Positions 1 through 64,000 of a DNA stretch of 64,000 bases are shown here, piece after piece (position 1 is the stretch's first letter; each line of letters starts with the position of its first letter). The stretch is from Opitutaceae bacterium EW11 (lineage in GTDB: Bacteria; Verrucomicrobiota; Verrucomicrobiia; Opitutales; Opitutaceae). Below the pieces are notes generated by a model. It was not told the DNA's origin. It did no database searches and saw only the letters and a list, made by a program, of their open reading frames with translations. The position numbers were made by a program, and so were the translations under genes. Location of the stretch: assembly GCA_003054665.1 (NCBI GenBank), contig QAYY01000013.1, forward strand, positions 496,001-560,000. The letters run 5' to 3'.

Positions 1-1006
1 CCGTGTTCGTCGATGCGGCGACGCGCATGTTGATCGAATCGGTGATCGCGGTGACGAGTTCGGCGGCGATTGCCTTCACCTTGTCTTTGCGCAGGGCCCA
101 GTCCGGCTGCATGCCCCAGCCGTCATAGGTTGTACCCGCGGCCCGTTGCGACGGCCGGTTGCCGCTGACGTGCGAGCCGACGGGCACCAGATAAGAAATG
201 CCGATGCCGCCCGGGACAGCCGCGTTGCCGTGAGCTTCCCAGTCCACGTAGTTGGCCTTGACCTTCAGCGTCGTGTTTTTGCCGATCTTGTAGAGGACCG
301 AAGGGTTGAAATCGAAGCTCTTGATGTTGCCGCCGTGGACGAAGGTGTCGGAGTCCAGGTACGAACTCACGATCCGGTAGGCCAGCGCGTCGGTGATGGG
401 CCCGGTGAGATCGACGGTGGCTTTGTTCGCGGAGTAACGGCCGACTTCGCCGATCACGGAGTAGCTCGGTTTGAAGCTCGGCGACTTGGTGATGACGTTC
501 AGCGAGCCGCCCGGAGAGCCGGTCGGAGCGAGGATTGCGTTCGGGCCTTTGACGATCTCGACGCGTTCGATCAGCTCGGGATTGATCTGGGCCTGATAGG
601 CGGTGGACATGTTGTCGACCGTGCGGCCCGAATTCTCGAAGCCGCGGCTGAGATGGCGGTCGGAAATGCCGTTGGTGCCGGAGAGGCGCCCGGCGCTGAT
701 GCCCGCGAAATAGCGAGAGGCATCCAGGATCGAGGTGGCGCCGATGTCCTGGATGAAATCCTGGGTGATGACGTTGATGGAGACCGGCGTGTCCAGAATG
801 GAACTACGAATGCGCGCGGCCGACATCGTGTCCGTGGCGCGATAGCGGTTGGCCAGCTGGTCGGAGACGGTGAATGCAGGCAGTTCGATCGTTTCTTCTT
901 GGGTGCTGTCCGTCTTGGGCGCAGCCGCCTGGGGAGCGGTTTGCGCCAGGAGGGAAACGGGCGCAAAGGCCAGAATCGCTCCGAGTAGGGAGGAGTACTG
1001 TTTCAT
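1..1006 (-). CDS. TonB-dependent receptor, N-terminal part (cut by left edge)
   Basis: Outer-membrane TonB-dependent receptor for active uptake of a siderophore, vitamin, sugar or similar ligand; only about 335 residues are in the window. From the ATG at 1006 it has a signal peptide (MKQYSSLLGAILAF, ending near AQTA at 21-24), a linker with an ELPAFTV segment at 41-47, then a plug domain. Plug features visible are SILDTPVSINVIT, the QDFIQDIGA stretch and VEIVKGPNAIL followed by GSPGGSLNVITK, all typical of the family. After the plug come alternating strands of the beta-barrel start. The ELPAFTV segment is probably the TonB box or a lineage-specific extension (inference). The ligand cannot be read from this part. 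It is divergent from the efflux operon at 1438. Confidence 0.9.
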   Translation of the reverse strand, partial: MKQYSSLLGAILAFAPVSLLAQTAPQAAAPKTDSTQEETIELPAFTVSDQLANRYRATDTMSAARIRSSILDTPVSINVITQDFIQDIGATSILDASRYFAGISAGRLSGTNGISDRHLSRGFENSGRTVDNMSTAYQAQINPELIERVEIVKGPNAILAPTGSPGGSLNVITKSPSFKPSYSVIGEVGRYSANKATVDLTGPITDALAYRIVSSYLDSDTFVHGGNIKSFDFNPSVLYKIGKNTTLKVKANYVDWEAHGNAAVPGGIGISYLVPVGSHVSGNRPSQRAAGTTYDGWGMQPDWALRKDKVKAIAAELVTAITDSINMRVAASTNT

Positions 1007-1222
1007 GGACTTGGTGGGGAAGGGGGCGGTGCGATCCGCGCGGCTTTTGGGGTTGCCGAACGCCGTCGGGTGGAGAATCGGGCTCAGGATGGACTCCACG
1101 GCGAAGGGGCTTCGGAGAGGCGCTGCTCACTGTTCAGCTGCACGCTGCGAAAAGTCCGCGGGCGTTCCACCTCGTCCAAAGCTAACCGTTAGAACCGCTT
1201 CTCCGCCATAGGAGGACGCCTA

Positions 1223-1306
1223 ATGCCCGTGGGTGCGGCCCAGGCGTTGGCGAGCGCCGTCGGGTTTACGGATCCGCGCCGCGTAGGAAGCGCTCCGGCG
1301 CGCTAG
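1223..1306 (+). CDS. Possible 27-residue leader peptide upstream of efflux operon
   Basis: A short ORF starts with ATG at 1223, seven bases after a perfect AGGAGG at 1210-1215, one of the strongest ribosome binding sites in the window. It runs 27 codons (starts MPVGAAQALA, ends GSAPAR) to a TAG at 1304-1306. It lies 131 bases before the first efflux gene and is followed by a hairpin. That order (good RBS, short ORF, hairpin, exporter) is what a translational or transcriptional attenuator looks like, but nothing proves translation. Alternatively it is a chance ORF. The VGFTDPRR stretch resembles the second helix of an AraC-type DNA-binding domain, so a gene remnant is also possible. Confidence 0.25.
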   Translation: MPVGAAQALASAVGFTDPRRVGSAPAR

Positions 1307-1319
1307 CCAAACGGGTCGG

Positions 1320-1380
1320 GCGCACGAGTGTCCGCGGCAGCGACCGGAGAGGTCTCCTCGGCACTCGCGCCGCCGTTTTC
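1320..1380 (+). terminator. Possible attenuator hairpin before efflux operon
   Basis: An outer stem pairs GCGCACGAGTGTCC (1320-1333) imperfectly with GGCACTCGCGC (1360-1370). Nested inside is a GGAGA/TCTCC stem (1346-1350 with 1353-1357). A TTTT run follows at 1376-1379, and a second T-rich run (TTTTTCTTT) begins near 1391. It sits between the short ORF at 1223 and the TTG start at 1438, so it could be an intrinsic terminator or attenuator. The pairing has a bulge and the distance to the T-runs is not ideal. Confidence 0.3.
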
Positions 1381-1437
1381 AGCGAGGCCGTTTTTCTTTC
1401 CTGTCTTCACGTTCTCTAAAGGTTCCGGGGAGTAAGC

Positions 1438-2883
1438 TTGGACCAGTTCAAGGTGCTTATGCCGCTTCTCCGCTCAGCCTCTCGACTCCGCCGATTCGTC
1501 TTCGGGCCCGCGTTCGCCGCCGCGCTCTCCGGCTGCGTTTCCACCGGAGGGCCCGTGAAGCCGTCCGTCCCGGCGGTGCCGACTCGCTGGCAGAACGCTT
1601 CAGCAAACGCGGGTGCGGCGAACGCTGGGGAACTCGAATCGTGGTGGCTCCAACTCCACGATCCAACGCTGGATCAACTCATCGGCCTCGCGTTGAAAAA
1701 CTCGCCCGACGTTCGCACCGCGCTCGCGAGAATCGATGAAGCACGAGCCCGCTTTCGCCTTGAGCGTACGAATCTGATTCCGACGGTCACCGGCTCTGTA
1801 TCCGATAAACGGACGCGTGTGACCGACCGGACGACGCACGTCACGAGCTACAGCGACTCCGCTGGCGCGTCCCTCGACGCGTCCTGGGAAATCGATCTTT
1901 TCGGACGCGAGCGCCTGACGACGGCGGCGGCCAAGGCCGACTTTGCCCAGTCGGAGGAAAACGTCCGCGACGTGCAGGTGTCGCTCGCCGCCGAAGTGGC
2001 TTCGACCTACGTCCTGCTGCGTGCGTCCGAAGGGAAACTGACCGTTGTTCAGAGCACGCTGAAATCGCTCGAGGAAACCTATCAGCTCACCCGCTGGAAG
2101 GAACAGGCCGGCTCGGGCAGCTCCCTCGACGTGCAGCAGTCCCTCAGCAATCTCGAGCAAACGCGGGCTTCGGTGCCGTCCCTCCAGCAGAGCGTCACGG
2201 AAGCGCGCAACAAACTCGCGCTCCTCTGCGGAAAACCGCCCGGCGCGCTCGATTCCGCGCTCAACTCGGCGAGCGGCGTGCCGGCTGCGCCGGCGACGTT
2301 CGCCGTCGGAATCCCTGCGGACACCCTGCGCCAGCGGCCCGACGTGCGTGCGGCTGAGCGCGCGGTCGAGGCGGCGGCGCTGCGAACGCTCGCCGCAAAA
2401 GCAGACCGGTATCCGTCGCTCACTCTCAGCGGATCGATCGGTGTCGAGGCGCTTCACGCGAACAAACTCTTTTCACCCGAAGCCACGGTCGCGAGCGTGG
2501 TCGGCGGATTGACCGCGCCGATCTTCGACGCCGGCCGAATCAACCGCACGATCGATGTCCAGGACGCACTCGAACGCCAGGCGCTGATCGCCTACGAGTC
2601 CACGGTGTTGACCGCGCTGTCGGAGGTCGAAAACGCGCTCTCGTCGATCCAGCGAAACAACGAGCGACTCGCTTCCCTGAACAAAGCGGCCGACGCCGCT
2701 TCCGAGTCGGCGACGCTCGCACGGCAGCGTTACGACGCGGGCGACGTTGATTTCTTCGCCGTTCTCGACGCCCAACGGACGCTGCTCGCGCTCAACGAAT
2801 CGCAGGTCGGCACCACTGCCGATCTCACCACGGCCTACATCCAGCTCTACAAAGCGCTGGGGGGCGGCTGGGCAAAACTCTGA
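1438..2883 (+). CDS. Outer-membrane efflux lipoprotein, NodT/OprM (TolC) family
   Basis: Outer-membrane channel of a tripartite exporter. The protein has an N-terminal lipoprotein signal with lipobox LSGC, so it should be lipid-anchored at that cysteine (Cys33 from the TTG start). The two repeated coiled-coil and barrel halves of the OEP family follow, and the RPDVRAAERAVEAA motif diagnostic of NodT-type factors lies in the second half. The start is uncertain: TTG at 1438 follows GGGGAG at 1427-1432 with a 5-base spacer, while ATG at 1459 (474 residues) follows AAGGTG closely and also leaves a good signal peptide. The stop is 10 bases before the next ATG. First gene of an apparent six-gene operon. 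Confidence 0.93.
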   Translation: MDQFKVLMPLLRSASRLRRFVFGPAFAAALSGCVSTGGPVKPSVPAVPTRWQNASANAGAANAGELESWWLQLHDPTLDQLIGLALKNSPDVRTALARIDEARARFRLERTNLIPTVTGSVSDKRTRVTDRTTHVTSYSDSAGASLDASWEIDLFGRERLTTAAAKADFAQSEENVRDVQVSLAAEVASTYVLLRASEGKLTVVQSTLKSLEETYQLTRWKEQAGSGSSLDVQQSLSNLEQTRASVPSLQQSVTEARNKLALLCGKPPGALDSALNSASGVPAAPATFAVGIPADTLRQRPDVRAAERAVEAAALRTLAAKADRYPSLTLSGSIGVEALHANKLFSPEATVASVVGGLTAPIFDAGRINRTIDVQDALERQALIAYESTVLTALSEVENALSSIQRNNERLASLNKAADAASESATLARQRYDAGDVDFFAVLDAQRTLLALNESQVGTTADLTTAYIQLYKALGGGWAKL

Positions 2884-2893
2884 ATGCCTTCCC

Positions 2894-4201
2894 ATGAAAG
2901 CTCCCGTGCAACCTGCGCCCGCCGATCTCGCCGCCATCATTCACGCGGGCGGCCCGAAAAAGAAACTGAAGCGCCGACTGATCGTCGCAGTGGGCGTGTG
3001 CCTTGTCGTCGCGGCCAGTTGTGTTGCGCTCCGTCCGCGTGCGAGCGCCGACAACGCCGCGCCGTTCGTGACCGAGCCGCTCCGGCGCGGCGACCTCAGC
3101 CTCACCATCACGGCGACCGGCAATCTCGAGCCCACCAATCAGGTCACCGTCGGCAGCGAGCTCTCGGGCCTCGTGCAGACGGTCTACGTGGACATCAACG
3201 ATCGGGTCACGAAGGGCCAGCCGCTCGCGCAGCTCGACACCACCAAGCTCAACCAGCAGATCGAGAGCAGCCGGGCCGCCCTCGACGTCGCCAAGGCAAA
3301 GGTCGCCCAGGCCGAGGCCGCGTTGAAAGCCAAGGAAGCCGCACTCGTCCGAGTCCAGGAACTCCGCCGGGTGAGCAATGGCCGGTATCCGTCGCAGGCC
3401 GACGTCGACACCGCGGTCGCCGAGGCCGACGGAGCGCGGGCTGATCTGCAGAGCGCGCAGGCTTCCGTCACGGGAGCCGTCGCGCAGGTTCACATCGACG
3501 AGAACAACCTCGCCAAGGCCGTGATCACCTCGCCGGTCGACGGCATCGTGCTCACGCGCAGCGTCGATCCCGGCCAGACGGTTGCCGCGAGCCTCAACGC
3601 ACCGGAGCTCTTCGTCATCGCGGAGAAACTCGAACGCATGAAGCTGAAGATCACCGTCGCCGAGGCGGACATCGCCCGGATGGTGGCCGGCCTGAAGGCT
3701 TCGTTCACCGTCGATGCCTGGCCGGACCGCGTCTACACCGCGACCGTGCAACGGGTGTCGTACGGATCGTCCGTGACCAACAACGTGGTGACGTACGAAA
3801 CCGACCTGGAGGTGGCGAACGACGATCTCAGTCTGCGACCCGGAATGACGGCCACCGCCGATATCCGGGTGGCCGAGCGTAAGGACGTGTTCCTCGTGCC
3901 CAGCTCGGCGCTGCGCCTCAACTTGGCCGCTTCGCCGAACGGTGCGACGGCCGAAGCTCCGAAGAAGTCATTCCTTCAACGCGTCATGCCCATGCCGCCT
4001 CCGCGCGGAAAGCTGCCGGTTCCGACCAGCGCCGAGAAGACGGGGCCGGGGACCGGTCGCCTCTGGATTCTTCAGGAGGGCAGGCCCGAGCCGATGCTCG
4101 TGCGCACTGGACTGAGCGATGGACGCAATACGGAGATCTCCGGCGACGGGATCGACGCCGGCATGCCGGTGATCCTGCGTACCGCGCTGCTCAACCCATG
4201 A
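2894..4201 (+). CDS. Periplasmic adaptor (membrane fusion protein), MacA/HlyD type
   Basis: Links the inner-membrane ABC permease to the outer-membrane channel. From ATG 2894 the 435-residue protein has a cytoplasmic tail, a transmembrane segment at about 28-44, a first half-lipoyl motif (SGLVQTVYVDIND), and an Ala/Lys/Glu-rich coiled-coil hairpin. The second half-lipoyl motif (SPVDGIVLTRSVDPGQTV) and beta-barrel/membrane-proximal domains follow. The tail holds a proline-rich insert (MPMPPPRGKLPV) that is longer than usual for MacA. The stop overlaps the next start as ATGA (4198-4201), implying translational coupling. The pairing with a MacB-like ATPase and permease makes MacA the closest model; substrate unknown. 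Confidence 0.92.
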   Translation: MKAPVQPAPADLAAIIHAGGPKKKLKRRLIVAVGVCLVVAASCVALRPRASADNAAPFVTEPLRRGDLSLTITATGNLEPTNQVTVGSELSGLVQTVYVDINDRVTKGQPLAQLDTTKLNQQIESSRAALDVAKAKVAQAEAALKAKEAALVRVQELRRVSNGRYPSQADVDTAVAEADGARADLQSAQASVTGAVAQVHIDENNLAKAVITSPVDGIVLTRSVDPGQTVAASLNAPELFVIAEKLERMKLKITVAEADIARMVAGLKASFTVDAWPDRVYTATVQRVSYGSSVTNNVVTYETDLEVANDDLSLRPGMTATADIRVAERKDVFLVPSSALRLNLAASPNGATAEAPKKSFLQRVMPMPPPRGKLPVPTSAEKTGPGTGRLWILQEGRPEPMLVRTGLSDGRNTEISGDGIDAGMPVILRTALLNP

Positions 4202-4905
4202 ACGCGATTCCTCCCCGTCCGTTGATTTCACTGGAGCGCCTGACCAAGACCTATGGTCAGGGCGACGCCGCGTTCCAGGCCCTGCGCGGGGTCGACCTCA
4301 CGGTGCGCGCTGGCGAGTTCGTCGCGATCATGGGCCCGAGCGGCTCTGGAAAGTCGACGCTGATGAACATCCTCGGGTGCCTCGATACGCCGACGACCGG
4401 CAGCTACCGCTACGACGGCATCGCGGTGCAGGAACTCGACGTGAATCAGCGGGCTTTGCTCCGGCGTCACGCTCTCGGCTTCATCTTCCAGGGTTTCAAC
4501 CTTCTGGCCCGCACCAGTGCCCTCGAAAACGTGGAACTGCCGCTGCTCTACCGCCGGCTTCCGAGAAAAGTGCGCCACGAAAAGGCGCGGGAGGCGCTCG
4601 CGGCCGTGGGGCTCGCCGACAAACACCGGAACACGCCTTCGGAGCTCTCCGGCGGACAGCAGCAGCGCGTCGCGATCGCCCGGGCGCTCGTGACCGAGCC
4701 GCGCACGCTCTTTGCCGACGAGCCGACGGGTAATCTCGATTCCACTACAACGGGCGAAATCATGGAGTTGCTATCGAAACTGAACGCCCAGCGCGGAATC
4801 ACGCTCCTCATGGTCACGCACGAGGACGATGTCGCCGCCTATGCCCAACGCACCGTGCACGTGAAGGACGGCTTGATCGCCTCCGACCGGGCCCACGCTG
4901 CCTGA
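4198..4905 (+). CDS. ABC transporter ATPase, MacB/LolD family
   Basis: Nucleotide-binding subunit of the exporter, 235 residues, on the cytoplasmic face. All expected motifs are present: Walker A GPSGSGKST (about 46-54), Q-loop (FQGFN near 98), signature LSGGQQQ (150-156), Walker B LFADEP with the following TGNLDS, and an H-loop (VTHED). This is the stand-alone ATPase type, with the FtsX-like permease encoded by the next gene rather than fused as in E. coli MacB. It overlaps the adaptor gene by four bases and ends five bases before the permease ATG. Confidence 0.95.
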   Translation: MNAIPPRPLISLERLTKTYGQGDAAFQALRGVDLTVRAGEFVAIMGPSGSGKSTLMNILGCLDTPTTGSYRYDGIAVQELDVNQRALLRRHALGFIFQGFNLLARTSALENVELPLLYRRLPRKVRHEKAREALAAVGLADKHRNTPSELSGGQQQRVAIARALVTEPRTLFADEPTGNLDSTTTGEIMELLSKLNAQRGITLLMVTHEDDVAAYAQRTVHVKDGLIASDRAHAA

Positions 4906-4910
4906 CTCCC

Positions 4911-6125
4911 ATGCTCTGGAACGCACTTGCCATCGCGATTCGGGAAATCCGGCGCAACATCACTCGCGCTTTCCTCACCGTCCTCGGTGTGATCATCGGC
5001 GTCGCCGCCGTCGTGACCATGGTCACACTCGGGCACGCCACGACCAACGCGGTGAAAAACCAGATCTCCGGTCTGGGCAGCAATCTGCTCGCCCTGCGTC
5101 CCGGCGCCGGATTCGGGCCGCGCATGCCGTCGGCAGGCGTTCCGGATTTCTCCGAACAGGACGCCGTTCTGATTCTGGAGCAGATCGCCGGCGTTGCGGC
5201 GGTGGCTCCGATCCGCAACGCCTCCTTCAGCACCGTCTACCTCAACAACGCCCGATCGACCAACGTGACGGGTTCCACCGTCTCGTATTTCGGCATTCAC
5301 AACTGGAAGATCGCCGACGGACGGGTGTTCACGGATGCCGAATACCGGAGCGGCGCGGCGGTTTGTGTGATCGGAAACACCGTGAAGAAGGAACTCTTCG
5401 CCTCCGAGAATCCGATCGGCGCAAAGATCCGCATCGGCACCGCTGCCTGTGAGGTGATCGGCGTGCTCTCGGCCAAAGGGCAGGCCGGCATGGGCGACCA
5501 GGACGACACGATCGTCGTGCCGCTGACCACGATCCAGCGGAGGTTGCTCGGGAAAACCTCGAACCACGACATCGGACAGATCGCGATCTCGGCGCAGGAC
5601 GGCGCAGACACGACCGCGGTCATCGCGGACATCACGGCCCTCCTGCGCCAGCGTCGAAACCTGCAGCCGAATCAGGACAACAACTTCAACATCTTCGACA
5701 CGCGGCAGATCGCCGACACCCTCAGCTCCTCCACGAAAATGATGACGTCGCTCCTCGGCGCGGTGGCGGGCATCAGCCTCCTCGTCGGCGGTATCGGAAT
5801 CATGAATATCATGCTCGTGTCGGTCACCGAACGCACCCGCGAGATCGGCATCCGGCTTGCGCTCGGAGCGACCGCGGGCGAAGTCCTTCTTCAGTTCCTC
5901 GTCGAGGCGATCACGCTCTCGTCGGTCGGCGGAATCGCGGGCATCCTCATCGCGCTTGCGCTCTGCGGCGGACTGTCGCTTCTGATCCAGCTGCCGTTCG
6001 TTTTCGACGCGCAGATCAACGTCACGGCGTTTTTCTTTTCCGCCGCGGTCGGCATCCTGTTCGGTTTCGCTCCGGCACGGCGCGCCGCCCGGCTTGATCC
6101 GATCGATGCCCTCCGGCATGAGTGA
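4911..6125 (+). CDS. ABC transporter permease, MacB/FtsX family
   Basis: Inner-membrane permease of 404 residues. Topology is the MacB pattern: one transmembrane helix near the N-terminus (about 21-45), a large periplasmic MacB-PCD domain, then three helices in the last 130 residues. The conserved stretch GIMNIMLVSVTERTREIGIR, just after the second helix, contacts the ATPase in this family. With the preceding three genes it makes a complete MacAB-TolC-like exporter, whose classical substrates are macrolides, peptides or lipids. Which applies here cannot be told from sequence. The next gene begins nine bases later. Confidence 0.94.
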   Translation: MLWNALAIAIREIRRNITRAFLTVLGVIIGVAAVVTMVTLGHATTNAVKNQISGLGSNLLALRPGAGFGPRMPSAGVPDFSEQDAVLILEQIAGVAAVAPIRNASFSTVYLNNARSTNVTGSTVSYFGIHNWKIADGRVFTDAEYRSGAAVCVIGNTVKKELFASENPIGAKIRIGTAACEVIGVLSAKGQAGMGDQDDTIVVPLTTIQRRLLGKTSNHDIGQIAISAQDGADTTAVIADITALLRQRRNLQPNQDNNFNIFDTRQIADTLSSSTKMMTSLLGAVAGISLLVGGIGIMNIMLVSVTERTREIGIRLALGATAGEVLLQFLVEAITLSSVGGIAGILIALALCGGLSLLIQLPFVFDAQINVTAFFFSAAVGILFGFAPARRAARLDPIDALRHE

Positions 6126-6134
6126 GCCGCTCCC

Positions 6135-6785
6135 ATGCGCGTTCTCGTCGTCGAAGACAACCCCGTGCTTCTCCGCAGCCTCGCGGATTCGCTGAGGGAG
6201 GAGAGTTTCGCGGTCGACACCGCGGAGGACGGCGAGGAGGGAGTGGAGAAGGCGACGTCCGTGGCGTACGATGCGATCGTTCTGGACGTGATGCTGCCGA
6301 AGCTGGACGGCTGGGGCGTGCTCGCGCGGCTCCGTCCCGGAATCCGCACGCCGGTGCTCATGCTCACCGCACGGGACGCCGTGCCGGATCGCGTGCGCGG
6401 GCTCGACTGCGGGGCCGACGACTATCTGACGAAGCCGTTCAACCTCGACGAGCTGCTCGCGCGGCTCCGGGCGCTCGTCCGGCGCACGACCGGACAGACC
6501 CGTTCGCTGATCGAGGTCGGGGACATGAAAATCGATACTGCGGCTCGCCGGGTGTTTCTGGCCGGCGTGGACGTGCCGTTGACCGCGCGGGAGTACGTGC
6601 TCCTCGAATACCTTGCGCTGCACCGGGGCGAGACGGTGAGCCGGACCGCACTGTACGAGCATCTCTTCGATGAGAACGACGACAGCCTCTCGAACCTCCT
6701 CGACGTGCATGTTTCGAACCTGCGCCGAAAGCTCGGGCGCGACCTGATCGCCACCCGCCGCGGTCACGGCTACTGCATCGAATGA
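6135..6785 (+). CDS. OmpR-family response regulator of the efflux operon
   Basis: Two-component DNA-binding regulator, 216 residues. The receiver domain (1-115) has the acidic pair E7/D8, phospho-acceptor Asp51 (VLDVMLP) and the conserved Lys in the YLTKPF motif. A winged-helix domain of the OmpR/PhoB type fills the C-terminal half (MKIDTAARRVFL to RRGHGYCIE). It is transcribed with the pump and its stop overlaps the kinase ATG as ATGA (6782-6785). It most likely controls the pump operon in response to the linked kinase, as in CusRS- or QseBC-like systems (inference from position). Confidence 0.93.
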   Translation: MRVLVVEDNPVLLRSLADSLREESFAVDTAEDGEEGVEKATSVAYDAIVLDVMLPKLDGWGVLARLRPGIRTPVLMLTARDAVPDRVRGLDCGADDYLTKPFNLDELLARLRALVRRTTGQTRSLIEVGDMKIDTAARRVFLAGVDVPLTAREYVLLEYLALHRGETVSRTALYEHLFDENDDSLSNLLDVHVSNLRRKLGRDLIATRRGHGYCIE

Positions 6786-8233
6786 GGACCTTCTTCCATT
6801 CCATCCGCTGGCGCGTCCAGGCCTGGCACGGGGCGATCCTCTTGACGGTGATCCTCGGTTTCTGCCTGACCTCGCATCGTCTGGCCTGGAATAACCAGTT
6901 GCGCAGCGTCGACCGGAGCCTCGCCCAAACGGAGCGTACTCTGATCCGAGGACTGATGCAGGCCGCGGAAGCTCACGGCGAACCCGGCCCCGGCTTCTCG
7001 CCGCGCCGGCTGGCGGACAAGTTGAGGAGCAACCCGGAGGTGTTTCCGTCGGCGCTGGGAGCGATCTTTCAGGGGCGCGAGCCGGGCTTCGCCTACTTCT
7101 CTCTTCGCGACGCCGACAACCGGCCGCTCCTGCAGTCGCCCAACGTCCCGGAGGACGTGGCTGTGCCGCTGCACACGCCGCCGGAATTCGCGGAGGAAGC
7201 GCGGACGGTTTCCGGCAGGCGGGAAATCGTGCACCGCACCCCGGACGGTCTCGTGAGCATCATTGGCATGGATCTCGGCCCGGAGCGGAGGGAGATGCGC
7301 CGGTTCGCCTGGTCGCTGGTCGCCCTGGGCGGTGGAGTCTGGCTCGTCGGACTGCTGGGCGGCTGGTGGCTCGCGGGGCGTGCAATCCAGCCGGTTGCGG
7401 ACATCAGCCGGACGGCCTCGCGCATTGCCGAGGGAAATCTCGAGGAGCGTATCGTTCCGGATGGTACGAACAGCGAACTCGATCAGCTGAGTCGGGTGCT
7501 CAACGCCACGTTCGATCGCCTCCATGCCGCCTTGGAACGGCAGAAACAGTTCACCGCGGACGCCTCGCACGAGTTGCGGACTCCGGTGACCATCCTCCTT
7601 TCGGAAACGCAGCGGATCCTCAAACGCGACCGGACGCCCGAGGAGTACCGCGCGGTGATCCAGACCTGCCAGGCCACCGCGCAACGGATGCGACAGCTCA
7701 CCGAAGCGCTGCTCCTGCTCGCACGGCAGGATCGGGGAGCGGGGGAGTTGCGGCGCGAGCCCTGCGATCTGGCGGCCATTCTTCGCACCACCGCGGCGCA
7801 ACTGCAGCCCCTGGCCGACGCCCGCGGTATCCAGCTTCGGCTCGAACTGGAGACGGCGCTGTGCATGGGCGACCCGACGGCACTGTCCATTCTCACGACA
7901 AACCTCGTTGGCAACGCCGTCGAACATCACGACCGCGCTGGCGGGGTCGTCGTTGTGGGCTGCGGGGTCCACGAGGGTCAGGTCCGCCTCGCGGTGAGCG
8001 ACGACGGGCCGGGGATTCCGGCTGCCGACCTGCCGCATGTTTTCGACCGATTCTATCGGGTGGACTCAGCCCGGTCCGGCGGTTCCGGCCACGTCGGCTT
8101 GGGCCTCGCGATCGCCAAGGCCATTGCCACGAATCATGGCGGCGACATCGTCGCCGAGAACCTGCCCGGGCGCGGTTGCCGTTTCAGCGTCCAGCTGCCC
8201 GCGAGAAGCCCGTCGGCGCGCGCTTCCTCGTAA
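6782..8233 (+). CDS. Sensor histidine kinase of the efflux operon
   Basis: Membrane sensor kinase, 483 residues. Transmembrane helix 1 (about 17-33) and helix 2 (about 176-199) bracket a periplasmic sensor of roughly 140 residues, followed by a HAMP domain. The HisKA H-box ASHELRTP places phospho-His at 263. The ATPase domain has an N-box (NLVGNAVEH), G1 (DDGPGIP), F-box (FDRFYR) and G2 (GLGLAI). The cognate regulator is the overlapping upstream gene. The periplasmic domain has no recognisable metal-binding cluster, so the signal is unknown. Confidence 0.93.
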   Translation: MRTFFHSIRWRVQAWHGAILLTVILGFCLTSHRLAWNNQLRSVDRSLAQTERTLIRGLMQAAEAHGEPGPGFSPRRLADKLRSNPEVFPSALGAIFQGREPGFAYFSLRDADNRPLLQSPNVPEDVAVPLHTPPEFAEEARTVSGRREIVHRTPDGLVSIIGMDLGPERREMRRFAWSLVALGGGVWLVGLLGGWWLAGRAIQPVADISRTASRIAEGNLEERIVPDGTNSELDQLSRVLNATFDRLHAALERQKQFTADASHELRTPVTILLSETQRILKRDRTPEEYRAVIQTCQATAQRMRQLTEALLLLARQDRGAGELRREPCDLAAILRTTAAQLQPLADARGIQLRLELETALCMGDPTALSILTTNLVGNAVEHHDRAGGVVVVGCGVHEGQVRLAVSDDGPGIPAADLPHVFDRFYRVDSARSGGSGHVGLGLAIAKAIATNHGGDIVAENLPGRGCRFSVQLPARSPSARASS

Positions 8234-8283
8234 TTCCGGGCCCGGGCGGTTGCGAATAGCCGGACGTGGGCGAGAGTATGCCC

Positions 8284-9576
8284 ATGCGGAGCAAGTGGCT
8301 ATTGCTCGTCGCAACACTCATCGCCTTGGCAGCCGCCGGCGCCCAGGCGGGTGAGAAAGTCAGTTCCATCGAGATCGATGGCGCGATCGGGCCGGCCACC
8401 GCGGACTACATCGGACGGGCGATCCACGTTGCCGAGACTTCGCAGTCGCAGTGCCTCGTGATTCAGCTGGATACGCCGGGAGGGCTCCTCGATTCGACGA
8501 AACAGATCGTGAAATCCTTCTACGGCTCGAAGGTACCGGTCGTCGTGTACGTTGCCCCGGCCGGAGCCAACGCGGGCAGCGCAGGCTGTTTCATCACCCT
8601 GGCGGCCGACGTGGCAGCGATGGCGCCGAATACGAGCATCGGCGCGGCGCATCCCGTGCAATTCGGCGGGAGCGAGGAAACTCCGTCGGAGAAACCCGGA
8701 GGCGACGTGATGTCGAAGAAACTGGAGAACTTCGCCGCGAGTTACATCGAGGCGATCGCGACGAAGCGCGGACGGAACATCGAGTGGGCGATCTCGGCGG
8801 TCCGCGACAGCGCCAGCGTCACCGCTGAAAAGGCCCTCGAGCTGAAGGTGATCGACCTGATCGCGAAGGACCTGCCCGACCTGCTTCGGAAAATCGACGG
8901 GCGCAACCTCGAGGGCCGCGTGCTGAAAACCGAGGACGCCCCCGTATCCAGGATTCCGATGCTCCTGCGCGAGCGGATTTTTCAGACCGTCTGGCGACCC
9001 GAGACGATGTTTTTTCTCATGCTGATCGCGATCTACGGCATCATCGGCGAACTCAGCAATCCGGGCGCCGTGCTCCCGGGCGTATCCGGCGCGATTGCAC
9101 TGGTGCTGGCGCTCTACATGGGCTCGGTGCTGCCGATCAACATCGCCGGGCTTGCGCTCCTCGTGCTCGCGGTGGCCCTGTTCGTCACCGATGTTTTTGC
9201 GCCGAGCCACGGCGCGCTCACCGCGGCCGGCATCATTTCGTTTTTTCTCGGCTCGCTGCTGCTGTTTGAACCCGCCGGACCGGCGTTCCGGTTGTCGCTG
9301 GCGATGATCGTGCCGGCGACGCTCATCACCGCGGCGTTTTTCCTCTTCGTCGTGGGGGCCGGCCTTCGCGCCCAGCGGCTTCCTCGCCGCAGCGGACGCG
9401 AGACGATGCTCGGCAAAGTAGTGCCGGCGATGACTGACATCGGACCCGAAACGGGAAAGGTGTTCATCGAAGGCGAAACCTGGAACGCTCGGAGCGAGGC
9501 CGCCATCGGCTCCGGTCAGCCGGTCGAGATCGAGCGAGTGGACGGACTGACCTTGCGCGTGAAACCGAAAACCTAG
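8284..9576 (+). CDS. NfeD-family membrane-bound serine protease (ClpP class)
   Basis: Membrane protease that partners with the stomatin-like protein of the next gene. A signal peptide (MRSKWLLLVATLIALAAAGAQA) is followed by a ClpP/crotonase-fold domain with nucleophile Ser99 in the NAGSAG motif and a Lys-containing helix (SKKLENF). Four transmembrane helices follow, then a C-terminal soluble OB-fold NfeD domain. Long NfeD proteins of this type cleave the C-terminus of slipins in archaea. GTG 8266 and ATG 8278 are also possible starts, but 8284 gives GAGAG at 8272-8276 the best spacing (seven bases) and the cleanest signal peptide. Confidence 0.9.
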   Translation: MRSKWLLLVATLIALAAAGAQAGEKVSSIEIDGAIGPATADYIGRAIHVAETSQSQCLVIQLDTPGGLLDSTKQIVKSFYGSKVPVVVYVAPAGANAGSAGCFITLAADVAAMAPNTSIGAAHPVQFGGSEETPSEKPGGDVMSKKLENFAASYIEAIATKRGRNIEWAISAVRDSASVTAEKALELKVIDLIAKDLPDLLRKIDGRNLEGRVLKTEDAPVSRIPMLLRERIFQTVWRPETMFFLMLIAIYGIIGELSNPGAVLPGVSGAIALVLALYMGSVLPINIAGLALLVLAVALFVTDVFAPSHGALTAAGIISFFLGSLLLFEPAGPAFRLSLAMIVPATLITAAFFLFVVGAGLRAQRLPRRSGRETMLGKVVPAMTDIGPETGKVFIEGETWNARSEAAIGSGQPVEIERVDGLTLRVKPKT

Positions 9577-9584
9577 GAGGCGTT

Positions 9585-10376
9585 ATGGACCCGGTGAAAT
9601 CGTTTCTGACCTTGGGCTCGTGGGTGATTCCAGTCGTGCTACTGGCGATGCTCATCCTGCCGAACGCCGTGCGGATTCTTCGCGAATACGAGCGCGGTGT
9701 CGTTTTCCGGCTCGGCAAACTGCTTCGGGCGAAAGGGCCGGGGATCGTCATCCTGATCCCGCTTGTCGACCGCATGGTCCGCATGGATCTGCGGGTGGTG
9801 ACGATCGACGTGCCGAAGCAGGAGATGATGACGACCGACAACGTCCCGGTGACCGTCGATGCCGTCCTTTATTTCCGCGTGGTCGATTCCGAAGCGGCCG
9901 TGGTGAAGGTGGAGAACTTTCTCAAGGCGACGTCGCTGATCGCGCAGACTACGTTGCGCAGTGTCATCGGCCAAGCCCACCTAGACGAGTTGCTGGCTCG
10001 GCGCGAGGCGATCAACCAGCGATTGCAGGAGATCATCGACCGCCAGACGGATCCGTGGGGCGTGAAGGTGACCGCGGTCGAGGTGAAAGACGTCGTCCTC
10101 CCCGACAATATGAAGCGCGCCATGGCCCGCCAGGCGGAGAGCGAACGCGAACGCCGCGCGAAAATCATCAACGCCGAAGGCGAATTCCAGGCTGCGGAGA
10201 AACTGGTGCAGGCCGCCGCGATGATCGAACAGCGTCCGATCGCGCTCCAGCTGCGGTACCTCCAGACGATGCGGGAAATCTCGAGCGAGCATAACACGAC
10301 GACCTTCCTGCCCATCCCGCTCGACCTGCTGACGCCCTTCGTGAAGTCCGCCGCCGACGCCCTAACGAAGAAGTGA
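9585..10376 (+). CDS. Slipin / SPFH (band 7, stomatin-like) membrane protein
   Basis: Stomatin homologue, 263 residues, thought to organise membrane microdomains. One N-terminal transmembrane segment (about 11-27) is followed by the band-7 core (EYERGVVFRLGK to DRMVRMDLR) and an Ala/Glu/Arg-rich coiled-coil region with ESERERRAKIINAEGE. The C-terminus is hydrophobic (FLPIPLDLL), the kind of segment that partner NfeD proteases cut. An ideal AGGAGG (9575-9580) sits five bases before ATG 9585 and overlaps the NfeD stop. The nfeD-slipin pairing is conserved across bacteria and archaea. Confidence 0.95.
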   Translation: MDPVKSFLTLGSWVIPVVLLAMLILPNAVRILREYERGVVFRLGKLLRAKGPGIVILIPLVDRMVRMDLRVVTIDVPKQEMMTTDNVPVTVDAVLYFRVVDSEAAVVKVENFLKATSLIAQTTLRSVIGQAHLDELLARREAINQRLQEIIDRQTDPWGVKVTAVEVKDVVLPDNMKRAMARQAESERERRAKIINAEGEFQAAEKLVQAAAMIEQRPIALQLRYLQTMREISSEHNTTTFLPIPLDLLTPFVKSAADALTKK

Positions 10377-10497
10377 ACCGCACGACGGCGGTCCGCGCTC
10401 ACCGTTCGCATATCCGACTCTCCGACGTGGGCGGGGGGGGCCGCACCCCGCACGAGTGACGTTGCAGCTCGCTGGGTTCGGCCCTCCCCGGCTTCTG

Positions 10498-11931
10498 CTA
10501 TTCCGGCAGAACCGCGGCCAGCCGTGTCACGCCTTCCTCGATACGTTCGAACGACAAATGACCGAAGGCGATCGCGAGCGCTGAGGGGTGGCGCGACTTG
10601 CCGAGCGAAAACTCGTCGACCGGGTCCACCTCGATTCCGGCTCTCTCCAGCTGCGCGATCTTTGCGGCGTCGAACTTCACGCCCTCGAAGGTCGCCATCA
10701 GGTGCAGGCCGGTGGTGTTGCCTGAAACGACCACGCGTTTTCCGAAAGCTCGGGCGAGCGCGCTCTCGAGACAGCGCATCTTCCGCTGGTAAACGCGCTG
10801 CATCCTCACGATGTGCCGCTCGAGATTTCCCTCGCGGATGAATCGGGCCAGGGCGTTCTGCGTGAGCCGGGATCCGTTTCCGTGGGTCGACGCGATGAGC
10901 TTCTCCATCCCGGCTGCAAGCACGGCGGGGACGACGACGTATCCGAGCCTCAAGGACGGCGCGAGCGACTTGGCGAAGGTTCCGATATGGATCACGCGGT
11001 CCGGGCAGAGCCGGAAGAGGGAGCTCACGGGGGCGCCGCTGTAGCGGAATTCGCTGTCGTAGTCGTCTTCCAGGACAAAAAGCTTCCACCGTCGGGCGTA
11101 CTCCAGCAGCGCGAGCCGGCGCTGGATCGGGAGCGTGCTGCCCAGCGGGCATTGGTGCGAAGGCGAGACGAAGAGCAGACTCGCGGCGGGGCGCGCCGGC
11201 AGGTCGTCGATGTCGATTCCCGCGTCGTCCGCCCTCACTGGCAGGATGCGATGACCGCATTTTTTCAGAATCGCGGGGACAAAACTCACCACGGGATCTT
11301 CCACGAGGGCTCCCTGCCTCCGTTCGTGGAGCAGCATGGCGGATAGCTGCACGCCCTGCGCGGCCCCGGTCGTGACCAGGATCTGACCTGGGTCGCAGAC
11401 GATGCCTTTCACGCGGAGAAGGTGGCGCGCGATCTCTTCGCGAAGCGTGTCCATCCCGGCTGCCGGAGCGTAACCCCAATCGTCGGCTTTTCCGAAATAC
11501 ATCTCCTGCCGGAGGCATTTCGCCCAGGACTCGCGAGGAAACCGCGCCAGGTCCGGCGTGCCGCAGATGAAGGAAATGACGTCGGGGTGGGGCGGAGCGG
11601 CGGGGTTTCGTCGAGCGCGCGAAGGCAGATGCGCAGCGGGCGTTCGGAGCCGGCCCATTTCGGAGACAAAGGTGCCGGAACCTTCGCGGGTTTCGACGAA
11701 GCCCTCGGCCAAAAGCTGTTCGTAGACGGCGATGGCGATGTTTCGCGCCACGCGGTGCTGCGCCGCGAGTTCGCGGGAGGAGGGAAGCCGGGTGCCTGCG
11801 GCCAGGTCGCCCGTCAGGATCTTCGTGGCGATCTGATCGTAGATCTGTCGCTTCAGCGTGAGACCGGAGCCGCGTTGGAGTTCGATCCAGAACACGACGG
11901 AACGTTGCCTGGTTGGAGAAAGTGGTTCCAT
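10498..11931 (-). CDS. MocR-type transcription regulator (GntR wHTH + aminotransferase fold)
   Basis: 477-residue chimeric regulator: a GntR-like winged helix (about 20-90, with TRLPSSRELAAQHRVARN) joined to a fold-type I aminotransferase domain (about 115-470). The PLP-binding lysine is Lys321 in GTFAKSLAPSLRLGY, and the Asp of LEDDYDSEFRY (about 289-293) would contact the pyridine nitrogen, so the PLP site looks intact. MocR proteins sense PLP, GABA, taurine or similar amines. The ATG at 11931 is only 96 bases from the divergent permease gene at 12028, with an inverted repeat between them, so it may regulate that gene. PdxR is one possibility, but no pdx gene is nearby. Confidence 0.9.
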   Translation of the reverse strand: MEPLSPTRQRSVVFWIELQRGSGLTLKRQIYDQIATKILTGDLAAGTRLPSSRELAAQHRVARNIAIAVYEQLLAEGFVETREGSGTFVSEMGRLRTPAAHLPSRARRNPAAPPHPDVISFICGTPDLARFPRESWAKCLRQEMYFGKADDWGYAPAAGMDTLREEIARHLLRVKGIVCDPGQILVTTGAAQGVQLSAMLLHERRQGALVEDPVVSFVPAILKKCGHRILPVRADDAGIDIDDLPARPAASLLFVSPSHQCPLGSTLPIQRRLALLEYARRWKLFVLEDDYDSEFRYSGAPVSSLFRLCPDRVIHIGTFAKSLAPSLRLGYVVVPAVLAAGMEKLIASTHGNGSRLTQNALARFIREGNLERHIVRMQRVYQRKMRCLESALARAFGKRVVVSGNTTGLHLMATFEGVKFDAAKIAQLERAGIEVDPVDEFSLGKSRHPSALAIAFGHLSFERIEEGVTRLAAVLPE

Positions 11932-11945
11932 CAAAATCGAGCTTC

Positions 11946-11969
11946 GGTGGTTCTCCCCGGGAACCACTT
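11946..11969. promoter_or_regulatory. Inverted repeat in MocR/permease divergent promoter
   Basis: GTGGTTC at 11947-11953 and GAACCAC at 11961-11967 form a perfect 7-base inverted repeat with a 7-base spacer, centred between the two divergent starts. A further copy, AAGTGGTTCC at 11920-11929, is the exact complement of GGAACCACTT at 11960-11969 but falls inside codons 2-4 of the MocR gene. MocR regulators bind repeated half-sites in their own promoters, so this is a reasonable operator candidate. No footprint evidence exists. Confidence 0.45.
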
Positions 11970-12027
11970 GCCATGGCAGATTGGCGTGCGGTCGGGGACA
12001 TCGGGTCCTGCGACCCGCTCGACGACC

Positions 12028-14454
12028 ATGTATTCGGACCTTAAATTCGCCTACCGTCAGATCGCCCGTTCCCCCGTCTTCGCTTTTGTGACCGTGCTCA
12101 CGCTCGCGCTCGGGATCGGGCTCAACACTTCGATGTTCAGCATCGTCAACGCGGTCCTGCTCCGACCGCTGCCGTATCCGGGGGGCGAGCGGCTGGTGCG
12201 GATCTCGGCTTCGACGCCGCGCGCACAGAGCCTCGCGATGACCGCGCCGGAGGCGACGGCGTTTCGGCAGAGTATCGATCAGGCCGGCTTCGAAAGCTGG
12301 GGGCTTTTCGGCTGGTGGGGGGCGAACTTCGTCGAGTCCGGCCGACCCGCGGAACTGCTGGTGTCGATCCGGGGCTCGGCGGGCTTTCTCTCGACGCTCG
12401 GAGTGCAGCCGTTGCTCGGGCGGTGGTTCACGGCGGAGGAGGATTCGCGCAACGACCCGGTGGCGCTGATCAGCGAGGAGCTCTGGCGGCGCACTTACGC
12501 GGGCGATCCAGGAATCGTCGGACGTGCGATCCACGTCGACGGCGAGGCGCTGACGGTTGTCGGCGTCCTCCCGAGAAAAATCGCGGCTCCCGCCGTTTTC
12601 GGCGTGGTGGACCTCTGGCGTCCACTTCGCATTACCGAGACGGAGCTCACCGAAACCCGAAACCGCTGGCTTTACGTCGTGGCGAAACTCGCCCCGGGCG
12701 CCTCGCTTCCGCGGACCAACGCCACTTTGGCGACGCTGGCTGCTCGGATACCCCGCGACGGCACGAATGCCTCCGACCGCACCGGCATGGTGGCCACGCC
12801 GCTCCACGTTTCGAATACGGATGACGCCGTGCGGAGCATCACCTGGCTCAGCTTGGCGCTCACCGCGCTCGTACTCCTCATCGCGTGCGCCAATCTCGCG
12901 AATCTACAGCTGGCACGCGCCGCAAGCCGGTCGCGCGAGACGCTGGTTCGCGCCGCGCTCGGTGCTTCGCGCGAGCAGCTCATCCGGCCGATGCTGCTGG
13001 AGAGCCTCCTGCTTTCTCTCGTCGGAGGGACGGCGGCTCTGGGCGTCGCCGCCGGTGCGACGAACTGGGTGGCGCGCCACGTCGTTTTCAACAATGCGCC
13101 GCCGGGATACGATATTCCGCTCGACGGCCGCACGCTGCTGTTTGCGTTGGCGGCCTCAGTCATCACCGGCCTGGCGATCGGGGTCTTGCCCGGCTATCTC
13201 GCAGGTCGCGCCGAGCTCGCCTCCGGACTGCGCGACGCCGGTCGCGGAAACACCTCGGGTCCGCGCCAGCAGCGGTTGCGCCGAGGTTTGGTGATCGCGG
13301 AGTACGCGGTGGCGCTGGTGCTGTTGACGGGCGCGGGGCTCATTCTCGGAGGGCTCAAGGGTTTTCTCCAACGCGACGCCGGATGGCGGGCCGACGGGCT
13401 CGCTTACGGATACGTTGCGCTCCAAACGCCGCGCTACAACGCCGACGCGGAGACGATCCGTTTCTACGAGCAGCTCCAGGAGCGACTCGGCAACTTGCCG
13501 GGAGTCAAAGGCGTGGCGTTCGGCTGGGATGTGCCGATTACGCCGGCGCACGACCCGCGGGCGTTTCGCGTGGAAAACCGCGCGCAGGTGCAGGCTGGCG
13601 ATGCACCGCTGGCGTTTTTCACCGGAGTCCTTCCGAGATATTTCGAAGGACTGGGAATCCGGCTCGCGGCGGGAAGGGATTTTACCCGCCGCGATGACGC
13701 GAATGCACCGCGGGTCGCAATCGTGAACGAGGCGTTGGCGCGGGCGTTCTGGCCCGGAGAGGATCCGATCGGGAAACGCATCGGCAACGTCGACCCGAGC
13801 AACCCGCGCTGGATGGAAGTGGTGGGCGTGGCGAGCGACACGCGGTTCATCGGCCACCTCGCTACGCCTGCGACGCGTTACCAAGTGTACATTCCCTTCG
13901 CCCAGGAAGTCTGGCGCTGGGGCGCGGTGGCGGTGCGGACGAGCGCGGCCCCGGAAAGCCTGGTCGACTCGATCCGGCGGACCGTGACCGACCTCGATCC
14001 GGAGATCCCCGTGTGGGAGGCGCGAACGGTCGCGCAGGAAGTGGACCGCCGCTTGGCCAACACCCAGCTTCTGGCGCAACTCCTCGGGAGTGTCGCGGCG
14101 TTGGGCTTGTTGCTCTCGGCCCTGGGAATCCATGCGCTGGTCTCGCACGACGTCACCCAGCGCACCTCGGAGATCGGAGTTCGCATGGCGCTGGGCGCCG
14201 ATCTCGCGAGCATCTATCGGCTGATTCTCGGCAGCGGCATGCGCCTCGCAGGCCTAGGCGGGGCTGTCGGCCTGGTGGGCGCGTTTTTCCTCAGCGTCGG
14301 CCTCCGCCGCGCCGTGCCCGAGATTCCCGGCCTCCAAACGAGCTGGATCGCCGCGACCATCGGCCTGCTCGCCGCCACCGCTCTCGCTGCCATCTGGCTC
14401 CCTGTCCGCCGCGCGGCGCGGATCGACCCGATCGTCGCCCTGCGCGGGGAGTGA
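12028..14454 (+). CDS. Large duplicated ABC permease (ADOP-type, MacB_PCD/FtsX x2)
   Basis: 808-residue inner-membrane protein with the architecture of the duplicated permeases common in Acidobacteria and Verrucomicrobia: TM - MacB_PCD - three TM, then a second copy of the same. The first copy begins MYSDLKFAYRQIARSP and has the FtsX block around NLQLARAASRSRETLVR. The second copy ends with the LPVRRAARIDPIVALRGE tail typical of the family. No ATPase gene is adjacent, so it must use one encoded elsewhere. The ATG at 12028 is chosen because homologues begin with this 'DLKFAYRQ' segment. It is divergent from the MocR gene. Substrate unknown. Confidence 0.9.
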   Translation: MYSDLKFAYRQIARSPVFAFVTVLTLALGIGLNTSMFSIVNAVLLRPLPYPGGERLVRISASTPRAQSLAMTAPEATAFRQSIDQAGFESWGLFGWWGANFVESGRPAELLVSIRGSAGFLSTLGVQPLLGRWFTAEEDSRNDPVALISEELWRRTYAGDPGIVGRAIHVDGEALTVVGVLPRKIAAPAVFGVVDLWRPLRITETELTETRNRWLYVVAKLAPGASLPRTNATLATLAARIPRDGTNASDRTGMVATPLHVSNTDDAVRSITWLSLALTALVLLIACANLANLQLARAASRSRETLVRAALGASREQLIRPMLLESLLLSLVGGTAALGVAAGATNWVARHVVFNNAPPGYDIPLDGRTLLFALAASVITGLAIGVLPGYLAGRAELASGLRDAGRGNTSGPRQQRLRRGLVIAEYAVALVLLTGAGLILGGLKGFLQRDAGWRADGLAYGYVALQTPRYNADAETIRFYEQLQERLGNLPGVKGVAFGWDVPITPAHDPRAFRVENRAQVQAGDAPLAFFTGVLPRYFEGLGIRLAAGRDFTRRDDANAPRVAIVNEALARAFWPGEDPIGKRIGNVDPSNPRWMEVVGVASDTRFIGHLATPATRYQVYIPFAQEVWRWGAVAVRTSAAPESLVDSIRRTVTDLDPEIPVWEARTVAQEVDRRLANTQLLAQLLGSVAALGLLLSALGIHALVSHDVTQRTSEIGVRMALGADLASIYRLILGSGMRLAGLGGAVGLVGAFFLSVGLRRAVPEIPGLQTSWIAATIGLLAATALAAIWLPVRRAARIDPIVALRGE

Positions 14455-14467
14455 ATCGGGTCGGAGG

Positions 14468-15025
14468 TTATTGGCCCGCGGTTTTGGGCGCGACGGCGAC
14501 CTGGACGAGGACCGGTAGCTTTTCACCCAGGCGTTCGGCGGGAGTGAAACGCCATTTCCCTACGCACTCGGCGGCGGGCCCGGCGGCGTCGCGGTCGGGC
14601 GCGGAGAGGCAATAGAGGCTGTCGACTTCACCCGTGGTGCTCACCAGAACCCAGAAACGAAACTCACCCCGGATACCGCGCGACCGCATCTCTTCCGGCA
14701 GGACAAGCTCTTCGGCTTTCTGAACGAGCGGCGCCTTCGAGTTGGGGGAGAGCAGGGCGAACTCGCGGCCCCGCAGCTTGCCCAGGCTGTGCATATCTTG
14801 CTCCACGGTCTTCATGTCGAGCGCCGCTGGCGTTTGTCCGGCGCGTTGAAGCTGCGGGCAGATGATCGTTTTCATCGGCAGCGTCCCGACAAAACCGGCT
14901 TTGTTGAAGGCGATGTCCGCAACCTCGCGGGGGAGGTCCTTCGATTTCGCCCCGGCAAAGGAGGGCAGAAGCGACATCGAGACAATCACGGCCAATAACG
15001 CGGCGGAACGAGGAAGACGGCGCAT
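14468..15025 (-). CDS. Exported TonB C-terminal-domain-like protein
   Basis: 185 residues with a signal peptide (MRRLPRSAALLAVIVSMSLL ending near FAGA). The C-terminal half resembles the TonB_C fold: FRFWVLVSTTGEVDSLYCL, then AECVGKWRFTPAERLGEKLPVLVQVAVAP, matching the usual 'G-x-V ... W-x-F-x-P ... G-x-x-V' pattern. It lacks the proline-rich spacer and permanent N-terminal anchor of a working TonB, so it is more likely a periplasmic protein with this fold than an energy transducer. Three Cys residues are present. The start is ATG at 15025; it is convergent with the permease gene 13 bases away. Confidence 0.7.
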   Translation of the reverse strand: MRRLPRSAALLAVIVSMSLLPSFAGAKSKDLPREVADIAFNKAGFVGTLPMKTIICPQLQRAGQTPAALDMKTVEQDMHSLGKLRGREFALLSPNSKAPLVQKAEELVLPEEMRSRGIRGEFRFWVLVSTTGEVDSLYCLSAPDRDAAGPAAECVGKWRFTPAERLGEKLPVLVQVAVAPKTAGQ

Positions 15026-15166
15026 GTGCTTGTGGTTCAGCACCGTCCTCCGGAGTCGCTCCCGGCGCAAGCGGCATCTGTGCCTGCGGGAAGTACCGGA
15101 GAGCTCGGCGCGAATCAGGTTAAGCGACCGGCTCAATTCTTTGTGAATGCGGCCGATAAGGGGAGA

Positions 15167-15559
15167 ATGCTGAAGGTCGAAGTCGTGGAGACTGCGGACA
15201 CGGTGAACCTGGTCGTCGAGGGCCAGCTCACCGGCTCCGGCCTCGTGGAGATCATCCGACAGCATTACGGCAAGCTGAGCGGCAAGGCATGCATCTGGGA
15301 CCTCCGAAAAGCTGCGTTCCACGACAACTATCAAGTCGAGTTCGGGCCCATCGCCACCGCCGCACGGGAAACCTTCGCCAACGCCCGCAGGATCTCGCCG
15401 ACCAAGGTCGCCTATGTGGTTTCCGGCATCGATCCGTACCTGATCATGTGCAAGTATATGATGCACGCCAACAGCGCGCGGATTCCGGTCGAGTATTCGG
15501 TCTTCAAAGACATGGCGGAGGCTCAGGCCTGGATCGCGAACGATCGCCTGAAGCACTGA
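15167..15559 (+). CDS. SpoIIAA/STAS-like small protein
   Basis: 130-residue cytoplasmic protein. The pattern of strands and helices (VEVVETADTVNLVVEGQLTG, a helix, CIWDLRKAAF, a further helix, KVAYVVSG, then a final helix AEAQAWIAND) resembles the SpoIIAA-like/STAS group of single-domain proteins, some of which bind anti-sigma factors or lipids. No phosphorylatable Ser-x-Gly motif of true anti-anti-sigma factors is obvious. The ATG at 15167 follows GGGGAG at a proper distance. It stands alone, convergent with sixA. Assignment is by fold pattern only. Confidence 0.6.
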   Translation: MLKVEVVETADTVNLVVEGQLTGSGLVEIIRQHYGKLSGKACIWDLRKAAFHDNYQVEFGPIATAARETFANARRISPTKVAYVVSGIDPYLIMCKYMMHANSARIPVEYSVFKDMAEAQAWIANDRLKH

Positions 15560-15603
15560 GCGCCGCTGGGAGTTCCAGGGCCGGCGGCGGGGCGGCGAGG
15601 GCG

Positions 15604-16098
15604 TCAGTCGGGCTGCAGTTCGGGCCCGACGAGCCATTGCACGACCCAACGTCGTTCGCCACCGGCGGAGCCCGCTTCGGTTGCACGGTCGAGCGCGAGC
15701 ACCGAGCCTTTGCGCAGTCGAAACGCGGCTGGGCTGGTCGAGCCGAACACCAACAGCGTGGCGAGCGCGCTCAGGTAGGGTTCGTGGCCGACCACCGCGA
15801 GTCCGCCCGACGCTTTCCGCTCCGCAAGGCGTTTCGCGAGCAATCGGGGGGTATCTTCGGGGAGCATGCCCGGTGTTTCCACGAGCGGCGCGGCAGTCCG
15901 CATCGCCGATGCGAAAATTTCCGCGGTCTGTCGGACTCGAACGAGCGGACTGTGCCAAATCTCTGCGGGGGCGAACAGATCTTGAGCGACCAAGAATCTC
16001 GCGAGTCGATTCGCCTGTTCCCGACCGCGTTTGCTGAGCGGTCGGGCGGAATCTTCTTCCTCCGACACCGCATGCGCGTGACGGACGATGTAGAGCAT
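15604..16098 (-). CDS. sixA: SixA-like phosphohistidine phosphatase
   Basis: 164-residue histidine phosphatase of the phosphoglycerate-mutase superfamily. The catalytic RHG-type motif reads RHAHAV near the N-terminus (the SixA variant, His nucleophile), and the second catalytic His lies in VVGHEPYLS. SixA removes phosphate from HPt domains or from PTS protein NPr. The ATG at 16098 puts MLYIVRHA at the N-terminus as in homologues; the frame is open to 16179 but the extra residues look non-coding. The only HPt-like domain in the window (18219) has lost its histidine, so the target is elsewhere. Confidence 0.85.
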   Translation of the reverse strand: MLYIVRHAHAVSEEEDSARPLSKRGREQANRLARFLVAQDLFAPAEIWHSPLVRVRQTAEIFASAMRTAAPLVETPGMLPEDTPRLLAKRLAERKASGGLAVVGHEPYLSALATLLVFGSTSPAAFRLRKGSVLALDRATEAGSAGGERRWVVQWLVGPELQPD

Positions 16099-16450
16099 GG
16101 CCTCCAGTGAGCCCGGGTGCAGCCTCGGGTCAAATTCGGTCTGGGATCTGGACGGGAGGAGGTGGAATTGCGCGAACATCGCTCGCCGCGCGGCGCCATC
16201 TTCCAGGAGTCTTCGGCAGCTTCGGCAGGAGTAGCGCTAATCTGCAGCTAATTCTTGGATACCTGGCGGCTAATAACCAAGCGACGGGCAGTTTTGCCTT
16301 AACAGGATTTCCAAAGCCGACAGAATCCGATCCGCGGCGAAGTCGCCCCGCCGGTCACCCCCGGCCGCGGAGCGGTTTCTGCTTCGTCCGCACCCACGTC
16401 AGAACTTCTGTCAGTTCGGGCCTCAAGCCCCCGCCAACCAGCCCACGTCC
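16099..16450. other. Intergenic region sixA / gltD
   Basis: This 352-base divergent gap should hold promoters for both neighbours. It contains a 9-base tandem repeat (CTTCGGCAG twice, 16211-16228) and a relatively AT-rich patch (about 16238-16320, including TAATCT, CTAATTC and TAATAA) unlike the surrounding GC-rich DNA. That patch is the likely promoter zone, but I could not fix -35/-10 pairs with proper spacing. Confidence 0.4.
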
Positions 16451-17869
16451 ATGTCCCAGAGCGCCGCCCACGACTGGAACCCCAAGTACTCCTGGCAACT
16501 CATCGAGCGAACTGCCCCGCCAAAGCGCCCCGCCGAGGAGCGCGTGAGGGACTTTCGGGAGATCTATACCGAGTACGACGAAGCCACGGCAATGGATCAG
16601 GCCAGCCGTTGTATCGTCTGTCCGATTCCAAGCTGCCGCCAGGCGTGCCCGCTGGGGAATCGCATCCCGGAATGGCTTGCGCTCACGGCGGAGGGAAAAT
16701 TCCTCGAAGCCGCGGCGGTTTCGCGGTCGACCAGCAATCTGCCCGAAATTTGCTCGCGGGTGTGTCCGCAGGAGCGGCTTTGCGAGGGCTCATGCATTCT
16801 CAACGGGCGTTCCGACCCGGTTTCGATCGGAGCGGTGGAGCGTTTCATCAACGAATACGCGTTCCGGCACGGTGCGCTGGAAGTGCTGCCTTCGCCGTTC
16901 AATGGACACCGCGTGGCTGTGATCGGCGCCGGTCCCGGCGGCATCGCCTGCGCGGACGAACTGGCCCAGCTCGGCTATGGCGTGACGGTTTTTGAGGCGC
17001 TGCCCCTCCCGGGCGGCCTGCTGGTAAACGGCATTCCTTCGTTCAAACTCGAGAAACGCGTCGTCGCGCGCCGGATTGAGTTCTTGAAGCAGCGTGGCGT
17101 GGAATTTCGGACGGGCGTGAAGGTCGGCTGGGACATCTCCCTCGCCGAGCTGCGCAAAGACCACGACGCGGTGTTTCTCGGTCACGGCGCTCAGCAATCG
17201 AAGGCGCTCGATGTCCCCGGGGCCGAGCTGAGCGGCATCGTCGCGGCGCTGCCATTTCTCGTCCAAAAAAACGTCGAGAACCATGGGCAGCCGATCCCGG
17301 AAATCGAGGTTGCCGGAAAACGTGTCGTGGTGCTCGGCGGCGGCGACACGGCGATGGACTGTCTCCGCACTGCGCTTCGCAGCGGCGCGCTTCAGGCTAC
17401 CTGTCTCTACCGTCGCGACCTGGCCAACATGCCCGGCAGCCGGAAGGAGTACTACAACGCGCTCGAGGAGGGAGCCACGTTCCAATTTCTGACGAACCCC
17501 GTCGCCATCGAAGGCAACGAACGCGGCGAAGTCGCCCGAGTTCGCTGCGTGCGCATGGAGCTGGGCGCGCCCGATGCTTCAGGACGGCGCAAACCGCAGG
17601 TCGTCCGCGGGTCGGAATTCACCGTCGACGCGGAACTCGTGCTCGTGGCCTACGGCTTCGATCCCGTGCCTTTCCCGTCCGGCAGCGATTTCGCCCAGGT
17701 GAAAACCAACGACTGGGGCGGCATTGTGGTCGACGCGAACCAGATGACCTCCGTCCCCGGGATTTTTGCCGGCGGCGATTCGTCGCGCGGTCCGAGCCTG
17801 GTAGTTCACGCGGTGCGCGACGGTCGTCGCGCGGCCGCCGGTATCCACGGATTCCTGACAAAGGTCTGA
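16451..17869 (+). CDS. gltD: Glutamate synthase small subunit (NADPH) or GltD-like oxidoreductase
   Basis: 472-residue flavoprotein passing electrons from NADPH to the large glutamate synthase subunit. The N-terminus carries the cysteine motifs for two 4Fe-4S clusters (CIVCPIPSCRQACPLGNRIPEW and CSRVCPQERLCEGSC). Next come an FAD dinucleotide fold (GAGPGGIACADEL), an NADPH fold (GGGDTAMDC) and the C-terminal FAD GD motif (FAGGDSSRG). Length and motif order match GltD. The large subunit gltB is not in the window, which is common in this lineage but leaves open a related role with another partner. Confidence 0.88.
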   Translation: MSQSAAHDWNPKYSWQLIERTAPPKRPAEERVRDFREIYTEYDEATAMDQASRCIVCPIPSCRQACPLGNRIPEWLALTAEGKFLEAAAVSRSTSNLPEICSRVCPQERLCEGSCILNGRSDPVSIGAVERFINEYAFRHGALEVLPSPFNGHRVAVIGAGPGGIACADELAQLGYGVTVFEALPLPGGLLVNGIPSFKLEKRVVARRIEFLKQRGVEFRTGVKVGWDISLAELRKDHDAVFLGHGAQQSKALDVPGAELSGIVAALPFLVQKNVENHGQPIPEIEVAGKRVVVLGGGDTAMDCLRTALRSGALQATCLYRRDLANMPGSRKEYYNALEEGATFQFLTNPVAIEGNERGEVARVRCVRMELGAPDASGRRKPQVVRGSEFTVDAELVLVAYGFDPVPFPSGSDFAQVKTNDWGGIVVDANQMTSVPGIFAGGDSSRGPSLVVHAVRDGRRAAAGIHGFLTKV

Positions 17870-18006
17870 GTCGACTGGGTGTGCCGGCCCGTCGGAAGGG
17901 CGGCAGAGCCGAAACGCAGGTCGACGTGCGGCACTCCCGCGGCCTCGTACGGCGGCGGGGCTTCCGGAGTACGATGTACCTGCGTGCGCGCGTTAGCCCA
18001 TGTGTC

Positions 18007-18056
18007 GCCGCAGGGACGCGTCGGCCCACCCGCAAGCGTGGTCGCCGAGGAGAAGG
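18007..18056. repeat. Dispersed palindromic repeat, copy 1
   Basis: GCAGGGACGCG (18010-18020) followed by CCCACCCGCAAGCG (18025-18038) and then CCGAGGAGAAGG (18045-18056). The same three blocks occur in the same order and orientation in the reverse complement of 60931-60982. The match between two intergenic sites 43 kb apart, both just outside genes, marks a REP- or MITE-like family. Confidence 0.75.
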
Positions 18057-18133
18057 AAGAGGTTCTCATGGGAGCGTCGTCGGCCCGCTGGCTTACGGGC
18101 GAACCGGGCGACGGAATGGTGCCGGGTGCGACT

Positions 18134-18155
18134 CGCCCGGGAGGCGGGGCTTTTT
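18134..18155 (+). terminator. Possible intrinsic terminator
   Basis: A GC-rich stem (CGCCC at 18134-18138 with GGGGC/GGGCG-type partners at 18144-18150) is followed at once by TTTTT (18151-18155). It could end a long gltD transcript or read-through from the repeat region. The stem is imperfect. Confidence 0.35.
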
Positions 18156-18218
18156 GAGGTGCTTCCGCCGCCGGCTTTGATGTGGCCTGCCGAGCGCCTT
18201 CGGTTAGTCTCGAAATCG

Positions 18219-19007
18219 ATGAAGATTCTCATTGCCGAGGACGACGACGTCTCGCGCTTGCTGCTCTCTTCGTATCTCCGCACCGCTCCCGATGGATACA
18301 CGGTCATCGAGGCGACGAACGCAGCGGAAGCCTGGACCGCGGTGACGAACACGCCCGATCTCGGGTTGTGCGTGCTCGACGTCATGCTGCCGGATCAGAG
18401 CGGGCTCGATCTTCTGGCCCGCATTCGCGACTGCTCTGCCTATGCCCGTTTGCCGGTGATTCTTTGCACGTCGCTGAACGATCGCGTGACGGTTACCCGC
18501 GCGGCGGCCCTCGGCGTCGTCCAGTACATGGTGAAGCCATTTTCCCGCGAAGGGGTTCTCGCCAAAGTGAAACGCACGGCCTCGCATCCGGCCGCCGCCG
18601 AACCCTACCTGGAGGATCCGCGGACCGTGTGCGATCGACTTCATATCGACCGCGGCACCTACCACACGCTCCTCCGCCGAGTCGCGACGAAAACGACCGC
18701 CTACCTTTCCGATGCCCGGCACCTGACGCGTTGGTCGGACGTTCGTGCCATCGGTTTTCGCGCGAACGCGCTCAAGGGGGCGGCATTGAACCTCGGAGCG
18801 TCGGCGCTCGCCACCCAGCTGGATCTGCTGGAGGCCGCGCTGTCGGATCAATTCGCGCTGGCGGAAGCCGCGCGGACTGCGAGTGGGATGATCGACGCCC
18901 ATGCCCACTCCGAGATGACGTCGGCGCTGGAGCGCGTTGCGGCGGAGCTGCCCCGTCTGGAGGCGGCGCTGGCACGAGCCGGGGGAACGAACTGGCTCTA
19001 CGATTAG
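18219..19007 (+). CDS. Response regulator fused to a degenerate HPt-like domain
   Basis: 262 residues. The receiver domain (1-118) has D8-D10, phospho-Asp54 (CVLDVMLPD) and Lys106 (MVKPFS), so it looks phosphorylatable. A helical domain (about 135-255) follows with the HPt-like core RANALKGAALNLGASAL. In true HPt domains this reads AHxLKG with the phospho-His second; here the codon is AAC and the residue is Asn183, so phosphotransfer through this domain is not possible. No DNA-binding domain is present. It may act as a decoy or docking module, or regulate a kinase by binding. It is 76 bases ahead of the CDF gene, same strand. Confidence 0.8.
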   Translation: MKILIAEDDDVSRLLLSSYLRTAPDGYTVIEATNAAEAWTAVTNTPDLGLCVLDVMLPDQSGLDLLARIRDCSAYARLPVILCTSLNDRVTVTRAAALGVVQYMVKPFSREGVLAKVKRTASHPAAAEPYLEDPRTVCDRLHIDRGTYHTLLRRVATKTTAYLSDARHLTRWSDVRAIGFRANALKGAALNLGASALATQLDLLEAALSDQFALAEAARTASGMIDAHAHSEMTSALERVAAELPRLEAALARAGGTNWLYD

Positions 19008-19083
19008 CTTCGGCGGGGAGAAAACTGGTCCCGGCCGTCCGCTGGGCTGGACACCTTCCCGGCGCCTTGCCACTGGTGGTCGC

Positions 19084-20007
19084 ATGGAAACCGCCGTCAC
19101 AAGCGAAGCCGATCGCAAGGCCCTCAGCTGGGCCATGAACCTGTCTCTCGGGATCGGCCTGCTGATGTTCGTCATGAAAGTCGGCGCCTATCTCATGACG
19201 GGATCGGCGGCGATTTTGAGCGACGCGGCCGAATCGGTGGTTCACGTGGCAGCGGTGATGTTCGCCGCCTACAGCCTGCGGCTTTCCTACAAACCGGCCG
19301 ACGAAACGCATCTCTACGGTCACGCGAAGATCTCCTTTTTCTCCGCCGGCTTCGAGGGCGCGATGATCATGCTCGCGGCGCTCTTCATCATCTACGAATC
19401 GATCCACAAGTGGATGACCGGACTCGCCCTGGAGAATCTCGGGGCCGGAACGCTGCTGACGGCCGCGGCGTCGGCCATCAACGGCGGTCTCGGCGGCTAC
19501 CTGGTCTGGATCGGCCGTCGCAAACACTCGCTGATCCTCGTGGCAAACGGAAAACACGTGCTGACCGACGTCTGGACGAGCCTCGCGGTCCTGGTCGGCC
19601 TGGGCCTCGTGCTGATCACGAAGTGGCTGCCGTTCGATCCGATCTGCGGAATCATCATGGCGTGCAATATCCTCTGGTCGGGCGGCGGTCTTGTCCGTTC
19701 GGCCTTCGCCGGCCTGATGGACAAAGCGGATCCGGAGACGCACCAGAAACTGGTCGGAATCCTCGATCGTGAAACGAAGAGCCGTCAGCTGACCTATCAC
19801 GATCTCCGGCATCGCAATCTCGGAGACACCCATTGGGTCGAGGTGCATCTGCTTTTCCCGGCCGGCACCGATCTGGCGCAGGCGCACCGCCTGGCCACCG
19901 AGATCGAGCGCGTCGTGGAGACGGCCCTCGAGCCTCGTGCGCACGTGACCACCCATCTCGAATCCGCCGAGGACCACGACGAACTTCATCCTCCCGCGGC
20001 GCGCTGA
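19084..20007 (+). CDS. Cation diffusion facilitator (CDF) family transporter
   Basis: 307-residue inner-membrane antiporter for divalent metals such as Zn, Fe or Mn. Six transmembrane helices precede a C-terminal cytoplasmic metal-binding domain (HRNLGDTHWVEVHLLFPAGTDLAQAH). The transport-site signatures are LSDAAESVVH in helix 2 and HVLTDVWTS in helix 5. The second helix-2 ligand of the classic D-x3-D is His or Ser-like here, so metal preference is uncertain. The ATG at 19084 fits the usual short N-terminus. No metal-responsive regulator is adjacent. Confidence 0.88.
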   Translation: METAVTSEADRKALSWAMNLSLGIGLLMFVMKVGAYLMTGSAAILSDAAESVVHVAAVMFAAYSLRLSYKPADETHLYGHAKISFFSAGFEGAMIMLAALFIIYESIHKWMTGLALENLGAGTLLTAAASAINGGLGGYLVWIGRRKHSLILVANGKHVLTDVWTSLAVLVGLGLVLITKWLPFDPICGIIMACNILWSGGGLVRSAFAGLMDKADPETHQKLVGILDRETKSRQLTYHDLRHRNLGDTHWVEVHLLFPAGTDLAQAHRLATEIERVVETALEPRAHVTTHLESAEDHDELHPPAAR

Positions 20008-20044
20008 GCGCCGGAGCCGCCCGGCCCGCAACCCTCGCTCGGCC

Positions 20045-21088
20045 TCAACCGCGGATCCGGTAGACGCGGATCTCCGCGGATCGAGACCCCTCGCGGGGAA
20101 CCGCCAGGAAGAGACGCTCGCCGTCGAGCAGCGAGGTGCGCGCCTTGGCGGCGGTGCCAACGGTCTCGGTTCGCGTGTAGTGCCCGGATGGCGACAACGA
20201 GAACACGTCGATGAACCCCTCGCCGCAGGAGGCGTAAACGCAGCCGCGGGCCGTGTCGCAGGACAGGTCGTCGCAATCGCCGTGGAGCTCGAGCTTCGCG
20301 ATTTCGCGGCCGGAATCGGTGTCGAAGACAAGAAGCCGCGAGGGGATGCGGCATCCGACAAAGAGCCGCCGATGGGCTTCGTCGAGCGCCATGGGAAAGT
20401 TGGCGGCGGCGAAGCCCGTCGACCATCCGGCGATCCGCTGACGGGTCGTTCTGTCGAGCACGACGATCTCGTGGGCTCCCGGGACATTCACGAAGATGCG
20501 GGGCCCCTTTGTTTCGAGTTGAAACGCCTCGGGATGACCGGGGAGGGGCAGTTCGGCTTCTACTTTGTCGGTCGCCGGATCGATCACCCCGAGCGCTCCT
20601 CGGCCATGGCCGACGTAGATACGTGCTGCGGTGGAGTCGTAGCGAAGGTTGTCGGCGTCGGCGTCGAGCGCCACGGAGCCTGCATCGGAGAAGGACGGCA
20701 ACGAGAACACGCGCACGACGCCGTTGTCGCCATTCGCTACATACAGGCGATTGAGCGCCGGAGCGCACAAGACGCCCTGCGGTTCCGCGAATCCTCCGAG
20801 ACTGCGGATGCGTTTCCCCAGCGCGACGTCGATCACCTCCACGGAATTGCTTCCGAGCGCCGCGACGTAGAGTTCCTGCGCGGACGGATTGAGGGCCATG
20901 TGGTCCATCCGCCCCGTCACGCCCGGAAGAGCGATGGTCTTTTCCCACTCAAGCGCCGCCGTGGCAAACGGCAGAAACACAGAAGCCAAGATCCCTGCGG
21001 CCGCCACCAAGCGGCCCACGGAGCGGTGGCCGAAGCCCAAAGCCGGAGCGTGCAGCCTGCGAAAGAGGCGCGGGGGTGGGGAGGGCAT
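20045..21088 (-). CDS. Secreted YncE-like beta-propeller protein
   Basis: 347 residues with an N-terminal basic stretch and hydrophobic signal (about 24-45, ending near FATAALEW). Then come about seven repeated blades of the lactonase/YncE type: each has a pattern like ELYVAALGSNSVEVIDVALGKRI, RLYVANGDNGVVRVFSLPS, or RLFVGCRIPSRLLVFDTDSGREIAKLE. Such propellers bind proteins, DNA or cofactors in the periplasm, and a catalytic role is not visible. It is convergent with the CDF gene and codirectional with the isomerase-like gene upstream, 97 bases apart. Confidence 0.82.
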   Translation of the reverse strand: MPSPPPRLFRRLHAPALGFGHRSVGRLVAAAGILASVFLPFATAALEWEKTIALPGVTGRMDHMALNPSAQELYVAALGSNSVEVIDVALGKRIRSLGGFAEPQGVLCAPALNRLYVANGDNGVVRVFSLPSFSDAGSVALDADADNLRYDSTAARIYVGHGRGALGVIDPATDKVEAELPLPGHPEAFQLETKGPRIFVNVPGAHEIVVLDRTTRQRIAGWSTGFAAANFPMALDEAHRRLFVGCRIPSRLLVFDTDSGREIAKLELHGDCDDLSCDTARGCVYASCGEGFIDVFSLSPSGHYTRTETVGTAAKARTSLLDGERLFLAVPREGSRSAEIRVYRIRG

Positions 21089-21185
21089 GACGCCGGCACG
21101 GATAGCTCCGGAACCGGCGTTCGCAATTCGACCAGCGCGATTCCGGGCTCTTGAGCGGCACCGGAATCACCGTCGGTCCAGCTCC

Positions 21186-22808
21186 TCAGAACGGTTTGCC
21201 GTCCGCTTTCGTTCCGCAAAGCGAGACTTCGATGCCGAGCTGCGCGGCGAGCGCGGCTTTCGTGTAGAGCGCGAGATCGGCGTCCTTCGCGGAATTCGCG
21301 TAGACGACCTGGATATGGTTCGACTTGTGGCGCGCCATCATCTGGTCGCGGGAGACGCCGTACGTCACCGCGTGCATGATCGGCCACTGGAACGTGGTTT
21401 CTTTCCAGCGCCGTTCGGTCTCCGCTTCGGGCAGGCTGATCGCCTTGCCGCGCCCGAGGTCCATTTTCAGGCGGCCGTTTTCGACGAAGACGCGGCTCCA
21501 GACCAGCTCGCCGGGTTTGGCGACGCCGCGCAGCGTTCCGCCGCCGAGGCGGAAGTACATCGGGGGCTGGCGGTGCGAATCGCTGCCGGCCCAGCCGCCG
21601 ACGTGATGAGCCGGAGGCGCGCTGCCGGAAATGAGGAACACCCAGACGTATTCGTCGGTGGTGCCGGATTTGTCCCAATCGCCCCAGCGGAGATCGTGGA
21701 GCGTGTTTTCGACGGGCTGGCCGAGGGCTTTGTGGACGCGGTAAGTGAAGAGGCCGTCGAGGCCTGCGCACTCGTCGACTTCATTGAAGTGCGGGATCGG
21801 TTCGCCCTCGCGGATCACCTTGCCGTCTGCGTTCTTCACCGGTGGACGGTCGGAATTGTTCAACGTGCCTTCCACGAGATCCGACGCGGGCAGCAGGTCC
21901 TTCAGTCCCTGCTGGTATTGGATGCCGATGGCGGCGGCGCCGAACTCTTCCGCGATGCGGACCGCGGCGACGTACGTTTTGCACTGCCACAACACCTGGT
22001 TTTCCGTCAGCTCCGTGGCTTCGTCGGTGCCGAAATGGAATTTCAGGCCCTTGTCATGGTACCACTGATACACGGCTTTCGCCTCGGCGTCGGACACCTG
22101 GGTTGCGGCAAAATAGAGCGCGGACTGCGACAGCCGCTCCTTGTACACGCCGGTCGAGAAAAGGAGTTCGTCGGGAATGATGGCGTTGTACATGCCCATG
22201 CAGCCCTCGTCGAAAACACCCATGATAGCCTTCTCATCCTGGAACGATTTGGCGAGGCGCTTGGCCGTGGCGACGGCCTTGGACGGCACAGCGGCTTTTC
22301 CGAGCGGCTTCACGTGGGCGGTCTTGTGTTTGACCACGCCGGTCTTGAGCCAGGCCGCGAGTCCCTTCTGGAACGGCTCGTCCTCGAACGTCTCGCTCCA
22401 GAGCGTGGAGTACTTCACGCCGGCTTTCGTCAGCGAGCCGTTGATGTTGAGCATGCCAACCAGTCCGGGCCAGGTGCCCGACCAATTGGCGACCGTGAGA
22501 ATCGGACCACGGTGCGAGATCAGACCGTGGAGGAGATGGTGCGAGTATTGCCACACCGACTCGGCAACGATGAGCGGCGCGTTGCGATCGATTCCGGCGA
22601 AGACCGCCATGCCCTCTTTTTGCGAGCTGATGAAACCGTGCTTCAGCTCCGGTTTGTACGGGTGCGCCCGGACGAGTTTGAAGCCCAGCGAAGCCACGAC
22701 GGAGGTGAGCTTCCGTTCCATGGCTTCCTGTGCGGGCCAGCACATTTCGTTGGCGGATTGGCGCAGGTCGCCGTTGGCGACGAGCAGAATTGTCTTGGGG
22801 GTCTTCAT
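21186..22808 (-). CDS. L-fucose isomerase-related protein
   Basis: 540-residue cytoplasmic protein that I match from memory to the fucose/arabinose isomerase-like group. It has an N-terminal Rossmann-like start ([12 protein letters not shown]), the segments [20 protein letters not shown] and [19 protein letters not shown], and a C-terminal beta-rich part. Acidic and His residues suited to a Mn site occur in [11 protein letters not shown] and in the [12 protein letters not shown] region. It would interconvert an aldose and a ketose, but substrate and activity are unproven. A 15-base palindrome lies directly before the ATG. No sugar transporter or kinase is adjacent. Confidence 0.6.
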
Positions 22809-22814
22809 GAAAGT

Positions 22815-22829
22815 AGCCGCAGTGCGGCT
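22815..22829. promoter_or_regulatory. 15-base palindrome before isomerase-like gene
   Basis: AGCCGCA and TGCGGCT flank a single G, a perfect inverted repeat six bases upstream of the ATG at 22808. Its position over the ribosome binding region suits an operator or an RNA hairpin that masks the start. There is no further evidence for either. Confidence 0.35.
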
Positions 22830-23181
22830 GGCGATTATTGGCGCTTGTCGAATTCCACCGATGTGCGGCGAGCCTGCGAAAATCTCAATCCGTAGCGGTC
22901 AAAACGAGGCAGGTGGGAGGGCCGCCTTCCAGCGAGCGGTAAGAAAATCGGTACCGTGGAATCCTACACCGAAGTCGCGTTTAGAGGAATGGCTAAAACG
23001 GACGTGAGCATGGACATTCTTGACCTGCATTTCAGTGTGCAGGCTATTCGTTCCGCCTGATTGAGGGTGCGTTTCGGTGCGCGCATAGGCAACGGCATGC
23101 GATGCTGGTGGGATATGCAGGGCCGACTCGCATGGGTTCGATGTGAGCGGCCCACACCCCGCGCCTGCAACGTCGCAGCCT

Positions 23182-23201
23182 GCCGGGTGAGGGCACCCGG
23201 C
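23182..23201. repeat. REP-like palindrome
   Basis: GCCGGGTG and CACCCGGC (8-base perfect stem) flank AGGG, followed by CTACAT. It looks like a REP-type intergenic palindrome. I see no second identical copy in this window, so dispersal is assumed. Confidence 0.45.
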
Positions 23202-23362
23202 CTACATCAAACCATCAAACGCGGCGAGAATGCGGCGAGGGAACGTATCCGTGGGCGGGATTCACACACCGGCATGCTTTTGTCCGATCCCGGTGCGGTG
23301 CCTTCCCCGCGCAGAAATCTGTCACCGCTTCGGCATCGGAATCCGATCCCGGTATTCAGCCG

Positions 23363-26065
23363 CTATGCCGCGCTCAGGGCGATCGTCTTGGCGCCGAGGC
23401 CGACGTAATCGGACGGCGTGCAGGTGACGACGACGATCTGGAGGCCGCGTGTCGCCGCGAAGTCCAGCATGCGCTGAAGAACCTGGACGCGATCCGGATC
23501 CGCGTTCGCAAACGCATCGTCGAGAACCAGCGGGAGGTTTCCGTCGTGATTCGCCGCCAGGACTTCGGCCATGGCGAGACGCATGGCGCACGCCACCTGC
23601 TCGCGGGTGCCGCCGCTGAGCTTGTCGAAGGCGATCGCGCTGCCGCCCTCGACCTGAGGGCGGCTCAGTTTCAAAGGAGAAAACGCGTTGCCGTCGTACT
23701 CGATCTGGGCGCGGGCGCCGGGCCCGTAGAGCGCCTGGAGGTATGCGGAGACGCGGTCGACCAGCGGCTGGGTGAATTGCGCGGCCAGGCTCTGCTTCTC
23801 GGAGCGAAAGAGCGTATCCAGCAACTGGACCGCCTTGGCGTGCCGACGGACGCTCGCGAGCCGTTCCTCCGCACCCTCGAGCCGCGCCTGTGCGAGCGAA
23901 AGATCCTCCTCGGGATTGAGGGTGCCGTCGGCGCGAAGCGTGTGCTCCGCCACCGCGCGCTTCTGCTCAGCCTCCTGGCGGCGACGGTGAGCGTCCTCGA
24001 GCGCGCGTTTCAGGCGCACCTGCGTCGCTCCGAGAAGTTCGGGCTGCTCCGCAGCGATCGAAGTCTCCGTTTCCGAGAGGGTTTTTTGCGCAAGCGCCTC
24101 GATCGTCCGGGCTTTTCCCAACGCCTCACGTCGGGGCGTATCCTCACCGTTTCGCTCGAGCAAGAGCCGCAGCTGGGCGCGGCGGTCCGCCAGGGCGCGG
24201 TTCTGCGCTTCGAACGTGGCCCGGTGGCGTCCGTGTGCCGTTTCGGCTTCCGCGAGCGCCTTCGATGTCTTGTCGCGGAGAGCGCGGGCGGAAGTTTCCT
24301 GAGTCTCGGCTTCGCGAAGGGCGGCAGCGGCGGACGCTAGCGACTGCTGCGCCTGCGCGGCGTCGAGGACGGGCTTCGGCGCGGCCGACAGACTTGAGCG
24401 GCGACGCACGACATCGGCCTCCAGGCCGAGGCATTCGTCCTCTGCGGCACGCAGTTTCTTTTCAGCGTCGGCGAGGCCGAGATCCTCCAGTCGCACCTTT
24501 TCCGACTTCACTTGCGCAGCCAGTTCGCTTCTGCGCCGGCTGAGTTCGACGGCCGCGTCGACGGACGGGACTCCGAGCGCATCGAACTGCTTTGCGAGCT
24601 GCGTCTGCGCGTCCTGCAGAGCTCGCCGGGCGTCCGCCAGCCGCGTGCCGCCGCCCGGACGGAGGCGCAGGCGCGTTCCGGTGCCGATTGTCAGCTCGGT
24701 TTGCTCGGTCACGAGGTCGCTTTCGCCCGGGCGCAGCTCGCGATTTCCGAGGCGGACAGGCTGGTCGGCCGAAACCACGTCGACTCCCGCGGCCATGGCC
24801 TGAAGGGCGGCTTCGGCAGCGAGGCGTTCCGACTCCAACGTCTGAATACGTTTCACCTGGGCCACATCGAGTGCGGGCAGTTTGGAGAGCTCATCCTCGA
24901 GCGCACGAACCGAGCGCGCCAGGCTGCGAGCCTGCTCGGCGCGCTGCTTCCCTTCGTCGCGGCGGGCGAGTGCGGCAAACAACGCCGACTCGGCCGCGGC
25001 CAATTCCTGCAGTTGCCGGAAGGCGCGAACACGATCGCTGGCCGTGTCGTACGCCAGAAGCGCCGCGGCGGCGTCTGCTCGGGTTTTTTCGAGAGAGCGG
25101 GCGAGCCGTTCGGCTTCCGTCGCAAGCGGCGCGAGGTCGGCTTCGTCCCGGGCGGTTTTTTCACGGAGGGCGCGGATGTCGTCGTCGGCCTGCTGAAGTC
25201 CCTTCGCGACCGCGCTGGCCGCGGTGAGATCGGCGGCTTGGCGAGCCTGAAGCTGCTGAAGAGCACCAAGGCGGACGGCCTTCTTCTCGGTCGCTTCGGC
25301 TTCCGCGTTCAGCTTGGCGAGGTCGGCGTGCAGGCCGGCGAGTGCGGCGGCGGATTGCGTGAATTCATCGAGGGCGTGGCGCAGTTTCTGGAGCTGGGCG
25401 GACGCACTCGCGTGCTGAGCCGCCGCGGTGGCGGCTTCGGCCTCCGCCCGGGCCAGAGCGGAGTCGGCGCGCGCCTTGTCACCCTGCTTGAAAATCCCCG
25501 CGGCGACTTCCGCGAAGGCGGCGGCGACCCGGCTGTCGCGCTCCGACTGCATGAGATTGGCCGCGCCGCCAGCCTGGCCGAGGCGCTGGAGAAGCGGGTC
25601 GCGCTGACGGTTGGCGTGGTCGGACGGATCGGCGGCGCTCTGGCCCTGCCAGGCCCAGAGGTGGGCCCAGTGTTCGCAAGCCGCCTTGGCATTCGCCTCG
25701 CAATCGACGCCCAGGAGTCGGGCCAGCTCCGTCTCGGCGGCGTCGCCGTTCAACGCCGGCAATCCCGGACTCGTCAGGGACGTGGCGCCGCTCTGGCCGC
25801 TAAAACGTTTGGCGAGGTGATAACGCCGTCCGGCTGCTTCGAAGCGCAGCTCGACTTCGGGATGGCCGCCCAGAAACGACTTCATCGCCTGATGTGGGCC
25901 ACCTGTCCCCTTGGCGCGAAGGAAAAGCGCGCGATGCACCGCCTCGACGAGCGTGCTCTTGCCGGATTCGTTCGGGCCGCCGATCAGGGTGCGCTCGGGG
26001 TCGAACTCCACCGTCAGGTCGCGGTGGATACGGTAGTTTTTCAGCGTGGTGGAAAGGAGGCGCAT
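23363..26065 (-). CDS. SbcC/YhaN-like SMC-type ATPase
   Basis: 900-residue ATPase expected to pair with the SbcD-like nuclease encoded just upstream. Walker A is GGPNESGKST (29-38). The C-terminal lobe has signature LSGGT (816-820) and Walker B LPLVLDD (844-850). Between them lie two long Ala/Glu/Arg/Leu-rich coiled coils (about 195-425 and 475-760). The apex (about 426-472) lacks the Cys-x-x-Cys zinc hook and instead has a Gly- and beta-rich insert (LGNRELRPGE, then GTGTRLRLRPGGG). That favours the YhaN-like branch. Only three bases separate it from the sbcD-like stop, so they are co-translated. Confidence 0.87.
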   Translation of the reverse strand: MRLLSTTLKNYRIHRDLTVEFDPERTLIGGPNESGKSTLVEAVHRALFLRAKGTGGPHQAMKSFLGGHPEVELRFEAAGRRYHLAKRFSGQSGATSLTSPGLPALNGDAAETELARLLGVDCEANAKAACEHWAHLWAWQGQSAADPSDHANRQRDPLLQRLGQAGGAANLMQSERDSRVAAAFAEVAAGIFKQGDKARADSALARAEAEAATAAAQHASASAQLQKLRHALDEFTQSAAALAGLHADLAKLNAEAEATEKKAVRLGALQQLQARQAADLTAASAVAKGLQQADDDIRALREKTARDEADLAPLATEAERLARSLEKTRADAAAALLAYDTASDRVRAFRQLQELAAAESALFAALARRDEGKQRAEQARSLARSVRALEDELSKLPALDVAQVKRIQTLESERLAAEAALQAMAAGVDVVSADQPVRLGNRELRPGESDLVTEQTELTIGTGTRLRLRPGGGTRLADARRALQDAQTQLAKQFDALGVPSVDAAVELSRRRSELAAQVKSEKVRLEDLGLADAEKKLRAAEDECLGLEADVVRRRSSLSAAPKPVLDAAQAQQSLASAAAALREAETQETSARALRDKTSKALAEAETAHGRHRATFEAQNRALADRRAQLRLLLERNGEDTPRREALGKARTIEALAQKTLSETETSIAAEQPELLGATQVRLKRALEDAHRRRQEAEQKRAVAEHTLRADGTLNPEEDLSLAQARLEGAEERLASVRRHAKAVQLLDTLFRSEKQSLAAQFTQPLVDRVSAYLQALYGPGARAQIEYDGNAFSPLKLSRPQVEGGSAIAFDKLSGGTREQVACAMRLAMAEVLAANHDGNLPLVLDDAFANADPDRVQVLQRMLDFAATRGLQIVVVTCTPSDYVGLGAKTIALSAA

Positions 26066-26068
26066 GGA

Positions 26069-27244
26069 TCAGGCGTGTTGGACCTCGGCGTGCAGGAGGC
26101 GCAGGGCGGCGCGGGCCACGGCGGCGTCTTCCGAGTCTCCTCCGGAACGCGCCGCGAGGAGGGAAGCGACGCGGGAGATGAGCGGATCCGACGCCCGCTG
26201 CGTCAGGGCGGCGAGTTCTTCCGCCGACGGCGCGACGGTCGTGCGATTCATCAACTTCAGGCGGAGAAGGCGCGCTTGGTACGACTCCAGCAATTGTTCG
26301 AGGCGCGTGGCCGCTTCGAGACCGAGAGCCCCGGTGAGTTCGAGTCGCAGCAGGTCTTCTCCGGCGCGGCCGCCCAGCTGACGTTGGAGAACCGAAGCGA
26401 GCTGCTCCACGCCGGCATCGTCCGCAAACGCGAAATCCTGGGTCATCCAACCGATCCTGCGGGTGTGCACCGCGGAGATTTCGGGCGGTTTTCCACGAGA
26501 GACCGCGACCGACAGAACGTTTCCCGGCGCGTGATCCGTGCCTTTGGGAAAACGATCGAACTCCGGGGTGCCCGCGTACCAGGCGTTCGCTCCCACCTGT
26601 TTCGTGCCGTGCCAGTCGCCCAACGCGACGTAGTCGTAGGCACCGGCCGGCAGGCGCAAAAGATCGATCTGGTTGTCGCCCGCATCGTCGGTCTCCTCGT
26701 CGTCGCCGCCGGCGCCGAATCCCTGCGTGCTGCCGTGCGCGATCACGATCCGCGGCTTGTCGCCGAAACGGCTTTTCCATGACGGTTCGGGAGAGCGCAG
26801 CCAGCCGGTTGTATCGAGCGGCTCGTGACGCCGCAGGAGAGGACAGGGGAAAAGCACCGCGGTCGGCGTCTCAACCGGTTCGGGCGAGAGAAGCATGCGG
26901 AGATTCGGAGCGAGGGCCGAGGCCTCGCGTCGGAAGAACTCCTGATCCCAGAGGCCGCCCGGACCTCCGTGGTCGTGGTTTCCTGGAATCGCATACACCG
27001 GCAGCTTCATCGCTCCGATCGCGCTGCAGGCCGCGGCCACCGTCGCTTTTGTCGGGTGCGGCGAGTCGAAGAGATCGCCCGCCACCACGACAAACTCCGC
27101 CGCCGTTTCGCGGGCCACCGCCGCGATGCGGGCGAGCACAGCAATACGCTCCTGCTGGAGGAGGGAGCGTTTGGCGACATCCTGAACCCCGGCAAAGGGC
27201 TTCCCGAGTTGCCAATCGGCGGTGTGGACAAAGCGCGCGGTCAT
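26069..27244 (-). CDS. SbcD/Mre11-like metallophosphoesterase nuclease
   Basis: 391-residue DNA repair nuclease of the calcineurin-like phosphoesterase fold. Metal motifs: HTADWQ (residues 7-12), GDLFD (56-60), GNHD (88-91), plus downstream VIAHG and GDWHG. The first motif is Asp-Trp-Gln rather than the canonical Asp-x-His. I have the impression that a sub-branch of exonucleases shares this, but it removes one usual metal ligand or proton donor. The ATG at 27244 begins MTARFVHTAD. The C-terminal region (after about 290) is the capping and coil-binding domain. It lies 115 bases after addA and is coupled to the SbcC-like gene. Confidence 0.87.
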   Translation of the reverse strand: MTARFVHTADWQLGKPFAGVQDVAKRSLLQQERIAVLARIAAVARETAAEFVVVAGDLFDSPHPTKATVAAACSAIGAMKLPVYAIPGNHDHGGPGGLWDQEFFRREASALAPNLRMLLSPEPVETPTAVLFPCPLLRRHEPLDTTGWLRSPEPSWKSRFGDKPRIVIAHGSTQGFGAGGDDEETDDAGDNQIDLLRLPAGAYDYVALGDWHGTKQVGANAWYAGTPEFDRFPKGTDHAPGNVLSVAVSRGKPPEISAVHTRRIGWMTQDFAFADDAGVEQLASVLQRQLGGRAGEDLLRLELTGALGLEAATRLEQLLESYQARLLRLKLMNRTTVAPSAEELAALTQRASDPLISRVASLLAARSGGDSEDAAVARAALRLLHAEVQHA

Positions 27245-27359
27245 GGGGCAAGTAGAGCGAAAGGTTTTCGGGTGGGCGAGAAACGAAGCGGCGCAGAGGA
27301 GAGGGATCACGCGCGGCGAAGCCTGTTCGCCCAGCGGCTCTCGCCCGGCGCGCGGAGGT

Positions 27360-30300
27360 TCAACAAGGAAGCAATCGCGCCGGCGCGCCGGAGCTGGCGG
27401 TCGTGGACAACAGATACGCAGCGATCCGTTTTGGGTCGATTCCGAGGAGCTCCGCGAGCGCGGCGCGATACAGATCCATCTGGACACGATACTGGGAAAC
27501 GAGCGCCTCGGAATCGCGAGCCTCCGCATGCACTTTCAAGTCCAGAACGGTGGCTTCGTCGCCTCCGGACGCCCGATTCCGCCGAATCACCACGCGGTCG
27601 AAGCGGCCGCTGATCCACTGATCTCCGCTCAAGAGCTCGAACGGTTTCTCGCGCCAAAGGGTGACCTCGTGCGTCGGCGCCCGGAAGGCCTGCCGGATCT
27701 CGTCGGAGGCGAAGAGCCGACGAATCGCTTCGGCGGCGGACGCGGGCGTGCCGGCGAGAGCGGTCTCAATGGCGGCGTTTTCGTTCGCCTCGTCCCCGGA
27801 GAGCCATTCGATCCGGCTCAACGCCTCGTGGGCCGCAATCCCGATGTCGCGCTGGTCGGTGGAACGCTGAAACAAGGTTCGCCCCGGAATCTTGCGAATC
27901 TCTCCGGCGGACGGACGGCGGGCCCTGGGCCGAAGGACAGACACCTGCTGCTCCGGGGAGATCGACGGCAGCGCAGCCGGAGCGTGATCGACGCGGACGG
28001 GCGTTCCGAGAGTCGAGATCCACGCCGCATTGCCGTGCTGCCAGGCGGAGCAGAACGTCGTGTCGCCAATCGTCAGATCGTGCGGTTTTGCCCCAAGCGT
28101 TTCGTCGAGGAGGCGGTGAAAGTTCGCCGAGGTTGGCTTGCCGGGGTGCGTGACGACGTAGAGTCCGCGTTTCGCCCGAGTCAGGGCGACATAAAGCACG
28201 CAGAGGTTTTCGAACGCGGCGTCTTCCTGGGCCGCGGCGATGCGCGCGCCGAGAACGGAATCGTGTTTGGCGATATCCGAGGCCGGCATGTCGAGCACCC
28301 AGAGAATCTCACCGTCTCCGCCGCGGTGCACCTCCAGTCCGTCGCGGCGCTGAAGCAGCGTGTTGCCGGCGAGGTCGGTGAGGATGACGACGTCCCAGTC
28401 GAGCCCCTTGGCCTTGTGCACGGTCATCACCGCCACCTGGCCCGGAGTGTCGTTTTCGCGCAACTCGAGCGAGCCCAGCTGGCGAACGTAGGCATCGATG
28501 TCGGTCTCGCCGCGCGCCTCGAGGGCCAGAGCGGCGCGGCGGCAGCTCTCGAGTCGACCGCGGTTGAAAGCATCGTCTGTCGCGAGAATTCCATGACAGA
28601 GCCGGATCCACTCGTCCGCCAGTCCGACGAGGCCCTGTTCGCTCCAGATCTCCAGCAGATGTGCCGACAGCGCGGCGGCGGTGCGATGCCGCTCTTCCAG
28701 CGGCATGCCGAGCGGCGTCATGCGAAGATGATTCCAGGCCAGCGTGTCCTGCGGATGGGCCGCGACGGTGAGAAACGAACGAAGCCCTGCGGCGAGCGCG
28801 CTGTCGGTGCCTGGGCGGACGTTGGCCGCGAGCGAGCAGGGCGGTCCGCCGTTCGTGCGGAGATACTCCACCAGCGCCTCGGCCACGTCGTTCTTGCGCG
28901 TCAGAACGGCGACGGACAGCCCCTTTTCGAGCGGGCTGAGTTCCTTCAGCAAACCGAGAACCGTCTCGAAACATGGTTCGTCGTTTTCCGGGGCGTGCAG
29001 GAGGCAGGAGAAGCCCGGCTGATTCGCGAGGTGATCGGCGGACGTGTGTTCCTGCCACATGCCGGCCCAACGCTCCGCCAGAGCCGGCGTGCAGAGTTCC
29101 GCGATCGTTTCCTTCTGGCCGAACACCGCGTTCGTCATGGCGAGCACCGCCGGACACGAACGGTAGGATTTGTTCAGCTCCCGCACGTGAAGCACGTCGG
29201 CGTAGCGGTCGTGAATCTCGTCGAACAACCGCGGGTCGCTGCCGCGCCAGCCGTAGAGACTCTGCTTGGTGTCGCCGACCGCGAAGAAGCTGCGACGACC
29301 TTCGGGGTCTTGCAGAATCTCGTCGATGAGATCCGAGACGGCACGCCACTGGACGCGGCTTGTGTCCTGGAATTCGTCGAGCAGCCAATGGTCGAAACTG
29401 CCGTCGAGGCGGTAGCCGAGAAGGTCTCGCATCTCGGGATCCGCCAGGCCGCGCCCGTGCGTCGGGCCGCCGCAGAGAAGGCGCGTCGCGTCCTCCAGCG
29501 TAAGTTGTCCCATCAACCGCACCTCGTGCCGGTAGATTTCCTCGAACAGGCGAACGAGGTCGAAGATTCCGCGCGTCACCTCGAGTTTTCCGTGGACGAT
29601 GGTCCAGGCGATGAACTGCACGATGCGCTTCAGGCTGGCTCCCACGGCCGGTGCGAGCACCTGTTTTTTCCGGTTCACGTTGATCGTGCACGTGCCGGAT
29701 TCGAGATCGGCGAAGCACGGCAGCGCCTGGCCGAGGAAATACTTCGTGCGTTTCGGCATTTCGATCGGCGGACGCCAGGTCGAGAGCTCCGCGATCAGTT
29801 CGCGCCAGAACAACACCTGCGGTTCGGCGAGCGCGGTCCAATCGAGCGCGTCCTGAAGCCGCCGGGCTTCTTCCGCCAGATCGAGGTCGCCGCAAGCCCA
29901 GGCGCAGCCGCCCTCCCAGATCCGGTCCGAGGTGCCCCAGCATTCCGGAGCGGACGCGTCGAAAAAGAGAGCCTGGTTTTCCAGGATGAAGCGGGTCACC
30001 ACCTCGGTGATCGTCTTCATCTCGGCGCCGAGGCTCGCGCGTTTGCAGGCGTGCCAGAACTCGCGGAGGAACGGTTCGTCGAGCTGTGTGCGCCGCGAGA
30101 GCGCCTGCTGCGCGCGGAGGATCGCCTGCACGCGCTGATCGTCGTCAAGCAGCGTCGGGGGACCGGCGAGGCCCAGCTCGAACGGGAACGTCTGCACGAC
30201 GCGGGTGAAGAAGCTGTCGTAGGTCGACAGCTGCAGCCGGTGAAGCCGCTCGAGCAGCAGGCGGAGATTCGCGCGGCATTGGTCCACTGTGACGGTCAGG

Positions 30301-30530
30301 CCGAGATCGCCGCCGAGTAGCGCGGCGTTTTTCGGCGACTCGGCGGCGTCGGCGAGCCGGCGGAAGATCTTCTCGAAAAACTCGCCCGCCGCCTTCCGGG
30401 TGAAGGTGAGTGCGATGGCCTTTTCCGGCTCCTGCGTGGCGAACAGGATCTGCAGATAACGCAGCGTGAGCTGGTACGTCTTGCCCGTGCCGGCGCTGGC
30501 GCGGATCAACTCGTGGCGGAGCGGGATCAT
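27360..30530 (-). CDS. addA: AddA-type helicase-nuclease (UvrD/RecB family)
   Basis: 1056 residues. SF1 helicase motifs run in order: ASAGTGKT (11-18), LTFTRKAAGEF, DEFQDTS (Walker B region), GDTKQSLYGWRG, LNKSYRSCP, MTVHKAKGLDWDVV and LYVALTRAKRGLYV. A RecB-like nuclease domain ends the protein, with SGRFDRVVI and VLDLKV (near residue 995) as the Asp and Asp-x-Lys parts of the PD-(D/E)xK site. With AddB it resects double-strand breaks for RecA loading. Its ATG overlaps the addB stop as ATGA. Length is typical of AddA-like proteins. Confidence 0.92.
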   Translation of the reverse strand: MIPLRHELIRASAGTGKTYQLTLRYLQILFATQEPEKAIALTFTRKAAGEFFEKIFRRLADAAESPKNAALLGGDLGLTVTVDQCRANLRLLLERLHRLQLSTYDSFFTRVVQTFPFELGLAGPPTLLDDDQRVQAILRAQQALSRRTQLDEPFLREFWHACKRASLGAEMKTITEVVTRFILENQALFFDASAPECWGTSDRIWEGGCAWACGDLDLAEEARRLQDALDWTALAEPQVLFWRELIAELSTWRPPIEMPKRTKYFLGQALPCFADLESGTCTINVNRKKQVLAPAVGASLKRIVQFIAWTIVHGKLEVTRGIFDLVRLFEEIYRHEVRLMGQLTLEDATRLLCGGPTHGRGLADPEMRDLLGYRLDGSFDHWLLDEFQDTSRVQWRAVSDLIDEILQDPEGRRSFFAVGDTKQSLYGWRGSDPRLFDEIHDRYADVLHVRELNKSYRSCPAVLAMTNAVFGQKETIAELCTPALAERWAGMWQEHTSADHLANQPGFSCLLHAPENDEPCFETVLGLLKELSPLEKGLSVAVLTRKNDVAEALVEYLRTNGGPPCSLAANVRPGTDSALAAGLRSFLTVAAHPQDTLAWNHLRMTPLGMPLEERHRTAAALSAHLLEIWSEQGLVGLADEWIRLCHGILATDDAFNRGRLESCRRAALALEARGETDIDAYVRQLGSLELRENDTPGQVAVMTVHKAKGLDWDVVILTDLAGNTLLQRRDGLEVHRGGDGEILWVLDMPASDIAKHDSVLGARIAAAQEDAAFENLCVLYVALTRAKRGLYVVTHPGKPTSANFHRLLDETLGAKPHDLTIGDTTFCSAWQHGNAAWISTLGTPVRVDHAPAALPSISPEQQVSVLRPRARRPSAGEIRKIPGRTLFQRSTDQRDIGIAAHEALSRIEWLSGDEANENAAIETALAGTPASAAEAIRRLFASDEIRQAFRAPTHEVTLWREKPFELLSGDQWISGRFDRVVIRRNRASGGDEATVLDLKVHAEARDSEALVSQYRVQMDLYRAALAELLGIDPKRIAAYLLSTTASSGAPARLLPC

Positions 30531-33340
30531 GCGGCGCCTCCCGTCGGTTTGCGCAGGGCGAGCATGGCCTCGGCGTCGACGTTTGACTCGATGCCGTCGG
30601 GGAAAAGGTAGTCCGCGTCGTCCTCGTATTTCAGCTTGGCCGGCGGCCAGAAACGCCCCTCCGCGATCGCGCGGCCGACCGCCACGGCGCAGGCCTCGGC
30701 GTGCGCCAGGTGCTCCGGCGTCAGCTCGGTCCACAGCCGCAGGCGGGTGCCCTGCGTCGTCTTCGGAAGGACAAAATAGCCCGCGGAGGCGAAGGCACCG
30801 AATTCGTGGCGCAGCGCGAGAAGGTAGAGCGGGAGCTGCAGATCGGTCCAGCGGGTGGGCACGCCGCCGCGATCGAAGACCGCTTCGAGCAGGACGTGGG
30901 CATCTTCCTCACGGTACCGCGTCCAGTGAGCCTGCTCCGGCGGTTTGCCGGCGTCCTGCGTTTTGTAGTCGATCAGCCGGTACGCCCCGGTCCGATCGTT
31001 GCGATCGATTCGGTCGATGCGGCCCTCGATCTCGACGCCCGGGAGCTTCAGCGCCCATTTGCGTTCGCAGTCGACGATGCGCCAGCCCTGTTCGCGCTCC
31101 TCCGCCTCGACGCGCGCCGCGGCCTGAAGCCGGGCGAGTCCCGACTCGAGCTGCACCTGCAGGGCGAACGAGTCCACCACGCCGAGTTGTTCCCGGGCGA
31201 GTACGATGTAGGCGTTGGTCAAATACGCGGAAAGTTTCTCCGGATCCACGACCTCCCGCATGGAGGGGTCGCGGCCGAGCGCCTCGAGCGCGGCATGGCA
31301 GAGCGTGCCGTACATGTCGGGCGAAAGCTCCTGTTTACCGACTTCCACCGCCTTCATCCCGAGCTGGTGTTTCAGGTAATAGCGGAACGGACAGGCGAGG
31401 TAGGTGCGAATCGAAGACGGTGAGAGGTGGTGGCGCGGAGTGCCCGGCACGGGCTTCAGCTTCCATGCGGTGTGGCGCGCGGGCGAGCGGGGCGGCGGCG
31501 GCAGCTCGGCGAAAAGCTGTTTGGCCCGCGGCACGAGCTCTTCATCGGAGCAGCGGAAAAGCAGGCGCGACGGCTGCCGCGGGTCGCCGGCGTCGGACAT
31601 GCGCGGGATCAGTACGTCGACACGCCCCGCGGCCGCGCGGGAGCGGAGGTGCGCCTCGAGCAGCAGCTGATCGCGGAGGAAGCGATCCTGGTTCGTGCGC
31701 ATGCCGAGGAACTCGCGGAGGCTGTTGGGAAGGAAAATGTCGCCCTGGATCGTCTCCGGCACCGCGCCCTCGTTGAAACCGACGAGCACCAGGTGCGGCG
31801 CGTCTTCGTAAGCCAGCTCCAGCCAGCCGAGAAGATCCCAGCCTTTCTCGAGTTCCTTCGGGAAGCGGTGGGCCGACTCGATCGCCCGGCGCAGGATCAG
31901 CGCCGCGGCCGGAGCGGACAGATTCGGAAACCGGCGTTCGACCTCCGAGAACTGGGAGAAGATTTCCAGCAGCAGGCCGGCCTCCTCGGCGCGATCGGAG
32001 TCCTCGTCGATCGCGAGATCGAATTCCCGCGCCGCGACGATCTCCTCGAGAGCCTCGGCAAGGCTGCGGCTGACCGCGCCGGACTTGAGCCGGCGCCCCA
32101 ACGCCTGCAGCCAGCCGGTGAGTGCGGCGAGACCGTGGAATTTCTCCTTCTCGGCAAACGTTCGGAGGGCGGCGAGATCTCCGGGCAGATGCGCGTTGAG
32201 CACCGTATCCAGCTGGCCAACCAGCAGAGACGGGTGCGGAGCCCACTCGCGGGCTCCGACGGCAAATGCGGCGAAGTCGGGATGCCGCGCGAGCTGCGCC
32301 ACGGAAGCCGGAGGCGGTTCGCCGACGAAATCCAGAAGCTGGACGGCGAGAAGACCGAGGCCGACGCGCCCGAGCGATACGCCCGCGGGGTCGTGCGCCC
32401 GCAGCCCGCGAGCCTCGAACGCTTGTTTCAACGTCTGGGCCGTATCGGCGTCCATCGCTCCGATCGCGAGGGTGGCGGGAGCCTCGCGATAACCTTCGGC
32501 CAACGCTGCAGCCTGCTCCGACGCCGAGCGCGAGTCGCGCGTGACATGCAGCGCCGATCCCTCGCGAAACGGGAGAGAGCGGGACGACTGGGCCTCGCCG
32601 GAAACCCGCCCGAGCGGGTCGAACAACACAACGTCGACCGGGCCGTGCGACACGATTTCGACGGGCAGGGATTCCGCCCAGCGTTCCAGCACGACCAAGC
32701 TCAGGGGCAGGGGATCGACCACGCTTGCGACCACGATTCGCGAAATGCCAGCGGGCGGCTCTGCGGTGGCCGCCGCGGACCGCAGGCTGGAGGCGTTGTC
32801 CGCCAGACCCCTGGCCGACAAGAGCCGCCGCCAGCGTTCCTCCAGCACCGCGAGCGCAGCCCAGCGTTCCGGTTCGCGATCGGTGTTGCCCACGCGGTCC
32901 GAAACGCGGCGGAAATCCAGGCCGTGTTCGGCCAGTTGCGCCTGTAGTCGCGAAAGCTGCTGGCCGAGCGAGGCGGCCCAGGCGGCGTCGCGCCGCGGCG
33001 GGTCGGAAGGAAAGACGTCGCGAAAGTCCGACAGATCGAGGTCCTGCAGGAGCACGGTCCAGGCGGCGACCCCTTCGAACGGTGTCGCGACGCCGTCGGG
33101 AGTGGCGAGCGCGAGGAGCTGCTCCGGCGTCGCAATCATCGGCGACAACACCCCGGTACTGTGCTCGCGAGCGCCGGAAGCCAGCGCTCGACGGAGACGG
33201 CGGCCGGCCTGCTGGGTCGGCACGACCATCAGTGTACCGCTCAAATCGAACGGTTTTCCCACAGCCTGCGCGAGAAGACGTCCGACGAGTTGCGGGAGAA
33301 ACGGCTGGTCCCAGGAGAGGGTGGTTGAGGTAAACGCCAT
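30527..33340 (-). CDS. addB: AddB-type nuclease subunit
   Basis: 937 residues. The N-terminal helicase-like half starts VVPTQQAGRRLRRAL, where AddB proteins have lost a clear Walker A. Mid-protein it has the conserved LVLVGFNEGAVPETIQGD segment. The C-terminal PD-(D/E)xK nuclease has HLSPSSIRTYLACPFRYYL, IEGRIDRID and IDYKT (near residue 790), so the nuclease centre looks intact. Classical AddB has one cysteine before the nuclease and three after it that hold a 4Fe-4S cluster; here Cys650 is present but the C-terminal trio is absent. The ATG is at 33340; addA follows with a 4-base overlap. Confidence 0.88.
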   Translation of the reverse strand: MAFTSTTLSWDQPFLPQLVGRLLAQAVGKPFDLSGTLMVVPTQQAGRRLRRALASGAREHSTGVLSPMIATPEQLLALATPDGVATPFEGVAAWTVLLQDLDLSDFRDVFPSDPPRRDAAWAASLGQQLSRLQAQLAEHGLDFRRVSDRVGNTDREPERWAALAVLEERWRRLLSARGLADNASSLRSAAATAEPPAGISRIVVASVVDPLPLSLVVLERWAESLPVEIVSHGPVDVVLFDPLGRVSGEAQSSRSLPFREGSALHVTRDSRSASEQAAALAEGYREAPATLAIGAMDADTAQTLKQAFEARGLRAHDPAGVSLGRVGLGLLAVQLLDFVGEPPPASVAQLARHPDFAAFAVGAREWAPHPSLLVGQLDTVLNAHLPGDLAALRTFAEKEKFHGLAALTGWLQALGRRLKSGAVSRSLAEALEEIVAAREFDLAIDEDSDRAEEAGLLLEIFSQFSEVERRFPNLSAPAAALILRRAIESAHRFPKELEKGWDLLGWLELAYEDAPHLVLVGFNEGAVPETIQGDIFLPNSLREFLGMRTNQDRFLRDQLLLEAHLRSRAAAGRVDVLIPRMSDAGDPRQPSRLLFRCSDEELVPRAKQLFAELPPPPRSPARHTAWKLKPVPGTPRHHLSPSSIRTYLACPFRYYLKHQLGMKAVEVGKQELSPDMYGTLCHAALEALGRDPSMREVVDPEKLSAYLTNAYIVLAREQLGVVDSFALQVQLESGLARLQAAARVEAEEREQGWRIVDCERKWALKLPGVEIEGRIDRIDRNDRTGAYRLIDYKTQDAGKPPEQAHWTRYREEDAHVLLEAVFDRGGVPTRWTDLQLPLYLLALRHEFGAFASAGYFVLPKTTQGTRLRLWTELTPEHLAHAEACAVAVGRAIAEGRFWPPAKLKYEDDADYLFPDGIESNVDAEAMLALRKPTGGAA

Positions 33341-33896
33341 GAACGGGAGCCAGATTAGCCGTTGGCCTGGGACAACGACGGGCCCACCAAAAACAGCCCG
33401 GGAAAGTGTATCCAGCCGACGGGGGGCCGGTGCTCCGTAAAACGCATCGCCGGCGAGTATTGGAACGCAGGAGGCCGGGACAAGCCTTCGCACCAGCGCG
33501 AGATACGCGCCAACCGACGGGCGAAGTCGCCGAGTCGCGACTTGAACCGACCGAGGGCTGAGCCTATCGCTTTCCGGCAACGAAACCCCTCGTGCCCAGC
33601 CCCTTTGTCCGCCGCCGCGTTGGCCCGTTTGAGAATCAGCGTCGACCCAGCGCAGCGCCTTCTTCCAAGCGCCGGCTTGTCCGACTCGAACGACCGGAAA
33701 GTCTCGAGCACGACGGCCAGAAACCGTTCGCAGCGCGAGAGGCGGAGAAGTGCATTGAGTTTGCGAGCCTCGACGTTCACTCTCGCTGCCGGTCCGGCGG
33801 GGATGACCCGACTGTTCTGTCTGCGATACGGTTGCCCGCCGGGAACAAAACGATAGGAACCTGGACTCGTCGGCCACTCGGCCCGTTTTACCCCTC
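33341..33896. other. Unexplained 556-base divergent gap addB / membrane protein
   Basis: Open frames exist on both strands (for example 33355-33780 minus, 33362-33856 plus), but none has recognisable motifs, a good RBS, or a composition like its neighbours. The sequence must hold the addB promoter and that of the plus-strand array. I see no tRNA, no inverted repeat of note and no terminator. A decayed gene or a structured RNA are possible. Confidence 0.4.
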
Positions 33897-34403
33897 ATGA
33901 ACCCCGCCGCACGCAAGAGCCTTGTCCTGCTCGTCGGCTTGTCGACGGTCATTCCGTGCGGCATGGCGCTCACCGCCCTTGCCGCGCTCATCCTCGGCGC
34001 CGCACGCGCCTGGCATGCGGGCGCGCTCCAGGAGCGCACGATACCGCTCCTGATCCTCTACCTGCTCTGGTCGCTGGCGGGCGTGTTCGGGCTCATTTCC
34101 CTGGTGCAGAGCGCAGACAGCCTTCTGGTGTCGCGCCAACGTCTTCGCTGGCGCGAGTTTTTCGGCACGGTGGTGGGAATCCTTTCCGCCGGCGCTTTCG
34201 CTTATGCCGTTTTGCTCCGGCCGAATACCGGGTTCTTTCTGCGCGGCGCGTACCTGGCTCCGGCGATCATCGGAATCGGCCTGATCGTTCTGCACTTCTA
34301 TTACCTGTTTCGTCCGAACCCGTTTGCCACGGGACCTTCCCGTCCGCCGGTTCAGCCTGCAGAGCTGGCGCATCGCTCGACCGACGGCGGGCACGAGACA
34401 TGA
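33897..34403 (+). CDS. Small multipass membrane protein, unknown function
   Basis: 168 residues with four predicted transmembrane helices (about 10-35, 47-67, 88-108, 115-137) and a short polar tail rich in Pro and His. I do not recognise a family. It starts at ATG 33897 and its stop overlaps the next ATG by three bases (ATGA type at 34400-34403), so it is co-translated with the DUF1648 protein, another membrane protein. A joint role in the membrane is likely; function unknown. Confidence 0.75.
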   Translation: MNPAARKSLVLLVGLSTVIPCGMALTALAALILGAARAWHAGALQERTIPLLILYLLWSLAGVFGLISLVQSADSLLVSRQRLRWREFFGTVVGILSAGAFAYAVLLRPNTGFFLRGAYLAPAIIGIGLIVLHFYYLFRPNPFATGPSRPPVQPAELAHRSTDGGHET

Positions 34404-34945
34404 GCGCCCTGGATGGGCAGGGCGGTGCGGCGCGGACCGTCGGGCTCAAGCTGCCGCTTCTCGTGTGGATAGCCGCCGAGTTCGTATTGCTCGCCTCGAT
34501 ACTCGTCCTTTCGAGCAGGCTGCCCGAGTCGGTGGCGGTGCACTTCGACGCGGCGGGACGCGCGAACGGCTGGATGTCGCGGTCGGCTCACATCGGCGTC
34601 TTTTCCGCGCTGTCGCTCGGGCTGCCGGGGTTCGTCGTCGGCCTGTGTGCCGCGATCAGGTTTGCGCCGGCCGCGCTTTTCAACGTTCCCAACGCGAGCT
34701 ACTGGCGGGCGCCGGCGAATTACCCCACGGCGGGTCGCCTCCTGCTCCACCGGGCGTTGTGGCTCGGCGTCGGCATGTGCGTCTGGAGCGGCGCTTTTCA
34801 CGCGCTCATCATCGCAGCCAACCTCGAGACGCCGCCCCGCCTTTCGCAGAACGGAATGGCGTGGTTCAACGGGGTGTCGCTCGGGTGCCTCGCTCTCTGG
34901 ATCCTGTGGCTGTACCGCACGTATTCCCGGTCGCCGAAGGCCTGA
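34400..34945 (+). CDS. DUF1648-domain membrane protein
   Basis: 181 residues. The first transmembrane helix is followed by the DUF1648 hallmark LPESVAVHFDAAGRANGWMSR, in which this family places a short extracytoplasmic 'HF-x-x-x-G-x-x-x-G/D-x-W' loop. Three more helices follow. DUF1648 proteins often accompany SdpC immunity proteins or GntR/ArsR regulators, but none is adjacent here. It overlaps the upstream membrane protein gene. Confidence 0.8.
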   Translation: MSALDGQGGAARTVGLKLPLLVWIAAEFVLLASILVLSSRLPESVAVHFDAAGRANGWMSRSAHIGVFSALSLGLPGFVVGLCAAIRFAPAALFNVPNASYWRAPANYPTAGRLLLHRALWLGVGMCVWSGAFHALIIAANLETPPRLSQNGMAWFNGVSLGCLALWILWLYRTYSRSPKA

Positions 34946-35058
34946 TTCCACGGACGTTGCGCGAAACTGTACGCGGAAATCGCGGGAGTCGCTGAGACGC
35001 ACCTCGTGGAAGTTGCGGTTGCGATACACGGCGTCCGTGTTTGCCGTGGAAACCGACC

Positions 35059-35478
35059 ATGAAGGTACCAGGACTTCGCAGCGACTACGAGAAAGTGGGC
35101 GGCATCGTCTTTTTCGGACGGATGCTCGACAAGATCAGGCTGAAGGCGGCGGGGCGCCTTCCCTCCGATTATTTCACCGGCACGGCCAACCGGACCCATT
35201 TCGACGCTCGGTGCACACGGTTTCTGCGGATCAACTACGAGTCGCTGGTGCAGCGCGTACTGCAGGGCGGAACGGACGATGAGATCCTTGCCTGGTGTTT
35301 CGAGCAGGGCTACCGGCCGTCGACGGACGAGATCGAAATCTGGAACGAATTCATGATGAAGCGCGGCTGGCGCGACGCCGGCAGCGGGGAGTTCGAGCGC
35401 GCCAAACAGGAACGCGGGTTCGCGGACCGCGCGGATGTCCAGACCTGGTTCGATCTTCATCGCGTCGAGGAGGCGTGA
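35059..35478 (+). CDS. DUF5069 family protein
   Basis: 139 residues, cytoplasmic. The pattern PGLRSDYEKVGGIVFFGRMLDKIRLKAAG, then YFTG, a Cys-containing helix (DARCTRFLRI) and EIEIWNEFMMKRGWRD matches DUF5069, a family of unknown function found in Planctomycetes, Verrucomicrobia and others. A TTG at 35041 in the same frame could add six residues, but ATG 35059 matches the usual N-terminus. Confidence 0.8.
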   Translation: MKVPGLRSDYEKVGGIVFFGRMLDKIRLKAAGRLPSDYFTGTANRTHFDARCTRFLRINYESLVQRVLQGGTDDEILAWCFEQGYRPSTDEIEIWNEFMMKRGWRDAGSGEFERAKQERGFADRADVQTWFDLHRVEEA

Positions 35479-35587
35479 TCCGCGGAGGCGCCGAGTGTGT
35501 GCGCATACCGGCGGGCTGGATACACGCACCGAGCAGCGGTTCTTGCGGCTCTCTTCGTCTTGGGCCATGTCTGAGGCAGAGTTCCCC

Positions 35588-36001
35588 ATGAAGAAAATCA
35601 TCCTGCTCTGCGTTGTTTTCCTGGCTGCCCGAGGCTTCGCCGCCGACGGCGTATCCGTTTTTCAATCTGGCCTGCAGGCATTCCAGACAAATGGAGCCGA
35701 CGCCCTGCTTCACATCTGGTACAGCTCCGACGAAGACGCCGAGAAGGTCGCGCACATCCGTCGCGGGCTCACCAATGTCACGCAGAGCCTGGGCGCTGTC
35801 GTGGATACGCAGGTGTTCGCCCCGAGAAATCTTGGGCGCCACGTGCAGCGGCTCTACGGCGTGATCTACTTCGAGAAACGTCCCCTCTGGATCCGCGCCG
35901 AGTATTATTCCATCGCCGGTCGCGGCGGTTTTCTGTCGCTAGAATACTCGTTGCAGGCGGACGACATCCTGCCGCTTACCTGGGCGAATCCCAACGAGTA
36001 A
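35588..36001 (+). CDS. Small exported protein, unknown function
   Basis: 137 residues with a clear signal peptide (MKKIILLCVVFLAARGFAADG). The mature part is about 118 residues, with a helix-rich N-terminal half (VFQSGLQAFQTNGADALLHIWYSSDED) and strands later (HVQRLYGVIYFEKRPLWIRAEYYSIAGRGG). The overall shape is like the small NTF2-like or DUF3887-type secreted proteins, but I cannot assign it. An in-frame upstream ATG (MSEAEFP) is possible; 35588 gives the proper signal peptide. Confidence 0.7.
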   Translation: MKKIILLCVVFLAARGFAADGVSVFQSGLQAFQTNGADALLHIWYSSDEDAEKVAHIRRGLTNVTQSLGAVVDTQVFAPRNLGRHVQRLYGVIYFEKRPLWIRAEYYSIAGRGGFLSLEYSLQADDILPLTWANPNE

Positions 36002-36068
36002 GGAGTCGGAGGGGAGGGGCGAGTTGCCGTTCCGTCACGAGCGGGTAGATTGAGAGAGAGAGGCGATC

Positions 36069-36503
36069 ATGCGGCTCGATGCTTCAAAAACTCACAAGGA
36101 GCCCCGCCAAGGCGTGCGATCGGTGGAGCCCTTCCGCGCGTGGATGCGTCTCGCTCTCTCGATCCTGGCGGCCGCAGCGGCATTGCCGTCGGTGGCCTCG
36201 GCCTCGGAACCGAAAGACGGTGGGCCTGAGCCTACCTTCCGCTCGGCGTCATTGATCGAGTCCGCCGATCGGCTGACGATCGAGCCCTCCCGTTCCTGGA
36301 ATCGTCCGGATATCCCGGCGTTGCCGACGAGCGTTGCTATCAAAGCGCCGCCGGTTCTCCGGGATCATTGGGCCATGCCGATCGTGAGGCCGCGCACCGG
36401 CGTGGACTACAAACTGCTCATCAGCGACGCGGATCCCTCGGTGGATCCCGGAATTCTCCATCAACCTCGCGAATATCGTCCGCCGTCTCTTCGCAAACCC
36501 TGA
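36069..36503 (+). CDS. Hypothetical exported protein
   Basis: 144 residues. A basic N-terminus is followed by a hydrophobic signal-like segment (LALSILAAAAALPSVASAS), so export is likely. The mature part is rich in Pro, Ser and Arg with no known domain. A purine-rich ribosome site (GAGAGAGAGGC) precedes ATG 36069. It is followed 18 bases later by another small exported protein, and the two probably form a unit. No homologue recognised. Confidence 0.6.
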   Translation: MRLDASKTHKEPRQGVRSVEPFRAWMRLALSILAAAAALPSVASASEPKDGGPEPTFRSASLIESADRLTIEPSRSWNRPDIPALPTSVAIKAPPVLRDHWAMPIVRPRTGVDYKLLISDADPSVDPGILHQPREYRPPSLRKP

Positions 36504-36521
36504 CGGCGGACCTTCCGTGTC

Positions 36522-36920
36522 ATGCGCTCATACCCGCTATCGCTTACCCTGGCACTGCTCCTCGTGGGCGGGGCCGCCGCGGGAGCCGAGCCATCGCGTA
36601 CCGTGACGGCTCTGTCGCTCAACCGAACGAGGGATGTCTATCGCTTCGTTGCCCCCGAAACACCCAAACCGGAGGAAACGGTCCCGGCGGAAGAAACGAA
36701 CCGCGAGATCGTCAGCCTGCCGAAGTTCACCGTGAAGGAATCCTACGCCGCCCGCACGCTCGCCCAGGACGTCGAAGCACGGGAGGAGGAACTCAAACTG
36801 GAAGAGTTCGACTGGGTGAACGGCGGACTGATTCATCGGAAAACCGGTCGCACCTTCACCGTCGACACGGGAATCTGGGCGCCGGGAAAGATCATGGAGT
36901 TCGTCCGGATTCGCTGGTGA
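36522..36920 (+). CDS. Small exported protein with SLPKFTV motif
   Basis: 132 residues with a signal peptide (MRSYPLSLTLALLLVGGAAAG). The mature protein has a Pro/Glu-rich linker, then IVSLPKFTVKES (motif 65-71), a charged helix (AQDVEAREEELKLEE) and a conserved-looking tail (GGLIHRKTGRTFTV to FVRIRW). The SLPKFTV motif mirrors ELPAFTV of the TonB receptor at the window start, also after a signal peptide and acidic linker. That suggests a shared periplasmic partner, perhaps TonB (inference). I do not recognise the family. Confidence 0.65.
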   Translation: MRSYPLSLTLALLLVGGAAAGAEPSRTVTALSLNRTRDVYRFVAPETPKPEETVPAEETNREIVSLPKFTVKESYAARTLAQDVEAREEELKLEEFDWVNGGLIHRKTGRTFTVDTGIWAPGKIMEFVRIRW

Positions 36921-37156
36921 AGCAGCTGTAAGTGCCGGCTCGTTACGGGCCGGCCGGTCAGCGTCGAGCCGGATGGGAGAACGAGGGGGCCTGTCCTCTG
37001 GGGTGAATCCCGGAGAGAAATCGGCTGGCTCCCCGCCGGAGGCTTCGTTATTCAAGCTGCCAGAGCTTTTGAAAGCGGCCGCAGAACCGGCGTCTTCCCC
37101 AAATGTTTCGGTTCACGCGGCTTCGACCCCCAAACGTCTGGAATACCCCACCCACC

Positions 37157-37747
37157 ATGAACTCAGCCTTGCGGATTCTACGGGCCCTGCTCGCAACTTC
37201 CTTCCTCTTCGCCCTCGGTTGCACGCGGACGCCTTTCGCCGACCGACCGATCAGCGCTGCAACTCCGGATGATTTTGCCGAGTGGCGTACTCGCCTGGGA
37301 GCCGAAGCGACGGAGGATCAATGGCGGGACTTCGACATGGCGGTGCAGGAGTTGAAAATCAAGGTGATGGCTGAGCGCGGCAACAGCGCCAAGGACGTGC
37401 TCGACGAAGGCATGCGCGGCAAGATCAACGGCAAGACGCTGCGCGAGGCGCTCGTTCTCGGCTTCGAGGCGCGCCGGGAACGGCTCGAACGCGAGCGTGC
37501 CGAGGTGCAGGCTCGGATCGACCACGACTCGCGGCTGGTGACAAAACCCGACACCGCGTCGTCGGCCTACGTCGCCTCCGTCAAACGCGCCGACTCCGAT
37601 CGACGGGATCTGCTCACCCGCGAGGTGGCGGAAGTGAACGAGAAGCTTGCCGGTTGGGGAGTCGCGCCGGCCAACGTGGCGCAGGCGCCGGGGAAGACCG
37701 GCCCTGCCGCGACCGGCACGCCGGTGGCCTCTCAGGACACCCATTGA
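37157..37747 (+). CDS. Putative lipoprotein
   Basis: 196 residues starting at ATG 37157, with a lipoprotein signal ending LFALGC (Cys21). The mature part is charged and helical, including a coiled-coil stretch (EARRERLERERAEVQARID), and ends in an Ala/Pro/Gly tail. There is no enzymatic motif. The stop TGA overlaps an in-frame TTG of the sirtuin gene, but the sirtuin more likely starts at GTG 37783. Function unknown. Confidence 0.7.
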   Translation: MNSALRILRALLATSFLFALGCTRTPFADRPISAATPDDFAEWRTRLGAEATEDQWRDFDMAVQELKIKVMAERGNSAKDVLDEGMRGKINGKTLREALVLGFEARRERLERERAEVQARIDHDSRLVTKPDTASSAYVASVKRADSDRRDLLTREVAEVNEKLAGWGVAPANVAQAPGKTGPAATGTPVASQDTH

Positions 37748-37782
37748 ACACGCCGGATACGGGCGATAACGAGGGCGGCCCC

Positions 37783-38475
37783 GTGAAGCGCCGCCCGAAA
37801 ATCGTTGTTCTCACGGGCGCCGGCATGAGCGCCCCCAGCGGACTTTCGACTTTCCGCGATTCCAACGGCCTGTGGCACCAGCATCGTATTGAGGATGTGG
37901 CGACGCCCGAGGCTTGGCTCCGCCACCCCGACGTGGTGCTCGAGTTCTACAACCAGCGTCGCACGCAAGCCTGCGCCGCGCAGCCGAACGCCGGCCATTG
38001 CGCCATCGCCGAACTCGAGCGCGGATACGACGTCGTCGTGATCACGCAAAACGTCGACGATCTCCACGAGCGCGGCGGCTCGCGGCACGTGCTTCATCTC
38101 CACGGAGAACTCACCAAGGCGCGCAGCACGTGCGATTCCTCGCTGCTCTACGAAATCGGCAGCGCGTCGATCCGGATCGGCGACCGATGCGCGAAGGGCA
38201 GCCAGCTCCGGCCCCATATCGTCTGGTTCGGCGAAGAAGTGCCGAAGATGGAGGAGGCGATTCATTGCATGGAGGACGCGGCCAAGGTCCTGGTCGTGGG
38301 AACGTCGCTTTCGGTTTATCCCGCCGCCGGCCTCGTCGAGCACGCCCCGCGCGCCGCCGAAAAGGTGCTCGTGGATCTCCACGCGGATCGGACTCCGCCC
38401 GGCTTCCGGGTGCTGAAAGGCTCCGCGGACAAGCTGCTGCCGGGGCTCGTCCAGGAATGGCTCGCCCAGGTCTGA
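37783..38475 (+). CDS. Sirtuin (Sir2) NAD-dependent deacylase, zinc site reduced
   Basis: 230 residues. NAD-binding motifs: GAGMSAPSGLSTFRD (12-26), TQNVDDLHERGG (88-99), catalytic His107 (LHGEL), HIVWFGE (145-151) and GTSLSVYPAAG. Tyr56 and Arg59 (FYNQRR) are the pair that defines class III desuccinylases such as CobB and SIRT5. The small domain that normally binds zinc through four Cys keeps only Cys117 and Cys136 in separate places, so no zinc tetrad can form. Start GTG 37783 follows GAGGG at good spacing; TTG 37744 is an alternative. Four acetyltransferase genes lie within 7 kb downstream. Confidence 0.88.
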   Translation: MKRRPKIVVLTGAGMSAPSGLSTFRDSNGLWHQHRIEDVATPEAWLRHPDVVLEFYNQRRTQACAAQPNAGHCAIAELERGYDVVVITQNVDDLHERGGSRHVLHLHGELTKARSTCDSSLLYEIGSASIRIGDRCAKGSQLRPHIVWFGEEVPKMEEAIHCMEDAAKVLVVGTSLSVYPAAGLVEHAPRAAEKVLVDLHADRTPPGFRVLKGSADKLLPGLVQEWLAQV

Positions 38476-38522
38476 AACGGGCTCCAACGGGACGAACCGG
38501 AGCGATGCGCGCCGCTGGTAGG

Positions 38523-38538
38523 CGCGGGCGCACCCGCG
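38523..38538. repeat. 16-base palindrome
   Basis: CGCGGG and CCCGCG flank CGCA in the gap after the sirtuin gene. The short perfect stem resembles REP-type intergenic palindromes. No T-run follows, so it is not a standard terminator. Confidence 0.4.
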
Positions 38539-38600
38539 ATTTGCGCTTCGGTTTGAAAATCCGTTGTGCCCGGATTGGCTCCTGCGTAAACCCGTAAACC

Positions 38601-38945
38601 ATGACCCACTACCGCATTGGACTCTTCGCGATCGCGCTGCTCGCGGCGGGATGCTCCGGAGTTCCGGCGCCCCAGGCCCAGCAGCTGAAGACCACGTCGA
38701 AGAGCTACGACTCCGTCACCCGCGGCCAGACGCTCGCCCAGATCGAGCAGAACCTGGGCCCTGCGCTCCGTCAGCAGCCCGATGGCGCGTATTATTGGGA
38801 AACGCGGTACGACCAAAAGAACTACGTCAGCCTGGAAGTCTGGTTCGACGGTGCCGGTCGTGCACAGCGGATCGACGTGACCCGCGGTCATGGGGTGAAC
38901 CTGCCGGGCGTGCACGGCTCGAGAACGTTCACCAAAGAAAAGTAG
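38601..38945 (+). CDS. Small SmpA/BamE-like lipoprotein
   Basis: 114 residues, with lipobox LAAGC (Cys18). The sequence SYDSVTRGQTLAQIEQNLGPALRQQPDGAYYWETRYDQKNYVSLEVWFDGAGRAQRI follows the BamE/SmpA pattern: 'G-x-(T/S)-x-x-x-(I/V)-x-x-x-x-G-x-P' then a strand pair with Y/W and 'F-x-x-x-G'. It could be a BamE homologue or one of the many small lipoproteins of this fold. It is not next to other Bam genes. Confidence 0.65.
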   Translation: MTHYRIGLFAIALLAAGCSGVPAPQAQQLKTTSKSYDSVTRGQTLAQIEQNLGPALRQQPDGAYYWETRYDQKNYVSLEVWFDGAGRAQRIDVTRGHGVNLPGVHGSRTFTKEK

Positions 38946-38994
38946 CCGGCGTCGTCCGACGCGCGCGACTCGAACCTCTGCCTGGCCTGAATCC

Positions 38995-39534
38995 ATGCGC
39001 CTGCTCACGGTTTGCGGCAGCTTGCGATTTCGGTCTTCCAACGCCGCCTTGCTCGAGGCTTTTCGCCGGGTGCTGCCGGCGACCGTCGCGACCGAAGCGT
39101 TCGCCGGGCTCGGCGATCTCCCGCATTTCAATCCCGATCTCGACACGGAGCCGTTGCCCGCTCCTGTGGTGCTTTGGCGCCGGGCCGTGGAGCGCGCCGA
39201 TGCGTTGGTCATCTCGACGCCGGAATACGCCCACGCGCTGCCGGGGTCCTTCAAGAACGCGCTCGATTGGCTCGTGAGCGGGACGGAGGCGTTGTCGAAA
39301 CCCGTCGCGATCCTGCACGTTGCCCGCGGTACCACGTGGGCCCTCGACTCGCTCCGCGAGGTGCTGAAGACGATGTCCGCAAGGATCGTCGACGCCGCGT
39401 GCGTGAGCCTTCCGCTCGGCAGCAACCAAACCGACGTCGAAACCATTCTCGCCCGTCCGGAGTTGCGGATGGCGTTGCTTTCCTCCGCGGAGTCGCTCGC
39501 GGAAGCGCTCGGGCAGCCGTTGGGCAAACGTTGA
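38995..39534 (+). CDS. NADPH-dependent FMN reductase family protein
   Basis: 179 residues with a flavodoxin-like fold. The FMN phosphate loop is CGSLRFRSSNAALLEAF near the N-terminus, and the isoalloxazine loop is STPEYAHALPGSFKNALDWL, both hallmarks of ArsH/ChrR/YieF-type reductases. It would reduce quinones, azo dyes or metals such as chromate using NAD(P)H. The ATG at 38995 gives MRLLTVCGSLR. It stands in the plus-strand array without an obvious redox partner. Confidence 0.88.
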   Translation: MRLLTVCGSLRFRSSNAALLEAFRRVLPATVATEAFAGLGDLPHFNPDLDTEPLPAPVVLWRRAVERADALVISTPEYAHALPGSFKNALDWLVSGTEALSKPVAILHVARGTTWALDSLREVLKTMSARIVDAACVSLPLGSNQTDVETILARPELRMALLSSAESLAEALGQPLGKR

Positions 39535-39552
39535 GGGAGGAACGCTCGCACG

Positions 39553-40104
39553 ATGGACCTACGGCTGGTTCTCGATTCCGAAAGAATCTCCGCAACGCGT
39601 CTGGAGCAGGTGTACCAGGCGTTGCACGCGCAGCCCGGTTTTGCCTCGCGGCTGGTGAGTGAGGCGCGACGCGCCGACGACGACCGGATACCCCGGCTGA
39701 CCTGGCTGCTCCTGCGTTTTGCGCGTCGCGGTGGGGCGATCCCAGAGGAGGATCTCCGACGGCTTGTCGACGCCGCGGACGGATTCACCGCGTGGGCGGC
39801 GCGGCACCACGTTTGCCAACTGTTCGAAATCGTCCCGTGCCCGGAGGTCTGCGCCGATACGCTCTTTTCGTTCCTATCCGAGTGCGTCCGGGATCACCGC
39901 GGCATCACGCGGGCTTGGGCGCTCTCGGCCATGGAGCGGTTTCGAGATCGGCCCGACTACGCAGCGGAGGTAACCGAGGCGTTTCGTACCATGCGGATCG
40001 ACGGCAGCAAGGCCGTGAGGGCCAGGTTGCGGCTGTTGAAGGACCGGCAGGAGCGGCGGCGCCGCGCCGCGCAGAAGGCGGCGAAACGCGCGATATCGAT
40101 ATGA
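39553..40104 (+). CDS. HEAT-like helical protein, unknown
   Basis: 183 residues, all-helical, with repeating helix pairs (FASRLVSEARRADDDRIPRLTWLLLRFA; FSFLSECVRDHRGITRAWALSAMERF) that resemble HEAT or ARM repeats. The C-terminus is very basic (RLRLLKDRQERRRRAAQKAAKRA), suggesting nucleic-acid or ribosome contact. No enzyme motif. It begins 18 bases after the FMN reductase stop, so the two are likely co-transcribed. Function unknown. Confidence 0.65.
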   Translation: MDLRLVLDSERISATRLEQVYQALHAQPGFASRLVSEARRADDDRIPRLTWLLLRFARRGGAIPEEDLRRLVDAADGFTAWAARHHVCQLFEIVPCPEVCADTLFSFLSECVRDHRGITRAWALSAMERFRDRPDYAAEVTEAFRTMRIDGSKAVRARLRLLKDRQERRRRAAQKAAKRAISI

Positions 40105-40149
40105 ATAGCGGGTGGGGCCGCTTGGGTTGTCGTCCTTCCGGAAACCCTC

Positions 40150-40530
40150 ATGCCCGTGGTTCAGCGCCTCCTCCTTTTCGTCGCCTGCATCGTCAGCCTC
40201 GTCTGGCTTGGCTGCGGCAATCTCGGAAGCCGGACCCTGCCGTTTCGCGGCCGGATCCTCAAGGTCTCCAACGTGCCCGGAGAACACCACACCCTGCAGG
40301 GCGGGTACACGCCCCTGACGTGTATCGAAGTTCTCCTGACGCAACAAACCGCCACGGGCAGACCGCGGATCGTCCGTGTGATGTTTCTCGATTCGGCGGC
40401 CGCGCCGAGCCGGGGCAGGGCGGGCGACACAGTCAGCTTCAATGTCCGAGGCGCTCTTCCGGCGGACAACACCGTCTGGCCGGAGCAACTGACGGACTAC
40501 CGCGTGCTGTCCGGCGGCGCCGACATCTGA
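40150..40530 (+). CDS. Small lipoprotein, unknown
   Basis: 126 residues. The lipoprotein signal ends LVWLGC (Cys22). The mature part has strands such as LPFRGRILKVSN and PRIVRVMFLDSAA, and the phrase GRAGDTVSFNVRGALP, which fits a small OB- or beta-sandwich domain. No family recognised. Confidence 0.65.
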   Translation: MPVVQRLLLFVACIVSLVWLGCGNLGSRTLPFRGRILKVSNVPGEHHTLQGGYTPLTCIEVLLTQQTATGRPRIVRVMFLDSAAAPSRGRAGDTVSFNVRGALPADNTVWPEQLTDYRVLSGGADI

Positions 40531-40659
40531 GTCGGACGCGGCGTTGTCGGACTGGAGGAACTCGCTCGGCGACTGTTCCGGCTCCGTTCGGCGGGGACTG
40601 AACGGTGTCGGGGCTGACGGGCGATTGCTTTTGCGGGGGCCGACCCTTGGCTGGGTCGC

Positions 40660-41214
40660 ATGCCGAATGTGGAGATTGCGCGGGCTGAAGCGAAGGATCT
40701 GGACGAGATCCTCCGTATTCAGAAACGGGCGTACCTATCGGAGGCGGCGATCTACGGAGCGGAGCGCATTCCGCCGCTCAGCGAGACGATCGAAGCGGTG
40801 AAGTCCGATTGGGAACGCAAAACCGTGCTCAAGGCCACCGTGCTGGGCAGACTGGCGGGCTCCGTGCGTCTGGAGCTCGAAGGCGCTCTCTGCCGCCTCG
40901 GACGTTTCAGCGTCAGACCCGAATTGCAGGGGCGGGGGATCGGTTCGGCGCTGCTCACGGCTTCCGAGCGCGTTTTTCCGGAGGCGCGGCAGATCGAGTT
41001 GTTCACCGGATCGCGCAGCGAGGCCAATCTGCGCTTGTACGCCTCGCACGGCTACGTCCGCGTGCGCGAGGAGCCGCTCCCGGGCGGCGTGAGCATCGTC
41101 TACCTGCGGAAGACGATTCCCGGGATCCCGGCGTGCCCGGCTTTTTCGTCGACAACGCAGCCGGCCGACGAAAACGTCGACGCGTCGAGGAGGTTGCCCC
41201 GTCAAGGACCTTGA
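40660..41214 (+). CDS. GNAT family N-acetyltransferase (1 of 4 in this array)
   Basis: 184 residues. The GNAT fold shows in MPNVEIARAEAKDLDEI at the start, and the acetyl-CoA loop reads RPELQGRGIGSALL (motif Q-x-R-G-x-G). A late strand and helix (NLRLYASHGYVRVREE) complete the domain by about residue 150. The last 30 residues (PACPAFSS onward) are an unusual low-complexity tail and may be dispensable. Substrate unknown. Confidence 0.85.
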   Translation: MPNVEIARAEAKDLDEILRIQKRAYLSEAAIYGAERIPPLSETIEAVKSDWERKTVLKATVLGRLAGSVRLELEGALCRLGRFSVRPELQGRGIGSALLTASERVFPEARQIELFTGSRSEANLRLYASHGYVRVREEPLPGGVSIVYLRKTIPGIPACPAFSSTTQPADENVDASRRLPRQGP

Positions 41215-41255
41215 CCGATTCGGTTCGCGCGGCCGGCCGCCCGACATTTGCGCCC

Positions 41256-41567
41256 ATGACTCACGTAGCTTTCCTGAGAGTTTCGATCGCAGCCGCTCTG
41301 GCGACGCTCGCGTTTGCGGGCTGCCAAGGCGTTAAGGTTTCACAGAAGACCGGTTCAGATGTGTCGCAGAACGACGGGAAATCCTCGTACGTCACCTATG
41401 TGACACCCGAGGAGTACCAGCGCATGACGCCCGCGGAGCGCGAGCGCACCCATGCGACTGTCGGCGTCGAGGCCTCCGCCCGCCTCTGGGGCAAAGAGCC
41501 CAGCGAGGCCGTTTCCTCCTCGGATCTGGACAAGGCGATGTCCAACGCCGGGTCCTCGAAAAAATAG
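41256..41567 (+). CDS. Small lipoprotein, unknown
   Basis: 103 residues, ATG at 41256, lipoprotein signal ending LAFAGC (Cys23). The mature part is polar, with the phrase YVTYVTPEEYQRMTPAERERT and a Ser/Lys-rich end. There is no recognisable domain. It ends 24 bases before the next acetyltransferase gene. Confidence 0.65.
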   Translation: MTHVAFLRVSIAAALATLAFAGCQGVKVSQKTGSDVSQNDGKSSYVTYVTPEEYQRMTPAERERTHATVGVEASARLWGKEPSEAVSSSDLDKAMSNAGSSKK

Positions 41568-41591
41568 GCGCGGAGTGCGCCGTCGTCTTCG

Positions 41592-42005
41592 ATGCCCCTC
41601 GACTACAGCTCCAGTCGACCGATCACGCCGGAGCAATTCATCGACGTGCTTCGGCGCTCCACGTTGAGCGAGCGCCGCCCGGTCGACGACCGCCGTTGCA
41701 TCGAGGCGATGCTGAAGCACGCGAATCTCCTCTGCACCGCGTGGGACGGGGAACTGCTCGTCGGCGCGGCGAGGTCGGTGACGGATTTCGAATACTGCTG
41801 CTACCTGTCCGACCTGGCGGTGGACGCAGCGTATCAGAAACGTGGAGTCGGCCGTGCCTTGATCGAGGCGACCCGCTCGCGCCTCGGACCGAAAGCCAAG
41901 ATCATCCTCCTGGCCGCACCGAAAGCGGAAGGCTATTACCCGAAAGTCGGCTTCGACGCGCACCGGTCGGCGTGGATTCTTCCCGCGGACCGGAAACTGC
42001 GTTGA
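41592..42005 (+). CDS. GNAT family N-acetyltransferase (2 of 4)
   Basis: 137 residues. GNAT core: DYSSSRPITPEQFIDVLRRS at the start, central strands LVGAARSVTDFEYCCYLSDLAVDAAYQKRGVGRALIEATR with the acetyl-CoA loop Q-K-R-G-V-G, then ILLAAPKAEGYYPKVGF, where the Tyr is the usual general acid position. This is the compact single-domain type that often acetylates small amines or protein N-termini. Substrate unknown. Confidence 0.88.
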   Translation: MPLDYSSSRPITPEQFIDVLRRSTLSERRPVDDRRCIEAMLKHANLLCTAWDGELLVGAARSVTDFEYCCYLSDLAVDAAYQKRGVGRALIEATRSRLGPKAKIILLAAPKAEGYYPKVGFDAHRSAWILPADRKLR

Positions 42006-42042
42006 TCCGCGTCTCGCACGATTCCAGCGTCCGGGTCGCATC

Positions 42043-42597
42043 ATGGAACCGGTGTTTTTCAGAAACCGCGCCGAGTGGCGCGCCTGGCTCGAACAGCACC
42101 ACGCCTCGGAAGGCGAGCTGCTGTTCGGTTTCCACAAACGGCAAACGGGCAAACCGAGTCTGACCTGGCCCGAATCGGTCGAGGAGGCGCTGTGTTTCGG
42201 CTGGATTGACGGGATCCGCCGCTCCCTCGGTCCGGAGAGCTACACGATCCGTTTCACCCCGCGCCGAAAGGGCAGCACCTGGAGCGCGCTGAATCTGCGG
42301 ACCGTCGAGTCGTTGATCCAGCGCGGTCTGATGACGCCGGCCGGTCTGACGAAATATCGGGAGCGCGATCCGAGTAAAACCGGCCGCTATTCGTTCGAGC
42401 GGGATGCGGCGGCGTTCACGCCCGCGATGCTGAAACGGTTCAAGGCGGAAAAGTCCGCGTGGGAGTTTTTCCAGAAGCAGGCGCCTTCGTACCGAAAGCT
42501 GGCGACTTGGTGGGTGGTGAGCGCGAAGCGCGAGGAAACCCGCGTCAAGCGGCTTGCGGTTTTGATCCAGCGTTCGAAGCTGGAGAAACGAATCTGA
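42043..42597 (+). CDS. YdeI/OmdA family protein
   Basis: 184 residues. The N-terminal part (FFRNRAEWRAWLEQHHASEGELLFGFHKRQTGKPSLTW, then EALCFGWIDGIRRSL) is the YdeI signature, and the C-terminal KSAWEFFQKQAPSYRKLATWWVVSAKREETRVKRL is the OmdA helical tail. These proteins are implicated in protection against cationic peptides or bacteriocins and in outer-membrane changes. The gene starts 38 bases after the previous GNAT and stands in the plus-strand array. Confidence 0.85.
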   Translation: MEPVFFRNRAEWRAWLEQHHASEGELLFGFHKRQTGKPSLTWPESVEEALCFGWIDGIRRSLGPESYTIRFTPRRKGSTWSALNLRTVESLIQRGLMTPAGLTKYRERDPSKTGRYSFERDAAAFTPAMLKRFKAEKSAWEFFQKQAPSYRKLATWWVVSAKREETRVKRLAVLIQRSKLEKRI

Positions 42598-42621
42598 GCC
42601 AGCACGCTCGCACCACTTATC

Positions 42622-43092
42622 ATGGCGACACTCCCCATCGGACCACACCGCATCGAAGCGATGCTCCAGTACCTCCTGGATATCGCGAAACAGATGCTCG
42701 AAAAGAACGGCGCTTTTTTCCCGTTCGGCGCGATTATCGACTCCAGCGGCAACCGCATTCCAGTGACCGCGCAGCTCGACAAGCCCGACCCGAAAACGCA
42801 CGAGGCCTTTTCGGTGATCGCGCATTCGATGCGGGCTCAGTACGCCAAAGGCGAGATCGTCGCCGGGGCGATCGTGGCCCAGGCCTCGATCCCGCCGGAA
42901 CTCAAGCCCACGTATCCCGACGGCGTGCGGATCGTGGTCGAGTCGGCGAGTATCTCGCGGCTTATTTTCCTCCCGATCCAGCGCGTCAGCTCGGACAAAG
43001 AGGCGGTGGTTCCCGGCCCGCAGGAGTTTCGCTACGGCGAGCTGCTCGGTGTCGACGTGCATCCGACGCTCTTCGCCGCCGGGCCCAGCTGA
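42622..43092 (+). CDS. Conserved-looking hypothetical protein
   Basis: 156 residues, cytoplasmic, mixed alpha/beta: an N-terminal helix (RIEAMLQYLLDIAKQMLEKNGAFFPFGAIID), then strands (AGAIVAQASIP, GVRIVVESAS, SRLIFLPIQRV) and a C-terminal GELLGVDVHPTLFA. The spacing suggests a compact domain with a role in binding rather than catalysis. I do not recognise a named family. It lies 25 bases after the YdeI-like gene. Confidence 0.65.
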   Translation: MATLPIGPHRIEAMLQYLLDIAKQMLEKNGAFFPFGAIIDSSGNRIPVTAQLDKPDPKTHEAFSVIAHSMRAQYAKGEIVAGAIVAQASIPPELKPTYPDGVRIVVESASISRLIFLPIQRVSSDKEAVVPGPQEFRYGELLGVDVHPTLFAAGPS

Positions 43093-43123
43093 TCCCTCCC
43101 GGAGCACGCCGGCGGCTCTCCCG

Positions 43124-43513
43124 ATGCGCGAATCGAGTTTCGGCAAAGCGCGGCCGGTCCATCCCTACGCCTGGCTCTGGGAGCCGCTTGAGGACGATCC
43201 GACGTTTGTCTTGCGGCCGATGTTCGGCAGCAGGGCGGCGTACCTTGGCGGGAAACTCATGCTCGCCTTCATGGCGAGAAACGAGCCCTGGCGCGGCGTG
43301 CTCGTTTGCACCGGCCACGAGCATCACGCGTCGCTGATGGCCGAGTTTCCGGCGCTGTCGAAACACCCGGTGCTCCCCAAGTGGCTCTACTTGCCGGAGG
43401 CCGACGACGCGTTCGAACGCACGGCGGCGAAACTGGTGGTGCTCGCCCGTCGACGCGATCCGCGCCTGGGCGTCGTCGGCAGCCGCGAGAAAAAGAAGCG
43501 GCGCAAGCGCTGA
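43124..43513 (+). CDS. TfoX N-terminal-like small protein
   Basis: 129 residues from ATG 43124. The phrase LRPMFGSRAAYLGGKLMLAF matches the 'P-M-F-G ... Y-x-x-G-x-x-F/M-A' core of TfoX-N/YjbR-like domains. The C-terminus is a Lys/Arg cluster (REKKKRRKR), consistent with nucleic-acid binding or just a tail. The next gene starts 11 bases later. The assignment is by the short core motif only. Confidence 0.6.
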   Translation: MRESSFGKARPVHPYAWLWEPLEDDPTFVLRPMFGSRAAYLGGKLMLAFMARNEPWRGVLVCTGHEHHASLMAEFPALSKHPVLPKWLYLPEADDAFERTAAKLVVLARRRDPRLGVVGSREKKKRRKR

Positions 43514-43523
43514 AACCGTTTCC

Positions 43524-43955
43524 ATGCTCCACATCCGTCCCTTCGAAAGCCGCGATACCGAGGCTGTAATTGAACTCTGGAGACGCTGCGACCTGCTGCG
43601 CCCGCAAAACGATCCGCTCAAGGACATCTCCCGAAAGGGAAAAGTCCGCGGCGACCTCTTCCTCGTCGGCGAAAACGACGGGAAGATCCTCGCGAGCGTG
43701 ATGGTCGGCTACGAGGGGCACCGGGGATGGATCAACTACCTCGCGGTATCGCCCGATCACCAGCGGCGCGGCTACGGGCGGCAGATGATGGACGAAGCCG
43801 AGCGCCGGCTGCGTTCCGAAGGGTGCCCGAAGATCAACCTCCAGGTGCGCACCTCAAACCTCGCGGTCCTGGCCTTCTACAAGGCGATCGGTTACCTCCA
43901 GGACGACGTCGTCAGCCTGGGCAAACGACTCGAACACGACCGACCCGCGAGGTAA
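43524..43955 (+). CDS. ypeA: YpeA-like GNAT N-acetyltransferase (3 of 4)
   Basis: 143 residues. It follows E. coli YpeA closely along its length: WRRCDLLRPQNDP, a central GYEGHRGWINYLAVSP, the acetyl-CoA loop HQRRGYGRQMM, EGCPKINLQVR, and the terminal VVSLGKRL. YpeA acts as a lysine acetyltransferase in E. coli when overproduced. That is notable because a class III-type sirtuin is encoded 5 kb upstream on the same strand. Confidence 0.9.
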   Translation: MLHIRPFESRDTEAVIELWRRCDLLRPQNDPLKDISRKGKVRGDLFLVGENDGKILASVMVGYEGHRGWINYLAVSPDHQRRGYGRQMMDEAERRLRSEGCPKINLQVRTSNLAVLAFYKAIGYLQDDVVSLGKRLEHDRPAR

Positions 43956-44026
43956 ACGTCGCTGCGGTTGACGTCCGGCCCGCCGAAGTCGCGCCGATAT
44001 ACGCCGAGCGGAGCACGCAGAGGAAC

Positions 44027-44048
44027 AGGCCGGCCCGCCGGCCGGCCT
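44027..44048. repeat. Perfect 8-base-stem palindrome
   Basis: AGGCCGGC (44027-44034) and GCCGGCCT (44041-44048) flank CCGCCG in the gap after ypeA. No T-run follows, so it may be a REP-like element or a weak terminator. Confidence 0.45.
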
Positions 44049-44070
44049 CCGAGATTGCGCTCGGAACCGG

Positions 44071-44397
44071 ATGGGGGAGCATGGTGGCACGAAAAAGGCC
44101 CGGGAACTCGTCCGTCGGTTCAAAGAGGAACTCACCGTTTACCGGCGGGTGCTGACCGATCCGCGGACGCCGCGTCTCGCCAAATGGCTCCTGGGCCTCG
44201 CGATCGCGTACCTGCTCACGCCGGTGGATATCGTTCCCGACTTCATCCCGATTTTGGGGCAGCTGGACGACGCCCTGCTGGTCCCGCTGCTGGTGTATTT
44301 GGCGTTGAGGCTGATCCCGAAAGAAATCGTCGCCGAGCATCGCCGGTCTGTTCAGGCTGGCGGCCATAGTTCGAGCAAAACGACCAAAAGCGGGTGA
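44071..44397 (+). CDS. DUF1232 (YkvA-like) membrane protein
   Basis: 108 residues. The family hallmark is the short hydrophobic block containing KWLLGLAIAYLLTPVDIVPD followed by FIPILGQLDDA, exactly the DUF1232 'Y-x-x-x-P-x-D-x-I-P-D' signature, with helices on either side. Such proteins are membrane-associated and of unknown function. It is four bases ahead of the next gene, so likely co-translated. Confidence 0.88.
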   Translation: MGEHGGTKKARELVRRFKEELTVYRRVLTDPRTPRLAKWLLGLAIAYLLTPVDIVPDFIPILGQLDDALLVPLLVYLALRLIPKEIVAEHRRSVQAGGHSSSKTTKSG

Positions 44398-44401
44398 TCT
44401 C

Positions 44402-44887
44402 ATGACGATTCGAAGCGCCACCGTCGAAGATGCCGCGCGCATCTGCGCCATCTACAATCCGTACGTCCAGGGGACGACGGTCACCTTCGAGGAGGAGCCG
44501 GTGGCGGAAGCCGAAATGCGACGGCGTATCCAGGATGTCACGATTTACCTGCCCTGGCTCGTTCTGGAGGACGAGGGCGAGATTGTGGGTTACGCCTATG
44601 CCACGAAATGGCGGGCGCGCAGCGCGTATCGGTTTTCCGTCGAAAGCACGGTGTACCTCGAACAGGGGCGGACGGGCGCCGGACTGGGAACGCGTTTGTA
44701 CGGCGAACTCGTCGCCGAGCTTCGCCGCCGCGGATTGCGCACCGTGATCGGAGGGGTTGCGCAACCGAACCCGGCCAGCGTGCGGCTTCACGAAAAGCTC
44801 GGATTCAGGAAGGTAGCGCTGTTCGAAAAGGTCGGCTACAAGTTCGGCCAGTGGCTCGACGTCGGGTATTGGCAGCTGCATCTGTGA
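44402..44887 (+). CDS. Phosphinothricin-acetyltransferase-like GNAT (4 of 4)
   Basis: 161 residues. It matches the Pat/Bar/ArsN1 branch: IYNPYVQGTTVTFEEEPV near the start, YAYATKWRARSAYRFSVESTVYL, the acetyl-CoA loop RTGAGLG, GGVAQPNPASVRLHEKLGF, and a tail with GQWLDVGYWQL. Members acetylate phosphinothricin, arsinothricin, methionine sulfoximine or similar amino acids. The exact substrate is unknown. Confidence 0.88.
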   Translation: MTIRSATVEDAARICAIYNPYVQGTTVTFEEEPVAEAEMRRRIQDVTIYLPWLVLEDEGEIVGYAYATKWRARSAYRFSVESTVYLEQGRTGAGLGTRLYGELVAELRRRGLRTVIGGVAQPNPASVRLHEKLGFRKVALFEKVGYKFGQWLDVGYWQLHL

Positions 44888-45041
44888 CCAGCGGCGCCGA
44901 ACGCGACCGGAGCACCGCCGAATATCGAAAGCGATCACAGCTCCCGCGGAGAACGGTTTCACGAGGGAGCGCCGCGCAACGACTGTAAACCACCGACGCG
45001 CTGCCCTTGCCGGAGGCCGGCAGGAAGCGGACTCTTTCCCC

Positions 45042-45485
45042 ATGAGTGCTTCGACACTGCCGGACATTGCGGAAACAAAACTCCTGAGCGGCTACAACTG
45101 CGCCCAGGCCGTTCTCTACGCGAGCTGCGACAGGCTCGGCTTCGACAAGGACACCGCTCAACGCATCGCTTGCGGCTTTGGCGCCGGCATGGCGCGCCAG
45201 GAGGAAGTCTGCGGCGCCGTGACGGGCGGTATCATGGCCATCGGCCTGAAGCACGGGCGGGGCGAAGGAGAGGACAAATCCCGCACCGAAGAAGCCTACA
45301 CGAGAATCCAGCAACTCATGCAGCGCTTCAGGGACCGCCATGGCAGTGTGATCTGTCGCGAACTGATCGGCTGCAATCTGCTGACGCCCGCCGGACAGGA
45401 GTTTTTCAAGTCGCACGACCTCCTGCACCGCACCTGCGCACCCTGCGTCCGCACCGCCGCTGAGATCGTGGATACACTGATCTAG
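45042..45485 (+). CDS. C_GCAxxG_C_C family putative redox protein
   Basis: 147 residues. Conserved cysteine pattern: GYNCAQAVL, CGFGAGMARQEEVCGAVTGGIMAIG, CRELIGCNL and CAPCVRTAAEIV, which is the C_GCAxxG_C_C family signature. The family is thought to bind a metal or redox cofactor; electron transfer is suspected but unproven. ATG 45042. A short palindrome (TGCCGG/CCGGCA around AGG) lies in the gap before it. Confidence 0.88.
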   Translation: MSASTLPDIAETKLLSGYNCAQAVLYASCDRLGFDKDTAQRIACGFGAGMARQEEVCGAVTGGIMAIGLKHGRGEGEDKSRTEEAYTRIQQLMQRFRDRHGSVICRELIGCNLLTPAGQEFFKSHDLLHRTCAPCVRTAAEIVDTLI

Positions 45486-45723
45486 CGCCGCCGCAATGGC
45501 CCAGACGAACGCGGAGAGTATGCCGTACTGCGGCCTCCGATACAGCTGTCGTACACAGCATCTCGTTTCGATCCAGTGAGCCGGTGCTTTGACTTCTCAG
45601 GCTGGAAACGCTCACTTCCGCCTGGCGCTCTGTCGTTGTCGACCCCTCGCAATGTCCGACTCCCAACTGCCTTCAACCCCGTCAAGAACACCCTCCTCGC
45701 CCGGCGTTGGCAGCGGTTGGCTC

Positions 45724-48180
45724 ATGACCAGCTTGGATGGTTTCCGACGCGACCTGAAGTTCGGTCTGCGTTCGCTGCGTCGCGCCCCAGTTTTTAGCGG
45801 TGCCGTTGTTGCGACGATCGCCCTTTGCCTCGGTCCAAATGTCGCGATCCTGACGTTGCTGTACGCGCTGGTCTTGAAGCCGGCGCCGTTCCACCAGCCC
45901 GAGCGACTCGTCAAGGTGGTGAACGTCTATGACAAACTCGGAGGGCGCGCCGTCCGTCAGATGTCCAGTCCGTCGCAGTTCCGAGACTATTTGGCCGGTG
46001 CCAACCTGTTCGAAGGGTTTGCCGCCATGCAGTATTTCGGAACCGTCATTGGAGAGGAGACGACGCCGGAACGCGCGGCCGGAATGCGCGTCGATGCCGG
46101 GTTCTTCCCGCTCTTCGGCGTCAAACCGTTGCTAGGTCGCTTCGCCACGTCGGACGAGGAGGCGGCTGGGCGGGATCACGTCCTTGTCCTGACGGAATCG
46201 TTCTGGCGCTCACGGTACGCATCCGATCCTGGCGTCGTGGGCAGGACCATTCGCATGGGCGGCGAGCCATGGACGATCATCGGCGTGGCGCCAAAAAGCG
46301 TCGAGGAGCTCGACGCGCACACGATGTTCTTCAAACCGTTCGAGTCCCGGCCGGCAGAAGAAGACCAGCAGGCGCGCTTCAGCGGGCACACCCTCGTCTA
46401 TGCGCGCCTGAAGGGCGGCGTATCCCATGCCGCAGCCGAGGCGCAGCTCAACGGGATGGAGCGGGATTATTTGGCGAACAAAGCGAGCGCCCGGCAGCGC
46501 GCCCAGATCGAGCCGGCCGGCCACCGCGTGGTGCTCGAGCAATTGCGCGAAGCCGAAGCGTCCAGGCTCCGATCACCTCTCGGTCTACTGGAGGTCGGCG
46601 CGTTATTTGTGCTGCTGATCGGCGTCGTGAATGTCATCAATCTGCTTCTCGCGCGCGCCAACGCCAAGCGGGGCGAGCTCACGATCCGTCAGGCGTTGGG
46701 CGCCGGTCCGGGAGCAATTTTCCGACAGGTTCTGGCCGAGACTCTGCTGCTGACCGGTGGAGCTGCGTTGGTCGGCCTCATGCTGGCCTGGGGTTCTCTG
46801 CAGGTGATCAACCGCTATCTGCCGCTCGTCGCGGCCAAGACGACGCCCGTCGGTTTGGAATCGCCGGTCGTCGTTGCGATCCTGATCGGAGCCGTCCTCC
46901 TGGGCGTCGTGTTGGCGGTTGCGCATTCGGTCGTGCTGGGGCGAACCCGTGTGGTCGTCACGGGATCGCGTACCACGTCGGCATCGCCAGCCGCACGTGC
47001 GTTCGGCCACGGGCTGATCGTCGCGCAAATCTCGGTGGCGCTGGTCCTCCTGATCGGAGCCGGTCTGCTGATGCGCAGTTTCGTGCGCGTCCTGTCCGTG
47101 GATTTGGGTTTCGATGCCGCCAGCGTGGTTCAGGGCCGCGTGGCGGTGCCGCCGGCCTACGCAGAACCCGCAAAAAATGTGGCGTTTCAGGTCCGGATCA
47201 TGGACGCCTTCCGCGAGATTCCGGGCGTCGAGCAGGTGTCAGAGGTGGGAGACTACGCCGTCGGCTCCTTCCGCACATTGCCCTTTGTCCTGAGGGCCGC
47301 ACCCGTCGCGCAAGGCGGAACCCAACCGCTTGCCGCCGTCAATTGGGTGTCGCCCGACTACTTTGCCACCCTGGGCATTGAACTGCTTGAAGGGCAGATC
47401 TTCACCGATTCCGTGGACGCGCGGAAGGGGCAGGAACTGATCGTCGACGACCTTTTTGCCCGGCGTTATTTCCCGGGTCGAAGCGCAATCGGGCAGGAGA
47501 TTGCCTTCGGCACCCAGTCGCCAGCCGGCGACACGGTTTGGCCGCGCATCGTAGGTGTGGTGCGTCGCGCGGAACTGGCCGGTCCCGAATCACGCGACGG
47601 TCTGCCGTTCATCTTCGGTCCGCTGGTGCACCAGCCGGCCCCGGGTATCACCTTCCTGGTCCGGTCGCCTCGTCCGAGCGGCGAGGTCCTCGCCGCCATG
47701 CGTCAGAAGCTCCGGGAAATCGACCCGACAATGCCCCTGTATTGGACAGCGTCCCTCCAGGAGGGGATTGACGGAATGCTGCAGGTGAGACGCGGACTGC
47801 TGCTCCTGATCGCGGCTTTCGCAGCGCTCGCGGTGATTCTGGCAGGTGTCGGGTTGTATGGCGTTCTCGCCTACGACGTCTCCCAGCGCACACGCGAACT
47901 CGGCATCCGTGGCGCCATCGGCGCGACTCGAGCCCAACTCATCGGATTGGTGCTGCGGCAAGGTCTGTGGAGAGCTGGCTTCGGATTGCTCGCCGGCTTG
48001 ATCCTGGCGTGTGTTCTCGTTCGATTCCTGCGAACGCTGTTGTTCGACGTCGCGCCCTGGGACCCGATGACGTTTTTCCTGGTGCCGGTGCTCATGATCT
48101 TCGTTGCCGCCGTGGCCTGCTGGCTCCCTGCCCGCCGGGCTTCCAAGGTCGATCCGCTGGTTGCATTGCGCGCGGAGTGA
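45724..48180 (+). CDS. Large duplicated ABC permease (ADOP-type), second copy
   Basis: 818 residues, same double TM/MacB_PCD/FtsX architecture as the gene at 12028. The first half has FRRDLKFGLRSLRRAPVF then a TM helix; the FtsX block is NAKRGELTIRQALGAGPGA. The second half ends WLPARRASKVDPLVALRAE. It is last in the run of 23 plus-strand genes. In-frame ATGs at 45652 and 45589 would add 24 or 45 residues of low-complexity sequence; 45724 matches where the family's conserved region begins. No ATPase is adjacent. Confidence 0.88.
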   Translation: MTSLDGFRRDLKFGLRSLRRAPVFSGAVVATIALCLGPNVAILTLLYALVLKPAPFHQPERLVKVVNVYDKLGGRAVRQMSSPSQFRDYLAGANLFEGFAAMQYFGTVIGEETTPERAAGMRVDAGFFPLFGVKPLLGRFATSDEEAAGRDHVLVLTESFWRSRYASDPGVVGRTIRMGGEPWTIIGVAPKSVEELDAHTMFFKPFESRPAEEDQQARFSGHTLVYARLKGGVSHAAAEAQLNGMERDYLANKASARQRAQIEPAGHRVVLEQLREAEASRLRSPLGLLEVGALFVLLIGVVNVINLLLARANAKRGELTIRQALGAGPGAIFRQVLAETLLLTGGAALVGLMLAWGSLQVINRYLPLVAAKTTPVGLESPVVVAILIGAVLLGVVLAVAHSVVLGRTRVVVTGSRTTSASPAARAFGHGLIVAQISVALVLLIGAGLLMRSFVRVLSVDLGFDAASVVQGRVAVPPAYAEPAKNVAFQVRIMDAFREIPGVEQVSEVGDYAVGSFRTLPFVLRAAPVAQGGTQPLAAVNWVSPDYFATLGIELLEGQIFTDSVDARKGQELIVDDLFARRYFPGRSAIGQEIAFGTQSPAGDTVWPRIVGVVRRAELAGPESRDGLPFIFGPLVHQPAPGITFLVRSPRPSGEVLAAMRQKLREIDPTMPLYWTASLQEGIDGMLQVRRGLLLLIAAFAALAVILAGVGLYGVLAYDVSQRTRELGIRGAIGATRAQLIGLVLRQGLWRAGFGLLAGLILACVLVRFLRTLLFDVAPWDPMTFFLVPVLMIFVAAVACWLPARRASKVDPLVALRAE

Positions 48181-48216
48181 CTTCGCTTCGGACGGGCGAC
48201 CTGGGCTTTCGTGCGC

Positions 48217-49215
48217 TTACGGCAGGTACTGCGTGGTCATCACGCGATCGACTTTGAGTTTTCCGGGAGGACGGAGGATCTCCAGGTCCTCCAGCTGTTT
48301 GATCTGGGTTGCAAAACGCTCCGGCGAGATCCGACCGATCTGCGCGGGGCCGCCATTGGTGCGGCCCGTGACCAGGTTCTCGTGGACGATCATCTCGCGG
48401 GAGAACTCGAGAAAGTCGTCGGTGTTGTTCCGGTTCGCCTCTTTCAGCAGCCGGTGGGCGGGCGCGGGATCGCCCTGAAGGTAATCCTGCCACCCGTGAA
48501 TGTACGCTCGCATGAAGGCCTTCACCTGCTCTGCGTGGGCAGCCGCCCAGTCGCGGTTTGCGATCAGCACGGTGTACGCGTCGAATCCGGCGCCCCAGGC
48601 GTAGAGGTATTTTGGCTTCGGACCGCCGGCCTTCATGATGTGGTACGGTTCCGCGATGTAATAACCCTGCTGGATCACGGACTTGTCGGCGACGAACTTG
48701 GCGACGGAGAAGTTCTGCGGCACGACCTGAAAATCGATTTCGTATTTCTTTCTCAGATACGGAAGGAACGCCCATTGAGGACGGGCGATCAGGGTCTTCC
48801 CGTTCAGATCCTCGAAACGGTTGACCGGACTATCGGGATGCAGGATCAGGACGGAAGGATCGTTCTGAAAAACGGCGCCGATCTGGATCACGGGCAGATC
48901 CTGATTGTTGATCGCGACGAGCGTGTTGGTGCTGTCGGCTTGTCCGATGTCGGCTCGGCCAGTGGCCACGTTCTGCATCACGTTCGCGTTCGGTCCGCCG
49001 GGGAGAAGGACGACATCGAGTCCGGCATCGCGGAAAAAACCGCGAGCCTGCGCCTGGTAAAACCCGCCGTGCTCAGGCTCCGGCACCCAGTCGAGTTGGA
49101 CCGTGATGCGAAACGGCCCCGAGGCGCTGACTGCAGCGGGAGGCGGATTCTTTTTCCCGCAGCCGGCGAGGATAGCGCCGAGGAGGAAAAACAGCAGGAC
49201 GCGAAGAAGGCTCAT
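48217..49215 (-). CDS. NMT1/THI5-like ABC substrate-binding lipoprotein
   Basis: 332 residues from ATG 49215 (TTG 49224 possible). The lipoprotein signal ends ILAGC. The mature protein is a periplasmic-binding fold of the NMT1/THI5 group: VQLDWVPEPEHGGFYQAQARGFFRDAGLDV, DIGQADS, and QQGYYIAEPYHIMKAGG. Homologues bind thiamine pyrimidine precursors (ThiY) or riboflavin precursors (RibY). No permease, ATPase or thi gene is adjacent and no TPP element is visible upstream, so the ligand is unsettled. It is convergent with the permease gene. Confidence 0.85.
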   Translation of the reverse strand: MSLLRVLLFFLLGAILAGCGKKNPPPAAVSASGPFRITVQLDWVPEPEHGGFYQAQARGFFRDAGLDVVLLPGGPNANVMQNVATGRADIGQADSTNTLVAINNQDLPVIQIGAVFQNDPSVLILHPDSPVNRFEDLNGKTLIARPQWAFLPYLRKKYEIDFQVVPQNFSVAKFVADKSVIQQGYYIAEPYHIMKAGGPKPKYLYAWGAGFDAYTVLIANRDWAAAHAEQVKAFMRAYIHGWQDYLQGDPAPAHRLLKEANRNNTDDFLEFSREMIVHENLVTGRTNGGPAQIGRISPERFATQIKQLEDLEILRPPGKLKVDRVMTTQYLP

Positions 49216-49307
49216 CGTTGGCAAACGGAACGACGGACGGCGGGGTTTTCAACCGGACCGGCTGATTCGCCGCGTCGCCCGAAAACAACGGTCCGCGCGG
49301 CTCGTCC

Positions 49308-50159
49308 TCAGCTGCGCGGATTCGGGCTCTCCACGTAACCGCCGCTCCACTTCAGTTTCGTCCGGACAACGGCGAAGTGGGAGTAGTCGCAGCGCTGCAC
49401 GAGCGCCAGGCGCTTCGGCGAGATCGATATCTCGATCGGCGAGTTTTCGCAGGTCAGCTGTTTGCGCTGGCCATCCATGGCGACCAGCACGCGCGAACGC
49501 TCGACGCGATGAAAGACGCGGAGACAAACGTCGTGACGGAAAATGATCGAGCGGTTGCTCAGCGTGTGCGGGCAGATCGGCGTCATCGCGATGACTTCCG
49601 CGCCCGGATGGATCAGCGGACCTCCAGCGGAAAGGTTGTAGGCGGTCGATCCCGTGGGGGTGGAGAAGATGAGTCCGTCGCAATAATACTCGGTGACCAG
49701 TTCGTCGTCGGCAAACACCTCGAGCCGGACCAGACGGGAGCTGAACTCGTCCTTGATCAGCACGTCGTTGAGCGCGAGATCGTGCTGGCCGGGGCCGGTC
49801 GAGCACTCCAGCAGCGAGCGGTTGGCCAGACAGTATTGTCCTTCGAGGATGGCGGGGAAAAGCTGCCGAGCCTCTTCGCCGGAGAATGTAGTGAGAAAAC
49901 CGAGACTGCCGCGGTTCACGCCGATGACGGGGACATTCTCCCGCGCAGCCTCGGTGACCACGCCGAGCAGCGTGCCGTCGCCGCCGATCACGCAGCACGC
50001 ATCGCAGCCGCGGAGGCTTCCCGGCGGAGTGGGGTAGAGGCCCGAGGCGCGCACTTCAACGCCGCGCTCTTCCGCCAATGCGATCAACGCTTTCGCGAGT
50101 TCGGGCGCGCCGGACTTCGAGTCATTGACCACGAACGCAAGCGTGCGGATGGGCTGCAT
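49308..50159 (-). CDS. nadK: NAD kinase
   Basis: 283 residues. Phosphorylates NAD to NADP. Family motifs: GGDGTLLG (NAD kinase/diacylglycerol kinase superfamily), VNRGSLGFLT, and STPTGSTAYNLSAGGP, with the conserved Asp of the GGD motif as active-site base. The ATG at 50159 (MQPIRTLAF) gives a standard length; an open frame continues upstream but lacks homology. It lies 75 bases after tlyA, likely the same transcript. Confidence 0.93.
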   Translation of the reverse strand: MQPIRTLAFVVNDSKSGAPELAKALIALAEERGVEVRASGLYPTPPGSLRGCDACCVIGGDGTLLGVVTEAARENVPVIGVNRGSLGFLTTFSGEEARQLFPAILEGQYCLANRSLLECSTGPGQHDLALNDVLIKDEFSSRLVRLEVFADDELVTEYYCDGLIFSTPTGSTAYNLSAGGPLIHPGAEVIAMTPICPHTLSNRSIIFRHDVCLRVFHRVERSRVLVAMDGQRKQLTCENSPIEISISPKRLALVQRCDYSHFAVVRTKLKWSGGYVESPNPRS

Positions 50160-50234
50160 GGGGTGGTAATGCACACGTCTCCGGCGAATTGGCAAAACCA
50201 GAGTGGAAACCGTACGCCGATGTGCCGGCGCAGC

Positions 50235-50984
50235 TCAGGCTTTTCGCAAGCCGATGAGGAATTCGCGGTTTCCGTCGGCACCCGCGATCGGCGAATCGAT
50301 GGAGCCCACGAGCGTCGACGCAGGCAGATTTGCGAGGGCAAATGCGGTCACATCCGCGAGGACCGCTTCCTGCACGGCGCGGTCGCGGATCACGCCGCGC
50401 CCTTTGTCGACTTCCGCCTTGCCGGCCTCGAATTGCGGTTTCACCAGCGCGATCAAGAGCCCTCCCGATCGCACGAGGGGCCAGACTGCCGGGAGCACGG
50501 CCTTGAGCGAGATGAACGACAGATCCATCACCGCGGCGTCGAAGTCGCTCCGCGGAAGGTCGGCGGGTTGAAGATGCCGGGCGTTGATCTTTTCGAGATT
50601 CGTCACTCGGGGATCGGCGCGAAGCTTCGCGTGCAGTTGCGCGCGACCGACGTCGACACAGACGACGGACGCGGCGCCCGCCTGAAGGGCGCAATCGGTG
50701 AAGCCGCCCGTCGAGGCACCGACATCGAGCACGTGCCTGCCCTGGAGATCCACCGCAAAACGTTCGATGAAGGCTGAGAGTTTTTCTCCTCCGCGGCTGA
50801 CGAAGCGCGGCGGCTGCTCGAGCGTGATTTCGATGTCCGTGGGAAAGTCCTTCCCGGGCTTGTCGAGGCGCTCCGTTCCGTGGAGCACCCGTCCCGCCAT
50901 GATCAAGGCCTTGGCCTGCGACCGCGATTCCGCGAGGCCGCGCGCGACCAGGAGTTCGTCGAGACGTTGTTTGGATTGGGCCAT
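50235..50984 (-). CDS. tlyA: TlyA-type rRNA 2'-O-methyltransferase
   Basis: 249 residues: an N-terminal S4 RNA-binding domain ([22 protein letters not shown]) and a Rossmann methyltransferase domain with the SAM loop [13 protein letters not shown] and SRGGEKL before it. TlyA methylates cytidines in 16S and 23S rRNA; its loss gives capreomycin resistance in mycobacteria. ATG 50984 is preferred to TTG 50987. Next on the same strand is nadK, a frequent neighbour of tlyA. Confidence 0.93.
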
Positions 50985-51109
50985 CAAGCAGACGGATACA
51001 GCGGCGATAGACTCGGGGCTTTTTGCCGCGAAGGAAACAATGGAAACGAACGAAGCGGAGAAGTCCGCTTGACGGGTGCGAGTCTTGCGACGCGGCGGAG
51101 GGAGCGAAA

Positions 51110-51143
51110 CGACGAACCAGCTCTCGCGAGAGCGGGTTCGTCG
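51110..51143. repeat. Long near-perfect palindrome (34 bases)
   Basis: Left arm CGACGAACC-A-GCTCTCG (51110-51126) pairs with right arm CGAGAGC-G-GGTTCGTCG (51127-51143), 16 of 17 pairs, with no loop. It lies between fpg and tlyA. It could be a REP element, a cruciform, or a bidirectional terminator lacking T-runs. No other copy was seen in the window. Confidence 0.65.
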
Positions 51144-51179
51144 CGAGACGAAGGTATCGGCACAACCTTGAACCGGCGG

Positions 51180-52022
51180 CTACCTCGCCCGGCTGCGAGA
51201 GGCGCGGGTGGACTTCTTTCCCGGCTTGAGCTTCTGCCGGCCGGGCGACCAGCAGGTGGTGCGGCCGCCGATTTCCTCGCGCACCAGCGGAACGCCAGTC
51301 TTCGGGCAAACTCCGCCGTTTTCCCACCGATGTGGAAAGAGCCAGGTCCGCGGTGGATCGCGCAGGTCCTGGCCGACGGTGCGAAGCGCTTCGCGGCAAA
51401 CCCAGCGCGCCTCGCGCCACAACGCCTGGATCTCGTCGGGCGAAAGAGAGCCGGCGGGGCGTTTGGGATGGATCTCGGCCCGCCAGAGAATTTCGTCGGC
51501 CATCCAGTTTCCGATCCCGGGGAAACGTTCCTGCATGAGCAGCACAGCCTTGATCGGAGCCCGCTGTCTGCGGCGGAGAAAGCCCGCCACCGCCTCCGGC
51601 GTGAATTCGGACGAGAGAACCGGCGGCGCAATCGACGTCCACCAGTCGGGCGCCTCTGGCCCGACCGAAAACTGGATGCGCCCGAACTGCCGGAAATCTG
51701 AGAACACGAGCGCGTGCTGGGCCGTGAAAAGCACGAGGTGGTCGTGTTTGCCGACCAAGTACTCGGGAGCGGCGAGTTTCAGTTCACCGGTCATTCCGAG
51801 GTGAATACCGAGCCACGCGTCGCCGCTGAAACGGAAAAGCATCTGTTTCGCGGCCGCAGCTGAAGACTCCAACACGGCCCCGGTCAGCGCCTCCGACAAA
51901 TGTTTCGGATTCGCTCCGCGGAGCAGGCGAGACGCCGGACGGAGGATCACGCGGGCGACGGTCTGGCCGAGGGCGGGATCCCACCGTTTTCGATAGTATT
52001 CGACTTCTGCGAGTTCGGGCAT
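51180..52022 (-). CDS. mutM: Fpg/Nei-family DNA glycosylase, zinc finger degenerate
   Basis: 280 residues. The N-terminus is PELAEVE (canonical PELPEVE), giving catalytic Pro after Met removal and Glu. Lys59 in AAKQMLF is the usual phosphate contact. The helix-two-turn-helix is present (FPGIGNWMADEILW). The C-terminal zinc finger is broken: Cys239 remains, but the other three positions are Thr242, Ser259 and Arg262, with a non-canonical Cys257. Function may persist through a 'zincless finger' as in NEIL1. It excises oxidised bases such as FapyG or 8-oxoG. Codirectional with the hotdog gene upstream. Confidence 0.85.
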   Translation of the reverse strand: MPELAEVEYYRKRWDPALGQTVARVILRPASRLLRGANPKHLSEALTGAVLESSAAAAKQMLFRFSGDAWLGIHLGMTGELKLAAPEYLVGKHDHLVLFTAQHALVFSDFRQFGRIQFSVGPEAPDWWTSIAPPVLSSEFTPEAVAGFLRRRQRAPIKAVLLMQERFPGIGNWMADEILWRAEIHPKRPAGSLSPDEIQALWREARWVCREALRTVGQDLRDPPRTWLFPHRWENGGVCPKTGVPLVREEIGGRTTCWSPGRQKLKPGKKSTRASRSRAR

Positions 52023-52117
52023 GCGGCGGTGAACGTGAGCCGCGAATGAACCCAGTTGGTTGTCATCCGCCAGCTGCGAACGTCAAAAGCTTCGCGAGCG
52101 AGCGCGCCGCCGCACAC

Positions 52118-52525
52118 TCAACCGGCGCTTGCCCAGGCTGCCAGGGCCGGCGGCAGCGGCACGCGTTCGCGGGTCTTGGCATCGATGCAGACATGGCAGG
52201 TGCGGACCGTGGCCACGAGTTTTTCGTTGGTTCGGATGCGCACCATCTCGTACTCGATGGCGTAGGTGTCGCCCGAAAGCGGGCTGGGCTTGAGCGTCAC
52301 CCGGACTTTGTCGCCGCAGTAGAGGGGGCGGAGGTAGTCCGCGCTGCTCTTCGAGACCGGCACGACGATGCCTGTATCGGAGAAAAACGAGCGGATATCG
52401 ATGCCCGCCGCCGCCAGCGCCTCTTCGTAGGCCTCGTGGCAGATCGAAAGGTAATTTGGAAAAAAGACGACGCCGGCCGCGTCCGTATCGGGGAAGTGAA
52501 TCGTGCGGTGGTAGGCGAAGGGCAT
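52118..52525 (-). CDS. Hotdog-fold acyl-CoA thioesterase
   Basis: 135 residues of the 4-hydroxybenzoyl-CoA / DHNA-CoA thioesterase branch. The motif FPDTDAAGVVFFPNYLSICHEAYEEAL contains the active-site Asp (D-x-D-A-x-G-V-V-x-x-x-x-Y) and the later helix. It would release free acid from an aryl- or acyl-CoA, possibly in menaquinone synthesis, but no men gene is nearby. The ATG at 52525 is divergent from polX. Confidence 0.87.
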   Translation of the reverse strand: MPFAYHRTIHFPDTDAAGVVFFPNYLSICHEAYEEALAAAGIDIRSFFSDTGIVVPVSKSSADYLRPLYCGDKVRVTLKPSPLSGDTYAIEYEMVRIRTNEKLVATVRTCHVCIDAKTRERVPLPPALAAWASAG

Positions 52526-52682
52526 GGCGAGAAAGGTCGGCGACACGCAGACTGCGGCCGGGTTGGGGGCTAGGTAACGCAACCTCCGCCTGGGAGTCGA
52601 GCGCCGGGCTCGGAGAGGACCGCGGACGGTTGCGATTCCCGGCCCGATCGCTAGAGGTGTCGTTCCCGCAGTCCCCACACCC

Positions 52683-54452
52683 GTGACCAAAAACGAAATC
52701 GCCGACATCCTGAACGACATCGCGGTGCTCCTCGAATTGAAGGGGGAGAACCCGTTCAAGACGCGCGCCTACCAGACCGGGGCCCGCGCGCTCGAATCGC
52801 TTGAAGAGGATCTCGGCACGGTGATCGCAGAAGGGCGCCTCTCCGAAATCAAGGGTGTGGGCGAGGCGCTCACGAAAAAGATCGCGGAGGTGCACTCGAC
52901 GGGCCGGCTGCGTTTCTACGACGAGCTCAAAGCGTCGATTCCGCCGGGCCTCGTGGAAATGCTGCAGATCCCCGGACTCGGGCCGAAAAAGATCATCGCG
53001 CTCAATCAGAAACTCGGTGTCGACGGCATCCCCGCCTTGGCGAAGGCGTGCGCCGACGGGCTCGTCGCGGCGCTGCCCGGCTTCGGCGACAAGACCCAGG
53101 AGAAGATCGTGGCCGGGATCAAAAACCGCGAAGCCTACGGGAAGCGCCATATCTGGTGGGACGCGTTTGAAGTCGCCGAACCGATTCTCCAGGGACTCCG
53201 GCTGCTGCCGCAGGTGCAGCGCGCCGAACACGCCGGAAGCCTCCGTCGCGGCATGGAGACCGTCGGCGATCTCGATTTCATCGTGGCGGGGAAAGACGTC
53301 GCTCCGATCGTGGAGTGGTTCACGACCCGCCCCGGAATCCGCGAGGTCACGGCCAAAGGCGAAACGAAGGCCAGCGTGCGTTACGAGACGGGTCTGCAGG
53401 CGGATCTCCGCATCGTGCCGCTGGAGCAGTTTGCCTTCGCGCTCCACCATTTCACCGGGTCGAAGAACCACAACGTGCAGATGCGGCAGCGCGCCCTGGC
53501 TCGTGGGCTTAGCCTGAGCGAATGGGGGCTGGAGCCCGCCGAGGGCGAGGGCACGGTCAAGGAAAAGGCGGGGAAGGTGGGCGGCGCCGTGGGCGTGCGC
53601 GGGATCGAAACCGAAACCGAACTTTTCGCCGCGCTGGGGCTCCCCTTCATTCCGCCTGAGCTACGCGAAGGGCTGGGAGAGATCGAGGCCGGCGAAGGCG
53701 GCTTCCTGCCGAAACTGGTCGAATGGACGGACATCCGCGGCGCGTTTCACAACCACACGACCGCGTCGGACGGACGCAACACGCTGAAAGAGATGGTCGG
53801 CGCGGCGGAAGCGCTCGGCTGGGAGTACCTCGGCATCGCGGACCATTCGAAGGCGAGCTTCCAGGCCAACGGCCTGACCGAAGAGCGCCTCCTCAAGCAG
53901 GTCGCCGATATCCACGCACTCAATACCTCGGGCAAGTTCTCCACCCACGTGTTTGCGGGGACGGAATGCGACATCCTCGCCGATGGACGGCTCGATTTCG
54001 ACGACAGCACGCTGGCCCAGCTGGATTACGTGGTCGGGTCGGTGCACAACGCTTTTGCCCAGACGGAAGCCGACATGACAGCCCGTATCATCCGGGCGAT
54101 GGAAACCGGTCGACTGACGATGCTGGGCCACCTGACCGGCCGGCTGCTTCAGCGCCGCGAGGGTTACCCGGTCAATACCGCCAAGATCATCGACGCCGCG
54201 ATCGCGAACCGCGTCGTCATCGAACTCAACGCGAGCCCCTGGCGGCTCGACATGGACTGGCGCCATTGGCGGCGCGCCGCGGAACGCGGAGTCCTGTGCT
54301 CGATCAATCCCGACGCACACGAAACCGGCGGCTTGGCTTTCGTCCGCACGGGCGTGAACGCGGCTCGCAAGGGCTGGCTCACGAAAGAGCAGGTGCTGAA
54401 CACAAAATCTCTGCCCGAGATGAAGAAGTGGCTGATCCAGCGGAAGGGGTAG
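52683..54452 (+). CDS. polX: Bacterial/archaeal PolX DNA polymerase with PHP domain
   Basis: 589 residues. Family X polymerase: an N-terminal 8-kDa-like domain and helix-hairpin-helix motifs ([16 protein letters not shown]), and a catalytic palm with [16 protein letters not shown] (Asp196 and Asp198). The C-terminal PHP phosphoesterase domain carries metal motifs ([23 protein letters not shown]). The enzyme fills short gaps in base-excision repair and has 3'-5' exonuclease and AP activity through PHP. Start GTG at 52683; no strong RBS is visible. It is divergent from the thioesterase gene by 157 bases. Confidence 0.93.
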
Positions 54453-54562
54453 CGCCGGGGCGGGAAGGGAAGTGGGAAGTCTTGAGTTGGAAGTTGAACT
54501 GACGTTGGCGCCCGGATTCGCGCCCGATGCGCCGACTCGCGGGCCTGCGTTTGTTGAGGTTG

Positions 54563-54577
54563 AGGGCGAGACGCCCG
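54563..54577. repeat. Small intergenic stem-loop
   Basis: GGGCG and CGCCC flank AGA within a GC-rich gap after polX. The surrounding phrase recalls repeats seen in related genomes, but I can show no second copy in the window. Confidence 0.3.
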
Positions 54578-54643
54578 TGCTCCCAGTGGCGGACGAGTTC
54601 TTGGAGCGCCGGGGTGCGCGCGCGGCGCTCGCGGCGGAGGCAC

Positions 54644-54672
54644 AAAAAAAGGGCGCCGCGAACGGCGCCCTT
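54644..54672 (-). terminator. Intrinsic terminator of nrdJ
   Basis: Perfect stem AGGGCGCCG / CGGCGCCCT around the loop CGAA (54650-54671), followed on the minus strand by seven T (A-run 54644-54650 on plus). It starts 24 bases after the nrdJ stop at 54696. This is the clearest terminator in the window. Confidence 0.92.
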
Positions 54673-54695
54673 GGAAATCGGAGTTCTGTCGAGGC

Positions 54696-57071
54696 TCAGA
54701 CGTGCAGTTCGCACGCGCCACCGGCGCAGGCGACCACCTGGGCGAGCTTCGTGACGTCCTCGCGTTCCGACAGATCGGTGTAGGGCACCGGGTTGTAGGC
54801 GAGGAGATTCCAGCGCTGCGCGTCGGCTGCGGTCGAGACTGCTTCCATCGGAGCCTGGACATAGGTTTTGTCGCCCATCGCTTGGAGCAGCGAAACACCG
54901 GTGAACCGGGCGCGGTTTTCCCAAAGGAAGTCCGCAACGTCGACCCACTCGTTGTCGCGCACCGTGACGGTGTTCGAGACGTTGTGAGCGAGGCCCGGGG
55001 AGTAGGCGGCGTGGTTCGTGCCGGGGATGACCCAGTTTTCCTGAACCAGGCGGACCATCTCGAGGAAACGCACGGCGCCGACCTGATCGCGCAGCAACGC
55101 ATCCTGCGGAGTCTCGACCGCGAACGTGATGACGTCGTCGGTCTTCTGGCCGTAGGCGGACGGTTCGCAGAGGTGCGGGTTGTAGCGCTTGAAGAGCTGG
55201 TAGACCGGATCGAGGCGGTTGGCCTGAACGCGGCGGAAGTACCGGCGCGCATGGCGGAAGTGAATACCGGAACCGGTGTTCAGGAGCAGCGAGGTGGTGC
55301 CCTCGGGCTTCACGCAGGTCGTGCGGGCGGCGGCGCGGATTCCAACCTTCGAGGCGAAATAGGTGTTCGTCTCGCCGACCATCGCGGCGCCGCGTTGGAG
55401 CACGTCCGGATCGAGCAGCACCTTCGGGCTGTCCATGATGCCGCAGATCGAGACGCCGAGAAGGGCCTCGCGCTCATTGATGAGCCGGGAGATCGGGCCG
55501 AGATAGGGCATCTCGGTGTATCCGGCCTGCAACGTCCCGATCACCGCGGCGTGGCGGGCGGCGGCATAGAAGTCCTCGGGGGTCTTCACCTTGGCGCCGT
55601 TGATCGTGGAGAGATTGCACATCTGGAAGCCGTGCAGGCGGGAACCGATGCGGATCGGCTTGCCGTCGTCGTCTTCCGTGATGCCGTGGCTGGCCAGCTG
55701 CGCGATGTCGTCGCGGCTGATCACCTGGAACACCGGGTGCAGGCCGATCTCGACGCACGGATTCGCACCGTAGTCTTCGTGATCGGTGAAGAAGAAACCG
55801 GGCTCGCCGAACTGCTTCTGGAACTCGAACAAGCGGAGGAACTGCTCCTTGCTCGACTTCGTGCGGATGAGGACGGCGGAGTTGTTCGAAGCGGACCGCT
55901 GCGGGTTCACGCTGAACCAGTCGCCGGTCTTCGCCTGCATCATCTTCTCGTCGTCGGCGGAGAAGAGGGCGATCGTGGCCGAGCGGCGAACGCCGCCGGC
56001 GAGCACGGCGCCCGCGACGTGCATGAGAATGTCGTAGGCCTCGATCGGCTCGAGGCGACGGCCGGCCGCGTTCTGGAGAATCTTCTCCACCGCGAGCAGG
56101 GCGCGCTTGAGCGGGAAGTGACCGGGGGCCTTGCCGCCGGACGTGCGGAGCGGGGTGCCCCGGGCGCGGATGGAAGAGTAATCGAACTCGATCGCCTTGC
56201 CTTCGACGTACGCGCTGAGCAGCGCGCCGAGGCCATCACACCAGCCCTCGATCGTATCGGCGATGTGGTGGTGCGTGACGGGAAGATCGTCATCCGCCGG
56301 ACGAGCCGCGAGCGGCGGCAGTTGCGCCACGTGGCATTTCTGGACGGAGAAGCCGACGCCGCAGCCGACGAGCAGGAGATACAGGGTCTCCTGGAATGCG
56401 CGGAGGCGGTTGATGTGGGTGAACGAGCAGTTGAAAAGGCGAGCCTCGTGCGCGAACACCGCGGGGCCGGCAAACTGCAGCGAACGCATCGAGGGCAGCA
56501 CCTCGCGGCGGCGCACCGCCTCGAACGCCTCGTGGATCGCGATCTTCAGCTCGCCATCCTCGATGGCCGAGTACTTCTGAAGGTGCATGTCGCGGACACG
56601 GTCGATCGCTTCGTCCCACGTTTCGCGGCGGCCCTTCACGGAGTCGTACCGGGCGTAGCGCGAGATGAAAATGTAGTCCTGGAGACCGTTCGACTCGTAA
56701 TGATTGAGGCGAGCGTCGTTTTTCCGGGCCCGGTAGAGGATGTAGGATTTCGCGGCGCCGAATTCGCCCTCGGCGGCGAGCATCTTCTCCGTCAGGTCCT
56801 GGATCTCGTCGACCGTCGGAGTGGTGCCCTTTTGGTAGAACAGCTCGCTGGCCCATTCGACCGACTGGGCGATGGCGCGAGCGCGGGCGTAGTCGTCTTC
56901 GCCCAAGCCGTAACGTTGTTCACGGTTGCGACGGAGCGGGTTTTCGATGTCGCCCTGGCGAGCAGCGAAGAGGGCAAGCGAGATGGAGCGGACAATGCGC
57001 TCGAAGTCGAACGGAACGGTTTGACCGTCGCGCTTGACCACGGCGCGACCTGTCGAAAGGCGAGTACTCAC
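54696..57071 (-). CDS. nrdJ: Ribonucleotide reductase, adenosylcobalamin-dependent (class II)
   Basis: 791 residues. Makes deoxyribonucleotides without oxygen or a diiron site. An ATP-cone-like N-terminus (VVKRDGQTVPFDFERIVRSI) precedes the barrel. Active-site cysteines: LFNCSFTH and MCNLSTIN (the redox pair) and NPCVEI (thiyl-radical Cys in N-x-C-x-E). The C-terminal ACAGGACE is the redox-shuttling pair. No nrdA/nrdB partner is adjacent, consistent with class II. Start GTG 57071. I looked for a cobalamin riboswitch (GCCACTG box) and an NrdR box upstream and saw neither. Confidence 0.93.
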   Translation of the reverse strand: MSTRLSTGRAVVKRDGQTVPFDFERIVRSISLALFAARQGDIENPLRRNREQRYGLGEDDYARARAIAQSVEWASELFYQKGTTPTVDEIQDLTEKMLAAEGEFGAAKSYILYRARKNDARLNHYESNGLQDYIFISRYARYDSVKGRRETWDEAIDRVRDMHLQKYSAIEDGELKIAIHEAFEAVRRREVLPSMRSLQFAGPAVFAHEARLFNCSFTHINRLRAFQETLYLLLVGCGVGFSVQKCHVAQLPPLAARPADDDLPVTHHHIADTIEGWCDGLGALLSAYVEGKAIEFDYSSIRARGTPLRTSGGKAPGHFPLKRALLAVEKILQNAAGRRLEPIEAYDILMHVAGAVLAGGVRRSATIALFSADDEKMMQAKTGDWFSVNPQRSASNNSAVLIRTKSSKEQFLRLFEFQKQFGEPGFFFTDHEDYGANPCVEIGLHPVFQVISRDDIAQLASHGITEDDDGKPIRIGSRLHGFQMCNLSTINGAKVKTPEDFYAAARHAAVIGTLQAGYTEMPYLGPISRLINEREALLGVSICGIMDSPKVLLDPDVLQRGAAMVGETNTYFASKVGIRAAARTTCVKPEGTTSLLLNTGSGIHFRHARRYFRRVQANRLDPVYQLFKRYNPHLCEPSAYGQKTDDVITFAVETPQDALLRDQVGAVRFLEMVRLVQENWVIPGTNHAAYSPGLAHNVSNTVTVRDNEWVDVADFLWENRARFTGVSLLQAMGDKTYVQAPMEAVSTAADAQRWNLLAYNPVPYTDLSEREDVTKLAQVVACAGGACELHV

Positions 57072-57469
57072 AGCGGATATCGTGTTGTTGCGGGGTAACT
57101 CTGACGGTTAGGCAGGGCGAAATCTAAGAAGGAAAGGGAGAACGCGTCGGTTCGCGAAATCTCGTGCAGGGGTTTGCCGAGAACGTGCGCCAGCCAAACA
57201 ATACGCAGCACAAAAAAGTGAGCGGCGGAGAGTGCAAGCTTCACGTTCGTTTTTTTCTGCGCGCACCGCGAACGGTCGACGCGGGAAGAATTTCCCAAAG
57301 AAAAAAATGTGCCGGCAAAAGCCATCGTGCGTGGAGAAATTTCCGCATGGCAAACGCAACGCCCGGCGTCGTCATGCGAACGTCACAGGAAGGCTCCGAA
57401 ATCGTGCCGGTCAAACATTCACCGCATCAACGCGCGTGTTTTTTTTCTCGCACCACTAACGCCAATTTC
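57072..57469. other. AT-richer intergenic region upstream of nrdJ
   Basis: 398 bases with several A or T tracts (near 57251-57257, 57301-57307, 57440-57448), less GC-rich than its surroundings. It must hold the nrdJ promoter and the 3' end of the ywiC transcript. I see no riboswitch core, no clear hairpin terminator, and no gene with recognisable features. Confidence 0.45.
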
Positions 57470-58273
57470 TCACGCGAAAATTCTCGCGAGGAAAACGATC
57501 CACGCGAGCCCGACGATCGTCTCTAGGATGCCGAAAGTTTTCGCCGACGGCGCGCGTTTTGAGAATGACAAATAGAGCGCGGCGCGCATCGCGAGCGCTC
57601 CCGTGACGAAGGCCGCGCCCGAGGGGACGAGAGAGAAAAACGCGAGCGCTCCCACGAGGGAAATCGCGAGAATCTGCAGAGCGACAGCGAGCGAAACGGA
57701 GCCGCGTTCCTCACGCCGCAAAACGGCGCGCACGACCGCGATTGTGGGCAGCGAACGCGCGAGCCCCACTGCGCCGAGCGCGAGCGCACTAGGGAGTTTC
57801 CACCAGCCCGCGAGAGCGATCGCGACGAGCGGAAGCGAGCAGGTCGCCGCGCCGACAAATTCCGACGCGAGCGATCGCACGCGGCCCGTGCGATCGCACC
57901 ACGCAAAATACGCCGCGCCCGGAAGAGCGGCCGCGAACGGCGCCAGTACGCGCAGCCCTCCGAGCAGCCCCGCGGCGAGGAGGAAAGCGGAGCCGAGCGC
58001 GGCGAAAACGACCGCCGCCCGCCGCGCCGTCCGACGCACCAGCGGATCTTTCGAGGCAAGCCGGCCCCAGCCGAGTTTCGCCGGCTTTCTCAGGAAAAAC
58101 CCAGCGGCCACCGCCAGCGCGAGAGCGAAGCCGGGCGCACTCGGAGCGACGAGGAGCCCGAGCGCCACGGGCTCGAAGACAAGCGCCCAGCTGCCGTGCT
58201 CGGCGGGAAGAAGTAACCGCCTGGCGGATACGGAACGGGCGGCCGGGCGGGAGACGGAGGCTGCTACCGGCAC
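57470..58273 (-). CDS. YwiC-like multipass membrane protein
   Basis: 267 residues from GTG 58273, six bases after the DUF2249 stop. It begins with a basic stretch, then the hallmark LLLPAEHGSWALVFEPVALGLLV, and contains about seven or eight hydrophobic helices. B. subtilis ywiC lies in the fnr/nar locus, and YwiC-like proteins often occur in denitrifiers or facultative anaerobes. Here it is third in a cupin-DUF2249-YwiC operon behind an FNR-type box. Role unknown, possibly in NO or nitrite handling. Confidence 0.85.
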   Translation of the reverse strand: MPVAASVSRPAARSVSARRLLLPAEHGSWALVFEPVALGLLVAPSAPGFALALAVAAGFFLRKPAKLGWGRLASKDPLVRRTARRAAVVFAALGSAFLLAAGLLGGLRVLAPFAAALPGAAYFAWCDRTGRVRSLASEFVGAATCSLPLVAIALAGWWKLPSALALGAVGLARSLPTIAVVRAVLRREERGSVSLAVALQILAISLVGALAFFSLVPSGAAFVTGALAMRAALYLSFSKRAPSAKTFGILETIVGLAWIVFLARIFA

Positions 58274-58278
58274 GGCAC

Positions 58279-58518
58279 TTAGGGCGCGACGCGTTCGAAC
58301 ACGGTTCGCCAGCTGCCGTCGGCCTGCCATTCGGTCGTCGCGGCGAAACCCTCGGTTTGGAGCATCTGGATCAGCGGCGAAGGGCGGAACGGCGAGAGAA
58401 GGATCAAACCTTCGTCCGGGCGAAGGGCGCTGATCTCGGTGCGGATCTGCAGAAACGGCTCTATGCCACGCTCGAGCAGGGGGCGGACGTCGAGCGTGCG
58501 ATACGACGTAGGTTTCAT
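58279..58518 (-). CDS. DUF2249 domain protein
   Basis: 79 residues. YRTLDVRPLLERGIEPFLQI, then LRPDEGLILLSPFRPSPLIQMLQTEGF, matches DUF2249, which in larger proteins is joined to hemerythrin or occurs beside nitrite and NO reductase genes. The usual histidine-rich redox site is not visible in this short version. Its ATG overlaps the cupin stop (ATGA, 58515-58518), giving translational coupling. Confidence 0.85.
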   Translation of the reverse strand: MKPTSYRTLDVRPLLERGIEPFLQIRTEISALRPDEGLILLSPFRPSPLIQMLQTEGFAATTEWQADGSWRTVFERVAP

Positions 58519-58883
58519 GATCTTGTTGCCGCGGACCCGGCCGGTTCGTCGCGGGCGAGGGTGAGGAGCATCGAAAACGGCTCGGTCGCACGCACGGCGT
58601 GGGGTGTGGAGGGCGGCATGTAGAGCAAATCGCCGGCTTTCAGCGCGTGCACGACTCCGGAAACGGTGAAATCGCAGCGTCCGCTCAGCATCTGAACGAC
58701 GGCGTGCCGCGTGCTGGCGTGCTCGGTAAGTTCCTGCCCTTCGGCAAACGCAAAAAGCGTCATCCGTACGGAGGGCGTCGAGAGAAGCGTCCGGCTCACG
58801 ATGCCGTTGTCGGCAAAGACGGTCTCCTTGGCCAGCGCCGTGACGCTCGCCGCGCCTTGGGAGAAGATAGGGTTTTCAGCCAT
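58515..58883 (-). CDS. Single-domain cupin protein
   Basis: 122 residues. Conserved beta-barrel: HASTRHAVVQMLSGRCDFTVSGVVHALKAGDLLYMPPSTPHAV, with the cupin pattern of a His before motif 1 and P-x-x-x-P-H in motif 2; the HxH of motif 1 is weak, so metal binding may be partial. First gene of the cupin-DUF2249-YwiC operon. Upstream is a near-perfect FNR/DNR palindrome (58917-58930). AGGGG lies only one base before the ATG, which hints at a leaderless transcript. Confidence 0.85.
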   Translation of the reverse strand: MAENPIFSQGAASVTALAKETVFADNGIVSRTLLSTPSVRMTLFAFAEGQELTEHASTRHAVVQMLSGRCDFTVSGVVHALKAGDLLYMPPSTPHAVRATEPFSMLLTLARDEPAGSAATRS

Positions 58884-58889
58884 GCCCCT

Positions 58890-58895
58890 AATCTA
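58890..58895 (-). promoter_or_regulatory. -10-like hexamer for cupin operon
   Basis: TAGATT on the minus strand, 21 bases from the FNR-type box. If the box is centred at -41.5, the predicted transcript start falls about on the cupin ATG and this hexamer lands at the -12/-7 position expected for a class II FNR promoter. Only two of six positions differ from TATAAT. Confidence 0.5.
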
Positions 58896-58916
58896 CGCGC
58901 CGCGCCCTGGCTTGCC

Positions 58917-58930
58917 TTGACGGAGATCAA
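58917..58930. promoter_or_regulatory. FNR/DNR-type binding site
   Basis: TTGACGGAGATCAA, matching the FNR/DNR consensus TTGAT-N4-ATCAA in all but one base (C for T at position 5). It is 34-47 bases upstream of the cupin ATG. On the minus strand it reads CTTGATCTCCGTCAAG, with one extra paired base on each side. Box position, the -10-like hexamer and the operon content (DUF2249, YwiC) agree with anaerobic or NO-responsive control. The regulator is not in the window. Confidence 0.75.
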
Positions 58931-59059
58931 GAAAGCGTCGCGCTTCACCGGGCCGCGCTTTGTCCGATCCGTCCCCCCCCCGACGCAGCGTCGAGCGGCA
59001 GCTCAGGCCGCTCGATGGGGTTCAACGCCCCGAGGCGGCTTGGTCGTTTCGGCTGGCGC

Positions 59060-60664
59060 TCAGGCCTTCGGCTTCGGGCTCTCCGGGAGGCGGCCGTAGA
59101 GTTCGCCGAGCGTCTTCAGGTATGGCGCGGTTTCCCGGTGGAGTCTTGCCAGCTGATCCGGACGGTAGCGCCATTGCCAGTTGCCGACAGGCTTGCCCGG
59201 GGTGTTGAACCGGGCTTCGGAGCCCAGGCTGAGCAGATCCTGCAGAGGGATGACCGCGAGATTGCTGACGGCCATGTACGAGCAGCGGACGAAATCCCAG
59301 CCGATCTCCTGGCCGCCGACGCGCAGATAACGTCGGACGTGGTCGCGTTCGCCCTCGCTCGCCGTCCGGTACCAGCCAAGCGAGGTGTCGTTGTCGTGGG
59401 TTCCCGGGTACACCACGCTGTTTGCCTTCAGGTTGTGCGGGAGGTAGAGGTTGTCCGACTTGCCGCCGAACGCGAACTGCAGGATGGTCATGCCGGGCAG
59501 TCCGGTCTTGAGGCGCAGCACGGTGACGGATGGTTTCAGGTCGCCGAGGTCCTCCGCTATCAGTTTTGCGGTGGGAAGTGCCTTCGCGACGGCGGCGAAA
59601 AACGCCTCCCCGGGGCCTTCCTGCCATTCGCCGGTCTTGGCGGTCGGCGCATCCGCCGGAATCGCCCAGTAGGAGTCGAAGCCGCGGAAATGATCGATGC
59701 GAAGCACGTCGCAGAGCTGAAAGTTCGCCTCGAGACGATCGAGCCACCAGCGATAGCCCGTCGCGGCGTGTTTCGGCCAATCGTAGAGCGGATTGCCCCA
59801 GAGCTGACCGTCGGCCGAAAAATAGTCGGGAGGCACGCCCGCCACGACGAGCGGATGACCGGTATCGGGGTCGAGTTGGAAAAGCTCTGGGTTGGCCCAC
59901 ACATCGGCGCTGTCGCGAGCGACGAAGATCGGCGCATCGCCGATGATCTGCACGCCCAGTTCCTTCGCCTGGGCCCGGACGCGCTGCCATTGACCGGAAA
60001 AGAGGTACTGGAAAAACGCGTGCGCTTCGGCTCGGGTGCGCACGTCCTGGGGAAGCTTCGCCGTCTGCGCGTCGCGGTAGAATCGCAAACCGCGCGGCCA
60101 CTCCCACCAGGGACGACCTTGGTGATGGTCCTTCAGCGCGAGAAACAGGGCAAAGGGAGCGAGCCAGTCCCGGTTGGCCTGTTGGAACGCACGGAAATCG
60201 CCGTACGGGAGCGGCGCGCCCGGCGTTTTGCGGAAGGTCTCGTACGCCTTGAAAAGGATCGGCCATTTCGTCGCGTAGAGCCACCCGAAGTCGACGCGGT
60301 CCTGGGGCAGAGCGCGCAGGGGCTCGAGATCCTCCGGCCGAAGCAATCCGTGGCGTTGCAGCTCCTGCAGGTCGATCAGGTACGGATTTCCGGCGAACGC
60401 GGAGAAACACTGGTACGGAGAGTCGCCATAGCCCGTCGGTCCGAGCGGGCAAACCTGCCAGTACTGAATTCCCGCGTCGTGCAGAAAGCTCAGCCAGTTG
60501 CCCACGACGCTCTCATCCAACGTTCCGATGCCGAATGGGCCCGGAAAGGCTGTCGGGTGAAGCAGCACGCCGGCGGCACGATGGTCCAACCAGCCCACGT
60601 CGGGCGTCTGGGCGCCTGGCGCGGCGGCAACCGAAGTATCAACGGAAGCGGACGAAGTGGCCAT
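59060..60664 (-). CDS. malQ: 4-alpha-glucanotransferase (MalQ)
   Basis: 534 residues. Moves maltosyl/maltodextrin units between glucans. GH77 motifs: IIGDAPIFVARDSADVWANP, RIDHFRGF (nucleophile Asp), IAEDLG (acid/base Glu) and THDNDT. The N-terminus begins with a 20-residue Ser/Ala/Pro-rich tail, then RAAGVLLHPTAFPGPFGIGTLD, normal for the short plant-like or bacterial DPE1 type. ATG at 60664. No glycogen or maltose genes are adjacent. Confidence 0.93.
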   Translation of the reverse strand: MATSSASVDTSVAAAPGAQTPDVGWLDHRAAGVLLHPTAFPGPFGIGTLDESVVGNWLSFLHDAGIQYWQVCPLGPTGYGDSPYQCFSAFAGNPYLIDLQELQRHGLLRPEDLEPLRALPQDRVDFGWLYATKWPILFKAYETFRKTPGAPLPYGDFRAFQQANRDWLAPFALFLALKDHHQGRPWWEWPRGLRFYRDAQTAKLPQDVRTRAEAHAFFQYLFSGQWQRVRAQAKELGVQIIGDAPIFVARDSADVWANPELFQLDPDTGHPLVVAGVPPDYFSADGQLWGNPLYDWPKHAATGYRWWLDRLEANFQLCDVLRIDHFRGFDSYWAIPADAPTAKTGEWQEGPGEAFFAAVAKALPTAKLIAEDLGDLKPSVTVLRLKTGLPGMTILQFAFGGKSDNLYLPHNLKANSVVYPGTHDNDTSLGWYRTASEGERDHVRRYLRVGGQEIGWDFVRCSYMAVSNLAVIPLQDLLSLGSEARFNTPGKPVGNWQWRYRPDQLARLHRETAPYLKTLGELYGRLPESPKPKA

Positions 60665-61055
60665 GGGAGAAGCGGAAGCAGACGTTGGCTGACCGGTCGA
60701 ACGTCGACCGACACACGCGGGGAGCCTTGGCCGAAATCGTCGCGCAGCAAGCACGGGGTTTCCCGAAGCCCCCGCCGGGCAATACCGGGCGTCAGAGAGC
60801 GGCGCGCCGGCAGGAAAGCCCGATCCCGGGCGTTCTGCCTGAGTCGCACGCTCGTTTACGCCGCGTCCGGCTTCTCCGCGTCGTTCGCGCGCCACAGGGA
60901 CGTGTCGCGCCACCCGCAGGCGTGCTTCTCCTCGGGGAACTCCGTTTCCGCGCTTGCGGGTGGGTCGGCGCGTCCCTGCGACGACACTTCGCCATCGCCT
61001 GCGCGAGACGTCGGCTCAGGCATCCGGCTGCGCCATCGCTTGGCCCGCAGCGGCT
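60665..61055. other. Intergenic region with dispersed palindrome
   Basis: 391 bases between two minus-strand genes. Besides the repeat at 60892-60982 I see nothing resembling a gene. The malQ promoter should lie here. Confidence 0.5.
60892..60982. repeat. Dispersed palindromic repeat, copy 2 (long hairpin)
   Basis: Left arm CAGGGACGTG...CGCCACCCGCAGGCG (60894-60922) pairs imperfectly with right arm CGCTTGCGGGTGGGTCGGCG followed by CGTCCCTGCG (60951-60980), separated by about 28 bases. The reverse complement of the right arm plus part of the loop matches the element at 18007-18056 block for block. This is the more complete copy and defines a hairpin of about 90 bases. Confidence 0.75.
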
Positions 61056-61925
61056 CTATTTCTCCAACTGCTTTTTGATCTCGGCGTACTCGGCTTTGCG
61101 CGCGGCGCTCAGCGTCGGGTAGTCCATGTCGAGGCTCTTCAGCGTGTCGATGATCGCGGCCGAGATGATGAGGCGGGCGTTCTTCTTGTCGTCCGCGGGC
61201 ACAACGTACCAGGGAGCCTCTTCGGTCGACGTCTCCTCGATGGCTTTCTCGTAGGCGTCCATGTACTCGTCCCACAGTTTGCGTTCTACCAGATCGGCTC
61301 GGCTAAACTTCCAGTTTTTGTCCGGCGAACCCAGGCGCGCGAGGAAACGCTTCTTCTGCTCGGTCTTGGAGAGGTGCAGATAAAACTTCAGCACGCGGGT
61401 GCCGTTGCGCACCAGATGCGCCTCGAAGTCGCGGATGGAACGGTAGCGGCCCTTCCAGAGATCCTCGTCTTCGAACAGCTCCGCCGGCAGAGGCTCCTTC
61501 TGCAGAATCTCCGGGTGTACGCGGACGATCAGCACCTCTTCGTAATACGAGCGGTTGAAGATCCCGATCCGGCCGCGCTCCGGAAGGCAACGGGTGGTCC
61601 GCCAGAGAAAATCGTGGGCGAGGTCCTCGGCGCTCGGCTGCTTGAAACTGTAGACCTGGCAGCCCTGCGGGTTCACGCCGGACATCACATGTTTGATCGC
61701 GCTGTCTTTGCCGGCGGCGTCCATCGCCTGGAAAATCAGGAGAAGCGAGTATCGGCCGTGGGCGTACAGCAGGTTCTGGAGTTCGCTCAATTCGCCGATC
61801 GAATCGCCCAGGAGCTTCTCGTATTCTTCGTCGGAGTCGTACAGCGGCGGAAGGCAGGTCTCGTGGTGCTTCAACTTCAGTTTGCGGTCCGGTTCGGCGC
61901 GGAAGGACTTCAGCTTGATTTTCAT
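61056..61925 (-). CDS. ppk2: Polyphosphate kinase 2 (PPK2) family
   Basis: 289 residues. Uses polyphosphate to phosphorylate nucleotides. Walker A is [12 protein letters not shown] (64-75), followed by [16 protein letters not shown], the Walker B region [12 protein letters not shown] and the lid ([25 protein letters not shown]). The length and the single PPK2 domain suit class I or III; which nucleotide (NMP or NDP) is preferred cannot be told. ATG 61925. Confidence 0.93.
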
Positions 61926-62017
61926 TGGCGTGAAAAAAGTCCCCGACCGTGCACGCGATCCGCCGGCTTCGCAAACGGAGGCGGAAGGCGCCGCGGACTC
62001 AGACGGGCGTGCCGGGC

Positions 62018-62443
62018 TCAGGCGTTGGCCGGAACACGGGCGGGCTGCGTCACGCTGTACCAGTTGCCCGAGTTGTCTTCCATGATCGCCTCGATGCCGT
62101 ACGGACGCTGCTGCGGCGGCTGGCGGAAGGGCACCCCGCGCGCCTTCAACTCCTCGTAGGTCTTGGTGCAGTCGTCGGTCTGAAACACGCCTCCGCCGAG
62201 TTTCTTCGCGTCGAGCAGCTGCCAGATCTTTTCCACAACCTCCGGCGCGTCGTCGAACATCGCGGCCGGATTGAGCAGGGCGATCACGAGTTCCTTCTGC
62301 TCCGGAGGACGGACGGTGAGCCAGCGGAAATCTCCCAGACGGGCATCCATGTCGACGGAGAAACCCAGTTTCTTCGTGTAGAACTCGAGCGCGGCATCCT
62401 GATCGCGGACGAAGACGGTGATGTGAGACAAGTGTGTGATCAT
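62018..62443 (-). CDS. VOC-family (glyoxalase-like) protein
   Basis: 141 residues. Two beta-alpha-beta-beta-beta modules: [27 protein letters not shown], then [24 protein letters not shown] and [18 protein letters not shown]. His7 and the late Glu are potential metal ligands. The '[22 protein letters not shown]' style is that of general VOC enzymes. Its ATG overlaps the AraC stop by four bases (ATGA, 62440-62443), so the two are coupled. Confidence 0.9.
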
Positions 62444-62946
62444 GGTGATGTGTGTGCGAATTCGACGGTAGCAGAAGCCGTCGCAGGATTTCTTCTTGGA
62501 AATTGCTCTTCTGCGGTCCGGCCGAATGCCGCCAGGAAGCAGCCGGGGATCGCGCGAAGCGGCGACTCGAAGGCAATCGTCCAGAAGCGCCGGCGTCCTT
62601 CGCGATAGGCGCGGGGATTGAGTCCAACCTCCCGCCGAAACAGCGCGGAAAACGTTCCGAGGCTTTCGTATCCCACCGCGGCGCAGATCTCCGTGATCGG
62701 GAGATCCGTATGCGTGAGGAGCAGTTTCGCCCGTGCGATGCGCACCTGGATCGCGAGCTGGTGCGGAGTCTGCCCGAACGTGGTCCTGAACTGGCGGAGG
62801 AAATGGAAACGGGACATCGCCGCATTCCGCGCCAGAACCCGAAGCTCGAGCGGCTCGGCTGCCGTCGTCTCGATCAATCTCCGGACCGCGAAAAGCCGCC
62901 ACAAGCGCGGATCGTCTCCGGGGAACTCGACTCGGTGCAGCGCCAT
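62440..62946 (-). CDS. AraC-family transcription regulator (short)
   Basis: 168 residues. Two helix-turn-helix segments of the AraC C-terminal domain: [24 protein letters not shown], and [32 protein letters not shown]. The N-terminal part is only about 40 residues, so no sugar-binding sensor domain is present. It likely regulates the coupled VOC gene, its own operon, or both. ATG 62946. Confidence 0.88.
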
Positions 62947-62962
62947 GACCGCACCAAACGAG

Positions 62963-62991
62963 AAAAGCGGCCGGCGTCCAGAACCGGCCGC
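62963..62991 (-). terminator. Intrinsic terminator after HAD gene
   Basis: Perfect 8-base stem GCGGCCGG (62967-62974) / CCGGCCGC (62984-62991) with a 9-base loop, followed on the minus strand by TTTT (62963-62966). It separates the HAD hydrolase stop (63014) from the AraC start (62946). Confidence 0.8.
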
Positions 62992-63013
62992 GGTTATTCG
63001 CGCCTGCCCCGTT

Positions 63014-63937
63014 TCAGGGCGCACCGACGGTGGCGTCGATCTCCGCTCGGCGAAACGCGCCTTTCCAGCGCTCGGGTTCGGTTCCGCCGTTGAACATCAC
63101 GGCGACGCCGTGGCCGGCAGGGAGCTGCTGACGCGCGGTGTAGGCCAGAAACGCCGAGTCGGTGGAGTAGCTGTTGCCAAAGGCCGCGATGACAAACACG
63201 TCCCGGTCCGGAGTTTCCCTGCGGGCCTCCGCGAGAATCTGTTCGAGGCGTTCGCGTTTTCCGTCGGCGAACGTCACCGGATAAACCAGCTCGTGTGTGA
63301 GTCGTCCGTCGACGATCCGCACGCGAATGCCGTGGGCTCGCTCGATCGGCACGCCCACAAACGAGCTTCCGGCCTGCACGAACACTTCGGCGCTGGCGGA
63401 GAGGATGTGGTTCTCCACGCCTTGAGCGGCGAGGTCGTCGAGGATGTGCCGCGAGGCGGCGAACACGTACGGCGCCAGCACCGTCTGAAAGTGCTCCCGT
63501 GCGAGGCGCGAGACGTCGTCGGCACGGGCGCCGGCGAGCATCTGCACGAGGTACGGGTAGGCGAGCCAGTGGCCGATCCTCTCGTCCATCGTCCGGTAGT
63601 CGTGCCAGAATTCGGCGAAACCGCCCTGCGGACGATAGCCGCTCGCCAGACCGTGCTCGATCGCGACCTGGGCCAGGCCCGGATACACTGCGCGGCCGTT
63701 CTCCTCATAGCCTTCGGAGCAGTCGCCCTTGAGGATCGTTCCGTCGAAATCCCAGAAGGCGAGGAAGCGCGCGTTCGGGCTCTTCTGTCTCAACGCCTGC
63801 TGCGTCTCGTAGATTTCCCGAAGAATCGCATCGGCCACCGGCTCGGGCGCCGAAGCCCGGCCGAGTGGAGCGAGCACAGACGCGAGGAGGAGCGCGCCGG
63901 CCATTCCCAGCGCGGCGCGAAACGGGTGCGGCTTCAT
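63014..63937 (-). CDS. Exported HAD-family hydrolase
   Basis: 307 residues. Signal peptide (MKPHPFRAALGMAGALLLASVLAPLG). The HAD motif AFWDFDGT has nucleophile Asp63 and acid Asp65. Later are motif II (LSASAEVF), the Lys-containing segment ADGKRERLE, and motif IV (AAFGNSYSTDSAFLAYT, where the usual D-x-x-x-D is altered). It resembles the HAD-IB phosphoserine-phosphatase-like group. Periplasmic location is likely. The ATG overlaps the preceding gene's TGA (63934-63937). Confidence 0.85.
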   Translation of the reverse strand: MKPHPFRAALGMAGALLLASVLAPLGRASAPEPVADAILREIYETQQALRQKSPNARFLAFWDFDGTILKGDCSEGYEENGRAVYPGLAQVAIEHGLASGYRPQGGFAEFWHDYRTMDERIGHWLAYPYLVQMLAGARADDVSRLAREHFQTVLAPYVFAASRHILDDLAAQGVENHILSASAEVFVQAGSSFVGVPIERAHGIRVRIVDGRLTHELVYPVTFADGKRERLEQILAEARRETPDRDVFVIAAFGNSYSTDSAFLAYTARQQLPAGHGVAVMFNGGTEPERWKGAFRRAEIDATVGAP

Positions 63938-64000
63938 GCGACGCCGCCGTGGTTCTCGCCGTACGCGATGAGTTGGTTCTCGACCGAACCGTCGTCGTAG
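63934..64000 (-). CDS. C-terminal end of an unidentified gene (cut by right edge)
   Basis: Only the last 21 codons are in the window, ending ENHGGVA and stop TGA at 63936-63934. The stop overlaps the HAD ATG by four bases, so the two genes are translationally coupled and probably related in function. The visible tail is too short to identify. Confidence 0.6.
   Translation of the reverse strand, partial: YDDGSVENQLIAYGENHGGVA

Follow-up and report, generated by a model that had tools for sequence, protein, structure and literature searches.

One of the protein families encoded at the locus analysed here, DUF2249, is presumably identical with COG4309. DNR regulons with the same motif have been described for Proteobacteria, and COG4309 has been tied to nor genes under the control of NnrR, NsrR or DNR (PMC1274295, in the part of its text available). 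The DNR regulon of Pseudomonas and the beta-proteobacteria, as far as it is set out in that part (PMC1274295), is similar to what we find in its TTGATnnnnATCAA box, its nir, nor and nos targets and its DNR-like CRP/FNR regulator; the window, by which we mean the whole 64-kb stretch of DNA that was analysed, contains a TTGATnnnnATCAA-like box with one mismatch. Unlike the proteobacterial regulon, the one described here belongs to another phylum, has a cupin gene and a YwiC gene under the box, and keeps the box locked at -41.5 to the start codon; the string 'verrucomicro' is absent from the text of PMC1274295. According to the accessible parts of two further papers, DUF2249 genes lie near nar, nir, nor and nos genes and are raised under denitrification in H. 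mediterranei (PMC11218638), and DUF2249 proteins (DrpA/DrpB) are tied to nitrate respiration in Thermus (PMC6282519, in which the word cupin has 0 matches). These Haloferax and Thermus systems, as far as these papers present them, involve other organisms and other regulators than the system considered here.

Leaderless genes with an upstream CRP/FNR site are reportedly known from studies of CRP in M. tuberculosis and of GlxR and cAMP in C. glutamicum. As in those genes, the transcript is predicted here to start on the AUG, whereas the present case differs in that the distance between activator site and start codon is kept in many genera of one phylum and in that the regulon is one of denitrification. 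Among titles and the beginnings of abstracts, a scope outside which many subscription papers lie, we found no published account of such a promoter architecture and, within the same scope, no report on the regulation of denitrification in Verrucomicrobiota.

The locus comprises the following features:

58917..58930, minus strand: DNR/FNR-type box TTGATCTCCGTCAA, its centre 40.5 bases before the A of the cupin ATG, a place kept in orthologues
58890..58895, minus strand: -10 element TAGATT, with A at -11 and T at -7 relative to the ATG
58883, minus strand: predicted transcription start (first base of the cupin ATG), placed by the spacing from the -10 element; the base before it (58884) is C
58515..58883, minus strand: cupin gene, 122 aa (Pfam Cupin_2, 4.6e-11)
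58279..58518, minus strand: DUF2249 gene, 79 aa (Pfam PF10006, 1e-12), its start overlapping the cupin stop
57470..58273, minus strand: YwiC-like gene, 267 aa (Pfam PF14256, 9.4e-16), with a GTG start at 58273, 5 bases past the DUF2249 stop

A sequence-only reading of this DNA had described a box one base from the consensus, a -10 element at 58895-58890, a predicted transcription start on the ATG and a cupin-DUF2249-YwiC operon, and each of these was recovered: the box is seen at 58930-58917 on the minus strand (its plus-strand reading is TTGACGGAGATCAA, one base off TTGATNNNNATCAA), TAGATT stands in the window sequence where it had been placed, its last base at -7 as counted from the A of the ATG (58883-58881), so that the predicted start falls on this codon, and the three genes abut or overlap in the window sequence and match Pfam models. 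The distance of 41.5 bases given there between box centre and cupin ATG had to be corrected, as we measured 40.5 from the A; with the centre at 58923.5, a value of -41.5 would hold only if +1 were 58882. Along the minus strand the order is box, 21 bases, TAGATT, six bases and the ATG of the cupin gene, which is the arrangement of a class II site (box near -41.5, -10 element about 22 bases further on) with a spacer of 21 bases. No promoter came out of a generic sigma-70 scan of 57300-59200, as is expected where an activator site stands in for the -35 element. Histidines H55 and H95 of the cupin are invariant in 16 sequences, and its best matches in PDB are cupins about which little is described; that it binds a metal is a guess.

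The comparison of orthologous promoters that the sequence-only reading had proposed revealed that other genera have the box too, with an unchanged distance to the ATG. When named genomes were scanned with an alignment of six cupin sequences, 123 loci were obtained, of which the best 80 were used; 76 of these bear titles of Verrucomicrobiota or a group within it, 2 are titled only 'bacterium' and 2 belong to Caldilineaceae and Streptomyces. In these best 80 of 123 loci most boxes share a single position, -41.5 relative to the ATG. Subtraction of 13 loci of the Opitutaceae sample, the 2 outgroup loci and 1 identical row leaves 64 distinct regions outside that sample, some of which may be from Opitutaceae species that the sample does not include. 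Among these 64 regions (again from the best 80 of 123 loci) the box lies between -44.5 and -38.5 in 56 and exactly at -41.5 in 41, counts that do not represent independent events owing to shared ancestry. Neither outgroup locus (Streptomyces, Caldilineaceae) has a box within 250 bases. The window cupin shows up to 65% identity to records of subdivision 3 and other Verrucomicrobia (among the best 80 of 123 loci) and 29-61% identity, over the matched stretches, to its own family sample; this greater nearness to those records than to the family sample makes transfer of the gene possible.

In the family sample of 250 genomes, which includes no other genome of EW11's own genus, a cupin relative is present in 97. 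We took 80 of the matches, leaving out weaker ones, some that lay near contig ends, and second copies. These cupin genes often stand beside genes for DUF2249, the membrane protein, MIP18, YwiC, nirK-like and DNR-like proteins (tblastn, E <= 1e-4). With at most one mismatch the box has 64 matches in the 80 same-family loci (565,712 bases), compared with 0 or 1 match for each of seven scrambled palindromes. Yet only 14 of 81 cupin genes of the Opitutaceae sample, our own included, have it between -44.5 and -38.5; the other 67 do not, in part because DUF2249 or YwiC precedes the cupin gene. When boxes were counted from -60 to -30 with at most one mismatch, they occurred at 2 of the 39 loci with a recognised same-direction gene within 200 bases upstream of the cupin gene and at 8 of the 42 loci that lack one. 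Where the cupin gene comes first and DUF2249 or the membrane protein follows within 1 kb, 8 of 15 loci have a box.

The register between box, -10 element and start codon is best seen where the box lies at exactly -41.5, as it does in 48 of the 147 distinct regions that were pooled. Of these 48, 47 have A at -11, 47 have T at -7 and 46 have C at -1. With +1 on the A of the ATG, A-11 and T-7 would occupy the canonical positions of a -10 element, and their conservation does not reflect mere relatedness, since the spacer has drifted to 35% pairwise identity (positions -34 to -15; 32% for -6 to -2; 42 sequences). At background ATG starts of the same loci, A-11 together with T-7 occurs in 40 of 689, whereas C-1 is found in 332 of 689 and therefore says less. 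Of 78 boxed cupin promoters (not deduplicated), 2 contain a Shine-Dalgarno core, and by eye none of three such cores was seen in the window promoter; some Verrucomicrobia have been described as scarce in Shine-Dalgarno pairing (PMC10783764, in its accessible part). The earlier suggestion of a likely leaderless transcript is strengthened by this locked register, as far as promoter sequences can speak for it. The idea that leaderless transcripts are common throughout these genomes was rejected, as the TANNNT peak at other starts is small and far below that of the cupin set (T at -7 or -8 in 21 of 632, against 0-7, typically 2-3, at single positions elsewhere).

The same spacing recurs in front of other genes. 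Among 166 non-cupin boxes followed by a coding ATG within 20-160 bases, some of which may precede spurious antisense frames, the commonest distance is 41.5, yet it accounts for only 14; these include nirK, four YwiC genes, one DUF2249 gene (tblastn) and three YgbA_NO genes (Pfam). Four control palindromes gave 0, 1, 5 and 3 non-cupin boxes in all. The YgbA_NO genes (Pfam 'Nitrous oxide-stimulated promoter'), which belong to other Verrucomicrobiota, start exactly 41.5 bases past the box centre (L178:6949-7338, L185:4366-4755 and L223:4768-5160, all on the minus strand). At another locus (L088, G225:C9:8288-8377) a single palindromic box lies between divergent cupin and cytochrome c genes, each of which has a -10 element and an ATG spaced for a leaderless or near-leaderless transcript, and G190:C201:14515-14604 resembles this arrangement.

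An alternative reading accepts the same class II promoter and regulon and has transcription start a few bases away from the A, which would give a leader of 1-8 bases or the use of another start codon. Start sites often scatter by 1-2 bases, and a minority of orthologues have the box at -40.5 or at -42.5 to -44.5; the window box itself, at -40.5, is one base off the commonest spacing. Moreover, the azurin-like/nosZ promoter of the same genome has its ATG 11 bases past the -10 element and is thus of a short-leader type. Across the 250 family genomes, a search for the full geometry in which the ATG comes 5-8 bases past the -10 element gave 100 matches, spread over 64 genomes (control 1), and an equally wide control spacing of 11-14 bases still has 44 matches in 33 genomes (control 1), so that short-leader promoters also occur in the regulon. 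These counts favour the leaderless geometry, with short leaders occurring beside it. For the cupin operon, however, the box most often stands at exactly -41.5, and T-7 and A-11 keep their places with respect to the ATG; as a free leader would let this distance drift, we regard a start off the A as unlikely there.

The rest of the genome places the promoter in a regulatory context. A motif search of the own genome with TTGATNNNNRTCAA, which had likewise been suggested as a check, yielded 15 strand matches representing 11 sites (control 4 strand matches), and according to the reading of open reading frames 7 of the 11 sites lie upstream of genes:

the cupin gene of the window
nirK
the azurin-like gene and nosZ
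an operon of DUF2249x2, membrane protein, MIP18 and regulator
L031:4704-4717: box upstream of a DGC-domain gene
L029:4401-4414: box upstream of a multihaem cytochrome c gene
L027:4668-4681: box upstream of a small gene plus TonB receptor

The other 4 of 11 are situated within genes read as unrelated (topoisomerase, plsX and glycosyltransferase by eye, ExbD-like by Pfam), and the notion that every box in the genome is functional was rejected on these grounds. The nirK gene, which exceeds the TIGR02376 cut-off and encodes a copper nitrite reductase with a fused cytochrome c, has its box exactly 41.5 bases before the ATG, and its register of box, -10 element and ATG is nearly that of the window cupin. 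About 9 kb from the regulator gene a box precedes the azurin-like gene (Pfam cut-off reached, NCBIfam azurin cut-off missed) and a Sec-type nosZ (over the TIGR04246 cut-off) with nosD and an ABC ATPase gene. A further box is located about 2.5 kb upstream of the regulator start, before a double-DUF2249 gene that is followed by genes for a polytopic membrane protein and a MIP18-type protein up to the regulator, i.e. a second DUF2249 operon beside the regulator gene. Judged by position only, the TonB receptor could, as a guess, be a copper importer like NosA. The genome thus encodes NirK and NosZ; an ordinary NorB was not found among its five COX1-family matches (three CtaD-type, two CcoN-like). 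Two more DUF2249 genes, one of them below the Pfam cut-off, follow an FTR1 iron permease gene (L024:6840-8500), and no TTGAYNNNNRTCAA box was seen near them in a 16-kb stretch.

A profile search of the genome with HTH_Crp_2 gave one match over the curated cut-off, the product of the gene at L022 6878-7633, a protein with a cNMP-binding domain, a Crp-type helix-turn-helix and the recognition helix ETLSR. Other CRP-like candidates, a single PF00325 match just over its cut-off and three sub-threshold PF13545 matches, were assigned by eye to other kinds of protein (LacI-, DeoR- and MarR-like, one unrelated). In a comparison with PDB the regulator matches DNR of P. aeruginosa (3dkw) with 1.1e-25 and 94 bits, CRP-named entries with at most 58 bits, FNR-named ones with at most 54 bits and a Crp/Fnr family group with 68-70 bits; two entries named only 'cyclic nucleotide-binding protein' slightly outscore DNR with 95.7 bits. 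Among named solved proteins the regulator is thus nearest to Pseudomonas DNR, a nearness that refers to pairwise score only, and it reaches no NCBIfam cut-off. Histidine 139 of DNR, named in the accessible part of PMC8510549, aligns with a lysine in the regulator, and sensing of NO by haem therefore has no support from that residue, the single one compared.

Since FNR and DNR boxes have nearly the same motif (PMC1274295, in the part available), the box could also serve an oxygen-sensing FNR, and the operon would then answer anoxia rather than NO. A cysteine cluster is the mark of FNR, and when the sequence of the regulator, the sole clear CRP/FNR protein found in the genome, was read by eye its cysteines were scattered and no such cluster was seen; among solved proteins it also resembles DNR more closely than FNR. 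FNR as the regulator was for this reason judged the less likely choice, and we consider it improbable. Whether the genome encodes a CRP/FNR regulator had been asked in the sequence-only reading, and one clear regulator was found; of the label 'FNR/DNR-type' used there the DNR part is the better supported. Two of the outcomes that this reading had named as speaking against it, a genome lacking any CRP/FNR-family regulator and loss of the box in close orthologues, were checked, the second in other genera, and both checks came out in its favour.

The membrane protein downstream of DUF2249x2 (451 aa, L022:8126-9481, minus strand) found no match in Pfam or NCBIfam. A homologue at L243:4852-6204, modelled with AlphaFold (mean pLDDT 87.7), has the fold of haem-copper oxidase subunit I, with Z scores of 37.3 for cbb3 and of 35.1 and 32.9 for NO reductases, yet an alignment of 23 sequences reveals no histidine conserved within the presumed haem-ligand helix (327-370). 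An initial guess that the protein is nnrS was dropped in view of the missing Pfam and NCBIfam matches and the modelled fold of the homologue.

Taken alone, the window box is at chance level: its pattern with at most one mismatch has 1 match in the 64 kb and at least 1 match in 37 of 100 shuffled windows, and the TTGAYNNNNRTCAA pattern is present in 11 of 100. Unlike the box alone, box, -10 element and ATG taken together are significant, as TTGAYNNNNRTCAAN{19,24}TANNNTN{4,9}ATG has 2 matches in the whole 6.4-Mb genome, the window cupin and nirK, and its control 0. That a one-mismatch palindrome stands by chance before an unrelated cupin gene, for which the frequency of equally good boxes in shuffled windows might speak, is therefore highly improbable and was rejected on orthologue conservation, the register of box, -10 element and ATG being present in 56 of 64 regions outside the Opitutaceae sample (among the best 80 of 123 loci) with a diverged spacer, and the full geometry having nirK as its only other occurrence in the genome.

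From the promoter elements, the geometry and the regulon context described above we infer, with a probability of about 0.85, a class II promoter of DNR type that has its +1 on the A of the start codon and would yield a leaderless mRNA within a denitrification/NO regulon. A dimer of the DNR-like CRP/FNR protein would bind TTGATCTCCGTCAA about 41 bases upstream of +1 and contact RNA polymerase at TAGATT, transcription would start on the A of the cupin AUG, and the product would be a leaderless polycistronic cupin-DUF2249-YwiC mRNA. In relatives across Verrucomicrobiota box and start codon appear locked to each other at about -41.5, with a tolerance of a few bases. The operon would probably be switched on together with nirK and nos during respiration of NO or nitrite, and its products may be accessory or protective proteins.

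These results offer a predicted regulon, a predicted regulator and exact predicted start sites for denitrification in Verrucomicrobiota, and they tie three uncharacterised families, this cupin, DUF2249 and YwiC, to nitrogen-oxide respiration. The distance between activator site and start codon, locked in many genera, represents a clean system for asking why some stress genes are leaderless. More tentatively, part of the Verrucomicrobiota DNR regulon might consist of 'start-codon-locked' promoters at which NO directly yields leaderless mRNAs, leaderlessness perhaps being part of the stress response. If this is true, a rigid module of activator site, -10 element and AUG would have been kept across the phylum and leaderlessness would be no accident; translation of leaderless mRNAs may then have an advantage wherever ordinary initiation suffers from NO or anoxia.
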